Below are positions 1 to 64,000 of a stretch of 64,000 nucleotides of DNA, piece by piece (position 1 is the stretch's first letter; each line of letters begins with the position of its first letter). Origin of the DNA: Neisseriaceae bacterium CLB008 (GTDB lineage Bacteria > Pseudomonadota > Gammaproteobacteria > Burkholderiales > Neisseriaceae); contig CP166133.1 in assembly GCA_041228285.1 (NCBI GenBank), positions 2,513,380-2,577,379 on the forward strand. The letters are read 5' to 3'. The position numbers and the translations under genes are program-made. Below the pieces are notes generated by a model, which saw only the letters and a program-made list of their open reading frames with translations, was not told where the DNA came from and did no database searches.

Positions 1-133
1 GCAAGGGCGTGTCGTCACTCAATAAGCGTTCACGTACTTGCTCAAACTCCCCAGGCACCACGCTTTCATCATCAAAAGCCAATAGCTGCAAAAAATGCAC
101 CAAGTGTTCTGGGTTAATAAATGCCACATCCAT
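1..133 (-). CDS. Unidentified protein, N-terminal fragment (runs off window start)
   Basis: An open reading frame begins with ATG at 133 and stays open to the window edge, giving 44 residues that start MDVAFINPEHLVHFLQLL. The N-terminus is an amphipathic helix-like stretch followed by acidic residues. A Shine-Dalgarno-like AAGGG lies seven bases before the start. The start lies about 20 bases past a strong hairpin with a T-run (151-186), so the gene sits just after what looks like the terminator of the pyrG transcript. I do not recognise the family from this fragment; only the reading frame and ribosome site support it. Confidence 0.5.
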   Translation of the reverse strand, partial: MDVAFINPEHLVHFLQLLAFDDESVVPGEFEQVRERLLSDDTPL

Positions 134-135
134 AG

Positions 136-464
136 TCAGCCCTTAAGCATGAAAAATCGTCTGCTTAGGTTGGTAAGCAGACGATTAAGCGACACACACT
201 GTTTCACACATCTTTGGGCCAGTACCAAACGGCCCAGCTGAATCTGTGTACTCATTAAACAGCTCATTTTACCTAATGGCCACGCAGCTAAAGCGCGCTC
301 CAGCAAACGCTTGAGCACACAAACGGCGCCCAAAAGATAGCCACTAGGCTGAATAGGCAACGGGATACAGCCCTGGCTCGCACTGACCCCAGCCCGCTCC
401 ATCAAGGAGAGGCTTTGTCTAAACGCTAAGCCAGATACATGCATACCCATCACCTTAAAAGCCA

Positions 465-465
<1 letters not shown>
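136..465 (-). CDS. Doubtful small ORF after pyrG
   Basis: A 109-codon frame whose ATG overlaps the pyrG stop codon as TAATG, a common arrangement for coupled genes, and which stops two bases before the next ATG at 133. The product would be basic, with five cysteines and leucine-rich helices. I recognise no domain. Against its being a gene, a 13-bp hairpin followed by five T residues (151-186) lies inside its last codons and looks like the pyrG terminator. The amino-acid composition is also not typical of a folded protein. It may be only a chance frame in the pyrG 3' region. Confidence 0.22.
150..186 (-). terminator. Probable Rho-independent terminator of pyrG
   Basis: Perfect 13-bp stem (155-167 with 174-186) around a 6-base loop. 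On the minus strand the stem is followed by a run of five T. It lies 280 bases after the pyrG stop and just before the next start codon at 133. Confidence 0.65.
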
Positions 466-2390
<1,925 letters not shown>

Positions 2391-2624
2391 ATGGCACGAG
2401 TTTGTAAAGTGACTGGCAAGCGTCCCGTAGCAGGGAACAATGTGTCACATGCCAACAACAAAACCAAACGTCGCTTTTTGCCTAACTTGCAATCACGTCG
2501 TTTTTGGGTAGAGAGTGAAAACCGCTGGGTTCGTCTACGCGTTTCTAACGCTGGTTTACGTACCATCGATAAAGTAGGCATTGATGTCGTATTGGCTGAT
2601 TTGCGTGCTCGCGGCGAAGCTTAA
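2391..2624 (+). CDS. rpmB: 50S ribosomal protein L28
   Basis: Structural protein of the large ribosomal subunit, 77 residues, the usual length. The start [12 protein letters not shown] and the central [12 protein letters not shown] are diagnostic of bacterial L28. Only one cysteine is present, so this is the zinc-free form rather than the CxxC zinc-ribbon form. It is first of a two-gene unit with rpmG 30 bases downstream, the normal rpmB-rpmG pairing, with its own promoter at 2327-2356 and an AGGAG-like ribosome site. Confidence 0.97.
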
Positions 2625-2654
2625 TTTAAATCTTAATTAAGAAGGTAGTCGATA

Positions 2655-2810
2655 ATGCGCGATAAAATCAAACTAGAATCATCTGCTGGTACTGGTCACT
2701 TCTACACCACTACTAAAAATAAACGCACTATGCCCGGCAAGCTCGAAATCAAAAAATTCGATCCTGTTGTTCGCAAACATGTGATTTATAAAGAAACTAA
2801 ATTAAAATAA
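2655..2810 (+). CDS. rpmG: 50S ribosomal protein L33
   Basis: A 51-residue large-subunit protein whose frame is [20 protein letters not shown] continuing to KETKLK. The core [20 protein letters not shown] is typical of L33. It lacks the two CxxC pairs of zinc-binding L33, matching the zinc-free L28 beside it. A ribosome site (GAAGG) lies 10 bases upstream. The gene is co-transcribed with rpmB and followed directly by a terminator. Confidence 0.96.
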
Positions 2811-2826
2811 ACTAATTTTATTTCGA

Positions 2827-2860
2827 CAAACCCTTTGCCTCGGCGAAGGGTTTTTATTTT
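2827..2860 (+). terminator. Rho-independent terminator of rpmB-rpmG
   Basis: Stem AAACCCTT/AAGGGTTT around a GC-rich loop (2828-2853), followed by a T-rich tract, 17 bases after the rpmG stop. Confidence 0.85.
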
Positions 2861-3080
2861 GCCCTACACTTTTGCCCCACATTCAAGCTTTCGCCTCACT
2901 TTCTCACCGCTAAATCCACTCATCCCCATCATTTCATGCAGGCATCTCGCGTCAGCCTAATGCGCACAGCGGCCTCAACCTTCTAAATAATGAAACAGCA
3001 TTATTTATGCGGCATTTATATGCTACAATGACCAATCCCCCTATCGAGGCACCCACACACCCAAACTCAGCAAGGCAGTT

Positions 3081-4109
3081 ATGCTCAAAAATACCCTCTT
3101 TATCTGCGGCACCCCCTTTCAGCTTTTCCTGGCCCAAAACATCATTCGCACCGAAGGCATACACAATGCCGCCATCTTATATCTAGGCAACCCTCAGCAT
3201 CCCAAGGCCAAGCACTACCTTGCTCTCTTTGCGCCCAATACCAGCATCACCCGCTTTTGGATCGATCATGAGCTACAGCATCTCAAGAAACGCACCATCA
3301 GCCGCAAAGCCAAAATACTGGCCGAACAGCTTGGCCACCCACATAACGTTTTCATCGCCAACTACACCATTTTGTTCTACTCTTTCTTACTGTCGTACCT
3401 ACCCTTCGAGACCTTATACTCCTTCGATGATGGCGCCGACAACATCAACCCCTTGTCACCGCTACACCAGTTTCATCATCAAACCCAACGCCAACGCCTT
3501 AGCTACGCCTTAAAATATGGCTTACGCTACCGTTTAAAATACCAGCTACGCGCCCACCCTAAAAAAATCCTCAAAAACATTAAGCGCCACTACACTATTT
3601 TCCCGCAACACCCCAACATCATCAGTGCTGTTCGCCCCCTAAAACTACAGGCACTCACTCCTACCCCTGCCCACTCGACATTGACACCACGCCCCGTCAT
3701 CAAGCTCTTCATTGGCGCCTACTTCAGCGACATGTTCACGCGCTCAACCGACTTAACCTCACTCATGGCGCAGCTACACAGGCTTTTCCATGACCAAAAA
3801 ATAGACGCCTACCTACCCCATCCGCGCGAGCACACCCATCATCTACCCAATGCCCAGCACATCGACATTCTGGCAGAAGAATACGTTTTAACCCAAATCG
3901 CCGCCGGACGACATGTCGAACTGTATGGTTTCGCCAGCACCGTACAGCTCAACTTAGCCCACCGCGAGCAAGTCACCAACCACCTCATCACCTCAGCCTC
4001 GCTACACCCCAAAATTCGCCACCTCTATGAACACATTTGCGATGATCGCTTTAACCTTATCGACCTCCCGACAGCCCAAACACCTAACCTCACTAAGGAG
4101 CCCACATGA
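3081..4109 (+). CDS. GT52-like glycosyltransferase (lipooligosaccharide sialyltransferase-like)
   Basis: A 342-residue protein resembling the GT52 family, which includes the Neisseria and Haemophilus lipooligosaccharide alpha-2,3-sialyltransferases. The N-terminus LFICGTPFQLFLAQNII matches the family's first strand and loop. The two motifs that bacterial sialyltransferases share are visible: D-D-G in YSFDDGADNI (about residue 116) and the HP motif in YLPHPRE (about residue 251). No signal peptide or membrane helix is seen, as expected for a peripheral cytoplasmic-face enzyme. The next gene, another glycosyltransferase, overlaps by ATGA, so the two probably build the same surface glycan. The donor sugar cannot be told from sequence; CMP-sialic acid is inferred from the family. 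Confidence 0.72.
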   Translation: MLKNTLFICGTPFQLFLAQNIIRTEGIHNAAILYLGNPQHPKAKHYLALFAPNTSITRFWIDHELQHLKKRTISRKAKILAEQLGHPHNVFIANYTILFYSFLLSYLPFETLYSFDDGADNINPLSPLHQFHHQTQRQRLSYALKYGLRYRLKYQLRAHPKKILKNIKRHYTIFPQHPNIISAVRPLKLQALTPTPAHSTLTPRPVIKLFIGAYFSDMFTRSTDLTSLMAQLHRLFHDQKIDAYLPHPREHTHHLPNAQHIDILAEEYVLTQIAAGRHVELYGFASTVQLNLAHREQVTNHLITSASLHPKIRHLYEHICDDRFNLIDLPTAQTPNLTKEPT

Positions 4110-5011
4110 ACCAAGACGTGATTAAAATATTCGTTGGCTGCGACCCCAACAACTGCGACCTAGAACAAATGATGGTATTGGAATACAGCATCCGCAAACA
4201 CACCCAAGCAACCATCGACATCGTCTGGATGCAGCTGTCGCGCGATCCCAATAGCTTTTGGTATGCCAACCCTGAAACCCAGGAGGGCTGGAACAGCAGT
4301 AAATGGGTAACCACTTTTTCTGGCTTTCGCTGGGGCATCCCCGCCTATTGCGGTTACGCCGGCAAGGCCATTTACATGGACGCCGACGTATTAGTGCTCA
4401 GCGACATCAGCGAACTCTGGCACCACCCCATTAACCCTGAATCCATGGTGGCCGCCAAAGGCGCACCGCTCATCAACCGTCTGTGCGTATCCCTATGGGA
4501 CTGTGCCAAGGCTCGTGAAGTCATCCCCAGCATGGATGCCTTTAAACGCAATCCAGATAACCATTACAGCATGGTCGACCAGATTAAAGCCCAACCCAGC
4601 CTCATCACCCCATTTAACGACAGCTACAACTGCCTAGACGGGGAAGACTTGGCCCTTAAAGACATCAAAATCCTCCATTACACCGACATCGACACCCAGT
4701 TCTCTCACCCCTATTCGATTCCTCGCCTAAAGGCCGAAGGCAGCCAACACTGGTACGACGGCCAAACCAAACCGCACTGGCGCGAAGATCTAGTAGCCCT
4801 ATTCGCTCAATACTACGAAGAGGCACTGGCCGCCGGCTATACCTTAGAGCAATACCGCGTCACCCCCTTTGGCAACGTCCCCAAGGAATCGCTCACCGGC
4901 TACCACGGCGATCGATTCGTCGACGTACACCACAGCCAAAAAAAGAAGCCCAGTAAAATACACAAATGGCAAAACAGCATCCGCAAACGCTGGCACAAGC
5001 TATTCGGCTAA
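4106..5011 (+). CDS. GT8-like glycosyltransferase
   Basis: A 301-residue nucleotide-sugar glycosyltransferase with a GT-A fold. The opening IKIFVGCDPNN and VLEYSIRKHT match the GT8-like start (FVGxDPxE...YSIRxH). The metal-binding DxD is DAD in AIYMDADVLVL (about residues 90-98). The C-terminus is rich in Lys/Arg/Trp, suggesting peripheral membrane contact. Its ATG overlaps the preceding gene's TGA by four bases, indicating translational coupling. Acceptor and donor are unknown; the likely role is extension of the lipooligosaccharide or another surface polysaccharide with its GT52-like neighbour. Confidence 0.75.
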   Translation: MNQDVIKIFVGCDPNNCDLEQMMVLEYSIRKHTQATIDIVWMQLSRDPNSFWYANPETQEGWNSSKWVTTFSGFRWGIPAYCGYAGKAIYMDADVLVLSDISELWHHPINPESMVAAKGAPLINRLCVSLWDCAKAREVIPSMDAFKRNPDNHYSMVDQIKAQPSLITPFNDSYNCLDGEDLALKDIKILHYTDIDTQFSHPYSIPRLKAEGSQHWYDGQTKPHWREDLVALFAQYYEEALAAGYTLEQYRVTPFGNVPKESLTGYHGDRFVDVHHSQKKKPSKIHKWQNSIRKRWHKLFG

Positions 5012-5015
5012 GCAC

Positions 5016-5051
5016 AAAAAAGCCGCCCCAGACAACTGGGGCGGCTTTTTC
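5016..5051. terminator. Bidirectional terminator
   Basis: Perfect stem AAAAAGCCGCCCCAG / CTGGGGCGGCTTTTT around ACAA, with A- and T-runs on both sides. It serves the glycosyltransferase pair on the plus strand and the convergent membrane-protein gene on the minus strand. Confidence 0.93.
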
Positions 5052-5065
5052 ACAACAGACGTCAA

Positions 5066-5635
5066 TTAAGGCTCAACTGCCTGCTGCATCGCCTCTACAT
5101 TATCCACGATCACATTCGCATCCAAAACGCCAAAGCTGATCAAGGCCAGCATCAACAGCGTCGACGCCAATACCAAAGTCACCACATACAGCACGTAGCC
5201 CAGCAAAATCTTCAAGCCCGACAGCTGACTGAAGCGGGCAAAACCATGAATCTGCACCCACAGCGTCCAGAACTGCCACACCAAGCTTAAGACTACAGCC
5301 ACGCCCGCAGGCAGATAAGGAAACGCCATCGCTGGAATCATCAATGCCTGAGTCAACAGCACAAAATGCGCCAACGGCAAATCAGGTGCGCCGCGCCAGC
5401 GAAAATACAGGCGCATCGTTTGGCTAAAGACCGCCCAATTAAGCACCGTAAAGGCTAAAGACACCGCAACCGTACCGTTTTGATCCAAGCCCAAAATCGG
5501 CATAAACGCTTGCGCATTCACCACGCCCAAGATCAGCAAGATGGCCACCACCACAAAACCAGGGTAGCGATACTCGGCCACAGGCTTTAAGCGTAAGCGC
5601 AGCAGCTGCCACGCATCATTAAGAAAATTCAGCAT
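5066..5635 (-). CDS. Multi-pass inner-membrane protein, Yip1-like
   Basis: A 189-residue hydrophobic protein with about five predicted membrane helices (for example the stretch around VVVAILLILGVV, then LAFTVLNWAVF, a helix around VLLTQALMIPAM, VVLSLVWQFWTLWV, and a last helix rich in Leu/Val near residue 165). The pattern resembles Yip1-domain proteins, but I see no motif that fixes a function. The ATG at 5635 overlaps the purU stop as TGATG, so it is likely translationally coupled to purU. An in-frame start at 5662 would lie inside purU and is less likely. Confidence 0.7.
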   Translation of the reverse strand: MLNFLNDAWQLLRLRLKPVAEYRYPGFVVVAILLILGVVNAQAFMPILGLDQNGTVAVSLAFTVLNWAVFSQTMRLYFRWRGAPDLPLAHFVLLTQALMIPAMAFPYLPAGVAVVLSLVWQFWTLWVQIHGFARFSQLSGLKILLGYVLYVVTLVLASTLLMLALISFGVLDANVIVDNVEAMQQAVEP

Positions 5636-6525
5636 CAATCGAACACCACCGTTCTGTTGCAATAAGACAATACGCGGTTATCGGCGTGCCAACGTACGGC
5701 ACGGCTCAACACCACTTTCTCGAGATCACGCCCTTTAGCCACCAAATCATCCACCTCATCGCGATGAGAGATACGCACCACTTCTTGCTCAATAATCGGG
5801 CCTTCATCCAGCTCATTGGTCACATAATGGCTGGTGGCGCCGATCAACTTCACACCGCGCGCATAGGCACGATGATAAGGCCGAGCACCATCAAATGCCG
5901 GCAAAAAGCTGTGGTGAATATTAATGATGCGGTCAGGAAAAGCCGACACAAAATCAGGCGACAGCACCTGCATATAGCGTGCCAAAACCACGGTATCGAC
6001 ATTGGCTTCTTTTAATAAGCGCATCTGTTCCGCTTCAGCCAAAGCTTTATTGTCTTTATTGACTTCAATTTTATGAAAAGGAATCCCGTTAAACTCCACG
6101 ATGTGGCGGCAGGTATTGTGGTTCGAAATCACCAAAGGAATTTCACAACCCAGCTCACCAATGCGGTAACGGTGCAGTAAATCCACCAAGCAGTGCTCAT
6201 ACTGAGACACAAAAATCGCAATGCGCGGCAGCTCATGCGACAAAGTCAATCGATAGGTTAGGTTAAACTGGGCCGCAATCGCCCCAAAAACCTCGTCAAA
6301 CTGCGCCATAGGCAGCTCAAAATCAGCTAAATCCCACTCTACGCGCATTAAAAACAAAGATTCAACCGCATCTTGGTGCTGATCCGCATGCAAAATATTG
6401 GCATTATAGGTCAACAAAAAATGGGCTACGGCATTCACCAAGCCCTTTTGATCAGGCGCCGCCATAAACAAAGTGGCGGTCTTTTTTTGTGTGTCTTGAT
6501 TTGTCATTTTAATTACGTCATCCAC
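5635..6525 (-). CDS. purU: Formyltetrahydrofolate deformylase
   Basis: Hydrolyses 10-formyl-THF to formate and THF, balancing one-carbon pools and feeding formate to purine synthesis. The N-terminal ACT domain (roughly residues 16-90, with APDQKGLVNAVAHFL) is followed by a formyltransferase domain. Family motifs are clear: VISNHNTC, the HHSFLPAFDGARPYHRA segment and GATSHYV with the later DEGPIIEQ. Length is about 290 residues, as usual. An internal ATG at 6507 (MTNQDT) is an equally possible start. The adjacent folD also acts on folate one-carbon units, so the neighbourhood is functionally coherent. Confidence 0.95.
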   Translation of the reverse strand: MDDVIKMTNQDTQKKTATLFMAAPDQKGLVNAVAHFLLTYNANILHADQHQDAVESLFLMRVEWDLADFELPMAQFDEVFGAIAAQFNLTYRLTLSHELPRIAIFVSQYEHCLVDLLHRYRIGELGCEIPLVISNHNTCRHIVEFNGIPFHKIEVNKDNKALAEAEQMRLLKEANVDTVVLARYMQVLSPDFVSAFPDRIINIHHSFLPAFDGARPYHRAYARGVKLIGATSHYVTNELDEGPIIEQEVVRISHRDEVDDLVAKGRDLEKVVLSRAVRWHADNRVLSYCNRTVVFD

Positions 6526-6600
6526 AAGAGGCTGCCTTAGCCCAACACCACCAAGACAGCCCCAACAAACTCCCAGAGCATTCGGCCCTTCAAGTCTTAA

Positions 6601-7452
6601 TTAATCATGTAGCCTAGCGGCATCCAATGTATTTTCCAACAGGGTCGCAATCGTCATCGGCCCCACCCCACCTGGCACAGGCGTAATCCATGCCGCACGT
6701 TCTTTAGCCACGGTAAACTCAACGTCACCGCACAGCTTACCATTTTCCAAACGGTTAATGCCCACATCAATCACCACGGCACCTGGCTTAATCCACTCGC
6801 CTTTAACCATCTCTGGCACGCCCACGCCGGCCACCACGATGTCAGCCTGGCGTACCTCGTGCGCTAAATCTTGTGTCGCACTATGGCACACGGTCACAGT
6901 AGCGCGCGCCAACAGCATTTCCAAAGCCTGAGGGCGGCCGACAATATTGGACGCGCCCACAATCACCACTTTCTTGCCTTTAGGATCGATCTGGTAATGA
7001 TCCAACAGCGTCATCACGCCTCGTGGGGTACACGGACGCATTAAGGGCATTTTCACCGCTAAGCGGCCAACGTTGTAGGGATGAAAACCATCCACGTCTT
7101 TATGCGGCAAAATACGCTCTAATACTTTTTGGCTGTCAATGTGCTTTGGCAGCGGCAGCTGCACCAAAATACCATCTACTTCGCTATTGTCATTTAACTC
7201 ATCAATCAGCTGCAGCAAAGCCTCTTCCGTCAGGCTTGCATCATACTCATATGATAAAGAACGAACGTTGGCCTTTTCACAGGCCAATTTTTTGTTGCGT
7301 ACGTACACGGCGCTAGCAGGATCATCGCCCACCAAAACCACCGCCAATGTTGGCTGATGTAACCCTTGTTCAGCACGTTTTGCCACTTGTTCCTTTACCC
7401 ATTCAATACGAGATTGAGAAACAGCCTTACCATCCATTAATTGAGCAGCCAT
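6601..7452 (-). CDS. folD: Bifunctional methylenetetrahydrofolate dehydrogenase / methenyltetrahydrofolate cyclohydrolase
   Basis: Interconverts 5,10-methylene-THF and 10-formyl-THF using NADP. The frame extends to 7509, but the ATG at 7452 is preferred: it has AGGA seven bases upstream and gives 283 residues, the normal length. Visible family features are the substrate-site [12 protein letters not shown], the segment [14 protein letters not shown], the Rossmann loop [13 protein letters not shown] and the C-terminal [11 protein letters not shown]. It lies upstream of purU on the same strand with about 75 bases between, so the two may share a transcript. Confidence 0.96.
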
Positions 7453-7720
7453 GATTTTCCTAAAACTCACTTTAAATAAACAACAATATGAAGCCCCGTA
7501 TTCTCTCATTTTTTAGCAGTTAATGCACCTTTAAATCCCATTCAGTGATGCTTTAATGCCTACATAAAGCGGCCATACAAAAGGCCACACCCTTGAATGC
7601 AGCTGGCTTTCAGCGACCAACAAACGCAGTTAAAAATAAAAATAACCGTCACGCCTAAATTAAAAACCGCACAATAACAGCCCCTTAAATAACTAAATTC
7701 AATTTAAGCCAAAATCATCA
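7453..7720. other. Intergenic region folD / tRNA cluster
   Basis: About 270 bases between the folD start and the first tRNA promoter. It is AT-rich. It must hold the folD promoter on the minus strand, but no clear box pair was found. A short GGCC...GGCC dyad near 7570-7587 is the only structure noticed. Confidence 0.4.
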
Positions 7721-7749
7721 TTGACAGACCAATCCCTCATCGGTATAGT
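7721..7749 (+). promoter_or_regulatory. Promoter of tRNA cassette, copy 1
   Basis: -35 TTGACA (7721-7726), 17-base spacer, -10 TATAGT (7744-7749), 12 bases before tRNA-Pro. The second cassette has the same boxes and spacing. Confidence 0.88.
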
Positions 7750-7761
7750 TCGTCACTCAGT

Positions 7762-7839
7762 CGGGGCGTAGCGCAGCCTGGTTAGCGCATCTGCTTTGGG
7801 AGCAGAGGGTCGTGAGTTCGAATCCCACCGCCCCGACCA
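7762..7839 (+). tRNA. tRNA-Pro(UGG), copy 1
   Basis: Full cloverleaf: acceptor CGGGGCG/CGCCCCG, anticodon loop TTTGGGA with anticodon TGG, T-loop TTCGAAT, discriminator A and an encoded CCA. Sequence identical to the copy at 8392. Confidence 0.97.
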
Positions 7840-7872
7840 CAAATTCTAGTGTGTGACCGACAGTTGGTTTGA

Positions 7873-7949
7873 GTGCCCGTAGCTCAACCGGATAGAGCAC
7901 CGGCCTTCTAAGCCGGGGGTTACAGGTTCGATTCCTGTCGGGTGCGCCA
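7873..7949 (+). tRNA. tRNA-Arg(UCU), copy 1
   Basis: Acceptor GTGCCCG/CGGGTGC (two G-U pairs), anticodon stem CCGGC/GCCGG with loop CTTCTAA and anticodon TCT, T-loop TTCGATT, discriminator G, encoded CCA. Identical to the copy at 8501. Confidence 0.97.
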
Positions 7950-7959
7950 AAAGCTTTAT

Positions 7960-8036
7960 GGTGGATGTAGCTCAGTTGGTAGAGTCCTGGATTGTGATTC
8001 CAGTTGTCGTGGGTTCGAGCCCCATCATCCACCCCA
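7960..8036 (+). tRNA. tRNA-His(GUG), copy 1
   Basis: Acceptor GTGGATG/CATCCAC preceded by the extra G(-1) that pairs with discriminator C, both hallmarks of tRNA-His. Anticodon loop TTGTGAT gives GTG; CCA is encoded. Identical to the copy at 8588. Confidence 0.97.
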
Positions 8037-8044
8037 GTTATCCT

Positions 8045-8072
8045 AAGACTTGCTTAAAGCAGGTCTTTTTTT
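8045..8072 (+). terminator. Terminator of tRNA cassette, copy 1
   Basis: Stem AAGACTTGC/GCAGGTCTT (one G-U pair) with a TTAAA loop, followed by seven T residues, nine bases after tRNA-His. Confidence 0.88.
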
Positions 8073-8350
8073 ATGCCCGTCGATTCTAGCCAACCCATCC
8101 CCTTTAACACAATCAAACGCGCAAGCACTCAAATCATAACGATAGCCCCACAGCCGAGCTTCAAAAAGCATCCGACTTATATTGCCTGCCGCAACCAGCC
8201 ACCCAAAACAGCAGCCAAGCCTTGCCCCCTAAGCAATAAACAAACAAGCAACAGACCCATCTGCCCCAAGACACGCCCTGACTCAAAACCTATTTTCCCT
8301 GATGATTCCAGCATCTAGGCAATAAGTCGACTTATTTTAACACCATACGC

Positions 8351-8379
8351 TTGACAGAAAAATCAGAGCTGGGTATAGT
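8351..8379 (+). promoter_or_regulatory. Promoter of tRNA cassette, copy 2
   Basis: -35 TTGACA (8351-8356), 17-base spacer, -10 TATAGT (8374-8379), 12 bases before the second tRNA-Pro. Same boxes and spacing as copy 1, but the spacer sequence differs. Confidence 0.88.
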
Positions 8380-8391
8380 TCGATTCTCAGT

Positions 8392-8469
8392 CGGGGCGTA
8401 GCGCAGCCTGGTTAGCGCATCTGCTTTGGGAGCAGAGGGTCGTGAGTTCGAATCCCACCGCCCCGACCA
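8392..8469 (+). tRNA. tRNA-Pro(UGG), copy 2
   Basis: Same sequence as the tRNA-Pro at 7762, with TGG anticodon and encoded CCA. Confidence 0.97.
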
Positions 8470-8500
8470 CAATTATGAGTGTTACCGACAGTTGGTTTGA

Positions 8501-8577
8501 GTGCCCGTAGCTCAACCGGATAGAGCACCGGCCTTCTAAGCCGGGGGTTACAGGTTCGATTCCTGTCGGGTGCGCCA
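8501..8577 (+). tRNA. tRNA-Arg(UCU), copy 2
   Basis: Same sequence as the tRNA-Arg at 7873, anticodon TCT, encoded CCA. Confidence 0.97.
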
Positions 8578-8587
8578 AAAGCTTTAT

Positions 8588-8664
8588 GGTGGATGTAGCT
8601 CAGTTGGTAGAGTCCTGGATTGTGATTCCAGTTGTCGTGGGTTCGAGCCCCATCATCCACCCCA
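8588..8664 (+). tRNA. tRNA-His(GUG), copy 2
   Basis: Same sequence as the tRNA-His at 7960, with G(-1), discriminator C, anticodon GTG and encoded CCA. Confidence 0.97.
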
Positions 8665-8671
8665 TTATCAT

Positions 8672-8696
8672 GACTTGCTTAGCAAGTCTTTTTTTA
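8672..8696 (+). terminator. Terminator of tRNA cassette, copy 2
   Basis: Stem GACTTGC/GCAAGTC with TTA loop and a run of seven T. Related to but not identical with the copy 1 terminator. Confidence 0.88.
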
Positions 8697-8719
8697 TGCC
8701 TGCCGTTTGCGTTAAGCAC

Positions 8720-8749
8720 TAAAAAGCCCTAAGACAAAGCTTAGGGCTA
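8720..8749 (-). terminator. Terminator of the universal stress protein gene
   Basis: Stem AGCCCTAAG/CTTAGGGCT (8725-8733 with 8740-8748). On the minus strand it is followed by a T-run, about 20 bases after the stop at 8767. Confidence 0.85.
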
Positions 8750-8766
8750 GGCCGGCCTAGTCTGGC

Positions 8767-9216
8767 TTATTCGGCTTTTTTACGCACCAGCATCACAGGC
8801 ATGTCTACTTGGCGCAACACGCCTTCCGCCACAGAACCCATCAGCAAATGCATCACGCCGGTCCAGCCATGCGTACCCATCACGATCAGATCACAACCAT
8901 TGTCTTTCGCATCAGTAGCCAACAAAGTCGCAATCTTGTCGCCCACGCTTTCAAGAATTTCCACTTCGGCGGTTAAGCCATGGCCAGCAATAATGGTATT
9001 AGCGTGAGCCAATACTTTTTCGCCCACTTCTTTACTCGCCTGATGAATCTCAGCAGACTGCAAGTAACCGGTACCGCCCCAGCTAAATTGAGCCAAGTCT
9101 ACTACGTGTACGGCACGCAAAGCAGCTTTGGAAAATTCAGCAATTTTACAGGCTTCTTCTAAGGCTTTTAATGAGGCTGCGCTGTCGTCGACAGGGACAA
9201 ATATTTTCTTGTACAT
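8767..9216 (-). CDS. Universal stress protein (UspA family)
   Basis: A 149-residue single-domain UspA-fold protein. The opening KKIFVPVDDSAAS and the ATP-binding signature G-x2-G-x9-G-S (GTHGWTGVMHLLMGS, about residues 114-128) place it among the ATP-binding members. Such proteins accumulate under starvation and other stress; the exact role here is not known. A strong ribosome site (AAAGGAG) sits five bases before the ATG. It is transcribed alone with its own terminator. Confidence 0.93.
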   Translation of the reverse strand: MYKKIFVPVDDSAASLKALEEACKIAEFSKAALRAVHVVDLAQFSWGGTGYLQSAEIHQASKEVGEKVLAHANTIIAGHGLTAEVEILESVGDKIATLLATDAKDNGCDLIVMGTHGWTGVMHLLMGSVAEGVLRQVDMPVMLVRKKAE

Positions 9217-9350
9217 ACGAACTCCTTTGTTATCAGACTGATTGAAGAGTCACACTACGGTGCATACTAGCATATTCGCACGTGTACGCACCCATGGCAA
9301 AAATAATGTTAGAATCATTGACATCCGTTAATACTATCTTACCTCTTACT

Positions 9351-9779
9351 ATGACTCGCGTACACCTAAATGTGCCAGAAACCTTTCTATTTGAAACAGA
9401 GTTAGCCATTCAAGTCAGCGACTTAAACTATGGCAACCACCTGGCCAACGACAAAGTCCTCAGCCTCGCCCACGAAGCGCGCATACGCTTCTTGCACCAC
9501 TTAGGGTACACTGAGATGAACGTTGAGGGCGCTGGCTTAATCATGGCCGATGCTGCCATACAATTCATCAGCCAAGGCTTCCACGGCGACGAACTAATAT
9601 TAAAAATAGCAGTCACTGACATCAGCCGCGCAGGCTTTGCCCTGTTTACCCTGATTCAACACAAGCACACGCAAAAAGAGCTGGCCCGCGTCAAAACCGG
9701 CCTGGTTTTTTTCGATTACACCACGCAAAGCGTGCAAAAAACCCCTGCTGGCTTTATTGCTCAAATCAGCAGAACATAA
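9351..9779 (+). CDS. Acyl-CoA thioesterase family protein (hotdog fold, 4HBT-like)
   Basis: A hotdog-fold thioester hydrolase of about 142 residues. The ATG at 9351 gives MTRVHLNVPETFLFETEL, the usual family start. In-frame upstream starts at 9282 and 9294 would add an atypical leader. The segment DLNYGNHLANDKVLSLAHEARIRFL matches the 4HBT/YbgC-type active-site helix, with the Asp/Tyr/His pattern near residues 25-31. Substrate is not predictable. A possible promoter (TTGAAG, 17 bases, TACTAG) lies at 9242-9270. It heads a likely operon with the TerB-like gene (nine bases on) and xerC. Confidence 0.82.
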   Translation: MTRVHLNVPETFLFETELAIQVSDLNYGNHLANDKVLSLAHEARIRFLHHLGYTEMNVEGAGLIMADAAIQFISQGFHGDELILKIAVTDISRAGFALFTLIQHKHTQKELARVKTGLVFFDYTTQSVQKTPAGFIAQISRT

Positions 9780-9788
9780 GGAAACACA

Positions 9789-10202
9789 ATGAAAACATAT
9801 CAACCCAATAGCCCTGAAGCCGTTGCCCACGTCATCGCCATGTGCATGCTGGCCGACAGTGACCTAGATGCCTCTGAATTTGAGGCCATGGAAGCAGTTA
9901 AGCTCTATGATGTTTTGGGCCTACAGCAAGAAGCCTTCACCACTATTTTAAAAGATTATCTGGAAGATCTATCCAAGGTTGCTGAGACTGAAGAGCGTGT
10001 GTCGCTATTAGCGCCAGAGCGCGTCGACGCCATTTTGGCCCAGGTCACCGAGCGTAAATATCGCCTCATCGCTCTGGCGACGGCCCTAAACATCTGCAAA
10101 GGCGACCACGCCCTAAATAATGCCGAACTGGCACTGTTCCAGCACATCATGCACCAATGGCAAATTGACTTAACCGACCTAGAAATCGCCGTTAGCCAAT
10201 AA
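9789..10202 (+). CDS. TerB-like protein
   Basis: A 137-residue all-helical protein resembling the TerB tellurite-resistance domain. It shows two acidic repeats, LADSDLDASEFEAME near residues 20-35 and CKGDHALNNAELALFQ near 105-120, as expected for the metal-binding TerB fold. No other ter genes are nearby, so tellurite resistance should not be assumed; single TerB-like proteins are widespread and mostly uncharacterised. A good ribosome site (AAGGAAA) precedes the ATG, and the stop overlaps the xerC start as TAATG. Confidence 0.75.
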   Translation: MKTYQPNSPEAVAHVIAMCMLADSDLDASEFEAMEAVKLYDVLGLQQEAFTTILKDYLEDLSKVAETEERVSLLAPERVDAILAQVTERKYRLIALATALNICKGDHALNNAELALFQHIMHQWQIDLTDLEIAVSQ

Positions 10203-11134
10203 TGACCACCCTATTGTTGAGTGAGCTACCGCAACACCTAAGCCGCTATCTCACCACCCTCACTCAAGCCAATAAATCACCGCACACCCTCGCCGCCTAT
10301 GAGCGAGACGTGCGGCGGTTATTCGAACTTTTGCAGCAACAAGGCCTAGCCGACGACGTCGTGCCCATCAAGCGCCACATGATTGCCGCACTGAAAAGCC
10401 TGTCAGGTAAAAACCAACACCCCCATACCCTCGCCCGCGCCCTCAGCGCTTGGCGCCAGTTTTTCGCCTATTTAGAAGCCGAAGGCCACATAGAACTCAA
10501 TCCTTGCCTTGGGCTCAAGCCACCGAAGGCACCGGCGCGCCTCCCCAAGGCTTTAACCCAAGAAAACATGCAACACCTCTTAGACGAACCAGAGGCCAAC
10601 GACGTTTTAAGCCTGCGCGACAAGGCCATGTTTGAGCTCATGTATGCATCGGGCCTGCGCCTATCAGAGCTGGCCGCACTCAACCGCTATGACATCGACT
10701 TCGAGCAACACTTATTGAGGGTCTTAGGCAAAGGCCACAATGAACGCATCGTTCCCTTTGGCAGCCAAGCCGAAGCCGCCCTCAGAGCCTACATCGACAG
10801 TACACCCATCGAACACAGCAACCCGGAAGAGCAGGCGGTTTTTTTAAACAATAAAGGCCACCGCTTGAGCATGCGGCAAATCCAAAACCGCCTCAACCGC
10901 TGGGCCAATCAAAGCAGCAGCGACCAGCACATTCACCCTCATATGCTGCGCCACAGCTTTGCCAGCCATATGCTGCAAAGCGCCCAAGACGTACGCGTGG
11001 TGCAGGAGCTGCTGGGCCACGCCAGCCTCAGCACCACCCAAATCTACACCAAGCTGGATTTCGAACATCTGGCCAGCGTCTATGATCAGGCTCATCCACG
11101 CGCCAAGAAGAAAAAACCCGCCGAGCCCAGCTAA
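10202..11134 (+). CDS. xerC: Tyrosine recombinase XerC
   Basis: Site-specific recombinase that with XerD resolves chromosome dimers at dif. It has 310 residues, a SAM-like N-terminal core-binding domain (residues 12-100) and a C-terminal catalytic domain with the complete set Arg153 (ASGLRLSEL), Lys177 (GKGHNER), His247/Arg250 (HPHMLRHSF), His273 (LGHASLSTT) and nucleophile Tyr282 (IYTKLDF). It is translationally coupled to the TerB-like gene and overlaps the convergent gluQ by four bases. The closest alternative is XerD; the position outside mobile DNA and the length fit XerC. Confidence 0.9.
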
Positions 11135-12030
11135 GGCATCACCACGATATTGTCTGCCCCCACCTTCTGAGGTGACCACAACGGCACCGCCGCGGCCAAC
11201 AGCGCCTGCGGCGTGTCGTAATCTGCCGCTACCAACCTAATCCCCAAGTAACCCAAGACGGCCTGTAGCTGTTGCATGACGGCCTGACCATCCAGAGCTG
11301 GCGCCAAGGTTTGCTTGGATAATTTTTGCCCCAGTGCATTGGTCAGCAGCGGCAAATGTGCATACGCCGGCTGTGGATAGCCCAATACCTGCTGCAAGTA
11401 CTGCTGGCGCGGCGTACACACCAACAAATCACGGCCACGCACAATGTGGCTCACGCTCTGATCGGCATCATCCACCACCACCGCAAGCTGGTAGGCCCAC
11501 TCGCCATCGGCCCGCTTCAGCACAAAGTCACCGATGTCCTGAGCCAAATTTTGCCGATACGGCCCCATCAATTCATCTACGAAGCCTATGTCTTGATTAG
11601 GCACCTTCAAGCGCCAAGCCGGTGCCTTGCGCGGATCACGCGGGCTGACAGCGCTGCGGCAATGGCCGGCATAGACACAGCCGTCGGCGCCTTCACGCCC
11701 CTCGGCCATCACCTCTTTACGGCTACAGTAGCAAGGATAAACCAAGTCTCGCGCATATAAATCATCCAAGGCCGCCTGGTACAGAGCATGGCGCTGACTT
11801 TGATACACCACCTCGCCATCCCAATCCAGCCCAAACGTTTTCAGCGTGGCCAGAATATCGGCAGCGGCACCAGGCTGCTCGCGCGGCGGATCTAAATCTT
11901 CCATCCGCACCAACCATTGCCCCCCTACCGACCGAGCCGCTAAATAGCTGGCAACAGCAGCCAAGAGTGAGCCTAAATGCAAACGCCCAGTTGGGCTAGG
12001 CGCAAAACGCCCAATATAATCCATGCTCAT
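11131..12030 (-). CDS. gluQ: Glutamyl-Q tRNA(Asp) synthetase
   Basis: A truncated GluRS paralogue that attaches glutamate to the queuosine of tRNA-Asp. The HIGH-like motif lies in [19 protein letters not shown] (residues 7-25). Zinc ligands are seen in YPCYCSRKE and the later YAGHC. The KMSKS-like motif is GQKLSKQ. At 299 residues it lacks the GluRS anticodon-binding domain, as expected. An ATG two codons downstream (12024) is an alternative start. It is convergent with xerC and divergent from tsaB. Confidence 0.93.
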
Positions 12031-12032
12031 TT

Positions 12033-12061
12033 CTGAATCTCATCGTTGAATCAGTTATAAT
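12033..12061 (+). promoter_or_regulatory. Possible promoter of tsaB-rimI-UDG operon
   Basis: A perfect -10 TATAAT (12056-12061) with a weak -35 CTGAAT 17 bases upstream, 40 bases before the tsaB ATG. Confidence 0.5.
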
Positions 12062-12101
12062 AAAGACCTATTTTACGCCGTTATTGGAAGAGCACAAAAA
12101 C

Positions 12102-12785
12102 ATGGTTGCCCCCACCCCTTATACACGCTGTCTGGCAATGGACACCGCCACTCAATTTCTCTCCGTTGCTGTAGGCAACGAGACGCAATCGGCGCTGTAT
12201 CATGAGCAGGTTGGCGCCCAGCAGTCGGCACTCATCCTCCCCACCATTCAAAGCCTATTAGACACCCAAGGCCACGGCCTAGACCAGCTGGATTTAATCG
12301 TGTACGCCCAAGGCCCTGGCTCCTTTACCGGCTTACGCATTGGTGCAGGCGTGGCCCAAGGCTTAAGCATGGCGCTAGACGTTCCCCTAATGGGCATTCC
12401 TACTCTAGACGTAGTGGCCAGCATGGCACCGGCCCATACCCACGTTTTGGCCGCCATCGACGCACGCATGGGTGAAGTATTTTACGCCTGGTATGACACC
12501 ACCAATATGACGCGCCTGTCTGACTACAGCGTCGCCAAACCAACTGAGATTAAGCCCCTAGCCCCTGATGCCCTCACCGTGGGCAATGCGCTCGAGCTCT
12601 ACGCCGACATTTTACCCACAGGCAGTAGCCAAATGCCCACGGCTCAAGATTACCTTAAGCTCGCCCTCAGCGGTCGCTATCAGGCATCCGGCGCCCAAGC
12701 GGCAGACTTACTGTATGTGCGTAATAAAATTGCCCTGACCGCCAAAGAACAGGCGCAGAGAAAACAAAATGGCCACAACAGCTAA
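12102..12785 (+). CDS. tsaB: tRNA threonylcarbamoyladenosine biosynthesis protein TsaB
   Basis: Partner of TsaD/TsaE in making the t6A modification at position 37 of ANN-decoding tRNAs. It has 227 residues from the ATG at 12102, which follows GGAAGAG; an upstream TTG at 12084 is not needed. The ASKHA-fold opening CLAMDTATQFLSVAV and the family motif GPGSFTGLRIG (about residues 70-80) are clear. It overlaps rimI by 17 bases, the common tsaB-rimI pairing. Confidence 0.95.
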   Translation: MVAPTPYTRCLAMDTATQFLSVAVGNETQSALYHEQVGAQQSALILPTIQSLLDTQGHGLDQLDLIVYAQGPGSFTGLRIGAGVAQGLSMALDVPLMGIPTLDVVASMAPAHTHVLAAIDARMGEVFYAWYDTTNMTRLSDYSVAKPTEIKPLAPDALTVGNALELYADILPTGSSQMPTAQDYLKLALSGRYQASGAQAADLLYVRNKIALTAKEQAQRKQNGHNS

Positions 12786-13224
12786 GATCAACATTCGGCC
12801 CGCCCACAGAGACGACTTAGCCGACATTGTCGCCATCAACCAAGCTGGGCAGGAGTCTACCTGGTCTGAGCGGCAGTTTGCCAGCGCCCTCAACGGCAAC
12901 GACACGCTCTGGGTGTTAACCCAAAACGATCAAGTTGCAGCCTTTTTACTGTGGCACAGCGTATTAGACGAAGCAGAAATCCATCATTTTGGCGTGGCGA
13001 CCACCGCCTTGCGCCGAGGACTGGCCAGCCAACTTTTGAGCCAACTGGTTACTCATTGTCGCAGCGTCGGCATCCATCGCATCATCTTAGACGTGCGTGC
13101 CGGCAACCAGGCGGCAAAAGCGTTATACTTAAAGCATGGCTTTGTGGTGAATGGCCAACGCACAGGTTATTACCAAACGGCCACCGGTAGAGAAGACGCC
13201 CTTTTAATGGAAAAAACATGTTAG
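12769..13224 (+). CDS. rimI: Ribosomal protein S18-alanine N-acetyltransferase
   Basis: GNAT-fold acetyltransferase expected to acetylate the N-terminal alanine of ribosomal protein S18 with acetyl-CoA. It has 151 residues, with the acetyl-CoA P-loop in LRRGLASQLL (about residues 83-92) and the C-terminal RAGNQAAKALYLKHGF typical of RimI. The start lies inside tsaB and the stop overlaps the next ATG, so the three genes are tightly coupled. Confidence 0.92.
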   Translation: MATTAKINIRPAHRDDLADIVAINQAGQESTWSERQFASALNGNDTLWVLTQNDQVAAFLLWHSVLDEAEIHHFGVATTALRRGLASQLLSQLVTHCRSVGIHRIILDVRAGNQAAKALYLKHGFVVNGQRTGYYQTATGREDALLMEKTC

Positions 13225-14135
13225 ACACGCGCTACGTTCATTTGCATGATGCCTTAGGCTTAGGCCCCCTGTGGGTCAACCAGGCGGCTACGCTGGTGCC
13301 TAACGAACCCAGTGCAGACAACCACATCGATACCCCTGCGACGGTTAGACTGCCCACCCCTACTACGCCACAGCCGCAAGAGCACAGCGCCCGCTCAGAA
13401 CAACCCACCGCAACATCCCAACCGGCGGCCACCACCAAAACTGCACTACCACAAGGACGCATCGCGGCTACCCGCGCCTCTTTATTTAAAACATTGGCCA
13501 TCAAACCGCAGCCTAGCGAGGCTGAACTAGCCGCAGCAGAAGCAGCCAGCGCCGCGGCAGAAAAGGCCAAGACTCCTACAGTTGAGCCAATCGTGCTCGC
13601 CGACGGCTTAGATTTGCGCAGCCTACACAAACACATCAGCGTCTGCACCGCCTGCCCACTACACCAAAGCCGCAAACAAGCACTGCCAGGGCGCGGCCAA
13701 GACAATAGCCCCCTGATGGTGGTGTCGCCCGCACCGTCACAAGACGATGACTTACACAACCAGCTGCTACACGGCACCGTCGGCGCCCTGCTAGACAATA
13801 TGCTGGCCAGCATCGGCCTATCGATCGATGAGGTATTTTTAAGCAGCAGCATTAAGTGTAGCCCCAGCCTCACCGTACCGGTACAGCCAGAATACCAAAA
13901 GAACTGCCTCACTTATTTAAATGCCCAAATTCAGGCCAGTCGGCCCCGCGCCCTATTGTTTCTAGGCGAAAACCTGACCAAGCACTGCGCCATCACACCA
14001 CAAGGGCTGACCTATCAAGACTTACCCACGTTCATTGTGCCGCATCCGGCCAAACTATTGCGCCACACTGCCGACAAACGCCGCGCCTGGCACACCCTCA
14101 GCGAACTGAAGCGCTGGCTAAAACAGCCCACCTAA
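13218..14135 (+). CDS. Uracil-DNA glycosylase-like protein with altered catalytic motif
   Basis: The C-terminal 165 residues resemble family 4 (iron-sulfur) uracil-DNA glycosylases. Four cysteines sit where Fe-S ligands are expected: Cys143 and Cys146 in CTACPLH, Cys214 in IKCSP, Cys230. The C-terminal HP motif is VPHPAKLLRHTADK (His276). However the first motif, normally GEAPGxxED, reads SPAPSQDDD (170-178), so the usual glycine-rich catalytic loop is altered. The N-terminal 120 residues are a Pro/Ala/Thr-rich linker of low complexity. It is coupled to rimI by overlap. The enzyme may have unusual activity or none; the fold assignment is firmer than the function. Confidence 0.75.
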   Translation: MLDTRYVHLHDALGLGPLWVNQAATLVPNEPSADNHIDTPATVRLPTPTTPQPQEHSARSEQPTATSQPAATTKTALPQGRIAATRASLFKTLAIKPQPSEAELAAAEAASAAAEKAKTPTVEPIVLADGLDLRSLHKHISVCTACPLHQSRKQALPGRGQDNSPLMVVSPAPSQDDDLHNQLLHGTVGALLDNMLASIGLSIDEVFLSSSIKCSPSLTVPVQPEYQKNCLTYLNAQIQASRPRALLFLGENLTKHCAITPQGLTYQDLPTFIVPHPAKLLRHTADKRRAWHTLSELKRWLKQPT

Positions 14136-14140
14136 CCACG

Positions 14141-14180
14141 CAAAACGCCCCTGCATCACCTAAGTCATGCAGGGGCGTCA
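14141..14180 (-). terminator. Terminator of the sspA-sspB unit
   Basis: A 12-bp stem ACGCCCCTGCAT/ATGCAGGGGCGT with a 10-base loop. The T-run is on the minus-strand side, 11 bases after the sspB stop. It may also stop the convergent UDG-like transcript. Confidence 0.85.
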
Positions 14181-14189
14181 ATCATTGGC

Positions 14190-14594
14190 TTACTTAATGA
14201 TTTTCAAATGGCTGGGTAAAGTGGGCGCTTCTTCTTTGGCCGCCACCTCAGGCTCTGACGCTGCCTCAGGCACAGACTGCTCAAGCTCAAAGCCCATGCC
14301 CTCACCCGTCTCACGAGCAAAGATCGTCAACACATTGCCGGTTGGCAACCACACATCGTGAGCCACGCCACCAAAGCGTGCCGAAAAAGACACCCAATCG
14401 TTGGCAATGTTTAGGCCTTGGCAAGCGTTGGGGCCAATATTCAACACAATTTCGCCATCCTTCACGAACTGCATCGGCACCTTAGTCTGCTCATCTACCC
14501 ACACCGCAATATGCGGCGTTTGCTCGTTGTCGACGCACCATTCATACAGGGCACGAATCAAATAGGGTTTGGTACTGGTTTTCATAAAGCTCAT
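14190..14594 (-). CDS. sspB: ClpXP protease specificity-enhancing factor SspB
   Basis: Adaptor that delivers ssrA-tagged proteins from stalled ribosomes to ClpXP. It has 134 residues: a folded substrate-binding domain (about residues 1-105, with KPYLIRALYEWCVDN and HIAVWVDE near the start), an acidic Ala/Glu-rich linker, and the C-terminal tail LPSHLKIIK. That tail fits the short ClpX-binding (XB) peptide of SspB, so the tethering function looks intact. A second ATG at 14585 (MKTSTK) is possible. It lies 37 bases after sspA. Confidence 0.94.
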   Translation of the reverse strand: MSFMKTSTKPYLIRALYEWCVDNEQTPHIAVWVDEQTKVPMQFVKDGEIVLNIGPNACQGLNIANDWVSFSARFGGVAHDVWLPTGNVLTIFARETGEGMGFELEQSVPEAASEPEVAAKEEAPTLPSHLKIIK

Positions 14595-14631
14595 CCAAAC
14601 AATAAAGCCACGCTAATGCGTGGCCTTGGGT

Positions 14632-15237
14632 TTAACGACGCATCGCTTTTTCAGCAGCGGTTAAAGAATCAATAAAGGCCTGACGTTGGAAAATACGCTC
14701 TGCGTACTTCAAGATCGGTGCAGCCGATTTACCCAACTCAATGCCGTAATGGTCTAAGCGCCACAACAGCGGCGCCAAAGCCACATCAATCATCGAGAAT
14801 TCTTCGCCCAAAATGTATTTTTGTTTCGCGAATACGGGGGCAATCACAGTTAAGCCTTCCGTAATCGCTTCACGGGCTTTGTTTAGCTCTTTATTAGTGG
14901 CCGCTGGGTTTTCCAGAGTCACCACGTGAGAGAACAGTTCGCGCTCAAAGCGATACAAGAATAGGCGGCCACGGGCGCGCATGACCGGATCACCAGGCAT
15001 TAACTGCGGATGAGGGAAACGCTCATCAATGTATTCATTGATGATGTTGGACTCATGCAATACCAATTCACGTTCAACCAATACCGGTACTTGATTGTAA
15101 GGGTTCATAATGGCCAAGTCTTCAGGTTTATTAAAGATGTCTACATCTTTAACCTCAAAATCCATGCCTTTCTCAAACAACACAAAACGGCAACGGTGAC
15201 TGAAAGGACAGGTAATCCCTGAATACAAAGTCATCAT
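14632..15237 (-). CDS. sspA: Stringent starvation protein A
   Basis: RNA polymerase-associated GST-fold protein that acts on transcription during starvation and in virulence regulation in related bacteria. The frame extends to 15312, but the ATG at 15237 is preferred: AGGA lies eight bases upstream and the 201-residue product is the family length. The thioredoxin-like N-terminal domain starts MMTLYSGITCPFSHRCRFVL, with ESNIINEYIDERFP typical of SspA. The C-terminal helical domain has the expected motif in FSMIDVALAPLLWRL. An extended -10 promoter lies directly upstream. Confidence 0.95.
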   Translation of the reverse strand: MMTLYSGITCPFSHRCRFVLFEKGMDFEVKDVDIFNKPEDLAIMNPYNQVPVLVERELVLHESNIINEYIDERFPHPQLMPGDPVMRARGRLFLYRFERELFSHVVTLENPAATNKELNKAREAITEGLTVIAPVFAKQKYILGEEFSMIDVALAPLLWRLDHYGIELGKSAAPILKYAERIFQRQAFIDSLTAAEKAMRR

Positions 15238-15271
15238 AATCAACATCCTAAGAATAATTTCAGAAGCGACC

Positions 15272-15280
15272 ATTATAACA
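15272..15280 (-). promoter_or_regulatory. Extended -10 promoter of sspA-sspB
   Basis: Minus-strand TGtTATAAT (TATAAT is the complement of 15272-15277), 35 bases before the sspA ATG. No clear -35. It would let sspAB be expressed apart from petABC. Confidence 0.6.
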
Positions 15281-15344
15281 AAAATGGCCACACAAAGCCA
15301 CAAATCGAACATAAGTGACTGTATTAAAACAAACTATGACGAAT

Positions 15345-16169
15345 TTAGCGGCGTGGCAAAAACAGCCCCAACAGCACCAGCACGCGTAAACGCTCTTTAC
15401 CGCCTTGGCGCGGCATGCGCTTGAGCAAAGGCAAAATGGTCTTGAGCCAACCCGCCCCTTTTTCGGTTAAGTTCAATACCTGATCATTGGGCGCAGCCGA
15501 CTGATAAAGCGCCAACAGGCTACGCAAGCGCTCTATCTGCGGTGCCACGTCGGCGTCGGTTTTCACCTTCATTAACGAGCTAAAAAACATCAATACATCA
15601 ATCGCCTGCAGCGCACTTAAAGGCAGTTCTCGATCAAGGTCTTCTTCAAAGTCAAAGCGATAAAACCCATCAGGCTGCTGGGTCACATTGCGAATTTGGG
15701 CGCCACCGTGCCAACAACCACGCTGATGAAATTGAGCCAAATCCAAAGTCAGCGCCTCTAAAGTTGCCCACCGCACTTCAGGCGTTGCCTCTGATAGCTG
15801 CTGCTCGATGGGTTCGCCAACGTGCGTCATCGCCACCCAATCATCGCCCACCCCAACCACGCGGGGCACCTTCACCCCTGCCGCAGCCAGCTGTAGCAAA
15901 CGATTAACCTCATGCGCTTCTTCACCTCTTGGTGCCGGCGTGGGCGCAGCCCCTGCCGGGTCCAAACGTCGATAAATCAAGCGCGACAGCCAGCGTCTGA
16001 GCCTTAAGAAACGAGCGCGTGATAGGCGCTTAATAATGAGCGTTTCCCCCTCATGATCCAGTAAAAAAACGCGAGCAGACGTTTGCTCGCGTTTTGTGTG
16101 AACCAGAGTTTTTAAAGCTTCAGAAGCTTGCGGCGCCAAAAGCGAACTTTTGTGCAACAGATCTTCCAT
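15345..16169 (-). CDS. Protein kinase-like fold protein (LPS-kinase/RIO-like)
   Basis: A 274-residue protein with a degenerate kinase fold. The N-lobe lysine is in EGETLIIKRL (about residue 47). The catalytic loop reads HGGAQIRNVT (His-Gly...Asn) and is followed 10 residues later by DFEED in the place of the DFG metal-binding motif. This layout matches Kdo/lipopolysaccharide-kinase-like and aminoglycoside-kinase-like families. A C-terminal Leu/Val-rich stretch ending LGLFLPRR may be membrane-associated. It lies between petC and sspA on the same strand. The substrate is unknown; a lipid A or LPS core sugar is possible but unproven. Confidence 0.65.
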   Translation of the reverse strand: MEDLLHKSSLLAPQASEALKTLVHTKREQTSARVFLLDHEGETLIIKRLSRARFLRLRRWLSRLIYRRLDPAGAAPTPAPRGEEAHEVNRLLQLAAAGVKVPRVVGVGDDWVAMTHVGEPIEQQLSEATPEVRWATLEALTLDLAQFHQRGCWHGGAQIRNVTQQPDGFYRFDFEEDLDRELPLSALQAIDVLMFFSSLMKVKTDADVAPQIERLRSLLALYQSAAPNDQVLNLTEKGAGWLKTILPLLKRMPRQGGKERLRVLVLLGLFLPRR

Positions 16170-16186
16170 TTATACTCTTTATCTAA

Positions 16187-16972
16187 TTAATGAACGTCTT
16201 TCCAGTATTCTTTCTTCAGGAAGTACGCCAAAGGCAACATGATCACCAACAAGAACATCAACACACCGTAACCGATCTGTTTACGTTTCAATAATGCTGG
16301 CTCACCCATGTACACCATATAGTTCACCAAGTCAGTCACGTACTGATCGTATTCAGCCGTCACCACGCGCTTGTCGTCGATTGCACGACTGTGTAAGCCC
16401 GTACGTTCCCAGTATAACTTAGGTTCCAATACGCCGTCTTTGTTCTTTTCCCAAACAGGCTGACCGTCGGCATCCAACTCAACGGCGCGCACGCCTTGCT
16501 GTTCCCACAGCACGTGTGGCATACCCACTTTATCGAAGGCGGTGTTATTCCAGCCTGAAGGACGCGATGGGTCTTTATAGAAACCGCGCATATAGGCATA
16601 CAGATAATCCGCACCGCGAGAACGGGCAATCAAAGACAAGTCAGGCGGTACAGAGCCAAACCATTCTTTGGCGTCTTCTGGCGCCAACGCACCTTGCATG
16701 GTGTCACCGATTTTATCGGTGGTGAACATGAGGTTGTCTTTGATTTGCTCTTCAGTCAAACCAAGGTCCGTCAAACGGTTAAAACGCATATTGCTGGCAG
16801 AGTGACAAGACAAACAGTAGTTGGTAAAGATTTGAGCGCCACGTTGCAAACCAGCCTGGTTGCCCAAATCGATGTTCACTTTTTCAGTAACGGCAGCGCC
16901 GGAGGCACTCACCTGAGCAACAGGCAGTACCATGGCGGCGGCAACCAATAAAGCTTTTAATTTATTTTTCAT
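16187..16972 (-). CDS. petC: Cytochrome bc1 complex, cytochrome c1 subunit
   Basis: Haem c-carrying subunit of complex III, passing electrons from the Rieske protein to a soluble cytochrome c in the periplasm. Start chosen at 16972 (MKNKLKALLVAAAMVLPVA), which gives a Sec signal peptide and has AGG in its leader; the longer frame to 17017 overlaps petB. Haem-binding CLSCH lies at residues 53-57. The C-terminal anchor is the hydrophobic stretch near residue 240, ending KKEYWKDVH. Last of petABC. Confidence 0.96.
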   Translation of the reverse strand: MKNKLKALLVAAAMVLPVAQVSASGAAVTEKVNIDLGNQAGLQRGAQIFTNYCLSCHSASNMRFNRLTDLGLTEEQIKDNLMFTTDKIGDTMQGALAPEDAKEWFGSVPPDLSLIARSRGADYLYAYMRGFYKDPSRPSGWNNTAFDKVGMPHVLWEQQGVRAVELDADGQPVWEKNKDGVLEPKLYWERTGLHSRAIDDKRVVTAEYDQYVTDLVNYMVYMGEPALLKRKQIGYGVLMFLLVIMLPLAYFLKKEYWKDVH

Positions 16973-16982
16973 TTGCCTACCC

Positions 16983-18329
16983 TTAAATAAACTGGCCGAA
17001 CAAGACTGCACCGACAATGGTCAACACAACGTAGATCAAGAATTTGATTTTATGGCTGGTTGAGCTCATGGTCACGCGATCAGGTACTGGTTTTACTTTA
17101 TCCATTTTGGTGTAGATTGGCATGCCCAAGAAGAACAAGAAGTACACCACTGATAGGATGCGCGACACGATGGTGCGCAAATCAGTTGCAGGAATAGCCC
17201 CCAAAATACCCAAGCCGATGAACGAAATGATGAACAACACCAACATCGTTTTAAAGATCGGACCACGGTAGCGAACAGACTTAACGGGTGAACGGTCTAA
17301 CCAAGGCAACAAGGCAATCAACACTACCGCAGCGCCCATCCCCAGCACACCCCAAACTTGGGTACCGAAGAGTGATGGAATCGCACGCAAAATCGCATAG
17401 AACGGCGTAAAGTACCAAACCGGTGCAATGTGCGCAGGCGTTTTCATTGGGTCTGCAGGGTCAAAGTTAGGTGCTTCTAAGAAGTAACCACCGCCCTCAG
17501 GCAAGAAGAACATAATGCCGGTAAAGATCACTAAGAACACCACCACGCCCACAATGTCTTTCACAGTGTAGTATGGGTGGAACGGGATGCCGTCTTTAGG
17601 CAGGCCGTTTTCGCCTTTGTTTTCTTTAATTTCAATACCGTCTGGGTTGTTAGAACCCACTTCGTGTAGCGCGATCAAATGCGCCACCACCAAGCCCACC
17701 AAGATCAATGGAATGGCAATCACGTGTAAGGCAAAGAAACGGTTTAGGGTCACGTCAGAAACGTTGAAGTCACCACGAATCCAGATAGAGAGGTCAGGAC
17801 CAATCACAGGGATGGCGGCAAACAGGTTAATAATCACCTGAGCACCCCAGAACGACATTTGCCCCCAAGGCAATAAATAACCCATAAAGGCTTCAGCCAT
17901 CAGGCACAAGAAAATCAGTGCACCAAATACCCAAACCAATTCACGGGGTTTTTTGAATGAACCGTAGATCAAGCCACGGAACATGTGTAGATAAATCACC
18001 ACGAAGAACATCGACGCGCCAGTTGAGTGCATGTAGCGAATCAACCAACCGCCAGAAACGTCGCGCATGATGTATTCCACCGACGCAAACGCCACGGGCA
18101 AGCCAGCGTTGTTTAACGTACCGTCGGGTTTGTAGTTCATGGTCAAGAAAATACCGCTGACAATTTGAATCACCAACACCAACATGGCTAAAGAGCCAAA
18201 GAAATACCAAAAGTTAAAGTTTTTAGGCGCGTAATATTCCGTTACGTGCTCTTTCATCATTTTCGATAACGGAAAACGATCATCTACCCAACCGAGCAAA
18301 GATTGCAATTTACTGTTATTCGTACTCAT
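16983..18329 (-). CDS. petB: Cytochrome bc1 complex, cytochrome b subunit
   Basis: Membrane core of complex III that oxidises ubiquinol and carries two b haems. The 448-residue length suits a bacterial bc1 cytochrome b with an extended C-terminal domain. Visible landmarks are the helix B region GWLIRYMHSTGASMFF with its haem histidine, the PEWY-like loop here APVWYFTPFYAILR (Qo site), and the later ALHVIAIPLILVGLV haem-ligand helix. About nine or ten membrane helices are seen, the last at the C-terminus. It is 15 bases downstream of petA. Confidence 0.97.
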   Translation of the reverse strand: MSTNNSKLQSLLGWVDDRFPLSKMMKEHVTEYYAPKNFNFWYFFGSLAMLVLVIQIVSGIFLTMNYKPDGTLNNAGLPVAFASVEYIMRDVSGGWLIRYMHSTGASMFFVVIYLHMFRGLIYGSFKKPRELVWVFGALIFLCLMAEAFMGYLLPWGQMSFWGAQVIINLFAAIPVIGPDLSIWIRGDFNVSDVTLNRFFALHVIAIPLILVGLVVAHLIALHEVGSNNPDGIEIKENKGENGLPKDGIPFHPYYTVKDIVGVVVFLVIFTGIMFFLPEGGGYFLEAPNFDPADPMKTPAHIAPVWYFTPFYAILRAIPSLFGTQVWGVLGMGAAVVLIALLPWLDRSPVKSVRYRGPIFKTMLVLFIISFIGLGILGAIPATDLRTIVSRILSVVYFLFFLGMPIYTKMDKVKPVPDRVTMSSTSHKIKFLIYVVLTIVGAVLFGQFI

Positions 18330-18344
18330 AGCTTATCCGTTCCC

Positions 18345-18935
18345 TTATTCGTCAGAGCCCACTAAAAGCGTGGTGTCGTTAATATACTTGTAAGGTGGAA
18401 TGACTAAGTTAGTTGGAGCAGGTACGCCTTTAAATACGCGACCAGCCAAGTCAAACTTAGAACCGTGACAAGGACAGAAGAAGCCACCTTTCCATTCAGG
18501 ACCTAAATCGGCAGGGGCCAAATCAGGACGGAACGTTGGTGAGCAGCCCAAGTGGGTACAAATACCGATGGCCACAAACAGCTCTGGCTTGATGGAACGC
18601 AGTTCATTTTTACAGTATTCAGGCTGATGCTCTACTTCTGACGCTGGGTCTGCCAACGTGCCATTCAAAGTAGGCAGTTCTTTTTGCTGTTCAGCCGTGC
18701 GGTTAAGCACCCAAACTGGCTTACCTTGCCATTCTACTGTAATTAATTGACCAGATTCTACTTTACTAAAGTCTACTTCTACAGGGGCGCCAGCGGCTTT
18801 AGCACGCTCTGATGGAAACCAGCTGAGCACTAAAGGCGTTGCCACACCCACGGCAGCTGCACCCGCAGCTGCGCCTGTCGCCAAAGTTAAAAACCGGCGG
18901 CGACCTTGATTTACTTGTTGTTGTTGATCATTCAT
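18345..18935 (-). CDS. petA: Ubiquinol-cytochrome c reductase, Rieske iron-sulfur subunit
   Basis: Carries the 2Fe-2S cluster of complex III. It has 196 residues. The N-terminus has a twin-arginine motif (GRRRFLTLA, residues 11-19) and a single Ala/Val-rich membrane anchor, as usual for Tat-exported Rieske proteins. Cluster ligands are in CTHLGCSPTF and CPCHGSKFD. It is first gene of petABC; a possible -10 TAGAAT (complement of 18983-18988) lies about 50 bases upstream. Confidence 0.97.
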   Translation of the reverse strand: MNDQQQQVNQGRRRFLTLATGAAAGAAAVGVATPLVLSWFPSERAKAAGAPVEVDFSKVESGQLITVEWQGKPVWVLNRTAEQQKELPTLNGTLADPASEVEHQPEYCKNELRSIKPELFVAIGICTHLGCSPTFRPDLAPADLGPEWKGGFFCPCHGSKFDLAGRVFKGVPAPTNLVIPPYKYINDTTLLVGSDE

Positions 18936-19055
18936 TATCAGTCATCCTAATTTTTGGAATACCGAGCCATTGAAACCAATGGATTCTACATTATTTTACC
19001 CTATTGCTTAAAGCCTTATTTTGATTAAAACCAGCTTAACCATAAAATCTTGACT

Positions 19056-19802
19056 TTAAACAGGGTTTTGTTCATCGAAAAACTGGCAGGGAATGTCAAA
19101 GGTTTGATTAATTGCTTCACCTAAAGCCTGAACCCCAAAGCGCTCGGTTGCGTGATGACCCGCCGAAATAAAGGCCACATCGCATTCTTGCGCTAAATGG
19201 TATTGAGCTTCAGACACCTCTCCAGTAATAAACGCATCCACACCCAAATCAATGGCGGTTTGGAAATACCCCTGCGCCCCACCCGTACACCATGCCAGCT
19301 TATTAATGACCTTATCAGGCCGCCCCAAACCCAAAGGCTTACGCCCAAGGCTGGTTTCAAGCTGGCTTAAAAATACCGTTAATGAACAGGCTGCTTGAGC
19401 ATGACCCAGCATCAGCAGGTTTTGATCACCCACCTGAGCTTCTATCTCCCAACCGCACACGCGTGCGAGCTGGGCATTATTGCCCAAAGTCTCATGTGCA
19501 TCCAGCGGCAAATGAAAGCCCACCATATTGATGTCGTGCGCCAACAAGGCCGCAATGCGCTGCTTTTTCCAGCCAATGATGGGCACGGGCTCACTCTTCC
19601 AAAACAAGCCGTGGTGAACCAACAGCATGTCCGCCCCCGCCTGAATCGCATAGTCAATGGCGGCCTGGCTGGCGGTCACAGCAGTCACAATTTTATTGAT
19701 CTGGCTGCGGCCTTCAACCTGTAAGCCATTGGGTGCATAATCCTTGTAGCTACTGACGCGCAATACCTCATCGCACCAGGCCAACAACTTTTGCCTATCC
19801 AT
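19056..19802 (-). CDS. Nif3-like dinuclear metal centre protein (GTP cyclohydrolase 1 type 2 homolog)
   Basis: Member of the conserved Nif3/YbgI family, which binds two metal ions in a toroidal hexamer; the physiological reaction is unsettled. It has 248 residues from the ATG at 19802 (MDRQKLLAWCDEVL), which is preceded by GGGA; an ATG four codons earlier (19814) abuts the groEL terminator T-run. Metal ligands are seen in LLVHHGLFW (His63/His64) and near the C-terminus in SAGHHATERFGV. It has no signal peptide. See the separate promoter entry for its unusual start region. Confidence 0.9.
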   Translation of the reverse strand: MDRQKLLAWCDEVLRVSSYKDYAPNGLQVEGRSQINKIVTAVTASQAAIDYAIQAGADMLLVHHGLFWKSEPVPIIGWKKQRIAALLAHDINMVGFHLPLDAHETLGNNAQLARVCGWEIEAQVGDQNLLMLGHAQAACSLTVFLSQLETSLGRKPLGLGRPDKVINKLAWCTGGAQGYFQTAIDLGVDAFITGEVSEAQYHLAQECDVAFISAGHHATERFGVQALGEAINQTFDIPCQFFDEQNPV

Positions 19803-19813
19803 AACAGATCCCA

Positions 19814-19846
19814 TAAAAAAACCCCACCATTATAGTGGGGTTTTGC
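19814..19846 (-). terminator. Terminator of groES-groEL
   Basis: Stem AAAACCCCAC/GTGGGGTTTT with a 7-base loop. On the minus strand it is followed by seven T, about 30 bases after the groEL stop. Confidence 0.92.
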
Positions 19847-19857
19847 GTGCTTGATAA
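19829..19857 (-). promoter_or_regulatory. Putative promoter of the Nif3-like gene inside the groEL terminator
   Basis: On the minus strand a perfect TATAAT (complement of 19829-19834) falls in the loop of the groEL terminator hairpin. A -35-like TTATCA (complement of 19852-19857) lies exactly 17 bases upstream. Transcription would begin near 19822, some 20 bases before the preferred ATG. Confidence 0.5.
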
Positions 19858-19875
19858 GCGTATTGGGCAAAAGAC

Positions 19876-21540
<1,665 letters not shown>

Positions 21541-21576
21541 TCATTTACAGTTTTATCAGTTTGGACAGGGTGAGGC

Positions 21577-21864
21577 TTAAGCCATCACGCCCATGATGTC
21601 TTCTTCACGCATCACCAAAACTTCTTCGCCTTCAACCTTAACGGCCTGGCCTGCATACTTACCGAAAATAACTTTGTCGCCGACTTTAACGTCTAAAGCA
21701 CGACGCTCACCGTTGTCTAGAATCTTGCCATTGCCCACGGCAATGACTTCGCCCATATCAGGCTTTTCGACAGCGGAACCTGCCAATACGATACCTGAAG
21801 CAGTGGTTTCTTCTGCTTCTAAACGTTTAATCACAACACGATCATGTAAAGGACGGATAGACAT
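21577..21864 (-). CDS. groES: 10 kDa co-chaperonin GroES
   Basis: Heptameric lid of the GroEL cage. It has 95 residues from the ATG at 21864 ([19 protein letters not shown]), which has GGAG at proper distance; the frame upstream to 21915 is not coding. The mobile loop ([18 protein letters not shown]) and the C-terminal [13 protein letters not shown] are typical. It is first gene of groESL, with a sigma-32-type promoter about 120 bases upstream. Confidence 0.98.
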
Positions 21865-21981
21865 TAATTTCTCCAAATTAAAAACAGTTAAGGAATTCCA
21901 CACCGTGGCTTTCACTCGTTAAAATCAACACAGCCTGACACGAAGGCCAAAAAACCGTGTTTAACATTCTACATGACGCTT

Positions 21982-22010
21982 ATATCGGGGGGAGTCGCCA
22001 GAATTCAAGT
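21982..22010 (-). promoter_or_regulatory. Sigma-32 (RpoH) heat-shock promoter of groESL
   Basis: On the minus strand ACTTGAA (complement of 22004-22010), a 13-base spacer and CCCCGATAT (complement of 21982-21990) match the RpoH consensus CTTGAAA-N13-15-CCCCATNT well. No CIRCE element (HrcA operator) was seen in the 110-base leader, so control is probably by RpoH. Confidence 0.8.
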
Positions 22011-22088
22011 GATCAAATTCAATTTTTTTCACTTAATCATCAATTGGCCTAAAAACAGCATCACGCCCTTGCTATCGACAGGCAAAGA

Positions 22089-22117
22089 AAAAGCCACGCT
22101 ATTTAGCGTGGCTTTTG
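22089..22117 (-). terminator. Terminator of tRNA-Asn
   Basis: Stem AAAAGCCACGCT/AGCGTGGCTTTT with an ATTT loop, T-rich on the minus-strand side, five bases after the tRNA end. Confidence 0.9.
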
Positions 22118-22121
22118 TATT

Positions 22122-22197
22122 TGGCTCCCCGACCTGGGCTCGAACCAGGGACCTGCGGATTAACAGTCCGTCGCTCTACCGACTGAGCTATCAGGGA
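22122..22197 (-). tRNA. tRNA-Asn(GUU)
   Basis: Minus-strand cloverleaf of 76 bases: acceptor TCCCTGA/TCGGGGA, anticodon region GGACTGTTAATCC with anticodon GTT, T-loop TTCGAGC, discriminator G and encoded CCA. It has a consensus promoter and its own terminator. Confidence 0.97.
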
Positions 22198-22207
22198 ATA
22201 GGAGCGC

Positions 22208-22236
22208 ATTATAGTAAGCCCTTAGCGACTCGTCAA
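22208..22236 (-). promoter_or_regulatory. Promoter of tRNA-Asn
   Basis: Minus-strand -35 TTGACG (complement of 22231-22236), 17-base spacer, perfect -10 TATAAT (complement of 22208-22213), 10 bases before the tRNA. The -35 lies inside the arm of a hairpin that follows rne. Confidence 0.88.
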
Positions 22237-22263
22237 GCGTTTTTATAAACTTTTTGACGAGTC
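22227..22263. repeat. Inverted repeat between rne and tRNA-Asn
   Basis: Perfect 10-bp arms GACTCGTCAA (22227-22236) and TTGACGAGTC (22254-22263) with a 17-base AT-rich loop, starting eight bases after the rne stop codon. There is no T-run, so it is not a standard terminator. Confidence 0.7.
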
Positions 22264-22271
22264 AGACCGAC

Positions 22272-25121
22272 TTATTCGCCCTTTTGCGTTTCAACCTGTT
22301 TTAAAACAACTGCTTGAGGCTGATCATCCGCCACAACTTTTTTTGCAGCCAATAGGTCTGAACGGCGTTTTACCGGTGCCGCTGGCGCAGCCTCCACCAC
22401 GGCTGGGGCCGCAGATTTAGTCTCAACCATCACCAAATGACCCAAATCAATCGATTCTGCCGGCTTAGACTCGACCATAACCGGCGCAGGTGCCACAACA
22501 GGCTCAGCCACAGCGGCCACCTCAACCGGCTCGGGCTGTACGTCAGCCACAACCTCAGCAACCACAGCCACTTCTGGTGCCGCCACAGGAGCAACAGCAA
22601 CCGCCTCTACGATGGTTTCTGCCACAGCCACGGGGGCAGCTTCAACCACCACCACAACCGCTTCTGGAGCTTGCTCAGCCACCACCACCAGCTTACCTTG
22701 ATAAATGTGGTCTACAGCAGCACGAACCTGATCCCCAATCGCGTGAATGTCGATGCGGCGAATCAAATAGCTGGCCGTTGCAGGACGGCCGCGATTGTTG
22801 CGACGGCGGCGATTATGCCCCCCTTCGCGACGATTGCCTTTCTCTTGCTCTGGCGCACGCTGCTCTTCAGCAGCCGCTGATTGGCCCGCTTCAGCATCAG
22901 CCAAGTTAATCACCAACGGGGCTTCTTGGGCTTGATCGGCCTGCTGCTCTTTAGCTGGACGATTTTGATCTTCTGGCTTACGGTCGCGACGGTTATTGCG
23001 ACGACGACGGCGCTCGGTACCTTGAGCCTGCTCGGCGCCTTGTTCAGACTGCTCAGCCACTAAGCTTTGCGCTTTTTCAACCTTTTCAGCTTTATCGGCC
23101 TGGCGTTGATCATCCTGCTGACGCTGCCCTTGCTGGCGCTTGTCGTTATTGCGTGTGCTTTGGCGTTTCTCACCGCTGCGCTCTTTGCCCTGCTGAGCTT
23201 GCTCTTGTCTGTCTTGAGCATTGCCTTGCTGCTGGCCATTATTACGGTCTTTGCGCGGTGCGCGCTCTTGCTGCTTATCGCCATCGGCCGCTTTATTTTG
23301 GCTATTTTGACGTTTGTCGTTGCCATTACCTGACTCGGCTTTATCGCCCGAGCGTTGATTTTGGTTACGACGGTTGTTTTGACGTTTACCGTATGGGCTA
23401 CGACGCTGCGGCTGTTTTGAACCCTTAGGCTTTTCAACCTCAACTTCTTTCTCGCCCAATAGGCCTTTAATCCAGGCACCAATCTTGGCGAACAAAGACA
23501 CTGGCTTCTCTTCGGTCAACGGCGCTGGCTGCGCTGGGCGAATCCCTTTCACAGCAGGCTCTTGTCGTTCGACTTTTTTGCCCGCACGCACCACGGTTTC
23601 GTCTTCTTCAGGCTTGTTTACGCGCTTGTAGCTTGGCGTCACCGCTTCTTCAACGTCGTCGGTACGCACACGGGTAATCTCGTAATGCGGGGTTTCCAAA
23701 TGTGAATTAGGAATCAACAGCACGCCCACGTCTAAACGCTCTTCTAAGCTAAACAGCTCAGAACGTTTTTCATTCAGCAAGAAAGTAGCCACATCAACCG
23801 GCACTTGTGCATGCACTTCGCCGGTGTTGTCCTTCATGGCTTCTTCTTGAATGATGCGCAAAATGTGCAAGGCCGAAGATTCAATGCCACGAATAAAGCC
23901 AATGCCGTGACAGCGAGGGCAAGGCATGTGGCTGCTTTCGCCTAAAGAAGGCTGTAGGCGCTGACGCGACAGCTCTAGCAAGCCAAAGCGTGACAGCTTG
24001 CCCATCTGTACGCGGGCACGGTCGTAACGCAAAGCATCGCGCAGCGTTTGCTCAACTTCACGCTGGTTCTTTTGGTTTTCCATGTCGATGAAATCGATCA
24101 CGATCAAACCACCCAAGTCGCGTAGGCGCAACTGGCGGGCAATTTCTTCGGCGGCTTCAACGTTGGTTTTAAATGCCGTGTCTTCAATGTCTGAGCCGCG
24201 GGTAGCGCGCGCAGAGTTGACGTCGATCGACACCAATGCTTCGGTGTGATCGATCACGATGGCGCCGCCTGAAGGCAGGTTCACCGAACGAGAGAAGGCC
24301 GATTCAATTTGATGCTCAATCTGGAAGCGACTGAATAAAGGCGTGTGGTCTTCGTACTGCTTGATGCGGTTCACGTTACTGGGCATCACGTACGACATAA
24401 ACTGGCTGACTTCTTCAAACACCTCAGGGGTATCAATCAGAATTTCACCAATGTCTGGCTGGAAGTAGTCGCGAATGGCGCGAATCACTAGGGCGCTTTC
24501 TTGCAAAATCAAGAACGAGCCATTGCGGGCATTGGCGGCTTCTTCAATCGCACCCCAAAGCTGCAATAGGTAGTTCAGATCCCACTCTAAGTCTTCTAGG
24601 CTGCGGCCAATCCCTGCGGTACGGGCAATCAAACTCATGCCTTTAGGGATGTCTAACTGACTCATCATTTCTTTGAGTTCTTGACGATCTTCACCTTCAA
24701 TACGGCGAGACACGCCACCACCACGCGGATTATTCGGCATCAACACCAAATAACGGCCAGCTAAGCTGACAAACGTGGTCAAGGCAGCGCCTTTATTGCC
24801 GCGTTCGTCTTTCTCTACTTGAACAATGACTTCCATGCCTTCACGCAAAACGTCTTGAATGCGGGCACGGCCGCCATCATAGTCTTGGAAATAAGCACGA
24901 GACACTTCTTTGAATGGTAAAAAACCATGACGATCGGTGCCATAATCGACGAAACACGCCTCAAGAGACGGCTCGATACGGGTAATCACACCTTTATAGA
25001 TATTGCCTTTACGCTGTTCTTTACCCAGCGTTTCGATGTCTAAGTCAATTAAGTTTTGACCGTCGACAATCGCCACCCGAAGCTCTTCAGCCTGGGTAGC
25101 ATTAAATAACATACGTTTCAT
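22272..25121 (-). CDS. rne: Ribonuclease E
   Basis: Essential endoribonuclease for mRNA decay and for rRNA and tRNA processing. It has 949 residues from the ATG at 25121 (MKRMLFNATQAEELRVAIVDG, GAGG leader). The N-terminal catalytic half carries the S1 domain (about 36-120), metal-binding Asp300 and Asp343 in the DNase I-like part, and the zinc-link CPRC at 401-404 that joins the tetramer. The C-terminal half is disordered: Arg/Gln/Asn-rich to about residue 770, then Ala/Val/Glu/Pro-rich, where RNA-binding and degradosome-partner segments are expected. It sits beside tRNA-Asn, a possible processing substrate. Confidence 0.97.
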   Translation of the reverse strand: MKRMLFNATQAEELRVAIVDGQNLIDLDIETLGKEQRKGNIYKGVITRIEPSLEACFVDYGTDRHGFLPFKEVSRAYFQDYDGGRARIQDVLREGMEVIVQVEKDERGNKGAALTTFVSLAGRYLVLMPNNPRGGGVSRRIEGEDRQELKEMMSQLDIPKGMSLIARTAGIGRSLEDLEWDLNYLLQLWGAIEEAANARNGSFLILQESALVIRAIRDYFQPDIGEILIDTPEVFEEVSQFMSYVMPSNVNRIKQYEDHTPLFSRFQIEHQIESAFSRSVNLPSGGAIVIDHTEALVSIDVNSARATRGSDIEDTAFKTNVEAAEEIARQLRLRDLGGLIVIDFIDMENQKNQREVEQTLRDALRYDRARVQMGKLSRFGLLELSRQRLQPSLGESSHMPCPRCHGIGFIRGIESSALHILRIIQEEAMKDNTGEVHAQVPVDVATFLLNEKRSELFSLEERLDVGVLLIPNSHLETPHYEITRVRTDDVEEAVTPSYKRVNKPEEDETVVRAGKKVERQEPAVKGIRPAQPAPLTEEKPVSLFAKIGAWIKGLLGEKEVEVEKPKGSKQPQRRSPYGKRQNNRRNQNQRSGDKAESGNGNDKRQNSQNKAADGDKQQERAPRKDRNNGQQQGNAQDRQEQAQQGKERSGEKRQSTRNNDKRQQGQRQQDDQRQADKAEKVEKAQSLVAEQSEQGAEQAQGTERRRRRNNRRDRKPEDQNRPAKEQQADQAQEAPLVINLADAEAGQSAAAEEQRAPEQEKGNRREGGHNRRRRNNRGRPATASYLIRRIDIHAIGDQVRAAVDHIYQGKLVVVAEQAPEAVVVVVEAAPVAVAETIVEAVAVAPVAAPEVAVVAEVVADVQPEPVEVAAVAEPVVAPAPVMVESKPAESIDLGHLVMVETKSAAPAVVEAAPAAPVKRRSDLLAAKKVVADDQPQAVVLKQVETQKGE

Positions 25122-25648
25122 TCTGACCTCGCAGGGCACTCGCGAGACAATAAATAACCAGTATTTGACGCTGCGCCGTTGTCAATGTCGCAGTCTGCCT
25201 AAGAAGTTGTCGTATAAAGAGCAGTGCAATCCCATCTCGTTCTCGCGATCATGGGCGCCTTGTAGTAAGGCATGCTTGAACGGTGTCAAACATGCAAATA
25301 TTGGGTCAGCCATCTTCTTTTTTGCTTTAAGTCACCAGCGCCAAATGCCGCATCGGTATGTACTTCGACGTCTTACAACAGGGGGTGAGCATAAAGAGGG
25401 TCAAACTTAGTCATCGTCATCCTAAAGCTGGCTTATAGGGCTTCAGGGAAACTGCTTTTTGAGTGCGTTTTTTGTTTAAATGCTATAACATCACCACTTA
25501 AATGATGGATGATGAATCAGGTACAACACCTTAAATCTTCTATTGGCGTTTATTAGATCAATATATTTAGCAAGCCTATTTACACCTACCTAGACAGTGC
25601 GAAGCGTGCTAAGGTAATTCGCCTTAGGCTTCGGGGATTATAAGCAAG
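25122..25648. other. Divergent intergenic region rne / rluC
   Basis: 527 bases with no credible gene; a short plus-strand frame at 25165-25410 has no recognisable product. It should hold the long rne leader, which in other bacteria mediates RNase E autoregulation. A perfect minus-strand -35 TTGACA (complement of 25284-25289) followed by an imperfect -10 may be its promoter. A weak plus-strand pair for rluC (TTGAGT at 25459, TGcTATAAC with TATAAC at 25484-25489, 19-base spacer) lies near the right end. Confidence 0.5.
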
Positions 25649-26593
25649 ATGCACTCAATTAGCAAAGACTTAGTTAACTTTTTAACCATTACCGAAGAGG
25701 ACGCGGCGCAACGCTTAGATAACTTTTTAATTAAAGTTTTAAAAGGCGTACCCAAAAGCCATATCCACCGCATCATTCGCGCCGGCGAAGTACGCATCAA
25801 TAAGAAGCGCAGCGACGCCACGTATCGGTTACAAATAAACGACATCGTTCGGGTGCCCCCGGTAAAAATCGCCGCCAAGGCACTGAATCCTCACCAAACC
25901 ACAGCCCCTGCACGCGATTTTCCCATCGTGTATGAAGATGACGTGCTGTTGGTCATCAACAAACCCGCCGGCGTGGCCGTTCACGGCGGCAGCGGCATCA
26001 GCTTTGGCGTCATCGAACAGCTGCGCCAAGCGCGTCCAGAAGCACGCTACTTAGAACTAGTACACCGCCTCGACAAAGAAACCTCCGGCCTCTTGATGAT
26101 CGCCAAAAAGCGCTCCGCCCTCGTAAAGCTGCATGAATTGATTCGCCAAAACGTGCCGCAAAAAAAATACTTTGCCTTAGGCCTTGGCCAATGGCCGCGC
26201 GACGTCAGCCACGTCAAACTGCCTCTATTAAAGTATCAAGGCGCCAACGGTGAAAAAATGGTCCGCGTCAACGATGACGGCCAATACGCCCACACTTTAT
26301 TTACGGTACAGCAGAAATATCATCAGTTCGTCCTGGTTGAAGCCAATCTCAAAACCGGCCGCACCCACCAAATCAGGGTACACATGCAGGCCAATGGCTG
26401 CCCCATTGCTGGCGATGAGCGCTATGGTGACTATGAACGCAACCGCCAGCTGGCCAAACAAGGTTTAAAGCGCATGTTCCTACACGCCCACGAACTGTCG
26501 CTGCCCCACCCCGTCAGCGGCGAGCCGCTCACCATCAATGCGCCATTGCCGCCCGAACTGACCCAATTTTTAAAGAATTTAAGCCATGATTAA
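25649..26593 (+). CDS. rluC: 23S rRNA pseudouridine synthase RluC
   Basis: Converts specific uridines of 23S rRNA to pseudouridine (in E. coli positions 955, 2504 and 2580). It has 314 residues, with an N-terminal S4 RNA-binding domain (about 19-75, QRLDNFLIKVLKGVPKSHIHR) and an RluA-type catalytic domain with nucleophile Asp142 in HRLDKETSGLL. The downstream HAD phosphatase overlaps by eight bases, a common rluC-gph-like pairing. RluD is an alternative, but the S4 arrangement and the neighbour favour RluC. Confidence 0.9.
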   Translation: MHSISKDLVNFLTITEEDAAQRLDNFLIKVLKGVPKSHIHRIIRAGEVRINKKRSDATYRLQINDIVRVPPVKIAAKALNPHQTTAPARDFPIVYEDDVLLVINKPAGVAVHGGSGISFGVIEQLRQARPEARYLELVHRLDKETSGLLMIAKKRSALVKLHELIRQNVPQKKYFALGLGQWPRDVSHVKLPLLKYQGANGEKMVRVNDDGQYAHTLFTVQQKYHQFVLVEANLKTGRTHQIRVHMQANGCPIAGDERYGDYERNRQLAKQGLKRMFLHAHELSLPHPVSGEPLTINAPLPPELTQFLKNLSHD

Positions 26594-27248
26594 GCACCCC
26601 ATTAAAGCCCTTATTTTTGACTGGGACGGCACCTTAGCCAACTCCACCGGCCAAATCGTCAGCGCGATTCAGGCCGCCTGTGCCGAAGTCGGCCTCCCCA
26701 TCCCCGACGAACACAGCGCCAACCACGTCATCGGGCTAAGCTTACCCAATGCCATGCGCACCGTCAGCCCCAGCGCCAACGCCGATGAGGTGCACGCCTT
26801 AGTGTTAGCCTACCAAAAACACTATTTATCCGGCGCACAAAAAACCACCCTGTTTCAAGGCGTGCATCAGGCCTTAAACCAGCTCAACCAAACGTATTTA
26901 CTGACGGTCGCCACCGGCAAAGGCCGCCCTGGCCTTAACCGCGCCTTAGCCGAAACCGATACGGCTGACTTTTTTGTCAGCACCCGCACGGTGAATGAGT
27001 GTGCATCCAAACCCAATCCTGATATGATTTTGTCTTTATGCGATGAGCTAGGCCTCTACCCTAAAGACGTGCTGATGATTGGCGACACCACCCATGATTT
27101 ACTCATGGCCCACAACGCCGGCGCCCAGGCCGTCGCCTTAAGCACCGGCGCCCACGACATCGCCACCTTAAACACAGCTCCCTATGCAACTTTGCAGCAC
27201 TCCTTTCAAGACTTTGTACATTGGCTTGCCTTACAGCCTAGCGCCTAA
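26586..27248 (+). CDS. HAD-superfamily phosphatase (phosphoglycolate phosphatase-like)
   Basis: A 220-residue HAD hydrolase with all four motifs: DWDGT with nucleophile Asp and acid/base Asp near residue 14, TVATGK (motif II), SKPNPDM (motif III) and MIGDTTHDLLMA (motif IV). A helical cap lies between motifs I and II, as in Gph/PGMB-like enzymes. The substrate is not determined; small phosphomonoesters are likely. Coupled to rluC by overlap. Confidence 0.88.
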   Translation: MIKHPIKALIFDWDGTLANSTGQIVSAIQAACAEVGLPIPDEHSANHVIGLSLPNAMRTVSPSANADEVHALVLAYQKHYLSGAQKTTLFQGVHQALNQLNQTYLLTVATGKGRPGLNRALAETDTADFFVSTRTVNECASKPNPDMILSLCDELGLYPKDVLMIGDTTHDLLMAHNAGAQAVALSTGAHDIATLNTAPYATLQHSFQDFVHWLALQPSA

Positions 27249-27273
27249 TGTTTAACCTTATATAGAGAACCTC

Positions 27274-28197
27274 ATGGATCAAAATAATAGCTGGGAACGC
27301 CAAACAATTGAAAAGCTATTGCTCGCGGTTTATAAAGAACAGCGCCGAGCCAAATTTTGGCGCCTATTTTGGCGCATCGCCGCCCTAATTGTGGTGGCCT
27401 TCATCGTATTTAAAGCCGTCAACAGCCGCTCCGTGCTGGACACGCAAAAAAACCACACCGCCGTCATCGACCTTGTGGGCAGCATCGACAGCTATAACGA
27501 TCAAGCCACCGTCTTATTAGAAGGCCTAGAGGCCGCTTATGCCAATAAAAACGTGCGCGGCGTGGTGATTCGCGCCAACAGCCCTGGTGGCTCACCAGTG
27601 ATTTCCAGCGTGGCGTTTGACGAAATCACCCGCCTCAAATCCCTACACAAAAACATTCCACTGTATGTAGTAGCAGAAGACGTCTGCGCTTCTGGCTGCT
27701 ATTTCATCGCCAGCGCCGCCGATAAAATCTACGCTAATCCCGCCAGTCTAATGGGCAGCATCGGCGTCATTGCCGGTGGCTTCGGCTTTGACAAAGCCAT
27801 CGACAAACTGGGCATTGAACGCCGTTTAAAAACCGCCGGCAACAATAAAGGCATGGGCGACCCGTTCAGCCCCGAAACCCCAGAACAAAACGCCATTTGG
27901 ACCAGCATGCTGGACGACATCCACGGCCAGTTCATCGCCGCAGTTAAAAAAGGCCGCCAAGGCAAGCTTAAAGACGATCCCGACCTATTCAGCGGCCGCG
28001 TCTACACCGGTGCCCAAGCCAAAGCCGTGGGCCTAGTCGATGAGTTTGGCAGCGTCTACTCCGTTGCCCGCGATGTCATTAAAGCGCCGGACTTGGTAAA
28101 CTACACGCCCCAACCCAGCTTTTCGCGCGCCCTAAGCCGCACCTTAGGCAGCGAAGTCAAGCAAAGCGTGGACAGCCTCGTCCAGCCTAGCTGGTAA
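27274..28197 (+). CDS. sppA: Signal peptide peptidase SppA-type S49 serine protease
   Basis: Inner-membrane protease with its active site facing the periplasm; it degrades signal peptides left after secretion. It has 307 residues: a cytoplasmic N-terminal tail, one membrane anchor (about 33-47), then an S49 domain. The expected Ser/Lys dyad is visible: Ser140 in CASGCYF and Lys192 in GNNKGMG. The size matches the short single-domain SppA form rather than the double-domain E. coli enzyme. It lies 25 bases after the HAD gene, with a terminator following. Confidence 0.9.
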   Translation: MDQNNSWERQTIEKLLLAVYKEQRRAKFWRLFWRIAALIVVAFIVFKAVNSRSVLDTQKNHTAVIDLVGSIDSYNDQATVLLEGLEAAYANKNVRGVVIRANSPGGSPVISSVAFDEITRLKSLHKNIPLYVVAEDVCASGCYFIASAADKIYANPASLMGSIGVIAGGFGFDKAIDKLGIERRLKTAGNNKGMGDPFSPETPEQNAIWTSMLDDIHGQFIAAVKKGRQGKLKDDPDLFSGRVYTGAQAKAVGLVDEFGSVYSVARDVIKAPDLVNYTPQPSFSRALSRTLGSEVKQSVDSLVQPSW

Positions 28198-28206
28198 TGC
28201 CCTTCT

Positions 28207-28235
28207 AAAGGTTGCCTTAATCGGCAACCTTTTTA
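28207..28235 (+). terminator. Terminator of rluC-HAD-sppA
   Basis: Stem AAAGGTTGCC/GGCAACCTTT with a 6-base loop and a T-run, 10 bases after the sppA stop. Confidence 0.9.
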
Positions 28236-28271
28236 TTGCCCGATTGCCCTTATCTTAATAGAGACCTTGTC

Positions 28272-29291
28272 ATGTACGATTTTTTACGCTCAACCTTGTT
28301 TAAAATGGACGCAGAAAAAGCCCACCATTTCACCCTCAACGCCCTCAAACAGGTCAACGCCCTCGGCCTAGGCGGCCTGTTACAAAAAAATACGCCCAGC
28401 CTCCCCACCAAGCTGATGGGCCTAGACCTACCTAACCCCGTGGGCTTAGCCGCAGGCTTAGACAAAAATGGCGCCTATATTGATGCACTGGCCAAGCTAG
28501 GCTTCGGCTTCATTGAAGTAGGCACCATCACCCCCCGCCCTCAGGAGGGCAACCCTAAGCCACGCCTGTTTCGCGTTCCCGAGCACCAGGCCATCATCAA
28601 CCGCATGGGCTTTAACAATGCTGGCGTGGACGTGTTGATCAACAACTTAAAAAATACTCAATACAAAGGTATTTTAGGCATCAACATCGGCAAAAATGCC
28701 ACCACACCCATGGAACATGCGGTCGACGACTATTTGATTTGCCTAGAAAAAACCTATGCTCATGCCGATTACATCACCATCAACATCTCTTCACCTAATA
28801 CCAAAAACCTGCGAGCACTGCAGGCAGAAGACGATTTAACGGAACTTTTGAGCAAATTAAAGGACAAACAGCTACAGTTACAGGCTCAACAAGGGCGCTA
28901 TGTGCCCTTGGCGGTCAAAATTGCCCCCGACCTTAGCGAAGCAGAGGTCCACAGCATTGCCGACGTGCTCTTAAAAACCGAAATTGATGGCGTCATCGCC
29001 ACCAACACCACCATTGATAAGTCTGCCTTGGGCAACCACCCTCTGGCCAATGAACAAGGTGGCCTTTCTGGCTTACCGGTGCGTCAAAAAAGCGATGACG
29101 TATTACACATTTTAAATAACTCATTACAAAAACGCTTGCCAATCATTGGCGTCGGTGGCATTGTGAATGGTGCTGATGCGGTACACAAAATGGCATTAGG
29201 CGCAGATGCAGTACAACTATACAGTGGCCTAATTTACCAAGGGCCCAAACTGGTACTGGACTGCTTAACCGCAATTGCCCGGCGCGTTTAA
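28272..29291 (+). CDS. pyrD: Dihydroorotate dehydrogenase (quinone), class 2
   Basis: FMN enzyme of the inner membrane that oxidises dihydroorotate to orotate in pyrimidine synthesis, passing electrons to quinone. It has 339 residues from the ATG at 28272 (MYDFLRSTLFKMDAEKAHH), the typical class 2 start with its amphipathic membrane-binding helix; the frame upstream to 28236 is not conserved-looking. Motifs include GLAAGLDKNG, NRMGFNNAG, the active-site Ser region ININISSPNTKNLR and the FMN-phosphate loop GVGGI. Confidence 0.97.
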   Translation: MYDFLRSTLFKMDAEKAHHFTLNALKQVNALGLGGLLQKNTPSLPTKLMGLDLPNPVGLAAGLDKNGAYIDALAKLGFGFIEVGTITPRPQEGNPKPRLFRVPEHQAIINRMGFNNAGVDVLINNLKNTQYKGILGINIGKNATTPMEHAVDDYLICLEKTYAHADYITINISSPNTKNLRALQAEDDLTELLSKLKDKQLQLQAQQGRYVPLAVKIAPDLSEAEVHSIADVLLKTEIDGVIATNTTIDKSALGNHPLANEQGGLSGLPVRQKSDDVLHILNNSLQKRLPIIGVGGIVNGADAVHKMALGADAVQLYSGLIYQGPKLVLDCLTAIARRV

Positions 29292-29323
29292 ATACTTTAC
29301 TTTATTGATAGAAGGATAAACCT

Positions 29324-29782
29324 ATGTTTAAAACCACAACTAAGTACGCCATGATTGGCCTATTGTCTATGGGTATTGCCGCCGGCTGCGCCAACAACTC
29401 AGCCACCACCTATAGCCCAGGCCAAGCCCAACAGGCCCAAACCGTTCGCCTAGGTACTGTGGTGTCTGTTGCATCGGTTAAAATTCAAGAAGAACACAAA
29501 CTGGCCACACTGGCTGGCGCCGCCTTGGGTGGTTTAGCCGGTAGCAACGTAGGCGGCGGTTCTGGTCGTTATGCAGGTGCCGTTGTCGGTGCCTTAGCCG
29601 GCGGCTACGCCACTGATGCCGCCACTAAAGCCATCGGCGGCCAAAACGGTTACGAAATCACCGTTGAGCTAGACAATAAGAGCGTGATCTCTGTGGTACA
29701 AAAAGCCGACGTGGCGATTGCCCCAGGCCAACGCGTACGTGTGGTGACCGGCAACGGCGTGACTCGTGTGATGCCTCAATAA
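29324..29782 (+). CDS. Glycine-zipper outer-membrane lipoprotein (SlyB/PcP-like)
   Basis: A 152-residue protein with a signal peptide ending in a lipobox-like AAGC (Cys22); the -3 residue is Ala rather than Leu. A glycine-zipper hairpin follows (ATLAGAALGGLAGSNVGGG, then GAVVGALAGGYATDAATKA), as in SlyB/Pal-cross-reacting lipoproteins. The C-terminal part (YEITVELDNKSVISVVQ...GQRVRVVTG) matches the small beta domain of that family. It is likely anchored in the outer membrane and involved in envelope integrity; transcribed after pyrD with its own terminator. Confidence 0.85.
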   Translation: MFKTTTKYAMIGLLSMGIAAGCANNSATTYSPGQAQQAQTVRLGTVVSVASVKIQEEHKLATLAGAALGGLAGSNVGGGSGRYAGAVVGALAGGYATDAATKAIGGQNGYEITVELDNKSVISVVQKADVAIAPGQRVRVVTGNGVTRVMPQ

Positions 29783-29800
29783 GCATTGCCTCTGATCGTT

Positions 29801-29833
29801 AAAAAGCCTGCGCTTTAGCGCAGGCTTTTTTGT
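29801..29833 (+). terminator. Terminator of pyrD-slyB-like unit
   Basis: Stem AAAAAGCCTGCGC/GCGCAGGCTTTTT around TTTA, ending in six T, about 20 bases after the stop. Confidence 0.93.
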
Positions 29834-29892
29834 GGGCGTTCGTATCGTGTCGTTATTTGCCCTTTTTTTATCCCTATAGCGCCTACTCTTGC

Positions 29893-29926
29893 CGTAGGGT
29901 GGCGCAAAGCGCAGCGTGCCCACCGT
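29893..29926. repeat. REP-like 34-bp element, copy A
   Basis: Imperfect palindrome opening CGTAGGGTGG and closing GTGCCCACCGT. Copy B at 30058-30091 matches at 32 of 34 bases; the two differences are both C to T. Confidence 0.85.
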
Positions 29927-29932
29927 ATTTAA

Positions 29933-30020
29933 TCATTTAATTATAGCATCGAGGAAAATTTTAACTTCTGGAGGCACTTCTAATTCTGTGCAAAAAAACT
30001 ATGGTTTATCGTATCGTTCC
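29933..30020 (-). pseudogene. Possible gene remnant (C-terminal coding-like stretch)
   Basis: On the minus strand a run reading FFCTELEVPPEVKIFLDAII plus a Lys and then a TGA stop (29933-29935) looks like real protein, but it is preceded by an in-frame TAG and then loses its frame upstream. The pattern recalls the C-terminal helix of LysR-type regulators, but it is too short to assign. It lies between the two REP-like elements. Confidence 0.3.
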
Positions 30021-30057
30021 TCAATGGGTCATAATGGCAATCATGTTTACCGTTGGG

Positions 30058-30091
30058 CGTAGGGTGGTGCAAAGCGTAGCGTGCCCACCGT
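30058..30091. repeat. REP-like 34-bp element, copy B
   Basis: Same orientation as copy A, 165 bp downstream. It is flanked on the left by the 10-mer CCGTTGGGCG (30050-30059), which recurs at 30171-30180. Confidence 0.85.
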
Positions 30092-30166
30092 TTTGAATCA
30101 AAAAAATCATTAAATCATTTGTTTCATAATGATTCGGCTATTTCACTATTGATTAATCGTTTTGTT

Positions 30167-30345
30167 TCGCCCGTTGGGCGACGTCATTTCTTTTGGATGT
30201 CCAAAAGAAACGAAGCAAAGAAAAAACACCCCACTTTATCCGCCCGCTTTGCGGGTGCCCTCGTTGGCCCGCACATTGCCGGCGGCAAGAACTCATATTT
30301 GGGCCTTCGGCCAAATACTCAAACATGCTTGCCTCAAAATCCCCG
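30167..30345. repeat. Cluster of consecutive hairpins
   Basis: Successive dyads: CGCCC/GGGCG (30168-30180); a perfect 11-bp palindrome TTTCTTTTGGA/TCCAAAAGAAA (30187-30210); CCCGC/GCGGG (about 30243-30255); GCCGGCGGC (about 30278); and TTTGGGCC/GGCCAAA (about 30298-30316). Similar multi-hairpin intergenic mosaics occur as dispersed repeats in other proteobacteria. No second copy lies in this window. Confidence 0.65.
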
Positions 30346-30532
30346 GCCCTGCACGAACCGTCTCGGCGGCTAAAAAGGGGATGGTACTTCACCTACGGGA
30401 GATGTGGTGAGTTGTCATACAGGGTAGTGAAAGGAAATCTTTAATCAAGATCGAAATAACCGATACATTGGCGGTTTTTTATATTTGGATACCTCGGTAT
30501 CAATCAACAAACCATCCTTTTCAACCCACCCA

Positions 30533-31504
30533 TCACACCGGTCGAATCGCCCCGCAACGCTTAAATGCCTGATTAATCATATTCATATTGATGCGACTAA
30601 TACCCTCTAACCCCCCTAAATCTTCACTCATCAGCGGCCATAAATCGACATTATCTTCACACAAAACGTGCCAAAACAGCTGCGAGCGGCCGCTGGTGCC
30701 GAACAGGCAGCGCGTATTAGGATGCTTACTTAAAGCCTGCGCCACCGTGGTTAAATGATTGGGGTTGACCTCTAAGCACACAATGGCCTCGGCTGCATAA
30801 CCCATTAGCTTAGGCTCAATGTCGACCCGAAAGCGCAGCACGCCGCTGTCGGTTAACGCCTGCATCATGCGAAACGCCGTGGGTTCACTGATGCCTAAAT
30901 GCGTGGCCAATACGTTGAGGTTGGCGCGGCCATCTTGCATCAAGAGTTCAACCAGCTGACGCTCTTGCTCAGACAACGTCACCTTAAGCTTTTCAGGCAA
31001 CATTTCCGTCATCTGCCACTGGCTCGCGCGCTTAAACGATTGCAACACCATGCTGACGTCAAACTGACGAATCCCGGCCACGTGCGGCAAGGTAGAGACG
31101 GTCAAGTCCAGGAGCTGTTCAACGTCATCAAAATAAAATTCCGCCATTAAATCAGACGACCCCGCCAAAGCCACCACTAATCGACTGTCCACAAATGAGG
31201 CAAGCTGCAAAGCAACGGATTCAGTCATGCCCAATTCGCATTCTAGCCACACATGCACCACCACCCCTTTTTTCAGCATTAAGGGGTCGCATTCGCCCAC
31301 CACCCGTAAAACATGCTGATCCATTAACTTCTTGATTCGGCGGGCCACCGTCTTCTCCGGCACACCCGAATCCTTAGACAATTGTCGCCAACTAGCAACA
31401 GGGTCTTTAGCTAAAGATTTAACGCACTGAATGTCTATTTCTTCCAATTCAATAGAAATTTTTGACGATTTTTTTCTATTTACTGTTTTTTCATTTTTTT
31501 CCAT
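30533..31504 (-). CDS. Lrp/AsnC-family regulator with duplicated domains
   Basis: A 323-residue regulator about twice the size of a normal Lrp/AsnC protein. It shows two Lrp units in tandem: helix-turn-helix 1 (about residues 18-70, SWRQLSKDSGVPEKTVARRI), a first ligand-binding RAM-like part, helix-turn-helix 2 (about 175-225, NLNVLATHLGISEPTAFRMM) and a second RAM-like part. ATG at 31504 is chosen because upstream in-frame codons run into the divergent transporter gene. It is divergent from the MHS transporter-amidase pair with an 81-base gap, so it probably controls them in response to the transported compound or its product. Confidence 0.85.
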   Translation of the reverse strand: MEKNEKTVNRKKSSKISIELEEIDIQCVKSLAKDPVASWRQLSKDSGVPEKTVARRIKKLMDQHVLRVVGECDPLMLKKGVVVHVWLECELGMTESVALQLASFVDSRLVVALAGSSDLMAEFYFDDVEQLLDLTVSTLPHVAGIRQFDVSMVLQSFKRASQWQMTEMLPEKLKVTLSEQERQLVELLMQDGRANLNVLATHLGISEPTAFRMMQALTDSGVLRFRVDIEPKLMGYAAEAIVCLEVNPNHLTTVAQALSKHPNTRCLFGTSGRSQLFWHVLCEDNVDLWPLMSEDLGGLEGISRINMNMINQAFKRCGAIRPV

Positions 31505-31585
31505 GCTAGACTTTGCGCTTAATAAAAATAATATGACCATTCTAATTAAAGTAGCCGCATTTGACACGTTAAAGGAGCAATATTG

Positions 31586-32872
31586 ATGCAAACAACACAC
31601 ACAGAGGCCGCCAAACAGCCGCCTAGCGCGATGCAATACAAAAAAATTGTCGCCGGCAGCGTCGGCAACATGATCGAATGGTTTGACTGGAGCATTTATG
31701 CTGCCTTCGCCATTTTTTTCAGCTCTCAATTCTTCCCTGCCGGCCATGATACGGCGGCCCTGCTGGCGACTTTTGGTATTTTTGCCGTGGGCTTTTTCAT
31801 GCGCCCGATTGGCGGCTGGCTCATTGGCGTGTTTTCTGACCGCTACGGTCGCCGTGCAGCCCTAGGCTTAACGGTGGTGATGATGGCCGCTGGCTCACTC
31901 ATCATCGCCATCACGCCGACGTTTGCCACCATTGGCATTTTAGCCCCGATCATGCTCACCATCGCCCGTTTGATTCAAGGCCTATCTTTAGGCGGTGAAT
32001 ACGCTTCGGCCACGACCTATTTGACTGAGATGGCGCCTAACGACAAACGCGGCCTATACTCTAGCTTTATTTTCTTCAGCGCGGCTGTGGGCATTTTGTG
32101 CGCTTCAGGGCTGGGCTGGCTATTAACCAGCCTCATCAGCAAAGAAGCCATGATCGAATGGGGCTGGCGCATTCCGTTCTTCATCGGTGCCCTTGGCGGT
32201 GTGGTCGGCATGTGGATTCGCCGCGCCGTGGCCGAAGACGAAGCCCCGCAAGAAAAAAATAAGGCGGTAAAACAGCCTCTACGCGTGTTGATTCGCGACT
32301 ACCCGGTTGAAACCATGCGTATTGTGGGCTTTTCTTTACTGTCGACTTATGCCTTCTATGTATTCATGGCGTTCTTACCGACCTATGCGATTCGTCATGC
32401 TGGCGCAGTCCCGAGCACTGCTTTTGCCGCCAACACCATCGGTATTTTTGTATTCATGTGCTTGCAGCCACTCTTTGGCATACTGTCAGACAAGATTGGC
32501 CGCCGCCCACAGTTGATTACGTTTGCCGCCGGTAACCTATTTTTCTTCTACTTGGTGATCAACTTTGTCAGTGATTCTTTTGTGACGCTGTTGCTGATTG
32601 AGCTATTTGGCTTAACCCTATACGCCATGTACTCTTCTGTTGCCCCTGCCATCATGGCCGAACAGTTCCCCAAAAACATTCGTGCCGTCGGCATTGGCGC
32701 ACCCTATAACCTCATCGTGGCCATCCTAGGCGGCACCACCCCCTATATTTTGACCTGGCTACAAAGCAACCAAATGGAACACATTTTCTTTATTTTGGTG
32801 ACCGTGGCCGCAGCCTTATCGCTGTTAACCTTCATCAAGATGCCTGAATCAGCAGGCAAAGATTTAGAATAA
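31586..32872 (+). CDS. MHS-family (metabolite:H+ symporter) MFS transporter
   Basis: A 428-residue, 12-helix major facilitator protein. The opening VAGSVGNMIEWFDWSIYAAFA and the loop GVFSDRYGRRAAL (motif A) and IARLIQGLSLGGEYASATTYL are characteristic of the MHS group (ProP, KgtP, ShiA relatives), which import organic acids, betaines or similar with protons. ATG at 31586 follows GGAG by eight bases; a TTG one codon earlier is unneeded. It is 34 bases before the amidase, so it likely imports the amidase substrate. The exact substrate is unknown. Confidence 0.88.
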   Translation: MQTTHTEAAKQPPSAMQYKKIVAGSVGNMIEWFDWSIYAAFAIFFSSQFFPAGHDTAALLATFGIFAVGFFMRPIGGWLIGVFSDRYGRRAALGLTVVMMAAGSLIIAITPTFATIGILAPIMLTIARLIQGLSLGGEYASATTYLTEMAPNDKRGLYSSFIFFSAAVGILCASGLGWLLTSLISKEAMIEWGWRIPFFIGALGGVVGMWIRRAVAEDEAPQEKNKAVKQPLRVLIRDYPVETMRIVGFSLLSTYAFYVFMAFLPTYAIRHAGAVPSTAFAANTIGIFVFMCLQPLFGILSDKIGRRPQLITFAAGNLFFFYLVINFVSDSFVTLLLIELFGLTLYAMYSSVAPAIMAEQFPKNIRAVGIGAPYNLIVAILGGTTPYILTWLQSNQMEHIFFILVTVAAALSLLTFIKMPESAGKDLE

Positions 32873-32906
32873 AACCACTGATACCGCTTTATTTAAAAGG
32901 GACTAT

Positions 32907-34334
32907 ATGCCAACTACTTCAAGCACACGACCACTGTATTTGCACAGCGCCACTGAGCTTGCGGCGCTGATTAAAACCGGTGTCACCACGTCGCGTGCCG
33001 TCACTGAACTGTTTTTAGAACGCATCCAAGCACACACACACCTTAATGCGTTTACTCAAGTGTTTACCCAGCGCGCCTTAGCCTTGGCCGACAACGCCGA
33101 TCGTTTACAACAGGCCGGCGTCTGCCTCAGCCCGCTGCACGGCGTGCCCATTGCCCTCAAAGAGCATTTCCAATGGACGGGCACCGTGGCACATTTTGGC
33201 TCGCAAGCACGCTCAGACGTGATCAGCCACAGCAACAGCGCCGTGGTGAACCAGTTGATTGGCCTTGGCATGGTGATTTTGGGCAAAACCTCGATGACTG
33301 AATTTGCCTTTGGCCTCTCGGGCCAAAATCCTTCTTTTGGCACCGCTAAGAATCCTTGGCACGCCACCGAGCATCGAGCGCCCGGCGGCTCCTCCAGTGG
33401 TGCTGGCGTGGCGGTCAGCATGGGCCTTGCGCCCTTAGTATTGGGCGGCGACACCGGCGGCTCGGTACGCGCCCCCGCGGCGCTGAACCACACCGTCGGC
33501 TACAAACCCACGTCAGGCTTACTCAGCCGCAGCCACTGTATGCCGCTGTGTGAAACCTTAGACGTGCTCGGCCCCATCAGCCACACCGTAGCCGATGCCC
33601 GCCTCATCACCCAGCTTTTGGCGGCACCCGAGCTAGACGATGAGGCCACCTTAGCCCCAGCGGCCATGGCCACCCAAACAGCCTTACGCCAATCATTAAG
33701 CGCGCCCATTCAGCCACACCTACACTATTTAAGTGAGGCCGCTTGGCCGGCTAAGCTACAGCCTGCCGCCTACGCCAACTGGCTTGACACCCTCACCTTG
33801 CTGCGCCAGCAAGGCTGGACGTTGACGCCCTGGGCACCGCAGGACTTGGCCTTTTTTACCGATTTAGGCAACCATAATTCAACCATTTTGGCCTACGAAG
33901 CTTACCAAGCTCAGGGACATTATGCTGAAGACCCAGAAGCCCCGATGTGGGCAGTGGTCAGAGCACGGATCATGAATGGCAAAGCCATCACCCAAACCGC
34001 ACATCAAGACGCTCTGAACACTCGCCAACAGGTCATGGCCACCTTCAATCAAACCTTCCCACAAGGACAGGTTTTGTTGATGCCGGCCATTGATCAGGGT
34101 GCCCAACTATTAGACGCAGAGGATGCCAACCATGTTGGCCTCGGTCAATTACTGCGCCCGGCGAACTTCCTTGGGGTACCCGCCATCAACCTTCCCACCG
34201 GCCTGGATCAAGACGGCATGCCGCTGGCGATTCAGCTTTTGGCCCACGAGCATCAAGACGTGCTGCTGCTGGCCAAGGCAGAAGCGCTGGAAGCCCTTCT
34301 GCCCGACACCCGGCTCGCCCCACCCTCAGCTTAA
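32907..34334 (+). CDS. Amidase-signature family hydrolase
   Basis: A 475-residue cytoplasmic amidase with the complete Ser-cisSer-Lys triad: Lys85 in ALKEHFQW, Ser162 in GGSSSGAG and nucleophile Ser186 in GDTGGSVRAP, with the usual 24-residue spacing between the two serines. It hydrolyses a C-N amide bond. It is not GatA: gatC/gatB are absent and the C-terminus differs. Placement after an MHS importer and beside an Lrp-type regulator suggests use of an imported amide or carbamoyl compound as a carbon or nitrogen source. Confidence 0.88.
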   Translation: MPTTSSTRPLYLHSATELAALIKTGVTTSRAVTELFLERIQAHTHLNAFTQVFTQRALALADNADRLQQAGVCLSPLHGVPIALKEHFQWTGTVAHFGSQARSDVISHSNSAVVNQLIGLGMVILGKTSMTEFAFGLSGQNPSFGTAKNPWHATEHRAPGGSSSGAGVAVSMGLAPLVLGGDTGGSVRAPAALNHTVGYKPTSGLLSRSHCMPLCETLDVLGPISHTVADARLITQLLAAPELDDEATLAPAAMATQTALRQSLSAPIQPHLHYLSEAAWPAKLQPAAYANWLDTLTLLRQQGWTLTPWAPQDLAFFTDLGNHNSTILAYEAYQAQGHYAEDPEAPMWAVVRARIMNGKAITQTAHQDALNTRQQVMATFNQTFPQGQVLLMPAIDQGAQLLDAEDANHVGLGQLLRPANFLGVPAINLPTGLDQDGMPLAIQLLAHEHQDVLLLAKAEALEALLPDTRLAPPSA

Positions 34335-34347
34335 CCTTGTCCTACTC

Positions 34348-34379
34348 TTTAAGGCCTTAATCACTTAAGGCCTTTTTTG
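34348..34379 (+). terminator. Terminator of MHS-amidase unit
   Basis: Stem AAGGCCTTAA/TTAAGGCCTT around TCAC followed by six T, about 15 bases after the stop. Confidence 0.9.
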
Positions 34380-34527
34380 TTTCTTGCTTAAGCTGTGGGA
34401 TAACATCGCTGTTTACGCTTAAGTTTGTTACAATCGACTCAATCCGCTGCTGAGCAGCGCCTGAGTTTGCCCCTAGGGCCTCACGCTCCTCATTGACCAG
34501 CTTTTTGCCATTCTTCTGAGACTTTAT

Positions 34528-36195
34528 ATGAGCCAATACGTATTTTCTATGCTTCGCGTGAGCAAAGTAGTGCCCCCACAGAAGCAAATCATTAAAGACA
34601 TTTCCCTGTCGTTTTTCCCTGGCGCCAAAATTGGCCTATTAGGCTTAAACGGCTCGGGTAAATCCACCGTGCTGCGCATTATGGCCGGTGTGGATAAAGA
34701 ATTTGAGGGCGAAGCCCTACCGATGCCTGGCATCAAAATTGGTTATTTACCACAAGAGCCTGAGCTAGACCCGAATAAAACCGTGCGCGAAGAAGTCGAA
34801 TCCGGCATGGGCGAAGTCATGGACGCACAAAAAAAGCTGGATGAAGTGTACAGCGCCTACGCCGATCCTGACGCCGATTTTGACGCCCTAGCAGAAGAAC
34901 AAGCGCGCCTAGAGGCGATCATTGCCGCCGGTGCTGGCGACAACGTTGAGCATCAGCTAGAGATCGCCGCCGATGCCCTACGCCTACCCGATTGGGACGC
35001 CATGATTGGCAATCTATCTGGTGGTGAAAAACGCCGCGTGGCCTTATGCAAGCTATTACTGTCTAAACCAGACATGCTGCTGCTAGACGAGCCGACCAAC
35101 CACTTGGATGCTGAATCAGTGGAGTGGCTCGAGCAGTTCTTGGTACGCTTCCCCGGCACCGTGGTGGCAGTGACGCATGATCGCTACTTCTTAGACAATG
35201 CCGCCGAATGGATTTTGGAGCTAGACCGTGGCCACGGCATTCCTTGGCAAGGCAACTACAGCTCTTGGCTGGAACAAAAAGAAGCCCGCTTGGCCACTGA
35301 ATCCAAGCAAGAGGCCGCCCGCATGAAAGCCATGCAAAAAGAATTAGAATGGGTGCGTCAAAACCCCAAAGGCCGTCAAGCTAAATCTAAGTCTCGTTTG
35401 GCCCGCTTTGAAGAACTGTCTAGCCAAGAATACCAAAAGCGCAACGAAACCCAGGAAATCTTTATTCCTGTGGCCGAGCGTTTGGGCAATGAAGTCATTG
35501 AATTCACCAATGTGTCGAAAAGCTTTGGCGATCGCGTCTTAATCGACGACTTAAGCTTCCGCGTACCTGCAGGTGCCATCGTCGGCATCATCGGCCCTAA
35601 CGGCGCCGGTAAATCGACCTTGTTCAATATGATTGCAGGCAAAGAGCAGCCAGACAGCGGTGAGGTTAAAATCGGCCAAACCGTGCAAATGGCCCACGTT
35701 GACCAAAGCCGTGGGGCGCTGGAAAATGAAAAAACCGTGTTTGATGAAATTGCCCAAGGCCGTGACATCTTACAGGTTGGCCGCTACGAAACACCAGCGC
35801 GCGCCTATTTGGGCCGCTTTAACTTCAAAGGCGCTGACCAAGGCAAGATCGTGGGTAATCTATCCGGCGGTGAACGTGGTCGCTTACACTTAGCCAAAAC
35901 CCTGATTGCTGGCGGCAACGTCTTGCTGTTAGACGAACCGTCAAACGACTTAGACGTGGAAACCCTACGCGCTCTCGAAGATGCTCTACTAGAGTTTGCC
36001 GGCAGCGTGATGGTGATCTCTCACGATCGCTGGTTCTTAGACCGTATCGCCACCCACATTCTGGCCTGTGAAGGCGATTCAAAATGGGTGTTCTTTGACG
36101 GCAACTATCAAGAATACGAAGCGGACAAACGCAAGCGTTTGGGTGAAGAAGGCGCCAAGCCTAAGCGCATTCGCTACAAGCCTGTGACTCGCTAA
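34528..36195 (+). CDS. ettA: Energy-dependent translational throttle protein EttA (ABC-F)
   Basis: Ribosome-associated ABC-F ATPase that gates entry into elongation according to ATP/ADP ratio. It has 555 residues, the usual length, with two ATPase domains: Walker A GLNGSGKST and GPNGAGKST, signatures LSGGEKRR and LSGGERGR, Walker B LLLDEPTNHLD and LLLDEPSNDLD. The arm and P-site linker region (about residues 240-305, ending GRQAKSKSRLARFEEL) match EttA rather than Uup or YheS. There is no membrane part. A TACAAT box at 34429-34434 could be its -10. Confidence 0.96.
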   Translation: MSQYVFSMLRVSKVVPPQKQIIKDISLSFFPGAKIGLLGLNGSGKSTVLRIMAGVDKEFEGEALPMPGIKIGYLPQEPELDPNKTVREEVESGMGEVMDAQKKLDEVYSAYADPDADFDALAEEQARLEAIIAAGAGDNVEHQLEIAADALRLPDWDAMIGNLSGGEKRRVALCKLLLSKPDMLLLDEPTNHLDAESVEWLEQFLVRFPGTVVAVTHDRYFLDNAAEWILELDRGHGIPWQGNYSSWLEQKEARLATESKQEAARMKAMQKELEWVRQNPKGRQAKSKSRLARFEELSSQEYQKRNETQEIFIPVAERLGNEVIEFTNVSKSFGDRVLIDDLSFRVPAGAIVGIIGPNGAGKSTLFNMIAGKEQPDSGEVKIGQTVQMAHVDQSRGALENEKTVFDEIAQGRDILQVGRYETPARAYLGRFNFKGADQGKIVGNLSGGERGRLHLAKTLIAGGNVLLLDEPSNDLDVETLRALEDALLEFAGSVMVISHDRWFLDRIATHILACEGDSKWVFFDGNYQEYEADKRKRLGEEGAKPKRIRYKPVTR

Positions 36196-36208
36196 ACGAA
36201 GACAAACC

Positions 36209-36234
36209 AAAGCCACCTAACGGTGGCTTTTTTG
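36209..36234 (+). terminator. Terminator of ettA
   Basis: Stem AAAGCCACC/GGTGGCTTT around TAAC, followed by T residues, 13 bases after the stop. Confidence 0.88.
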
Positions 36235-36272
36235 ATGGCGGTACGCTGTGGCTGCTTAAACCATGAATTGAG

Positions 36273-36782
36273 CTATAAAATTCGCTCCAGCCACAGCCGC
36301 GCCCGCATGCCCCAATAACTGGTATAGCCAGTCACACTGGCCTGCATCTTCCCTTGATACACAATCACCACCGTCGGCGTCACCTTCACCCCCCACAAAC
36401 TCGACAGCGCACCGTCAGCATCGTTTACGGTTTCAAAAGCATAGCCCTTCTCAGCCAAGTATTCAGCCACGGTAGCGTCATCGCCCGACTGCATCGCCAC
36501 GCTGATCACGGGAATGCCCGCATCCATCAGCTGCTGCATATTCGGTGAGGTCAACGTACAGATCGGGCACCAAGTGCCCCAAAAATACAGCACGATGGGC
36601 TCGGCCTGACTGCGCTCGGCCAAAGAAAATGACTGGCCGGCTAAATTACGCAAATGGTAGGCCTGCGGCTCAGGCTGGACCGGCCGTCGATACCAGTCCA
36701 CGGCGGTGCTGATCAGCACAAACAGCAGTGCCCACTTCAACACACTCTTAAGCCAACGCCCCAACTTCGTCGTCATCGTCAT
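36273..36782 (-). CDS. Membrane-anchored thioredoxin-like protein (ScsD/TlpA-like)
   Basis: A 169-residue protein with a single N-terminal membrane anchor (about 12-27) and a periplasmic thioredoxin fold carrying the redox motif WCPIC (Cys72, Cys75) and the cis-proline loop VKVTPTVVIV. The CPIC motif and overall layout resemble ScsD-type disulfide oxidoreductases of the TlpA/DsbE group. No cytochrome c maturation or other scs genes are close, so its partner is unknown. The AEC transporter ends 10 bases upstream on the same strand. Confidence 0.82.
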   Translation of the reverse strand: MTMTTKLGRWLKSVLKWALLFVLISTAVDWYRRPVQPEPQAYHLRNLAGQSFSLAERSQAEPIVLYFWGTWCPICTLTSPNMQQLMDAGIPVISVAMQSGDDATVAEYLAEKGYAFETVNDADGALSSLWGVKVTPTVVIVYQGKMQASVTGYTSYWGMRARLWLERIL

Positions 36783-36791
36783 GTCACGCCT

Positions 36792-37730
36792 TTATAAAGC
36801 CAATGTGGTGCCTAACCATACCATAATGGGAATGGTTGCCAAGGCCAGCAGCGTCGACACAATGGTGGTCGATGCCGCCAAATCGACATCGCCACCGTAT
36901 TTATGAAACACAATCGAGGCCAGCGCGATGGTCGGCATGGTTGCCTGCACCAAAATCACTTGCGCCAAAGTCAGATCTAAATCCAGTACCGACACCATCA
37001 GCATCGCCAGGGCCGGTACACCAAACAGCTTAAACAGCAGCGGCACGGTAAACTGGCGCTTGGGCATGGCGCGGATTTTAGGCCACATGCCCGGCACCAA
37101 CAGCCCAATGTAAATCATCGCCAACGGGCTGGCCACATTGGCCAACATCGTGGTCAAGGAAATCAAAAACTGCGGGGCTTCGAACTGCATAAAACCTAGG
37201 GCCAAACCCAACACAATCGCCAACATCGGAATATTAAGCATGGGTTTGAGCGAGGCCAGCGAAAACTTACTGTCTTTTTGCAACATAAAGATGCCCAACG
37301 ACCACAGCACAAAATCCATGCCCGCATCAAACACCGCCGCCAGCAGTGCCCCTTTAGGCCCAAACAAAATCGCACACAGCGGAATGCCGATGAAGCCGGT
37401 ATTGCCTAGGGCCGAAATAATACTGGTTTGGCGTGCTCGCTGGCCCTCATAACCTAAACCCTTGCCCAAGACCCAGCACACCAGCAACGCCACCGTGTTT
37501 AAGGCGGCGGCGCCGACAAAGGTCAGCAACACCAGCTTAAACATTTCACCGTCCATTTTAAATTTAAAAATGCTGGACAAGATAATGCACGGCAACGCCA
37601 CATTCACGATGATTTGAATCAGCATGCCTTGGGTTTCAATCGACAAGGGTCGGTTGCGCCGCAGCAAGATCCCAATCAAAATCATCACCCCCATGATCCC
37701 TACTGAGGACAGGGTGGTCAAAAACCCCAT
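36792..37730 (-). CDS. AEC-family (auxin efflux carrier-like) permease
   Basis: A 312-residue integral membrane protein with about ten helices, in two inverted halves as in the AEC family. Landmarks include the N-terminal GVMILIGILLRRNRPLS, the broken-helix segments NVALPCIILSS and SALGNTGFIGIPL, and the C-terminal ATMPTIALASIVFHKYGG. Bacterial members transport organic acids such as malate or malonate; the substrate here is not predictable. It may share a transcript with the thioredoxin-like gene downstream. Confidence 0.87.
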   Translation of the reverse strand: MGFLTTLSSVGIMGVMILIGILLRRNRPLSIETQGMLIQIIVNVALPCIILSSIFKFKMDGEMFKLVLLTFVGAAALNTVALLVCWVLGKGLGYEGQRARQTSIISALGNTGFIGIPLCAILFGPKGALLAAVFDAGMDFVLWSLGIFMLQKDSKFSLASLKPMLNIPMLAIVLGLALGFMQFEAPQFLISLTTMLANVASPLAMIYIGLLVPGMWPKIRAMPKRQFTVPLLFKLFGVPALAMLMVSVLDLDLTLAQVILVQATMPTIALASIVFHKYGGDVDLAASTTIVSTLLALATIPIMVWLGTTLAL

Positions 37731-37752
37731 AGTGTCTTCCTTTGTTTACGTC

Positions 37753-39768
37753 TTATTGATGATTAGTCATTAAACTTTGTTTTAAAAAAGCCATGATGAC
37801 GGCCATTTCTTCCGCCGTTTGCGCCTGAGTGCCGTTGCCGGTGTGGCCACCATTATCGCTGACGTATAGATAAGCTGGCGCCTTCTGATCGCGCAAACGG
37901 GCATAGAATTTAATGGCATGGCCGGGATGCACCCGATCATCAGTCAAGCTGGTGGTTAATAAGGCGGGCGGATAAGCCTTGGCCGTGGCAATTTGATGAT
38001 AAGGCGACAGCGCCAACAGGCTGTCTACCGTATTCGGACATTTAGGGTCACCGTACTCCTCCACCCAGCTCGCGCCTGCATACAGCTCATCGTAGCGCAG
38101 CATGTCGGTCAGCGGCACTTCACACACCATGGCACCGATGCGCTCAGGCGCGCGAGCGTAAGCGCTGGCGACAACCAGACCGCCATTACTGCCGCCCTGT
38201 ATCGCAATCTTAGCGGCGCTGCTGCGCCCGCTCACGCTCAGGTCGGCCACGATGGCCAATAGGTCATCCACGCTTTTGTGCTTGTTGCGCCCTTGAGCGG
38301 CTCGATGCCACTGCGGCCCAAACTCGCCACCACCGCGCACGTTGGCCAGCACAAATGCCCCGCCCTGCTCCAGCCAATGTTTGCCTACAGTACCTAAATA
38401 ATGCGGCAGCTCAGGCACGCCAAAGCCACCGTATACATATACTAAGGTGGGCGTATCCGGTGTGGCTTGTTGCCCCACCCAGAAGTAAGGGATCGCCACA
38501 CCATCATCGCTGTTGGCCCAATACTGCGCCACCGTGACGCCACTGGGGTCAAACTGCTTGGGCTGCTTACGCACCACCACCAGCTCCATCAGCGATACGT
38601 CTAGCGCGTAAAGGGTTAACGGGGTGACAAAGTCACTACAGGCTAAGTACACTGTGTCGGTACCCCAAGGCTGATCCACCATATCGATGGCACCGCTGGG
38701 CAGCGTCGGCGTGGCCACCTCGTTCCAGCCGCTGGCGTCATAGCGCCACACGGCCAAACGGCCTTTCACCTCATCTAAAAGGCTCAACACAATGTGGTTC
38801 TTGGTGGTTTCTACGCTTTCTAAGGCCTGAGTAGCCGTAGGTGCAAACAGCACCGTCGCCGTGCCCAACGATCCTTTACTTAGGGACAGCGCCAACAGGC
38901 TCCCCGCTTCGTAGCGCTTTTTATTGCGTACCCACGTTTCGGTCAAGCGCAAGAGCAGCTGACCGCCGATGTAGCCCACCACGTCAGCGGTTTTAGGCAA
39001 TTTAAGGGGCTGCGGCTGTAGGTCTGGCCCGACGTATAAATAGGTTTTTTGGAAAAAACTGCTGGATGCTTCGATTAAATCGATGGGCGTGCCCTTGGAA
39101 TCTAGATAGCGCCAAGCGTTCACCATCATGTCGCTGGCGTCGATTTGAAAAACCGGCGTACCTTCTTCAAAACTTTGGCCACGCTCAATCAGCCACACTT
39201 CGCGCGCATAGCCCGCTTCGGTGCATTGGCGCTCATCCCAGGCAGGACAAACCCAAACGCTGTCCTCATCACGCCATGAAACGTGATTCTTGCCTAAAGG
39301 AAAATGCAGGCCGCCAGGGACAATTTGGCCAGTAGCCAAATCGAACTCCAGCGTGTACGCCGCATCGCGTCCGGCGGCGCTGAGGCTCAGCAACACGCGC
39401 AGCGGCTGCTCGACATAATGCGACACCCCATCTAAATAAACGTCATCCGCCAACACTTCATCAAAATCGGCCACGTTGAATAAGATCTGCCACTGTGGCA
39501 AACCTGCGCGATAGTTCACCGCTTTAGCGACGCGGTACACGCCCTTAGGATACTCGGCACTTTGATAAAAGTGGTACATCCGACCACGATGCTCTTGGCA
39601 AAACGGAATTTGCTTTTCGTCCTGCAAGGTGTTCAATACCGCCTGACGCACATCGTGAAAATAAGGAGACTGCATGAAGGTTTGATGGGTTTGCTGATTC
39701 GCCTCGGCCACAAAGGCCAGCGTCGAATCATCTAAGGATTCTAAATGTGGGTAGGGGTCTGTAGTCAT
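37753..39768 (-). CDS. Prolyl oligopeptidase family serine peptidase (S9)
   Basis: A 671-residue cytoplasmic-looking enzyme (no signal peptide) with an N-terminal seven-bladed beta-propeller and a C-terminal alpha/beta-hydrolase domain. The catalytic triad is visible as Ser in GGSNGGLV (about residue 527), Asp in TSLTDDRVHP and His in NGGHTGNG. GGGEFGPQWHRAAQ and YGGFG are further family marks. It cleaves short peptides, usually after proline. Upstream of the AEC permease by 22 bases, so possibly cotranscribed. Confidence 0.9.
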   Translation of the reverse strand: MTTDPYPHLESLDDSTLAFVAEANQQTHQTFMQSPYFHDVRQAVLNTLQDEKQIPFCQEHRGRMYHFYQSAEYPKGVYRVAKAVNYRAGLPQWQILFNVADFDEVLADDVYLDGVSHYVEQPLRVLLSLSAAGRDAAYTLEFDLATGQIVPGGLHFPLGKNHVSWRDEDSVWVCPAWDERQCTEAGYAREVWLIERGQSFEEGTPVFQIDASDMMVNAWRYLDSKGTPIDLIEASSSFFQKTYLYVGPDLQPQPLKLPKTADVVGYIGGQLLLRLTETWVRNKKRYEAGSLLALSLSKGSLGTATVLFAPTATQALESVETTKNHIVLSLLDEVKGRLAVWRYDASGWNEVATPTLPSGAIDMVDQPWGTDTVYLACSDFVTPLTLYALDVSLMELVVVRKQPKQFDPSGVTVAQYWANSDDGVAIPYFWVGQQATPDTPTLVYVYGGFGVPELPHYLGTVGKHWLEQGGAFVLANVRGGGEFGPQWHRAAQGRNKHKSVDDLLAIVADLSVSGRSSAAKIAIQGGSNGGLVVASAYARAPERIGAMVCEVPLTDMLRYDELYAGASWVEEYGDPKCPNTVDSLLALSPYHQIATAKAYPPALLTTSLTDDRVHPGHAIKFYARLRDQKAPAYLYVSDNGGHTGNGTQAQTAEEMAVIMAFLKQSLMTNHQ

Positions 39769-39886
39769 GATCTCTAAATGAGGTATAAAGTCGCACGTAA
39801 AAAAACCATCTGGCCGAGCAAGATGGCTTCAAAGTTTCTGTGATTATCCAAGACATTAGCTTAAAGAGCAATGATTAAGCTCGCTT

Positions 39887-40435
39887 TTATGGGGTTAACA
39901 AATGCGCCCAGCTGTGGGGATCATCCCAGCGCATGCGCGGCAGGTGCGTAACCGTCTGATTATAGGTGGCATCGTACAGCAGCTGTTGCCACGCAGGCGA
40001 TAGCCCCCCTTGGATCTCGGGCTTATCATCAATCAAATAATCGCCCTGAACTAAGGTTTTGTCCTTGGTTAAAATCAGCTTATCCAGCCACGCCACACCC
40101 AAGTGCTGCGCCACCCACTGATACTTCTCGGCCACGCAATAAGGGTTTTGCAACAGCGGTGAGGTGCAAATACGCACATCGTGGCCGGCGTCGGCCAAGG
40201 CCTGTATGCCTGCAATTGCGCCCGGCAGCGGCGGTAAATCACGAAAAAACCGCTCGGCAAAGCAAATCTTAGCCACGCGTTCGCGTAAATGTTCGGGGTA
40301 GTCACGATGGGCATAAAACGACAGCCGTGCTGCGGGCGCCAGCGGCGCCACGTCGCTATAGGCCTGACGCCACTTTTGGCGCAGGCCCTCTTCAAAATCC
40401 GCCAGCACGCCGTCTTGATCTATCAGTAACAGCAT
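39887..40435 (-). CDS. 5'-(deoxy)nucleotidase-like HAD protein (NT5C type)
   Basis: A 182-residue HAD-fold protein. Motif I is LLIDQDGVLADFEEG, with the nucleophile Asp and the D-x-D pattern typical of the 5' deoxyribonucleotidase NT5C group. The motif II segment is VRICTSPLLQNPYC and the C-terminal acidic motif YLIDDKPEIQGG. These enzymes dephosphorylate nucleoside monophosphates; the substrate is not tested. Start chosen at 40435, which avoids overlap with the transaldolase stop four bases upstream. Confidence 0.82.
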   Translation of the reverse strand: MLLLIDQDGVLADFEEGLRQKWRQAYSDVAPLAPAARLSFYAHRDYPEHLRERVAKICFAERFFRDLPPLPGAIAGIQALADAGHDVRICTSPLLQNPYCVAEKYQWVAQHLGVAWLDKLILTKDKTLVQGDYLIDDKPEIQGGLSPAWQQLLYDATYNQTVTHLPRMRWDDPHSWAHLLTP

Positions 40436-40439
40436 GGCC

Positions 40440-41495
40440 TTATGCCACCAGAGCCAACAGTTTGGCAAAGGCCTCATCAAAGCCGACCAGGCCTTCTTCT
40501 TGTAGCCTCAACCCTAGGCCATCAAGATCAATCCCTAAATCAGCCACATCAGCCAATACCTGCTTAGCCGTAGCGACGTTTTCAATCAGGCTCATCCGCC
40601 CTTCACCATGATGCACAAATGCTTCCAACGTCGCCGCTGGCACGGTGTTGATCGTGGGTGCACCCATGACTTCTTCCACATACATCACGTCTGAATAAGC
40701 CTTGTTTTTGGTGCCGGTAGACGCCCACAAAAGCGGCAACACGCGCGCGCCGCGCGTAGCTAAGGCCTTAAAGCCTGGCCCTTCAAAGAAGGCCTGCCAT
40801 TGGCAAAAAGCCTCTTTGGCCAAGGCCACGGCGACTTTACCTTGCAAGGCGGCAGGCAAGGTAGGGTCGAGATTGGCGTCAATGCGCGACAGGAAGAAGC
40901 TGGCCACCACAAACACGTCCTCTAGGGGCAGGCCGTTGCCGATACGCTCGACTAAGCCTTGTACATAAGCTTCATACGCTTTATGCACCTGAGCCAAAGA
41001 AAACAGCAGGGTGAGATTCACGTTCACCCCCGCCGCCACCAGTTCAGTTAGGGCGGCAATGCCAGCGTCGGTCGCAGGGACCTTAATCAGCACATTGGGG
41101 CGATCAATACTGGCCCACAGGCGCTTCCCTTCGGCCACGGTACCGGCAGCATCGTGGGCCAAATCAGGCGACACCTCTAGGCTGACCCAGCCAACATGGC
41201 GCTCACTTCCGTGAAACACTTCGGTAAAGGCATCGCAGGCCGACTGCACATCGGCAATGGCCATGGTCTCATAGCGCGCCTTGGGGCTTAAGTCGGTTTG
41301 CTTGAGCGCCTCGATTTCAGTCAGGTAACGCGGGTCATCTTTAAACGCTTGATAAAAAATCGCAGGGTTAGAAGTCACCCCACACACGCCCTGGGCAATC
41401 TTTTGCGCCAATTCGCCCGATTCGATCAAAGAACGCGACAGCTGATCCAGCCAGATCTGCTGACCCAATGCTTTAACTGCTAATAAATCTGCCAT
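40440..41495 (-). CDS. tal: Transaldolase
   Basis: Transfers dihydroxyacetone units in the non-oxidative pentose phosphate pathway. It has 351 residues, close to the longer transaldolase subgroup. The Schiff-base lysine is in NVLIKVPATDAGI (about residue 138). SLEVSPDLAHD and VTSNPAIFYQAF are also typical. A nucleotidase-like gene starts four bases after its stop, so the two are probably cotranscribed. The leader carries AAGGAAAA. Confidence 0.93.
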   Translation of the reverse strand: MADLLAVKALGQQIWLDQLSRSLIESGELAQKIAQGVCGVTSNPAIFYQAFKDDPRYLTEIEALKQTDLSPKARYETMAIADVQSACDAFTEVFHGSERHVGWVSLEVSPDLAHDAAGTVAEGKRLWASIDRPNVLIKVPATDAGIAALTELVAAGVNVNLTLLFSLAQVHKAYEAYVQGLVERIGNGLPLEDVFVVASFFLSRIDANLDPTLPAALQGKVAVALAKEAFCQWQAFFEGPGFKALATRGARVLPLLWASTGTKNKAYSDVMYVEEVMGAPTINTVPAATLEAFVHHGEGRMSLIENVATAKQVLADVADLGIDLDGLGLRLQEEGLVGFDEAFAKLLALVA

Positions 41496-41590
41496 ACTTT
41501 TTTCCTTTTATCGCGACCAAAACAACCCTGATTATGTTTATGCTTCGCTCATCCTAAACATAAAGCCACGGTTTGAATAGCCTTTTAAGC

Positions 41591-41620
41591 TTCAATCTCG
41601 GGATTTAAACATGTTATAGT
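41591..41620 (+). promoter_or_regulatory. Possible promoter of hldC-birA/coaX
   Basis: TTCAAT (41591-41596), 18-base spacer, TATAGT (41615-41620), 36 bases before the ATG. Confidence 0.45.
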
Positions 41621-41655
41621 CTCTCTTTCTTGATGACAGCCAACCCACTATAAAA

Positions 41656-42165
41656 ATGAATCCTTTGACTGCGCCCCACTTTGAGCAAAAAATCTGTGAC
41701 CCCAACACGCTGGCCGAACGTCTACGCGACAGCGCCCAGCCGGTGGTCTTTACCAACGGTTGCTTTGACATTCTGCACCGTGGCCACGTGACCTATCTGG
41801 CACAAGCCAAAGCACAGGGTGCTACCTTGGTAGTGGCCTTGAACACGGACGCGTCGGTAAAACGCCAGGGTAAGGGCGACGACAGACCGATCAACAGCCT
41901 AGATAATCGCTTGGCCGTGATCGCCAGCTTAGAGAGCGTGGATTTTGTCACCTGGTTTGACGCCGACACACCATATGACTTGATTGAGCAGATTCAGCCT
42001 CAGGTTTTAGTCAAGGGCGGCGACTGGGCGCCAGAGCAGATTGTGGGCGCGAAAGAAACCTGGGCCCGCGGCGGCGAAGTGCTGTCCATTCCCTTTTTGC
42101 ACCAAACCTCGACCACCCAAACCTTGGCCAAAATTCGCCAAGCAGAAGGTCAGGATCCGGCATGA
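41656..42165 (+). CDS. hldC: D-glycero-beta-D-manno-heptose 1-phosphate adenylyltransferase
   Basis: Stand-alone adenylyltransferase (also called RfaE2) that makes ADP-heptose for lipopolysaccharide inner core. It has 169 residues with the nucleotidyltransferase motif TNGCFDILHRGHVTYL (about 34-49, HxGH-type) and the C-terminal LHQTSTTQTLAKIR. The kinase half found in the fused E. coli HldE is absent, as in Neisseria-type genomes where kinase and adenylyltransferase are separate. It overlaps the next gene by ATGA. Confidence 0.92.
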   Translation: MNPLTAPHFEQKICDPNTLAERLRDSAQPVVFTNGCFDILHRGHVTYLAQAKAQGATLVVALNTDASVKRQGKGDDRPINSLDNRLAVIASLESVDFVTWFDADTPYDLIEQIQPQVLVKGGDWAPEQIVGAKETWARGGEVLSIPFLHQTSTTQTLAKIRQAEGQDPA

Positions 42166-43859
42166 AACACACGTTCTGGGATTTCCTAAGCCTCATCAGC
42201 GACGCCAAAGCGCACACTGAAGCCAATTTATTGGCGCAGCTCAACATAGACGATGCCACCCTCCAGGCATGGTTAATGCGTGCTCAGCAAGAACTGGCCA
42301 TTCCCTACACCCATTTAAATCAAGTGATTCAGCTGACGCGGCCGATGTGCGTCCTCACTGACGCACAGTTCACCGACGTCGCCCTCAACCCGACGCTGTC
42401 GCTACAGGTGCTGGACGAATGCACGTCCACCAACACTTTGCTGTTTCAGCGTGCGAAAGAACTCGGCCATGCCGCCCACGGTTCGGTTTTGGTGACCAAC
42501 CAGCAAACCCAAGGCCGCGGGCGACAGGGCCGCAGCTGGTACAGCGCCATCGGCGGCTGCCTGCCCATCAGCGTGGCTTGGGGCTTCGACCAAAAACAAG
42601 CTCAACTAGGCCATCTGCCTCTGCTGGTCGCGCTGGCCTGTCATCGCGTCTTGAGTAAACTACACGTCCCTTGCCAAATCAAATGGCCCAACGACATCAT
42701 GGCCGGCGAAGCTAAAATGGGCGGTATTTTGGTAGAAAGCATGCCCACCGAAACCGGCAGTATGGTGGTGATCGGTGTGGGCCTGAACCTCATTGCCCCC
42801 TATTTACCACAGCAAAAAACCTTAGGCCTCTGGGACGTACAACCGTCCATCGATCCTCAGCAAGTTGTGACCTTATTTTTAAATGAGCTGGCCGACATCC
42901 TCACCGCCTTTACCGAACAAGGCGCCCAACATTTAATGCCTGAATACATGCAGGCCCACCGCGACCAAAATAAAGAAGTTGAGCTATGGGCCAACCAAAC
43001 CTTGATTCACCAAGGGGTGGTGCAAGGCATTGCCGAAGATGGCGCCCTGCTGCTGCAAACCAACGCCGGCCTTGAGCGCATTCACAGCGGCGAAGTCAGC
43101 CTACGCCGACCGCAGCGTAAACTGTTGCTCTTGGATGCAGGCAATAGCCAGCTTAAGTGGACCATTGTCGAAAAAGGCAAGTTTACCCATCACGACCATG
43201 CCCCTTACCGCGACCTGTCTGCGCTCGCGACGTTTATGGCAGCGCATCCCGACGTGCATGAAGTGATTGGCTGCGCCGTCTGCGGCACCTATAAGCGTAG
43301 CCAAGTAGAAGAGCTGATTCCCTTCCCCATCACGTGGTTAAGCAGCCAGCGCCACGCCATGGGTATTTACAATCATTATCAAAATCCGCAAGAGCACGGT
43401 TCAGACCGCTGGTTCAATATTTTAGGCTCGCGCGTGTTCACCCAAAATTCTGTGATTGTCGCCAGCTGCGGCACCGCCATCACCATCGATGCCTTAACCC
43501 ACAACAATCATTATCTGGGCGGCAGCATCATGCCAGGCTTCAACCTGATGCGCGAAGCCATGTCCAAACGTACCGCCAACCTGAATCGCCAGCTGGGCCG
43601 GCCCTATGCCTTTGCCACGTCTACGCCCAACGCCATGGCCAGCGGCATCATGGATGCAGCCGTTGGCGCCATTCTAGGCGCCTATCAGCGCCTGAAAGCG
43701 CGTGAAGGCGCTGACCACCCAGTCGACATCATCATCACAGGCGGCAGCGCCAGCAGGGTTTTGGAACATGTTCACACCCATTATGCCCTGCCAGTCATGC
43801 CTAAAGTCGTGGAAAACCTAGTGTTCCACGGCCTGCACAACTGGATCGAGCACTCTTAA
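42162..43859 (+). CDS. birA-coaX: Bifunctional biotin ligase / type III pantothenate kinase
   Basis: A 565-residue fusion. The N-terminal part (to about 325) is a BirA-type biotin protein ligase with the adenylate-binding loop TQGRGRQGRSWYS and the lysine-containing KWPNDIMAGEAKMGGILVE. It starts with a winged-helix-like region, so it may also bind DNA. From LLLLDAGNSQLKWTI onward it is CoaX, the potassium-dependent pantothenate kinase that starts CoA synthesis, with the motif ASCGTAITIDAL and a GG-rich loop near the C-terminus. This fusion is known from Neisseria. It is translationally coupled to hldC. Confidence 0.95.
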   Translation: MKHTFWDFLSLISDAKAHTEANLLAQLNIDDATLQAWLMRAQQELAIPYTHLNQVIQLTRPMCVLTDAQFTDVALNPTLSLQVLDECTSTNTLLFQRAKELGHAAHGSVLVTNQQTQGRGRQGRSWYSAIGGCLPISVAWGFDQKQAQLGHLPLLVALACHRVLSKLHVPCQIKWPNDIMAGEAKMGGILVESMPTETGSMVVIGVGLNLIAPYLPQQKTLGLWDVQPSIDPQQVVTLFLNELADILTAFTEQGAQHLMPEYMQAHRDQNKEVELWANQTLIHQGVVQGIAEDGALLLQTNAGLERIHSGEVSLRRPQRKLLLLDAGNSQLKWTIVEKGKFTHHDHAPYRDLSALATFMAAHPDVHEVIGCAVCGTYKRSQVEELIPFPITWLSSQRHAMGIYNHYQNPQEHGSDRWFNILGSRVFTQNSVIVASCGTAITIDALTHNNHYLGGSIMPGFNLMREAMSKRTANLNRQLGRPYAFATSTPNAMASGIMDAAVGAILGAYQRLKAREGADHPVDIIITGGSASRVLEHVHTHYALPVMPKVVENLVFHGLHNWIEHS

Positions 43860-43875
43860 TCTATGTGTTTAAATT

Positions 43876-43904
43876 CGCCCTCAGCCTACGCTGGGGGCGT
43901 TTTA
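43876..43904 (+). terminator. Terminator of hldC-birA/coaX
   Basis: Stem CGCCCTCAGC/GCTGGGGGCG (one T-G pair) with a CTAC loop followed by TTTT, 16 bases after the stop. It overlaps the last codons of the convergent LysR gene. Confidence 0.8.
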
Positions 43905-44815
43905 CTATGAACAATAGCCGCGATCTGTGCCCGCAACCACCGCTGAGCCGGATCCAGATGGCGCCTTGGATGCCAAGCCATGGCAAACGCCAGCTCAGGA
44001 ATGGGCAATGGCGCCGGCAAGACCACCAAATCGGCCGCCAACGGCACAAGACGTAAGGTTTGGGCCAGAACCGTCAACACCAGATCCGTACCGCGCACCA
44101 CCTCTGTGGCTAAGCCCCAATACGGCAGGCTCAGCTGAACGTCACGCTGCTGACCCAATACGGCTAAAGCCCGCTCTAGCTCATCTTGCTCACCCTGTCT
44201 CATCACCACCGATACGTGTGGGCGCGCCAGCCAGTCGGCTAAACTCAAGCCCCTGTGCCGCGATTGCGCCGTGAGGCTGGTCCCATCCACCACGCTCACA
44301 AACCCATCTTGAAACAGCACCGTCGCCTGTAGCGGCTCAGGTAGGCTAGGAAAAACGCCTAAAGCCACGTCAACCTCACCGTCCAATAGCTGCCCCATCA
44401 TGGCCTGTCGGCTGCCGCTCTGACACACGTGTAGCTTAATCCCGGGCGCTTCATGGCGCAGCCGCCGCACCAGCTCTGGCAAAATCAAATAAGCACCAAA
44501 ATCCGACAGGCTGAGCCAAAAATCACGCTGCACCGAACCTGGATCAAACGCTTCTGGACTCAATAAGGCATTCAATTGATGTAAAGCTGCCTCCAGCGGC
44601 GGTAACAGAGCCTTGGCTCGCGGCGTGAGCTGCAAGCGATTGCCTTCTCGCACAAGCAGCGGATCATCAAACCGTTCACGCAGCTGGGCCAAGGCGTGGC
44701 TGACGGCCGGCTGACTGCGATGCAGACGCTCGGCCGCGCGCGACACGTGCTGTTCGGTTAACAGGGCATGCAACACCCGCAGTAAATTCAAGTCCAACTT
44801 GGCCAAGTTATTCAT
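43886..44815 (-). CDS. LysR-family transcriptional regulator
   Basis: A 309-residue LysR protein. An N-terminal winged helix-turn-helix (LDLNLLRVLHALLTEQHVSRAAERLHRSQPAVSHALAQL split over residues 6-45) is followed by a periplasmic-binding-like effector domain. ATG at 44815 (MNNLAKLD) is the usual family start; the frame reaches 44851. The HTH and effector domain look NodD/LinR-like rather than CatM/BenM-like. It is divergent from a YdcZ-type transporter with a 95-base gap, so that gene is its most likely target. The effector is unknown. Confidence 0.88.
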   Translation of the reverse strand: MNNLAKLDLNLLRVLHALLTEQHVSRAAERLHRSQPAVSHALAQLRERFDDPLLVREGNRLQLTPRAKALLPPLEAALHQLNALLSPEAFDPGSVQRDFWLSLSDFGAYLILPELVRRLRHEAPGIKLHVCQSGSRQAMMGQLLDGEVDVALGVFPSLPEPLQATVLFQDGFVSVVDGTSLTAQSRHRGLSLADWLARPHVSVVMRQGEQDELERALAVLGQQRDVQLSLPYWGLATEVVRGTDLVLTVLAQTLRLVPLAADLVVLPAPLPIPELAFAMAWHPRRHLDPAQRWLRAQIAAIVHSKTPPA

Positions 44816-44910
44816 AGAACGAATACCCATCATGTTTATTATCAATTTCAATTAATGAATAGTATACGTTATCTTGAAGCCTCTGAAACCATTGATTAAA
44901 TAGGTGTGTT

Positions 44911-45384
44911 ATGACCCATACTGCTTCTGCTTGGCTAACCGTACTCCTCATCTCTGTGGCCCTTTTTGCCGGTGCCGTGGTGCCCTTTCAAGCCGCCAGC
45001 AACGCCACATTAGGCCGCGTGGTGGGCCACCCACTTTTGGCCACCTTTATCTCCTTAAGCGTCAGCCTCGTGCTCACCCTCATCGCCCTTGTGGCGCTTA
45101 AAGTCAGCCTCCCCAGCCTGTCCACCCTCAGCCAAGTACCCAGCTGGGCCTGGCTTGGCGGCGTAGCCGGGGTGATCTACCTGTCGGTCGCCTTGATTCT
45201 GACGCCCAAGCTAGGCGTCTTGAGCTTCATGATGGCCGTCATGGCCGGCCAATTAATGGCCGCCATGCTGCTCGACCACTTCGGCCTTATGGGTCTAAAC
45301 GTCAAACCGGTGACGTTGTGGCGCTTAGTCGGATTGGTGCTGGTGTTCATCGGCATGTTTCTGCCCACGTTTATGGATCGCTAG
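44911..45384 (+). CDS. YdcZ-family (DUF606) membrane transporter
   Basis: A 157-residue protein with five hydrophobic helices, matching the small DMT-superfamily YdcZ/DUF606 proteins. Landmarks are the first helix followed by PFQAASNATLGRVVGHPL, the central SWAWLGGVAGVIYLSVALIL and the last helix near residue 145. Such proteins are putative exporters or work as pairs; the substrate is unknown. Ribosome site AGGTG precedes the ATG. It is divergent from the LysR gene, which probably regulates it. Confidence 0.85.
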   Translation: MTHTASAWLTVLLISVALFAGAVVPFQAASNATLGRVVGHPLLATFISLSVSLVLTLIALVALKVSLPSLSTLSQVPSWAWLGGVAGVIYLSVALILTPKLGVLSFMMAVMAGQLMAAMLLDHFGLMGLNVKPVTLWRLVGLVLVFIGMFLPTFMDR

Positions 45385-45403
45385 CGCTGATAGCTGTGCC
45401 CAC

Positions 45404-45432
45404 AAAAAGCCCGACCTTAAGTCGGGCTTTGG
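45404..45432. terminator. Bidirectional terminator
   Basis: Stem AAAGCCCGAC/GTCGGGCTTT with a 5-base loop. The T-run is stronger on the minus strand, where it ends the AAHS transporter gene. Confidence 0.88.
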
Positions 45433-45456
45433 CTTCGTCATTAATGACACTAAGCG

Positions 45457-46791
45457 TTAAGAAACCGTTTTTCGGTTACTCACCATGCTCATGAAGATCG
45501 AGGCTAGTAAGGCCGGCACGGCAAAGCTAAAGAAGTTTTGCTGTAGGGTTAGGTTCAGATCGAACAGAATGCCGACGGTAAAGGGGCCGATGATGGCACC
45601 GATACGGCCAATGCCAAGCGCCCAGCCCATGCCGGTCGAACTCATGGTCATCGGATAGAAGCGCACGATAAACGCGTAAAGGCCGATCTGGCTACCAATC
45701 GTGGTCGCGCCCGTCACCAACAATAGGCTGTACAACACCACGCTGCTGCTGGCATAGCCTAAGGCCGCAATTGCCACCGCCGCCGTAAACAAATAAGCCA
45801 CCAGCACGTTACGACCGCTAAAGCGATCCATCAACCAGCTGCCCAAGAGCGCCCCCAAGACGGTGCCTAAGTGAACCGTAAACAAGAAGCTGAGGCTGGA
45901 GCCCAGCGGATAACCCGCCTGCACCATTAAGCGCGGTAGCCACGAAGTCAACCCATACACCACGTACAGCGACATGAAACACATGGCCCACAGCATCAAA
46001 GTGCTGAGCAAGCGGCCATCTAAGAATAAATCGCCAATCACGATGCGGGCTTTGGCGTTGCCCTTCGCCACGCTGGGGTGGCTATACGTCATGCCCATTT
46101 CGTGACGATGATTGGGGTTAAGCTTCTGTAATGCGGCGCCCAGCTTGTCCCACTGCTGGGTTTGCACCATATAGGTGGCCGACTCGGGCAGCTGCTTTAA
46201 AATAAAGGGCAGTAAAAAGATGGGGAAGGCGGCAATGTAAAACATTGATTGCCAACCCAGAATAGGGATCACAAAAATACCCAGCACGGCGGCCAACATG
46301 CCGCCTACGGAATAGCCGCTGAACATCAGGCCCACCATCAAGCTACGGCGGCGCTTAGGCGAATATTCGCTGGTCAGACTGGTCACCACTGGCATCACGC
46401 CGCCAAGGCCCACGCCACCGATGAAGCGAAACAGCCCAAACTGCCCAGGACTGGTGGCAAAGGCACATAAAAAGGTAAAAATGCTGAACACCAGCACGCA
46501 CACCGTGATCACCTTTTTCTTGCCGAGCTTATCCGACAACGCGCTGAGGGATAAAGCGCCCACCATCATGCCCATTAACGTGTAGCTGCCGAGCAATCCT
46601 GCCTCGGTGCCGCTTAAGTTCCACTCGGTCATGATGGCGGGCAAGATCACCCCCAATACCGCCAAATCGTAACCATCAAAAACAATGATATAGGCACACC
46701 AAAAAATCGTGAGCCAATGAAATTTTTGAAACTTGGCCTCATCAATGATGGGGCTGACGTCCAAAACTTTGGGTTCTACGGATTGTGTCAT
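45457..46791 (-). CDS. AAHS-family aromatic acid:H+ symporter (BenK/PcaK-like)
   Basis: A 444-residue, 12-helix MFS transporter of the aromatic acid:H+ symporter group. The key helix 1 motif is FDGYDLAVLG (DGYD, needed for aromatic acid transport in PcaK/BenK). Other marks are GALSLSALSDKLGKKKV (motif A) and the C-terminal MTMSSTGMGWALGIGRIGA. A strong ribosome site (AGGAGG) precedes the ATG. It lies downstream of the catechol operon on the same strand but is separated by a terminator and 390 AT-rich bases. Benzoate or 4-hydroxybenzoate are plausible substrates. Confidence 0.88.
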   Translation of the reverse strand: MTQSVEPKVLDVSPIIDEAKFQKFHWLTIFWCAYIIVFDGYDLAVLGVILPAIMTEWNLSGTEAGLLGSYTLMGMMVGALSLSALSDKLGKKKVITVCVLVFSIFTFLCAFATSPGQFGLFRFIGGVGLGGVMPVVTSLTSEYSPKRRRSLMVGLMFSGYSVGGMLAAVLGIFVIPILGWQSMFYIAAFPIFLLPFILKQLPESATYMVQTQQWDKLGAALQKLNPNHRHEMGMTYSHPSVAKGNAKARIVIGDLFLDGRLLSTLMLWAMCFMSLYVVYGLTSWLPRLMVQAGYPLGSSLSFLFTVHLGTVLGALLGSWLMDRFSGRNVLVAYLFTAAVAIAALGYASSSVVLYSLLLVTGATTIGSQIGLYAFIVRFYPMTMSSTGMGWALGIGRIGAIIGPFTVGILFDLNLTLQQNFFSFAVPALLASIFMSMVSNRKTVS

Positions 46792-47132
46792 TTCTCTACT
46801 CCTCCTACGACTTAAGTGATTATTTTTGTTTTTATACAGCTTGGCATGTCAGCTATATAAGGATTTACCTCTGCCATTTACGACAAAGACAACCCCTTAT
46901 TAAGCTTTCCATACCTGCGCCAACCTGCTTCACTCAACCGCACACGCTTTCAATCCAGCACTGTTTTTATTATTAATAATTAATTTACAATCATTAAATT
47001 TATAACATAGAATAGAATTCATTTTTTCATACAATACAATACCATAAAGACTCCAAGACCTGTAAAAAATTATCTTCGCATAGCGCCAACCTAAAATAAC
47101 AGCCAAGCCCAAACGTCCGTTCACGCAAAAAA
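46792..47132. other. AT-rich intergenic region upstream of the AAHS transporter
   Basis: About 340 bases with no credible gene. It should contain the promoter of the 45457-46791 gene; a TATAAA box on the minus strand (near 46836) is the best candidate. The region is more AT-rich than its surroundings and may be decayed sequence like the pseudogene next to it. Confidence 0.45.
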
Positions 47133-47157
47133 AGCCCGACCACAAGGGTCGGGCTAA
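47130..47157 (-). terminator. Terminator of the catechol operon
   Basis: Stem AGCCCGACC/GGTCGGGCT around ACAAG (47133-47141 with 47147-47155). On the minus strand seven T follow. It lies just after the transporter remnant. Confidence 0.88.
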
Positions 47158-47180
47158 GATAAACAACATGATGAATCGGC

Positions 47181-47400
47181 TTAAGCGGCCGTGAGTTTTT
47201 TGTTCACCAGCAACATAAACAAGGCCACCAGCAAGGAAGGCTGAGCGAAACGCTACAAGTTACCGTATAAAATATACCAAAGAAATAAAACAACACCAGC
47301 AAAGGGAGCCAAAATAGTGCCCATGTCCAAACCTAAACCGGTCGAACTCATCTGAATTGGATCAAAAGCACCCACCTTGACTCTGAACTTAGCCTTACTT
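47181..47400 (-). pseudogene. Remnant of an AAHS-family transporter (C-terminal end only)
   Basis: The minus strand reads ...AFDPIQMSSTGLGLDMG, TILAPFAG, then an in-frame TAG, then RFAQPSLLVALFMLLVNKK and a TAA stop at 47181-47183. This follows the intact AAHS protein at 45457-46791, which has FYPMTMSSTGMGWALG, GAIIGPFTVG and FAVPALLASIFMSMVSN in the same order. A few residues after SSTG are deleted and one stop interrupts the frame; no N-terminal part is present. It sits directly after pcaF, so a transporter gene once ended the operon here. Confidence 0.8.
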
Positions 47401-47425
47401 TGAATGCTGGCGCTAAAAGAGGAAC

Positions 47426-48628
47426 CTATAGTCGCTCAATAATTAAAGCAATCCCTTGCCCCACGCCAATGCACATCGTACACAAAGCATAGCGTCCCCC
47501 CGTACGCTCTAGCTGATAAAGCGCCGTGGTCACCAAGCGCGCGCCCGAGGCCCCGAGTGGATGCCCTAGGGCAATCGCCCCTCCATTGGGATTCACGTGA
47601 GCCGCATCATCTGGCAGGCCCAAGTCGCGCAATACTGCCAAAGCCTGAGCCGCAAAAGCTTCGTTCAGCTCAATCACGTCCATATTCGCCAGGCTTAAGC
47701 CCGTCTGCGCCAATACTTTCCTCACCGCCGGTGCCGGGCCCATACCCATGATGCGCGGCGCCACTCCAGCGGTGGCCATGCCGATCACTTTGGCTTTGGC
47801 GCTTAGGCCATGTTGTTTCAGCCCCGCTTCGGAAGCCAACAGCAAGGCTGCTGCACCATCATTGACGCTAGAGGCATTACCCGCCGTCACGCTGCCCTCC
47901 GGGTGTACCACACCCTTAAGTCGCGCCAAACCTGCCAAGCTGCTGTCGGCACGCGGCTGTTCGTCCACGCTGACCTGCAGCGCCTCACCCTTACGCTGCG
48001 GCACCGTCACCGCCACGATTTCGGTCGCAAACACGCCCTGCGCCTGCGCCGCTTGGGCACGGGCCTGGCTACGCAAGGCAAATGCATCTTGGTCGGCGCG
48101 GCTGATGCCAAACTCAAGCGCTACATTTTCAGCCGTTTGCGGCATAGAGTCCACGCCATATTGCGCCTGCATCAACGGATTCACGAAGCGCCAGCCAATG
48201 GTGGTGTCTTCCAGCTTAGCCACGCGACTAAAAGCACTGGTGGCCTTGCCTTGGACAAACGGTGCACGCGACATACTCTCCACGCCACCAGCAATCATCA
48301 GGTCAACCTCACCCGATTTAATCGCCCGCGCTGCGGTACCGATGGCGTCTAGACCAGACCCACACAGCCGATTCACCGTGCTGCCTGGCACCGTTTGCGG
48401 CAGCCCGGCCAGTAAAGCGGCCATCCGCGCCACGTTGCGGTTATCTTCGCCTGCCTGATTGGCGCAACCATAAATCACGTCATCAACCACAGACCAATCT
48501 ACCTGTGGATGACGCGCTACCAAAGCCTGAATCGGCACTGCCGCTAAGTCATCAGCGCGCACGCTTGAGAGGCTGCCGCCATAGCGGCCGAACGGGGTTC
48601 GAACTGCATCACAAATATAAACCATCAT
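47426..48628 (-). CDS. pcaF: 3-oxoadipyl-CoA thiolase
   Basis: Last step of the beta-ketoadipate pathway: cleaves 3-oxoadipyl-CoA to succinyl-CoA and acetyl-CoA. It has 400 residues. Acyl-carrying Cys89 is in VNRLCGSGLDAI, the His region is GGAIALGHPLGASGAR and the second Cys is in TMCIGVGQG. The segment VIYGCANQAGEDNRNVARMA is typical of PcaF/PaaJ rather than general thiolases. ATG at 48628 overlaps the pcaJ stop, with AAAGGA upstream. It is last intact gene of the catechol operon. Confidence 0.95.
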   Translation of the reverse strand: MMVYICDAVRTPFGRYGGSLSSVRADDLAAVPIQALVARHPQVDWSVVDDVIYGCANQAGEDNRNVARMAALLAGLPQTVPGSTVNRLCGSGLDAIGTAARAIKSGEVDLMIAGGVESMSRAPFVQGKATSAFSRVAKLEDTTIGWRFVNPLMQAQYGVDSMPQTAENVALEFGISRADQDAFALRSQARAQAAQAQGVFATEIVAVTVPQRKGEALQVSVDEQPRADSSLAGLARLKGVVHPEGSVTAGNASSVNDGAAALLLASEAGLKQHGLSAKAKVIGMATAGVAPRIMGMGPAPAVRKVLAQTGLSLANMDVIELNEAFAAQALAVLRDLGLPDDAAHVNPNGGAIALGHPLGASGARLVTTALYQLERTGGRYALCTMCIGVGQGIALIIERL

Positions 48629-49320
48629 CACACATCCTTTACATTAAGCGGTGCATCGGTCACATTCTGCAAAGCCGCTAAATCTAGCCCCGCCACCATT
48701 TCCACCACCCATAAGCCACCGTCAATCACGTCTAAAACTGCTAAGTCGGTGTAGATTCGATTCACACAGCCCATACCCGTCAAAGGATAATCACAGCGAC
48801 TGACAATTTTGGGCTGGCCTTTTTTGGTGACGTGTTCCATGGTCACAAATACCTGCTTGGCACCAATGGCCAAATCCATCGCGCCGCCAACGGCCGGAAT
48901 CGCATCAGGCGCACCGGTGTGCCAATTGGCCAAATCACCGTTTTGCGCCACTTGAAAAGCGCCCAAAACACAAATGTCAATGTGGCCGCCACGCATCATA
49001 GTGAAAGAATCACCATGATGAAAAAAACTGCCGCCAGGCAACAGGGTCACAAACTCTTTGCCAGCGTTGATTAATTCTGGGTCTTCCTCTCCTGGCTCCG
49101 GGGCGGGCCCCATACCCAAGAGACCATTTTCACTGTGTAAAAAAATCTCTTTACTCGGGTCTAGGTATTGCGCCACGCGCGTGGGTAAACCAATCCCTAA
49201 ATTCACATAAGCCCCTTCAGGAATATCCTGTGCCACACGCTGGGCGATGTCATCGCGACTACGGGGCTGGTGGCTGATTTCAGATTGAGCCAATAGGCCC
49301 ACAGAAGGTTGATTACTCAT
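48628..49320 (-). CDS. pcaJ: 3-oxoadipate CoA-transferase, subunit B
   Basis: Small subunit of the enzyme that moves CoA from succinyl-CoA to 3-oxoadipate. It has 230 residues from ATG 49320 (MSNQPSVGLL), preceded by GAGAGA. The catalytic glutamate is Glu64 in HSENGLLGMG, the family signature; GGAMDLAIGAKQVFVTMEH is also typical. It is 19 bases after pcaI and overlaps pcaF. Confidence 0.95.
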   Translation of the reverse strand: MSNQPSVGLLAQSEISHQPRSRDDIAQRVAQDIPEGAYVNLGIGLPTRVAQYLDPSKEIFLHSENGLLGMGPAPEPGEEDPELINAGKEFVTLLPGGSFFHHGDSFTMMRGGHIDICVLGAFQVAQNGDLANWHTGAPDAIPAVGGAMDLAIGAKQVFVTMEHVTKKGQPKIVSRCDYPLTGMGCVNRIYTDLAVLDVIDGGLWVVEMVAGLDLAALQNVTDAPLNVKDV

Positions 49321-49339
49321 ATAGGTCTCTCTCAATCAT

Positions 49340-50014
49340 CTAAGCATCAACTGAAGCAATACGCACAACATGTTTGACAAAAATCCCCGGTGTCACCACG
49401 CATTCAGGATCCATCTCGCCCACGGCCACGATTTCTGACACTTGAGCAATGGTACATGTCGCCGCTGTCGCCATAATGGGCCCGAAATTCCGGGCGGTTT
49501 TTCGATACAATAAATTGCCATAGCGATCGGCGCTGTGTGCTTTAATCAAAGCAAAATCTGCCGAAATTGGGTACTCCAACACATAATCTTTTCCGTTAAT
49601 GGCTCGGGTTTCCTTGCCTTCCGCCAGCAAGGTGCCATAGCCCGTCGGGGTAAAAATAGCGCCTAACCCGGCGCCGGCAGCCTGAATACGCGCGGCTAAA
49701 TTGCCTTGCGGCACCAGCTCTAGCGCGACTTTTCCAGCCCGATACAGGCCATCAAAAATCTGGGAATCTACCTGACGTGGAAATGAGCAAATCATTTTAT
49801 CCACTCGGCCTGCCTGCAAGAGTGCGGCCAAGCCAATCTCGCCGTTACCGGCATTATTATTAATGATGGTCAGCCCTTTAGCACCCTGTTCAATCAAAGC
49901 ATCGATCAGTTCGGCTGGCTGGCCCGCGGTGCCAAAGCCACCAATCATGATGGTCGCGCCATCGTGAATCGAAGCGACGGCGTCCATCAGCGAGGGACTT
50001 ATTTTATTAATCAT
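49340..50014 (-). CDS. pcaI: 3-oxoadipate CoA-transferase, subunit A
   Basis: Large-half subunit paired with PcaJ. It has 224 residues starting MINKISPSLMDAVASIHDG. Family marks are IMIGGFGTAGQPAELIDAL (oxyanion glycine loop) and the CoA-binding ADFALIKAHSADRYGNL. It lies 53 bases downstream of catA and just upstream of pcaJ, the normal I-J order. Confidence 0.95.
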   Translation of the reverse strand: MINKISPSLMDAVASIHDGATIMIGGFGTAGQPAELIDALIEQGAKGLTIINNNAGNGEIGLAALLQAGRVDKMICSFPRQVDSQIFDGLYRAGKVALELVPQGNLAARIQAAGAGLGAIFTPTGYGTLLAEGKETRAINGKDYVLEYPISADFALIKAHSADRYGNLLYRKTARNFGPIMATAATCTIAQVSEIVAVGEMDPECVVTPGIFVKHVVRIASVDA

Positions 50015-50067
50015 CTTATGAGGCCTCTATAGGCAGACCCCATCATGATGGGGCCTGCAATCACACA

Positions 50068-51006
50068 CTATGCCAATGCACGCTGACGCGCGATACGGTC
50101 TTCTTGAACGTCTTCTTTAGCCTTAGCCAACACAAAGTTGTACTCAACATCGTAGAAGTGGTCGCGGCTCATGTTTTTGGCCTTAATTTCTTCCGGCTGG
50201 TCTACACGTATCGCTTGCGCAATCAATTCATCCCGAGTCGCAAACGCAAAGTCGTCGTGTAGGTAAGGATCGCCATCCAAGTTAATCTGGGTGGTTAAAT
50301 GCGCATAGCCAGGCGCAGACACGAAGAAGTGAATATGGGCAGGGCGATTGCCGTGGCGGCCAATGGCGCTGAGTAGCTCATTGGTTGGGCCTTCTGGTGG
50401 CACACCATAGCCAGAGGGCACAATACTGCGCGCCACATAGCAACCGTCCTCGCTCACATTGATTTTACGGCGCAGGTTGTATTCACTTTGGGTGGGATCA
50501 AAATAAGAATAGCCACCCTTGCTGTCTGCATGCCAAACTTCCACCATCGCGTTGGGAATCACCTGACCATCGGCATCAAACACCTTACCGTGTAGATACA
50601 TTTCTGAAGCCTCCAAATCGGTGCCATCATCCATGCGCCCTTCCCCTTCACACACTGGTGCCCCCGCCACGTATAACGGCCCTTCAATGATGCGAGGCGT
50701 GGCGTTTTTATCCAAACGCCCTGCGGCCTCATCTTCTGCATCTTGGCGCATGTCCAGCATCCGCTCCAAACCGAGGCCAGCAGCCAACAATGCTGGCTCG
50801 CCCGCCGTGCCCAAACGGCCTAAATAATAAACCGCCACCCAGAATTCTTCTGGGGTAATAGCCAGATCGTCCATCATGAGGTTCACGTCTACCAACAAGC
50901 GGTGGATGATTTCCTTAACTCGGGGATTGCCCGTTTCGCTGTCGTAACCAGCGGCGGTTTTCAAAAAGCCATCGATGAACTCTGGGGTTGTCATTTTAAC
51001 TGCCAT
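50068..51006 (-). CDS. catA: Catechol 1,2-dioxygenase
   Basis: Intradiol ring-cleaving enzyme that converts catechol to cis,cis-muconate using non-haem Fe(III). It has 312 residues from ATG 51006 (strong AAGGAG). An N-terminal helical linker domain (about 1-100) mediates dimerisation. Iron ligands are visible: Tyr166 region in GGYSYFD, Tyr200 in PSGYGVP, His224 and His226 in RPAHIHFF, numbers close to those of the Acinetobacter enzyme. Fourth step-gene of the operon, after catC. Confidence 0.96.
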   Translation of the reverse strand: MAVKMTTPEFIDGFLKTAAGYDSETGNPRVKEIIHRLLVDVNLMMDDLAITPEEFWVAVYYLGRLGTAGEPALLAAGLGLERMLDMRQDAEDEAAGRLDKNATPRIIEGPLYVAGAPVCEGEGRMDDGTDLEASEMYLHGKVFDADGQVIPNAMVEVWHADSKGGYSYFDPTQSEYNLRRKINVSEDGCYVARSIVPSGYGVPPEGPTNELLSAIGRHGNRPAHIHFFVSAPGYAHLTTQINLDGDPYLHDDFAFATRDELIAQAIRVDQPEEIKAKNMSRDHFYDVEYNFVLAKAKEDVQEDRIARQRALA

Positions 51007-51068
51007 GGTCTTTCTCCTTATGTAGTCGCAATATTGCGTTCCTGCTGTTTTTTCGTTTTGTTTTAATA

Positions 51069-51359
51069 TTATTGATCGTTGTCGTAAATGGACGATGGGT
51101 GGCGACACAGAGGCGTCACGGTTACGTCCATATAGGGATACAAAGGCAACTGCATCAATAAATCGTGTAGCTCGGTATTGCTGTCAACATCAAACACACT
51201 CACGTTGGCATACTGCCCAACCACACGCCAAAGATGGCGCCATTTACCTGAAGCCATAAGGCTTTGCGCTAACGCTTTCTCACGCGTTTTCAGGTCATTG
51301 GCCACGTTTTCTGGCATGTCCAGCGGTAAGTTCACCACCATTTCTACTTTAAACAACAT
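51069..51359 (-). CDS. catC: Muconolactone delta-isomerase
   Basis: Small decameric isomerase turning muconolactone into 3-oxoadipate enol-lactone. It has exactly 96 residues from ATG 51359 (MLFKVEMVVNLP), the family length, with GGAG eight bases upstream. MPENVANDLKTREKALAQ and KWRHLWRVVGQYANVSVFD are family motifs. It lies between catB and catA. Confidence 0.96.
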   Translation of the reverse strand: MLFKVEMVVNLPLDMPENVANDLKTREKALAQSLMASGKWRHLWRVVGQYANVSVFDVDSNTELHDLLMQLPLYPYMDVTVTPLCRHPSSIYDNDQ

Positions 51360-51396
51360 TGGCATTACTCCTTTATTACGGTTAAAAGTGGCACGA

Positions 51397-52521
51397 TTAA
51401 GCCCGTTGATAAAAAGCCACTTTGTCTTCATCTAGGCTCAAGCCTAGCCCTGGAGCCGTGGGCACGGTCACCCCAAAATCAGCGTATGTCATCGGCTCAG
51501 TGACAATGTCGTCCACCAAGAGCAAGGGGCTAAACAATTCGGTACCCCAAGCCAGCGGCGGCAGCGTCGCATAGGCATGCACCGAGGCCGCCGTCGCGAT
51601 CGAGCCTTCCAGCATGGTGCCGCCGTATAAATCAATGCCAGCGGCCAAGGCCACATGGGCCAACGCTAAAGCCCCCATCGGGCCACCCGACTTGGCGATT
51701 TTTAATGCAAAAGCACGGGCGCAAGCCTGCTTAGCCAACACAAAGCCATCGCTGGCAGTCGCCACCGACTCATCGGCCAAAATAGGAATGTCAAAGCGCT
51801 GGCTCAAACGCGCCAATACATCGTGCTGATGGGCAGGAACCGGCTGTTCTACCAGATCAATGCCCGCCTCTTGCAAGCCGCGCATGCCCACAACCGCCTG
51901 CGCTTCAGTCCACGCCTGATTCACGTCGACGCGGATTTCACAACCATCGCCCTGCAAAGCGGCCTTAATCTTGGCCACGTGCGCCACATCGTCAGAGACG
52001 CTACGCGAGCCAATTTTCAACTTAAAGTTTTTATGCCGACCGCGCGCCATCATGTCTTTGGCTTCGGCAATGTCTTTATCCGTGTCACCACTGGCCAACA
52101 CCCATAAAACCGGCAGATGGCTTTGGACGGCACCACCCAAAAGCGTGGCCACGGGCACCCCCAAACGCAAACCTTGTGCATCTAGCAGCGCCGTTTCCAA
52201 CGCATTCTTGGCAAAGCTATTGCCCTTCACATAGGCATTCATACGAGCCCGTAAGGCTTGAATATTGTCGGCCACCTGGCCTAACAGCAGCGGCGTTAGG
52301 TATTGATCGATGGTGAGCTTCATGCCCTCTGGACTTTCTGGGCCATAGCTCAGGCCGCCAATGGTGGCCGCTTCGCCAAGGCCCATCAGGCCATCGCTAC
52401 TGTATAAGCGCACAATCACACTGCTCTGTTTGGACATGGTCGCCATCGCCAATTTGTGTGGCCGAATGGTGGGTAAGTCCACGATTAAAGTATCAATGCG
52501 TTCAATCACTACGCTCATCAT
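51397..52521 (-). CDS. catB: Muconate cycloisomerase
   Basis: Enolase-superfamily enzyme that converts cis,cis-muconate to (S)-muconolactone with Mn2+. It has 374 residues. The K-x-K motif is NFKLKIGS; metal ligands are Asp in IRVDVNQAW, Glu in DLVEQPVP and Asp in ILADESVA; the second catalytic lysine is in FALKIAKSGG. Its ATG overlaps the pcaD stop (ATGA) and AAGGAG precedes it. It is not a chloromuconate enzyme by context. Confidence 0.95.
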   Translation of the reverse strand: MMSVVIERIDTLIVDLPTIRPHKLAMATMSKQSSVIVRLYSSDGLMGLGEAATIGGLSYGPESPEGMKLTIDQYLTPLLLGQVADNIQALRARMNAYVKGNSFAKNALETALLDAQGLRLGVPVATLLGGAVQSHLPVLWVLASGDTDKDIAEAKDMMARGRHKNFKLKIGSRSVSDDVAHVAKIKAALQGDGCEIRVDVNQAWTEAQAVVGMRGLQEAGIDLVEQPVPAHQHDVLARLSQRFDIPILADESVATASDGFVLAKQACARAFALKIAKSGGPMGALALAHVALAAGIDLYGGTMLEGSIATAASVHAYATLPPLAWGTELFSPLLLVDDIVTEPMTYADFGVTVPTAPGLGLSLDEDKVAFYQRA

Positions 52522-53336
52522 GCATCTCCTTGCACCACGACGCTGCTCGTCAGCGCCGTGTTCATTAATGCGGTTAAAAAAGCGGCAGGGTTTTCTACCG
52601 AAGGCACATGACCGACCGGCAAAATCACCAGTTTTGCCTGAGGTTGAACTGCAGCCATCGCTTGCATATTAGCCAATGGCATGGCCGCATCGTCTTGCCC
52701 CGCGATCAACACCACTGGCATGGCCAATTCATTCGCCCACGCTGAGCTGCCGTCAAAATAAGCCAAGGCCTCGCACAATTGGGCATAGCTGTCATCATCC
52801 ACGGCCGCCAGCGCCGCCACCCAATCGGCCACCATGGCCGATTGCTGCTGAATGAACACCGGCGCAAACCAGCGTGGCACTAAGTCTTTGGCCATCGGTG
52901 CTAAACCCTGCTCTCGCACCGCCACCGCACGGCTCAACCACGCTTCTTTAGTGCCGATCTTGGGTGCTGTATTCGTTAAGGTTAAGCTCAACAAACGTTC
53001 AGGCACCGACTGCAGTAAGGCTTGCCCAATCGCACCACCAATCGACGTTCCCACATAGTGAAAGCTTGATGAGCCCACATCGGCCACTAAGGCCAACACC
53101 ATCGCAGCTAAGTCTTCAATGCGTAAGTGGCGGCTCACGCTGGCAGCACTCTCGCCATGGCCTGGTAAATCTACGGTCAATACCTGAAACTGCTGGCTTA
53201 AAGCAGGCAGCAGCGCCGCCCACACGCTGCGGTTCATGCCTAAAGGATGAACCAAAACCAACAACGGCAGCTCGGTTGAGCCATGGCATTCATAGGCCAA
53301 GCGCTGGCCGGTGTTCAAAGTAAACGTTTGCATCAT
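52518..53336 (-). CDS. pcaD: 3-oxoadipate enol-lactonase
   Basis: Alpha/beta-hydrolase that opens 3-oxoadipate enol-lactone to 3-oxoadipate, where catechol and protocatechuate branches meet. It has 272 residues. Nucleophile Ser98 is in VGTSIGGAIG, acid Asp in AGQDDAAMP and His in PVGHVPSVENP. HPLGMNRSVW near the N-terminus holds the oxyanion loop. It overlaps catB and follows benD by 13 bases. Confidence 0.93.
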   Translation of the reverse strand: MMQTFTLNTGQRLAYECHGSTELPLLVLVHPLGMNRSVWAALLPALSQQFQVLTVDLPGHGESAASVSRHLRIEDLAAMVLALVADVGSSSFHYVGTSIGGAIGQALLQSVPERLLSLTLTNTAPKIGTKEAWLSRAVAVREQGLAPMAKDLVPRWFAPVFIQQQSAMVADWVAALAAVDDDSYAQLCEALAYFDGSSAWANELAMPVVLIAGQDDAAMPLANMQAMAAVQPQAKLVILPVGHVPSVENPAAFLTALMNTALTSSVVVQGDA

Positions 53337-53349
53337 GTCCTGTCCTTAA

Positions 53350-54156
53350 TTAACCTATACCCCCACCGGCCACATACAGCACTTGGCCGGTGATAAAGGA
53401 AGCCTCTGGCGCGGCAAAAAAGCAGATCGCCGCGGCCACTTCCTCAATGCTGCCCAAACGATTCATCGGAGAATCGCGCAAGCTTTGTTCGTAAATCTCA
53501 TCCATCCAACCGCGTTCACGGTCGCTTAAAGATGCTGCATTACGCGGCGTGACGCGTACACCATTGTCAATGGCACCAGGCGCCACGCTATTCACCCTCA
53601 CGCCAGTCTCGCCTAACTCCATCGCCATACACACGGTGGCAGCATGCACCCCCCCTTTGGCGGCAGAGTACGGCACTCGATTCACGCCCCGCGTGGCCAC
53701 CGAGCCCACATTGACGATGGCGCCCCGGCGTTGCGCTTTCATGATGGGAATCACGCTGCGGCAGCTCCACAGTGTCGGCCAGAGCGAACGGTTGATTTCT
53801 TTAGTCATCTCTTCGGGAGCGTATTCCCAAAAAGGCTTAGCCCAAATGGTGCCGCCCACGTTGTGAATCGACACATCAATCCGGCCATATGCCGCCATAG
53901 CCGCTGCCACCATCTGCTCGGCCGACTCGGCTAGCTCCATATTCAAGGCCAAGACCATGGCTTCTGCGCCCAAGGCCTGTACTTCAGCCTGTACCACCTC
54001 AACCGGGCCTTGGGCCTGATCGACTAAAATCAAGTGAGCGCCTTCTTGCGCCAAACGCAGGGCGCAGGCGCGGCCAATGCCTTGCGCCGCACCGGTAACG
54101 ATGACGACCTGATCCTTAAACCGGTCAGCGCAAATAGGGGTTTGTATTGTGTTCAT
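53350..54156 (-). CDS. benD: 1,6-dihydroxycyclohexa-2,4-diene-1-carboxylate dehydrogenase
   Basis: Short-chain dehydrogenase that oxidises the benzoate cis-diol to catechol and CO2 with NAD+. It has 268 residues. Cofactor loop TGAAQGIGRA is at about 21-30, the catalytic serine in VNVGSVATRG, and Tyr/Lys in PYSAAKGG. The segment HNVGGTIWAKPFWEY is the feature that marks BenD rather than a generic SDR. It stands between the AAHS transporter and pcaD. The dioxygenase genes benABC that should make its substrate are not in this window. Confidence 0.88.
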   Translation of the reverse strand: MNTIQTPICADRFKDQVVIVTGAAQGIGRACALRLAQEGAHLILVDQAQGPVEVVQAEVQALGAEAMVLALNMELAESAEQMVAAAMAAYGRIDVSIHNVGGTIWAKPFWEYAPEEMTKEINRSLWPTLWSCRSVIPIMKAQRRGAIVNVGSVATRGVNRVPYSAAKGGVHAATVCMAMELGETGVRVNSVAPGAIDNGVRVTPRNAASLSDRERGWMDEIYEQSLRDSPMNRLGSIEEVAAAICFFAAPEASFITGQVLYVAGGGIG

Positions 54157-54179
54157 GTCGTCTTCTCCGTAGGTGCGGC

Positions 54180-55523
54180 TTAAGCCGTCTCGTGTTGCAA
54201 TTCAGTTTGAGGCTGTGGCTGTGCCTCTTCTGGGCGCGGCTTAATCAGCAGCAAAGCCAATAAGGCAAACAGTAGCGGCACAATCAAGGCCAGATAAAAC
54301 CCACTAGGCCCGGCCTGATCCAGCACCAAACCACCACTAGCAGCCCCCAAAATCGCACCGATCCGACCACAGCCAATCGCCCAGCCCGTGGCGGAAGCGC
54401 GTAAATTAGTTGGGTAAATTTTGGCCACCATATAATTCAGAACAATCTGCTGGCCGCCGATGCCTAAACCAGCCAAACCGGCAAACACAAACACCCAGAA
54501 CCAAAGATTGCCACTGAAATAGAGCCCAAAACACACCGCAATGCCTAAGCCAAACATCGCCATCAACACAGAGCGAACGTTAAACTTCGGCAGGATGGCG
54601 GCCAGCGGCAACGCACACAAAATAAACACGCTATTGACCACTACCGTACCCATTGGCGCCTGAGTAGCCGCCAAGCCCGATACCTTTAAAACCGTGGGCA
54701 ACCACGACAGCAATAAGAACCAAGACACCCAGTTAAAGAAATACACCAGCCAAATGGCCACCGTATTGCGCGCCAAGCCTTTACTTAATAAAGCGGCCAC
54801 GCTGGCCTTAACGGCGGCTTCTGGCGCTAGGTAGCGATCACCCTCAGGGCGCTTAATGCCTACAATACGATGTAATATGGCGTTGATTTTTCCTTCATTA
54901 CCCGACTTGAGCGCCATGTGGTGTAACGACTCAGGCAGTGCAAACACCAGCACCAGCAATAGAACCATCGGTGCAATGCCGCCCACTAAAAAAATGCCCT
55001 GCCAGCCAATAAATGGCATGATTTTCGCCGCCAACAAACCGCCAATAATGGCACCTGCGGGCAGACCTAAAAGCACCACCGTCATGGACGTACCTCGATG
55101 TTTATGAGGGGAATACTCCGCCGCCAACGACAGCACCACTGGCGTGGCGCCACCCATGCCCAAACCGGCAATAAAGCGCAAAATCAAAATATGCTGCGTA
55201 TGATTCACAAAAGCGGTTAAAAATGTGGCCACACCAAATACCAGCACCGCACCCAGCAAGGCAGGACGGCGGCCAATGCGGTCACCCACGATGCCTAAAA
55301 CCATGGCGCCCAGCACCATACCCATGGTGCCCGCCGTCATGATGGGGGCGAGCTCACCTGAGGTTAGTTGAAAATATTGAATGATTTCAGGCCCCGTAAA
55401 GGCAATCGCCTGAGTGTCAAAACCATCAAAAATGGCAATCAGAAAACACAGAACCAAAATGCGCCATTGAAACCGACTGATTGGGGCTTCATCAATGAGC
55501 TGCACAATAGAATGTTGTTGCAT
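54180..55523 (-). CDS. AAHS-family aromatic acid:H+ symporter
   Basis: A 447-residue, 12-helix MFS transporter and first gene of the catechol operon. Helix 1 carries the DGFD motif (AIFDGFDTQAIAF), equivalent to DGYD in PcaK/BenK. Motif A is GIVGDRIGRRPALL and the second-half marker is ATGWAIGCGRIGAILGA. Benzoate, muconate or a related acid is likely. Divergent from the first IclR gene; the shared 205-base region holds three IclR-type operator sequences, one overlapping its putative -10. Confidence 0.88.
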   Translation of the reverse strand: MQQHSIVQLIDEAPISRFQWRILVLCFLIAIFDGFDTQAIAFTGPEIIQYFQLTSGELAPIMTAGTMGMVLGAMVLGIVGDRIGRRPALLGAVLVFGVATFLTAFVNHTQHILILRFIAGLGMGGATPVVLSLAAEYSPHKHRGTSMTVVLLGLPAGAIIGGLLAAKIMPFIGWQGIFLVGGIAPMVLLLVLVFALPESLHHMALKSGNEGKINAILHRIVGIKRPEGDRYLAPEAAVKASVAALLSKGLARNTVAIWLVYFFNWVSWFLLLSWLPTVLKVSGLAATQAPMGTVVVNSVFILCALPLAAILPKFNVRSVLMAMFGLGIAVCFGLYFSGNLWFWVFVFAGLAGLGIGGQQIVLNYMVAKIYPTNLRASATGWAIGCGRIGAILGAASGGLVLDQAGPSGFYLALIVPLLFALLALLLIKPRPEEAQPQPQTELQHETA

Positions 55524-55591
55524 GCTTGTTTCTCCAGGATGTCTTTGTATGAATGATGCTTGTTATTTATTATTTACGATCCGCCATTTTT

Positions 55592-55625
55592 GTGCGATTA
55601 TCGAACCTAGATTCATTAATCGAAC
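55592..55625 (-). promoter_or_regulatory. IclR/PcaR-type operator and promoter of the catechol operon
   Basis: Minus strand reads GTTCGATAATCGCAC (complement of 55592-55606), equal to the Pseudomonas PcaR site as I remember it. A second half-site GTTCGAT lies 19 bases upstream (complement of 55619-55625). TTCGAT and GATAAT from the two repeats form a 16-base-spaced -35/-10 pair, so bound regulator would sit on the promoter. Confidence 0.7.
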
Positions 55626-55690
55626 AAAAAGACAGAATCTAGACAGTATGCTTTGACCACAAAATCGTCAATAGTCTGCGGTTGAATAGT

Positions 55691-55705
55691 GTTCGATCTT
55701 CGCAC
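55691..55705 (+). promoter_or_regulatory. IclR/PcaR-type operator, regulator side
   Basis: GTTCGATCTTCGCAC, 13 of 15 bases matching the site at 55592-55606, ending 23 bases before the first IclR ATG. It suggests autoregulation. Confidence 0.68.
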
Positions 55706-55728
55706 AACTTATTACAATGGAGCCTTAA

Positions 55729-56547
55729 ATGGACGTTGAACGCCCACTCGAAGCGGCCCCCACACCAGCGCAAAGCCTCAAACCATTCGTTGGTGATCCC
55801 GACTTCATGACTTCTTTAGCCCGCGGGCTGCTGGTGATTGCAGCCTTTGCCAAACAGGAACAACGCCAAACCATTGCCGACTTAGCCCGCCTCACCGACC
55901 TACCCCGCGCCACCGTTCGGCGCTGCCTGTACACCCTTAAAGAACTTGGCTACGTTGAATACGCCGACAACCTCTATCAGCTCAAACCCAAGGTATTGAC
56001 CCTAGGCTATGCCTACCTTTCTTCAACCCAGCTGGCCGTTACCGCACAGCCGTATTTAGAGCAAGTCAGCCAAGCTGTGAATGAATCCTGCTCGCTGGCC
56101 ATTTTGGAAAACAATGAAATTCTCTATGTCGGCCGCTCGCCGGTGAAGCGGGTGATGTCTGTCGTACTCAACGTCGGCAGTCGCCTACCCGCCTATTGCA
56201 GCTCCATGGGCCGAGTGTTGTTAGCGGCGCAAAGTCCCGAAGCGCGCCAGCTGTACTACCAGCAAGTAAAACGCACGCCGCTGACCGATCGCACCGTCTA
56301 CACTAAGGCCGACCTAGAACCCCTGCTCGAAAAAATCGCACAGCAAGGCTATGCCATCACCAACCAAGAGCTGGAGATCGGCCTGTGCTCGATTGCCGTT
56401 CCAGTACGTAATGTATTTGGCGACGTAGTCGCCGCGATGAACATCAGTCTCCAAGCAGCCCTTATCAGCGAAGACGACATGAAACAAACCCTCTTGCCCG
56501 TGTTGCTACGCGCTGCGGCCGAACTGGCCAATCAACTAGGCCATTAA
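55729..56547 (+). CDS. IclR-family regulator, copy 1 (PcaR/PcaU-like)
   Basis: A 272-residue IclR protein: winged helix-turn-helix (about residues 26-85, with QTIADLARLTDLPRATVRRC) and an effector-binding domain (about 100-270). The end of that domain carries NQELEIGLCSIAVPVRN. Among IclR proteins the sequence looks most like the PcaR/PcaU/PobR group that senses aromatic-pathway acids such as 3-oxoadipate. It is divergent from the catechol operon and almost certainly its regulator. A close paralogue follows at 56977. Confidence 0.88.
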   Translation: MDVERPLEAAPTPAQSLKPFVGDPDFMTSLARGLLVIAAFAKQEQRQTIADLARLTDLPRATVRRCLYTLKELGYVEYADNLYQLKPKVLTLGYAYLSSTQLAVTAQPYLEQVSQAVNESCSLAILENNEILYVGRSPVKRVMSVVLNVGSRLPAYCSSMGRVLLAAQSPEARQLYYQQVKRTPLTDRTVYTKADLEPLLEKIAQQGYAITNQELEIGLCSIAVPVRNVFGDVVAAMNISLQAALISEDDMKQTLLPVLLRAAAELANQLGH

Positions 56548-56857
56548 AGCAGCCACAAAAAAGCCCCTAGACCATCATGCCTAGGGGCGATTCAATGCCA
56601 GCAACATTCGCTCGAACAAGGTGTTCGAAATACATCTACTGACCGACAGATCAAAGTCATTTCCAAATTAAAGGCGCCATTGGTCAACATGGCCCGCGCC
56701 AGGCGAACATTCAATCATCCTTAAAAAAGTGCGCCCTTGTACCGGCGTGCGTCATACGGCCATCGCTGTGTACTCCTATATGCCCCAATCTTATCCACCC
56801 TTATTCTGGCTACTCGACTAGGTGATGTTTTTTTGTATTTGATTTCATGAGACATAC
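56548..56857. other. Gap between the two IclR genes
   Basis: About 310 bases without an ORF. The left end has a hairpin whose T-run faces the minus strand; the right end adjoins operators arranged for a minus-strand promoter. Short coding-like fragments exist on both strands but none is recognisable. It looks like the place of a lost divergent gene. Confidence 0.5.
56556..56589 (-). terminator. Minus-strand terminator between the IclR genes
   Basis: Stem GCCCCTAG/CTAGGGGC (56563-56570 with 56581-56588), followed by six T on the minus strand and no T-run on the plus strand. No minus-strand gene now precedes it. Confidence 0.7.
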
Positions 56858-56891
56858 GTGCGAATATCGAACATATTTAAGATAATCGAAC
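56858..56891 (-). promoter_or_regulatory. IclR/PcaR-type operator with apparent orphan promoter
   Basis: Minus strand GTTCGATATTCGCAC (complement of 56858-56872) with a half-site GTTCGAT 19 bases upstream (complement of 56885-56891). This is the same geometry as 55592-55625, including TTCGAT and GATATT 16 bases apart. No gene lies downstream on the minus strand. Confidence 0.62.
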
Positions 56892-56937
56892 AGTCATTCT
56901 ATAGGGATGCCAGCGCAAGTCTCCAGCACGCTATTGT

Positions 56938-56952
56938 GTTCGGTATTCGTAC
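56938..56952 (+). promoter_or_regulatory. IclR/PcaR-type operator, second regulator side
   Basis: GTTCGGTATTCGTAC, 12 of 15 bases matching the site at 55592-55606, ending 24 bases before the second IclR ATG, almost the same distance as in copy 1. Confidence 0.58.
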
Positions 56953-56976
56953 ATAACAGAATAAGGAAGCTTAACC

Positions 56977-57801
56977 ATGCATGACAACGTCGACTCTGCT
57001 GAAGGCGCCGCCCTGTCCCCCCTTCACACATTAGGCAAATACAAGGGTGATCCTGACTTTATGGCTTCATTAGCACGTGGGCTCTTGGTCATTAGCGCAT
57101 TTTCAAAACAGCGCCGCCGCCAAACCATCGCCGACTTAGCCCGCCACACCACCTTACCGCGCGCCACCGTGCGCCGCTGTCTGTACACCCTCAAAGCCTT
57201 AGGCTACGTCGACAACCACGACAACCTTTATCATCTCAAGCCTAAAGTGCTGACCTTGGGCTACGCCTATCTCTCCTCTACCGATTTAGCCGTCACGGCC
57301 CAGCCCTTTTTGGAACAGGTCAGCAACGACGTCAACGAGTCCTGCTCCTTGGCCGTTTTTGAAAACGACACCATCCTCTACGTCGGCCGTTCGCCCACCA
57401 AGCGAGTGATGTCAGTGGTGTTGACCGTGGGCAGTCGCCTGCCGGCCTATTGCTCGTCGATGGGTCGTGTGATCTTAGCCGACCAAACGCCGACTCAACG
57501 CCAAGCCTATTATGAACGCATCAAGCTTTTGCCCTTAACCGAGCGCACCGTATACAAACCCGAAACGCTCGAGCCTATCATGCTTCAAGTCGCCATTGAC
57601 GGCTACGCCTTAGTCAACCAAGAGCTAGAGCTGGGCCTATGCTCTCTCGCCGTCCCTGTACGCAACGCCGTAGGCGATGTTGTCGCCGCCATCAACATCA
57701 GCACCCATGTTTCCCGCTTTAGTGAAGCCGCCATGCTGGCCGAAATCCTGCCCGTACTACGCAGCGCCGCCGAAGAACTGTCGAGTCAGCTAGGCTTGTA
57801 A
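56977..57801 (+). CDS. IclR-family regulator, copy 2
   Basis: A 274-residue paralogue of the preceding gene, similar along its whole length. The HTH (QTIADLARHTTLPRATVRRC) and the effector-domain segment VMSVVLTVGSRLPAYCSSMG are nearly identical; the N-terminal 20 residues differ. The recognition helix is almost unchanged, so both proteins should bind the same operators. It may respond to a different pathway acid. Ribosome site AAGGAAG precedes the ATG. Confidence 0.88.
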   Translation: MHDNVDSAEGAALSPLHTLGKYKGDPDFMASLARGLLVISAFSKQRRRQTIADLARHTTLPRATVRRCLYTLKALGYVDNHDNLYHLKPKVLTLGYAYLSSTDLAVTAQPFLEQVSNDVNESCSLAVFENDTILYVGRSPTKRVMSVVLTVGSRLPAYCSSMGRVILADQTPTQRQAYYERIKLLPLTERTVYKPETLEPIMLQVAIDGYALVNQELELGLCSLAVPVRNAVGDVVAAINISTHVSRFSEAAMLAEILPVLRSAAEELSSQLGL

Positions 57802-57815
57802 AACCTAACGGCCAC

Positions 57816-57852
57816 AAAAAACCGCCCCTACAGTGTAGTCGGGGCGGTTGGT
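57816..57852 (-). terminator. Terminator of lysP
   Basis: Stem AACCGCCCC/GGGGCGGTT with a 12-base loop that can pair further, T-rich on the minus strand, 15 bases after the lysP stop. It may also serve the convergent IclR gene. Confidence 0.85.
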
Positions 57853-57864
57853 GAATTTAATTGC

Positions 57865-59373
57865 TTAATCTTGGTCTTGACCCTTAAGCTTATCTGGGAA
57901 CTCCATCTCGCTATACTTAACGAACTTAGTGCCCTTGGTCCATTTATAGCCAAACCAAATCAAGAAAAAGAGCGGGATGCCGATGTAAGTCGTCACCACC
58001 TTCATCCAGTCAATGTCGTCGCCTAAGAACGATTGAAAGTCTTGGCCCAACGCAATGATCAAACACAGCGCAAACGCAAACAGCGGGCCAAACGGGAAGA
58101 AGCTAGAGCGGTAAGGCAGCTCGTTCATGTCGCGCCCTTGCGCCACAAAGCCACGGCGAAAACGGTAGTGGCTCACGGCAATCCCAAGCCAGGCAATAAA
58201 CCCCGTCATCCCTGAGGTATACAGCAACCATAGGTACACTTGCTGATTGCCAAACATTGAGGTCAAGAAACACAGACCTGCCACAAACGTGGTCGCAAAC
58301 AACGCATTGCGCGGCACGCCGTTTTGCGACAGGCGAGCAAACATTTTAGGGGCTTTACCTTCACGCGCCAAAGCAAACAGCATACGGGTAGAGGCATACA
58401 TACCTGAATTACCAGCCGACAAGACCGAGGTTAAAATCACCGCGTTCATGATGGCCGCAGCCGACAAGATTTCAATATTATTGATGATCAAGCTTAGGCC
58501 GGCGCTTTTAAACACCATGGTAAACGGGCTGATGCTAATGTCTTCATTGTCATTTAAAAGCGAAGGATCAGTATAAGGAATGATCAAGCTGATCACCAAA
58601 ATGGCAAAAATATAAAACAGCAAAATTCGCCAAAACACCTGCCGTACAGCGCGGGGAATATTCTTACCCGGATCTTCAGATTCGCCGGCGGCAATCCCGA
58701 TCAGCTCGGTGCCTTGAAACGAGAAGCCCACCACCATGGCCACGCCAATCATGGCCGATAAGCCGCCCGCAAACGGCGCTTCACCAATGTGCCAGTTTTG
58801 CCAGCCGGCATTGGGCGCACCATCCATAATGCCAAAAATCATCAGCGTGCCCACGCCAATGAAGATGATGACGGTCACCACTTTGATCAAGGAGAACCAA
58901 TATTCTGCCTCACCAAAACCCTTCACCGACACATAGTTAATCAAGAAAATAATGGCCAAGAAAATGGCGCTCCACACCCACATAGGGGAACCAAACGGGC
59001 CCGAATCAAACCAATATCCGACGACTAACTGTGCGGCAACTAGGTCAACCGCCACGGTCACAGCCCAGTTATACCAATAGTTCCAACCGAGGGCGAAACC
59101 AAAGCCAGGCTCTACATACTTAGCACCATAGGTTGAAAAGGAGCCAGAGACGGGCATATAAGCAGCCAGCTCGCCTAGGCTAGTCATGAGGAAATACACC
59201 ATTAAGCCGATTAGGGCATAGGATAATAAGGCCCCGCCAGGGCCGGCTTGAGAAATGGTGGCGCCTGAGGCCACAAATAGGCCGGTACCGATAGAGCCAC
59301 CAATTGCGATCATGGTCAGGTGACGTGCTTTTAACTCACGGCGTAAATTGCCGGATCCGTTTACTGTTGCCAT
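57865..59373 (-). CDS. lysP: Lysine-specific permease
   Basis: A 502-residue, 12-helix amino acid:H+ symporter of the APC superfamily. The sequence is very close to E. coli LysP as I recall it: LRRELKARHLTMIAIGGS, then GELAAYMPVSGSFSTYG, FSFQGTELIGIAAGESEDP and the C-terminal FVKYSEMEFP. It imports lysine. The upstream gene (a 3-hydroxyacyl-CoA dehydrogenase) ends 26 bases before it, leaving no room for a lysine riboswitch directly upstream, so expression may come from that gene's promoter. Confidence 0.92.
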   Translation of the reverse strand: MATVNGSGNLRRELKARHLTMIAIGGSIGTGLFVASGATISQAGPGGALLSYALIGLMVYFLMTSLGELAAYMPVSGSFSTYGAKYVEPGFGFALGWNYWYNWAVTVAVDLVAAQLVVGYWFDSGPFGSPMWVWSAIFLAIIFLINYVSVKGFGEAEYWFSLIKVVTVIIFIGVGTLMIFGIMDGAPNAGWQNWHIGEAPFAGGLSAMIGVAMVVGFSFQGTELIGIAAGESEDPGKNIPRAVRQVFWRILLFYIFAILVISLIIPYTDPSLLNDNEDISISPFTMVFKSAGLSLIINNIEILSAAAIMNAVILTSVLSAGNSGMYASTRMLFALAREGKAPKMFARLSQNGVPRNALFATTFVAGLCFLTSMFGNQQVYLWLLYTSGMTGFIAWLGIAVSHYRFRRGFVAQGRDMNELPYRSSFFPFGPLFAFALCLIIALGQDFQSFLGDDIDWMKVVTTYIGIPLFFLIWFGYKWTKGTKFVKYSEMEFPDKLKGQDQD

Positions 59374-59399
59374 TAAAAACCTATTATTGAATAATTATT

Positions 59400-60290
59400 T
59401 TAAAAAGTGGGGTCCTGATAGTCGGGATGAGGATAGCGATAAAACCCCTCCCCCGTTGCCACGCCCAGCTTCCCTTGGTCGATATAGTTGGCCTGTAAAT
59501 ACTGCGCCAACGCTGCTGAGGCCAAGTCTCCTGTCGCTTGCGCGCGGCCAAAGGCGATATTATAAGCAGTTTTGACGCCCACCACATCCAAAATTGCAAA
59601 AGGCCCCATCGGCGCACCTGTCGCAATCATCCACGTCTTGTCGATAGTAGCCACATCGGCCACCCCATCACGCAGTAAACCTAAGCCTGCATTCAAGAAC
59701 GGCACCAATAGCGTATTCAGAATATAGCCTGGCTGTTCTTTAGCAAGCGGCAACGCCACCATGCCAATAGTTTTAGCAAAATCAACGATTTGTTGAAAAA
59801 CCACTGGATCGGTTTGATCATGCCCCATGATTTCTGCGGTATTATTGATCCAGATCGTGTTGGCAAAATGCAACGCTAAAAACTGACTAGGACGTCCCGT
59901 CATCGCCGCCATCTGGCTGGGCAACAGCGTCGAGCTATTGGTGGCGAATAGGGTATGCGCCGGCGCCATCATCCCGAGCTGGCGGTAAAAATCCTGCTTA
60001 ATGGCCAATACTTCGGGAATCGCCTCAATCACCAAATCGGCCTCAACCACGGCCTGTGCCAAATCATGGGCATAGCCGATGCGGGCAAAAGCCGCACCTA
60101 CCGATTCGGCGCTGGCCCCTAAATCACGCTTATAGGCCTGCTGTAGTTCGGCCAGATGATTCTTGGCCTGAGCCAAGGCAGCCTCGCTCACGTCGTACAG
60201 ACACACGGCATAGCCATGGTAGGCGCACTGAAAAGCAATTTGGCTGCCCAAAACCCCTGCCCCGGCCACGGTCACGTATTCAAAAGCCAT
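59400..60290 (-). CDS. 3-hydroxyacyl-CoA dehydrogenase family protein
   Basis: A 296-residue NAD-dependent enzyme that interconverts 3-hydroxyacyl-CoA and 3-oxoacyl-CoA. The Rossmann loop is VAGAGVLGSQIAFQCA (about 8-23). The acidic residue after strand 2 (LYDVSE) indicates NAD. The HAD signature is seen as EAIPE, FATNSSTLLPS and the catalytic His in ALHFANTIW. The C-terminal domain has MGPFAILDVVG. Butyryl-type short-chain activity is likely. It lies just upstream of lysP on the same strand. Confidence 0.87.
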   Translation of the reverse strand: MAFEYVTVAGAGVLGSQIAFQCAYHGYAVCLYDVSEAALAQAKNHLAELQQAYKRDLGASAESVGAAFARIGYAHDLAQAVVEADLVIEAIPEVLAIKQDFYRQLGMMAPAHTLFATNSSTLLPSQMAAMTGRPSQFLALHFANTIWINNTAEIMGHDQTDPVVFQQIVDFAKTIGMVALPLAKEQPGYILNTLLVPFLNAGLGLLRDGVADVATIDKTWMIATGAPMGPFAILDVVGVKTAYNIAFGRAQATGDLASAALAQYLQANYIDQGKLGVATGEGFYRYPHPDYQDPTF

Positions 60291-60349
60291 AGATAATCCT
60301 TTTTAAAGATTCGGCATATAAATAGAATAACAGGTTTCCCGCAGCCACG

Positions 60350-60386
60350 TAAAAATAAAAAAACCTCATCGCAATGATGAGGTTTT
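60350..60386 (-). terminator. Terminator of aspS
   Basis: Stem AAACCTCATC/GATGAGGTTT with a short loop. On the minus strand it ends in a run of seven T, about 15 bases after the aspS stop. Confidence 0.9.
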
Positions 60387-60401
60387 AACCACAAAAGGGG
60401 C

Positions 60402-62210
60402 TTAGGCCTCTTTTGGTGCTTCTACTTTAGGACGCAAGCGCAGGCCTAATTCGCGTAGCTGTTTGTCGTCCACTTCGTTCGGCGCATTGGTCAACAAGCA
60501 TTGTGCGCGTTGAGTTTTCGGGAAGGCAATCACGTCACGAATCGATTCAGCACCGGCCATCAAGGTCACCAAACGGTCTAAACCAAAGGCCAAACCACCG
60601 TGAGGAGGCGCACCAAACTTCAAGTTATCCAATAGGAAGCCAAATTTGTTTTGCTGCTCTTCTGGGCTGATGTTCAAAGCGGCGAAGACTTTTTCTTGCA
60701 CTTCAGCGCGGTGAATACGAATAGAGCCACCACCGATTTCCCAGCCGTTCAACACCATATCGTAGGCGCGGGCCAAGCAGTTAGCAGGATCAGAGCTCAT
60801 CAAGTCTTCATGGCCGATTTTAGGGCTGGTAAACGGATGGTGCATGGCTGAGTAACGATTGTTTTCTTCATCGTATTCAAACATGGGGAAATCAACCACC
60901 CACAATGGGCGCCATTCTTTCACGAAATAGCCGTTTTCTAGGCCATGCTCATGGCCTACTTTAATGCGTAGTGCACCAATGGCTTCGTTCACCACGGTGG
61001 CTTTATCGGCACCAAAGAAGATCAAGTCGCCGTTTTCAGCACCGGTTTTGGCCAAGATGGCGTTCAAGGCGTCAACCGACAAGAACTTCACGATCGGTGA
61101 TTGCAAGCCGCTGTTTTCATCATTGGTGATGTTCGATTTGTCATTTACTTTAATGTACGCCAAGCCCTTAGCACCGTAGATGCCGACAAATTTGGTGTAT
61201 TCATCAATTTCTTTACGGCTTAGCTTAGCACCGTTAGGAATGCGTAAGCCCACCACGCGGCCATTGGCCATGTCGGCAGCGCCACGGAACACTTTGAATT
61301 CTTCGGTTTTCATCACGTCGGTCAGCTCAGTGAACTGTAGCGACACGCGCATGTCTGGCTTGTCTGAGCCGTATAGGAACATGGCGTCAGCCCAAGTCAT
61401 GCGGGGGAAGGTGCCTAAGTCGACGTTCAAGACGTTTTGGAAAATCTGCTTGGTCATCGCTTCAGTGATGTCCATGATTTCTTCTTCATCCAAGAAAGAC
61501 GTTTCCAAGTCGATCTGGGTGAATTCTGGCTGACGGTCAGCGCGCAAGTCTTCGTCACGGAAGCACTTCACAATTTGGTAGTAACGGTCGAAACCAGCCA
61601 CCATCAACAATTGTTTAAACAATTGAGGCGACTGTGGCAAGGCAAAGAATTCACCCGGGTGAACGCGTGAAGGCACCAAATAGTCACGGGCGCCTTCTGG
61701 GGTAGAGCGCGTTAGCATTGGGGTTTCTACGTCGATAAAGCCTTGGTCATCAAGGTAACGACGCACGCCCATGGCCACTTGGTAGCGCATGCGCAGATTT
61801 TTTTGCATTTCAGGACGACGCAAGTCGATCACGCGATTGGTCAAGCGCACGTTTTCAGACAGGTTTTCATCATCTACTTGGAACGGCGGCGTGGCCGCAG
61901 CATTCAAGATTTCAATGTTTTTCGCCAAAATTTCAATTTGACCAGACACCAATGACGCATTCGTGGTGCCTTCTGGGCGATTGCGTACCAAACCGGTAAT
62001 CGCCAATACAAACTCATTACGCGCGCTGTCAGCGGTGGCAAAAGCATCTGGGGTATCGGGATCGATCACCACCTGAACCACGCCCTCACGGTCACGTAAG
62101 TCAATAAAAATTACCCCACCGTGGTCACGGCGACGATGGACCCAACCTTTAATGGTTACGGTTTGGTCTAAATATTGCTCGTTAATCAAGCCACAATAAT
62201 TGGTACGCAT
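60402..62210 (-). CDS. aspS: Aspartate-tRNA ligase
   Basis: Class II synthetase charging tRNA-Asp (and possibly tRNA-Asn if non-discriminating). It has 602 residues: N-terminal OB anticodon-binding domain (about 15-105, [22 protein letters not shown]), the catalytic core with motif 2 [18 protein letters not shown], the bacterial GAD insertion (about 290-420) and motif 3 [14 protein letters not shown]. It is downstream of the DUF502 gene, an order common in betaproteobacteria. Confidence 0.97.
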
Positions 62211-62269
62211 ACTCTGCCTTTTTACTTTTAGATATGAATGCTGAACGAAGAAACGTCTTGTTTCAGTAT

Positions 62270-63049
62270 TTACTTTTCATCACGCTGTGTCATGGGTGTT
62301 GACACAGCATCTTTAGATTCTTGCGACCGTTCGCCAACCGCTGTCGCTGCCGCGACGCCTTCGGTGCTCACTGGGCCTAAAGGCGCATCGCCTTCAGCAC
62401 CTGGTACCACCATGCCCAGAGAAATCACGTATTTTAACGCCTCATCCACGCTCATATTGATGTCGCGGGTGTCTGACTTTTTCACCATGATGTAATAACC
62501 CGAAGTCGGGTTGGGCGTGGTCGGTACATAAACCGTCACGTATTCTTCTGCCGCCTGCCCTGGTGCTCGCGGCGTCAAGCACAGCCCGATTTGAGGCGGC
62601 ACGGTGCCGGTCACAAACGCCACCGTCCAAGCACCTTGATGCGGAAACTGGACCAAAAGCGGGGTTTTAAATGACTGACGCGAATCAGAAAATAAGGATT
62701 CCGACACCTGCTTCACGCTGGAATAAATCGACTTCACAATCGGGATTCGACCCAAGATCGCATCCCAGACCAAAATCATTTTCTTGCCCAATACGTTGGC
62801 GGCAAACATACCGGTAATCAACAGCACAATCACGGTCAATAGTACGCCTAAGCCTGGCACTTCCCAGCCAAACAACGCCTTAGGCTGCCACATTGCGGGC
62901 AATAAGCGAATCGTATCATCTAAGGTGGTCACAATGATGGACAACACCCAGAACGTCACGGCAATGGGCATCCAGACCAACAAACCAGTGATTAAGTAAT
63001 TCTTAATCGAAAACTTCTTAGAAGACTTCGCAGGTTTTAGCTCTGCCAT
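62270..63049 (-). CDS. DUF502-family membrane protein
   Basis: A 259-residue protein with two N-terminal membrane helices (about 17-42 and 68-90) and a conserved soluble part containing [21 protein letters not shown] and [15 protein letters not shown], the DUF502 hallmarks. Function is not established. The last 60 residues are a variable Ala/Gly/Glu-rich tail. GAGG precedes the ATG. It sits directly upstream of aspS. Confidence 0.9.
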
Positions 63050-63235
63050 TCATTCCTCAACTTCTTTCTCAACCCGGCCCTAAACCCAGCCAGCGCGCCT
63101 AAGCGAACCCATGCCATGTCTAAGCCATCGTCTGACGAACTCAAAAACCCAGCACCATCACTACTGATAACGCTTAAGGAAAACGCACATTATACTCAGA
63201 AACACCGCATTAAACGAGGGTTTTTCGGCAATTTA

Positions 63236-64000
63236 TTAAAAGCCACTCATGTCGTTTAACATGATGCCCAAACCCAAGCCTTGCTGCTTATGGTTGTAAT
63301 CCAATAGGTTTTCACCATAGCCATTAAAGTAGCGCACATAGCCGCGTAGCTTGCCGTTGATGGGGAAGGTATAGTCCAGCTGCAGCATACCGCGATTGTA
63401 CTCGGGGTTATAGCGCGCCGTGGCCACAATCGTATCCTTATTGTGCACATACAAAACCTTCAGGTCGCCATAGCCCATGTAGTGGCTGATGTCGGGATTA
63501 TTGTCGTCCTTAGACGGAATCCGCCACCACAGGCGCGGCAAGATGCTCCAATTGCCTTTTTCAATCCCCGCCATCGCATACACCCGATTCCACGAACGCG
63601 ACCACGGCTCGCTACGGCCATTAGACTGATGCACATAACCGGCACCCAGCATGCGTAGCTTAAAGCCCCAAGGCAAGTCTAAGCGCGCCGGCTGAGTAAT
63701 AAAGAATTCTGGCTCATAGTCGGTATTGCGAAACGGCGCCGACCACTCGTGGTTGTACACCTGCCAGTTAGACTGCTGCGAATAAGCAAACCACAGGTCG
63801 GCACGGGTATCGAATAAATCTTCCCAAACCTTGGTCTTAAACGACAGCTGGAATTTGGTTTCAACCCGCTGCATGTCGTCGCCGTACATTGGCGCCGGAC
63901 CCAAAGAAGGCGTGGTCGGATTTTTATTAGGGCGGTGCATCATCCACAACGGCATCAAATAATTAGGCTTGTGCGTGCGTAAGCTAAACGTCCCTGCAGG
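63236..64000 (-). CDS. pldA: Outer-membrane phospholipase A1, C-terminal part (runs off window end)
   Basis: Integral outer-membrane enzyme that hydrolyses phospholipids when membrane asymmetry is lost. The frame stays open to the window edge, so the N-terminus is missing. It covers the last 254 residues, with alternating beta strands of the 12-stranded barrel. The active-site set is visible in YVHQSNGRSEPWSRSWNRV: His and Ser in HQSNGRS and the Asn 14 residues after the His. The first visible residues (SLRTHKPNYLMPLW) match the usual family entry to the barrel. The C-terminal residue is Phe, as expected for BAM recognition. Confidence 0.93.
   Translation of the reverse strand, partial: PAGTFSLRTHKPNYLMPLWMMHRPNKNPTTPSLGPAPMYGDDMQRVETKFQLSFKTKVWEDLFDTRADLWFAYSQQSNWQVYNHEWSAPFRNTDYEPEFFITQPARLDLPWGFKLRMLGAGYVHQSNGRSEPWSRSWNRVYAMAGIEKGNWSILPRLWWRIPSKDDNNPDISHYMGYGDLKVLYVHNKDTIVATARYNPEYNRGMLQLDYTFPINGKLRGYVRYFNGYGENLLDYNHKQQGLGLGIMLNDMSGF

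Follow-up and report, generated by a model that had tools for sequence, protein, structure and literature searches.

Can the DNA that ends the transcription of one gene also begin that of the next? The question arises at the boundary between groEL and a nif3-like gene in Neisseriaceae bacterium CLB008, where the hairpin behind groEL has the sequence TATAAT at its tip. We analysed 64,000 nucleotides of this genome (the window, whose numbering is used throughout) together with related loci. Within the genus, the comparison covered three species in all: that of the window (genomes G000 and G061, one species), G002 and G001. With moderate confidence, we favour the reading that loss of a spacer merged the groEL terminator and the nif3 promoter into a single dual-use element, as sequence comparison suggests. 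The features of the locus are as follows.

18345 to 18935, minus strand: gene for the Rieske protein, first member of the cytochrome bc1 genes, 3′ of nif3 (TIGR01416, 232.8 bits)
19056 to 19802, minus strand: nif3-like gene (DUF34/NIF3, YbgI type; PF01784, 217.8 bits; TIGR00486, 197.8 bits)
19809 to 19812, minus strand: GGGA, candidate ribosome-binding site for the ATG at 19802 (from sequence; GGAA in G001)
19815 to 19821, minus strand: T-run of the terminator, which RNA from the proposed promoter would carry as its first U-tract (from sequence, with a predicted start site)
19818 to 19844, minus strand: putative intrinsic terminator hairpin of groEL, 12 predicted pairs and a UAA triloop (RNAfold; hairpin in 17 relatives)
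19822, minus strand: predicted transcription start of nif3, G19822 (placed by spacing)
19829 to 19834, minus strand: TATAAT, proposed -10 of nif3 (consensus scan; identical in 3/3 species)
19852 to 19857, minus strand: TTATCA, weak proposed -35, 4/6 (consensus scan; TTACAA in G001)
19876 to 21519, minus strand: groEL, the upstream gene (open reading frame; TIGR02348 GroEL profile, 833.8 bits)
21982 to 22009, minus strand: sigma-32-like promoter before groES, CTTGAA-N14-CCCGATAT (by eye, against the sigma-32 consensus)

A hairpin and a proposed promoter in the groEL–nif3 gap

Read along the minus strand, groEL is followed by 31 nt, the hairpin AAAACCCCAC-TATAATG-GTGGGGTTTTTTT, 12 nt and the ATG of nif3 at 19802, the whole gap being 73 nt. 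A second in-frame ATG of nif3 lies at 19814; the N-termini of relatives favour the one at 19802. The hairpin, AAAACCCCAC-TATAATG-GTGGGGTTTT at 19844–19818, runs into a T-run at 19821–19815 and carries TATAAT (19834–19829) at its tip, with TTATCA (19857–19852) across a 17-nt spacer on the same strand. RNAfold predicted a stem of 12 bp closed by a UAA triloop at -16.4 kcal/mol (z = -4.56), and none of 200 shuffled sequences folded as well. The initial annotation had described a 7-base loop that holds a perfect minus-strand TATAAT. The sequence is as described, but the predicted fold closes the tip further than a 7-nt loop, placing TATAAT partly within the stem. A stem of 10 pairs with a 7-nt loop is obtained only by counting as far as the innermost G-C pair and treating G-T pairs and the terminal A-T pair as open. 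By sequence and predicted fold, the hairpin has the G+C-rich stem and immediate run of seven T that mark a terminator, and its position, 31 nt behind the groEL stop, is conserved. It was absent from the list produced by our terminator scan, we guess because the stem uses part of the T-run.

We found that the promoter-like site scored 10/12 in a consensus scan and has a perfect -10, although six matches of such a score occurred in the surrounding 5 kb against 5.4 (s.d. 2.6) in shuffles. TTATCA does lie exactly 17 bp upstream of the -10, as previously stated; the hexamer is a weak 4/6 match in which the G of TTG is missing, and arithmetic with equal base frequencies puts a 4/6 match at one of three spacings at about one site in nine. 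In G001, the alternatives are TTACAA at 17 bp or CTTACA at 18 bp. The spacing predicts a start at G19822, 7 nt past the -10 and at the edge of the T-run. G19822 is the last base before the T-run; the layout first proposed had a start in the T-run and a leader of about 20 bases with GGGA. The end of TATAAT is 26 nt from the ATG at 19802.

Only 12 nt separate the T-run from the nif3 ATG, which leaves no space for a separate nif3 promoter, and by eye there was no other minus-strand -10 candidate from the stem to the ATG. Could nif3 instead be served by a promoter elsewhere, in groEL or in nif3 itself, with the hairpin acting as a terminator or as a 3′-end stabiliser of groEL mRNA? Internal promoters are common, and a 9/12 minus-strand match lies within nif3 (19717–19690). 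However, a transcript started 5′ of the hairpin must cross the terminator, and apart from the TATAAT site the consensus scan found nothing on the minus strand from 19717 to 22208 that reached its threshold. We therefore regard a promoter elsewhere as very improbable.

If the two elements are indeed merged, polymerase arriving from groESL would form the RNA hairpin and stop in the T-run, whereas sigma-70 polymerase would open the same DNA at TATAAT and make nif3 RNA from about G19822. The nif3 leader would then be about 20 nt long, the 3′ arm of the stem would act as the discriminator, and the T-run would supply the first transcribed bases. By geometry, the 5′ arm is absent from RNA that starts at G19822, and such RNA cannot fold into the terminator; the predicted fold of its first 43 nt was no more stable than those of shuffled sequences (z = -0.32). 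We infer each of the steps involved: termination at the hairpin, use of the -10, the place of the start site and spacer loss as the cause.

Related loci and conservation within the genus

Among 80 nif3 loci, nine had groEL: three of the genus, five in which the two genes were adjacent, and L049, in which they lay 3.7 kb apart. An order-level search gave nif3 matches in 242 of 399 genomes, and groEL lay upstream in 12 of the best 30, which were the ones checked. The 17 loci used for comparison are five from Chromobacterium/Aquitalea (L050, L051, L053, L055 and L080) and these 12, which fall among L277–L306. By contrast, none of 47 further loci (31 from the family of the window and 16 from other families of the order) had groEL before nif3 in flanks of mostly 1.5–2 kb, shorter at two contig ends.

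All 17 relatives have a hairpin 3′ of groEL with the pattern CCCC/GCCC...GGGG/GGGC-T (GCCC once), and a stricter hairpin finder called a terminator in 15 of them, not in L051 or L284. The C-run of the terminator lies at +26 to +40 from the groEL stop in these loci and at +35 in the window. The loops, however, are of other kinds (TTCG, CTTG, TACG and so on), and TATAAT occurs in none of the 17. This bears on the idea that TATAAT is weak or vestigial, without effect on nif3 and retained as the tip of the terminator's stem. T1–G7 and A2–T6 of TATAATG can pair and so extend the stem, but the groEL terminator of every relative has another loop, in several cases a tetraloop (TTCG, for example), and we consider a vestigial TATAAT scarcely credible.

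The distance from the T-run to the nif3 ATG is 52–156 nt in the 17 relatives, as opposed to 12 nt in the genus of the window. In 15 of them (L050, L051, L053, L055, L080, L277, L279–L282, L284–L287 and L289), this spacer contains TCTGGCANAAT, a motif that we recognised in the alignment and for which the regular expression was written post hoc. We read TCTGGCANAAT as an extended -10 element (TGG before CANAAT) and possibly the nif3 promoter of Chromobacterium-type genomes. From the end of the -10-like hexamer to the ATG there are 23–35 nt in 15 of the 17 loci and 80 nt in one, with no match in the last; the 26 nt of the window fall inside the common range. The Chromobacterium/Aquitalea-type loci are therefore like the window in gene order, terminator position, outer stem and distance from -10 to ATG, and differ in having a spacer between the elements, ordinary loops and, in 15/17, TCTGGCANAAT.

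Our main argument follows from this comparison: each element holds its distance to its own gene and the DNA between them is missing, which suggests a merged element. The separate state appears to be the older one, judging from outgroups rather than from a tree reconstruction. The spacer would have shrunk to 12 nt in this genus, so that the terminator now encloses the nif3 promoter, whose -10 is at the tip. The initial annotation had held that a loop not conserved while the hairpin is would count against the promoter. Formally, that is the state of all 17 relatives, but their spacers are longer and 15 carry a promoter-like element of their own, and the TATAAT of the loop accordingly looks derived in the genus rather than false. 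The likely dual-use site is known from one locus in one genus, where it is probably derived.

In L285, L286, L287 and L289, we also observed a second strong hairpin (TGCGGCCAACCT...), with ATTGTTTT directly behind it, between the groEL terminator and the promoter-like element of nif3.

Within the genus, groEL lies directly 5′ of nif3 in 3/3 species, and stem, loop, TATAAT and T-run are identical in all three. The 73-nt gap matches that of the window at 72/73 and 68/73 positions in the two sister species, and is far more conserved across the three species than four-fold sites, at which identity to the sister species is 61/93 and 45/88 in nif3 and 174/262 and 163/258 in groEL. Five positions of the gap differ in G001. 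The -35 hexamer accounts for two of these and GGGA for one, which counts against the promoter reading. We also compared other terminators of the window with G002. The scan gave 12 rows (11 sites, one of them read on both strands), of which three had no match in the G002 stretch. Seven terminators besides that of groEL could be aligned; two kept their loop and five did not, with flank identities from 27/40 to 41/45, and the doubly read site gave a flank of 15/25 in its second reading. For the groEL terminator, the loop was unchanged and the flank matched at 44/45 positions. As the stem has not drifted in the three species available, constraint on the hairpin and constraint on the promoter are inseparable within the genus, and conservation of the tip can partly reflect its pairing in the predicted 12-bp stem.

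Beyond the hairpin and the promoter hexamers, positions 19858–19878 (TAAGTCTTTTGCCCAATA), right behind the groEL stop, were also unchanged in the three species.

The main rival of the dual-use element is read-through from groEL. In this case, the terminator would be leaky, a groES-groEL-nif3 operon would have nif3 as its last gene, and the TATAAT of the loop would be a coincidence. A gap of 73 nt is short and suits co-transcription, and the -35 is both weak and drifting. On the other hand, the hairpin is strong (-16.4 kcal/mol) and followed by seven T, the gap is conserved outside the stem too, and a promoter-like element lies between terminator and nif3 in 15/17 relatives, which points to separate transcription of nif3. 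We regard read-through as unlikely, though it is a serious contender. The original proposal of a nif3 promoter inside the groEL terminator gains qualified support from the 12-nt gap, the distance from -10 to ATG shared with relatives and the conservation of the gap in three species.

Chance expectation and similar sites

How often would TATAAT fall in a terminator loop by chance? We used an 864-kb sample of the same genome, made up of the window and 40 stretches of 20 kb on an 80-kb grid, with open reading frames called by length; one stretch, L174, was deliberately shifted off the grid to take in a site near tgt that had already been seen. Between genes, and behind a gene of the same direction, the sample held 185 terminator-like hairpins; 99 preceded another gene of that direction (tandem) and 86 were convergent. 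From pooled loop letters, the probability of a perfect TATAAT in one 7-nt loop was 0.0013 (0.13%), giving an expectation of 0.15 in the 99 tandem terminators. Scaled to about 373 tandem terminators per genome, chance yields about 0.6 TATAAT loops genome-wide. The loop alone thus proves little, and a number of this size suits read-through with a coincidental TATAAT. Two of the 99 tandem hairpins and none of the 86 convergent ones had TATAAT in the loop, the tandem count being biased upward because L174 was picked for the tgt site; apart from the groEL and tgt sites, there were no further TATAAT loops in the sample. A search of the 99 tandem loops, each extended by 4 nt at both ends, for a -10 of at least 5/6 found three on the sense strand and four on the other; terminator loops thus show no enrichment of -10-like sequences. 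Throughout the genome, TATAATN{4,14}TTTTT matched 30 distinct places, two of which were in terminator-like hairpins (groEL–nif3 and tgt).

Position, in contrast to the loop, does point to function. In the tandem gaps of the sample, a perfect TATAAT at most 60 nt 5′ of the next gene occurred 20 times on the sense strand versus six times on the other, and with a -35 of at least 4/6 six times versus once, counts that include the groEL and tgt sites. The evidence that the TATAAT may function as a nif3 promoter is comparative, not statistical.

The second site in this genome (L174:12640–12674; about 1552640 of G000:C1) likewise lies between two genes of the same direction, a GNAT acetyltransferase gene and tgt, and its terminator-like hairpin holds a perfect TATAAT in a loop of 16 nt. 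It differs in that the 5′ arm is broken in G002, where TATAAT and the 3′ arm are kept. We read 23 of 25 tgt loci (two of the genus and 21 loci of the family outside it). TATAAT lay within 100 nt 5′ of tgt in 12 of the 21 outside loci, 10 of them at 29–54 nt, compared with 33 nt in the genome of the window, and in none of the 21 was it in a terminator-like hairpin. Since the promoter outlasts the hairpin in G002 and in the 12 family loci with TATAAT, the tgt hairpin looks incidental, and we rejected it as a second case of dual use. It nevertheless makes a -10 inside a terminator-like hairpin credible, and it implies that such dual use may be accidental.

A family-wide search with SSSSSTATAATNSSSSSTTT, in which TATAAT stands between G+C arms, returned 22 matches in 83 genomes, against nine for the reversed pattern; the window's own site was missed by the pattern. 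One of the 22 was in a terminator-like hairpin, at L243.

About 1500 to 1523 of L243 (G075), minus strand: look-alike site, ACCCGC-GTATAATG-GCGGGTTTTT (family pattern search)

At this site, in another genus of the family, TATAAT lies in an 8-nt loop on a G+C stem with a T-run; the next gene, glycosyltransferase-like, follows after about 34 nt. It differs from the groEL site in its genes and in lying about 185 nt behind the preceding same-direction open reading frame. As far as its sequence goes, L243 is a hint that other loci of the family can acquire such an arrangement; one in 22 pattern matches is too few for a recurrent class of TATAAT terminators, and we discarded that idea. Three other candidates were set aside: L251, another of the 22, in which TATAAT is centred in a 14-bp inverted repeat of another kind; L035, the second match of the region in G001 and considered as a copy of a repeated element, where a terminator of different genes shares the type of outer stem but not the loop; and L036, which by eye looks like Met/Gly-rich coding DNA.

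Heat shock and the genes behind groEL

The sigma-32-like sequence before groES makes heat induction of groESL plausible. It was found by eye, by comparison with the sigma-32 consensus; the exact pattern CTTGAAN{11,16}CCCCAT had no match across the window. Heat-shock transcription could possibly interfere with the nif3 promoter, as the initial annotation proposed, or, by analogy with other systems, hand polymerase over to nif3. In two single-molecule studies, polymerase that had terminated at an intrinsic terminator was usually retained on the DNA, from where it could start again at promoters close by (PMC6978322, PMC6978380). Harden et al. 2020 (PMC6978322) raise the possibility that a sense promoter near a terminator couples neighbouring genes, although on their template sense-direction restarts were rare, at less than 2% of retained molecules.

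One form of such coupling would be a relay, in which a polymerase that has released groEL RNA, and already covers the nif3 -10, steps back a few bases, takes up sigma-70 and starts nif3, with the result that heat shock would raise nif3 together with groESL. We consider this relay improbable; it could perhaps also reach the cytochrome bc1 genes behind nif3. As the nif3 RNA would have G(U)7 at its 5′ end, UTP might also influence its initiation by way of slippage, as at codBA and upp. The systems of Harden et al. 2020 (PMC6978322) and Kang et al. 2020 (PMC6978380) likewise have a sense promoter near the site at which polymerase stops. They differ in that retained polymerase is described as sliding or diffusing to the promoter, whereas in the window the proposed -10 lies inside the hairpin and any hand-over of polymerase is hypothetical. 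Literal phrase matching against titles and abstract openings of the open-licence PMC literature found no promoter -10 inside a terminator loop.

If the element is used as proposed, about 40 bp would both stop one gene and start the next, with relatives that display the separated state. It would offer a compact test bed for restart after termination at a nearby sense promoter, a possibility raised in PMC6978322, and for intergenic contraction as a way of merging regulatory elements. The proposed dual-use site is of interest as a test bed and modest as a discovery.

Upstream of groES, the window also contains a tRNA-Asn (gtt) at 22122–22236 with a near-consensus promoter, TTGACG-17-TATAAT (11/12).
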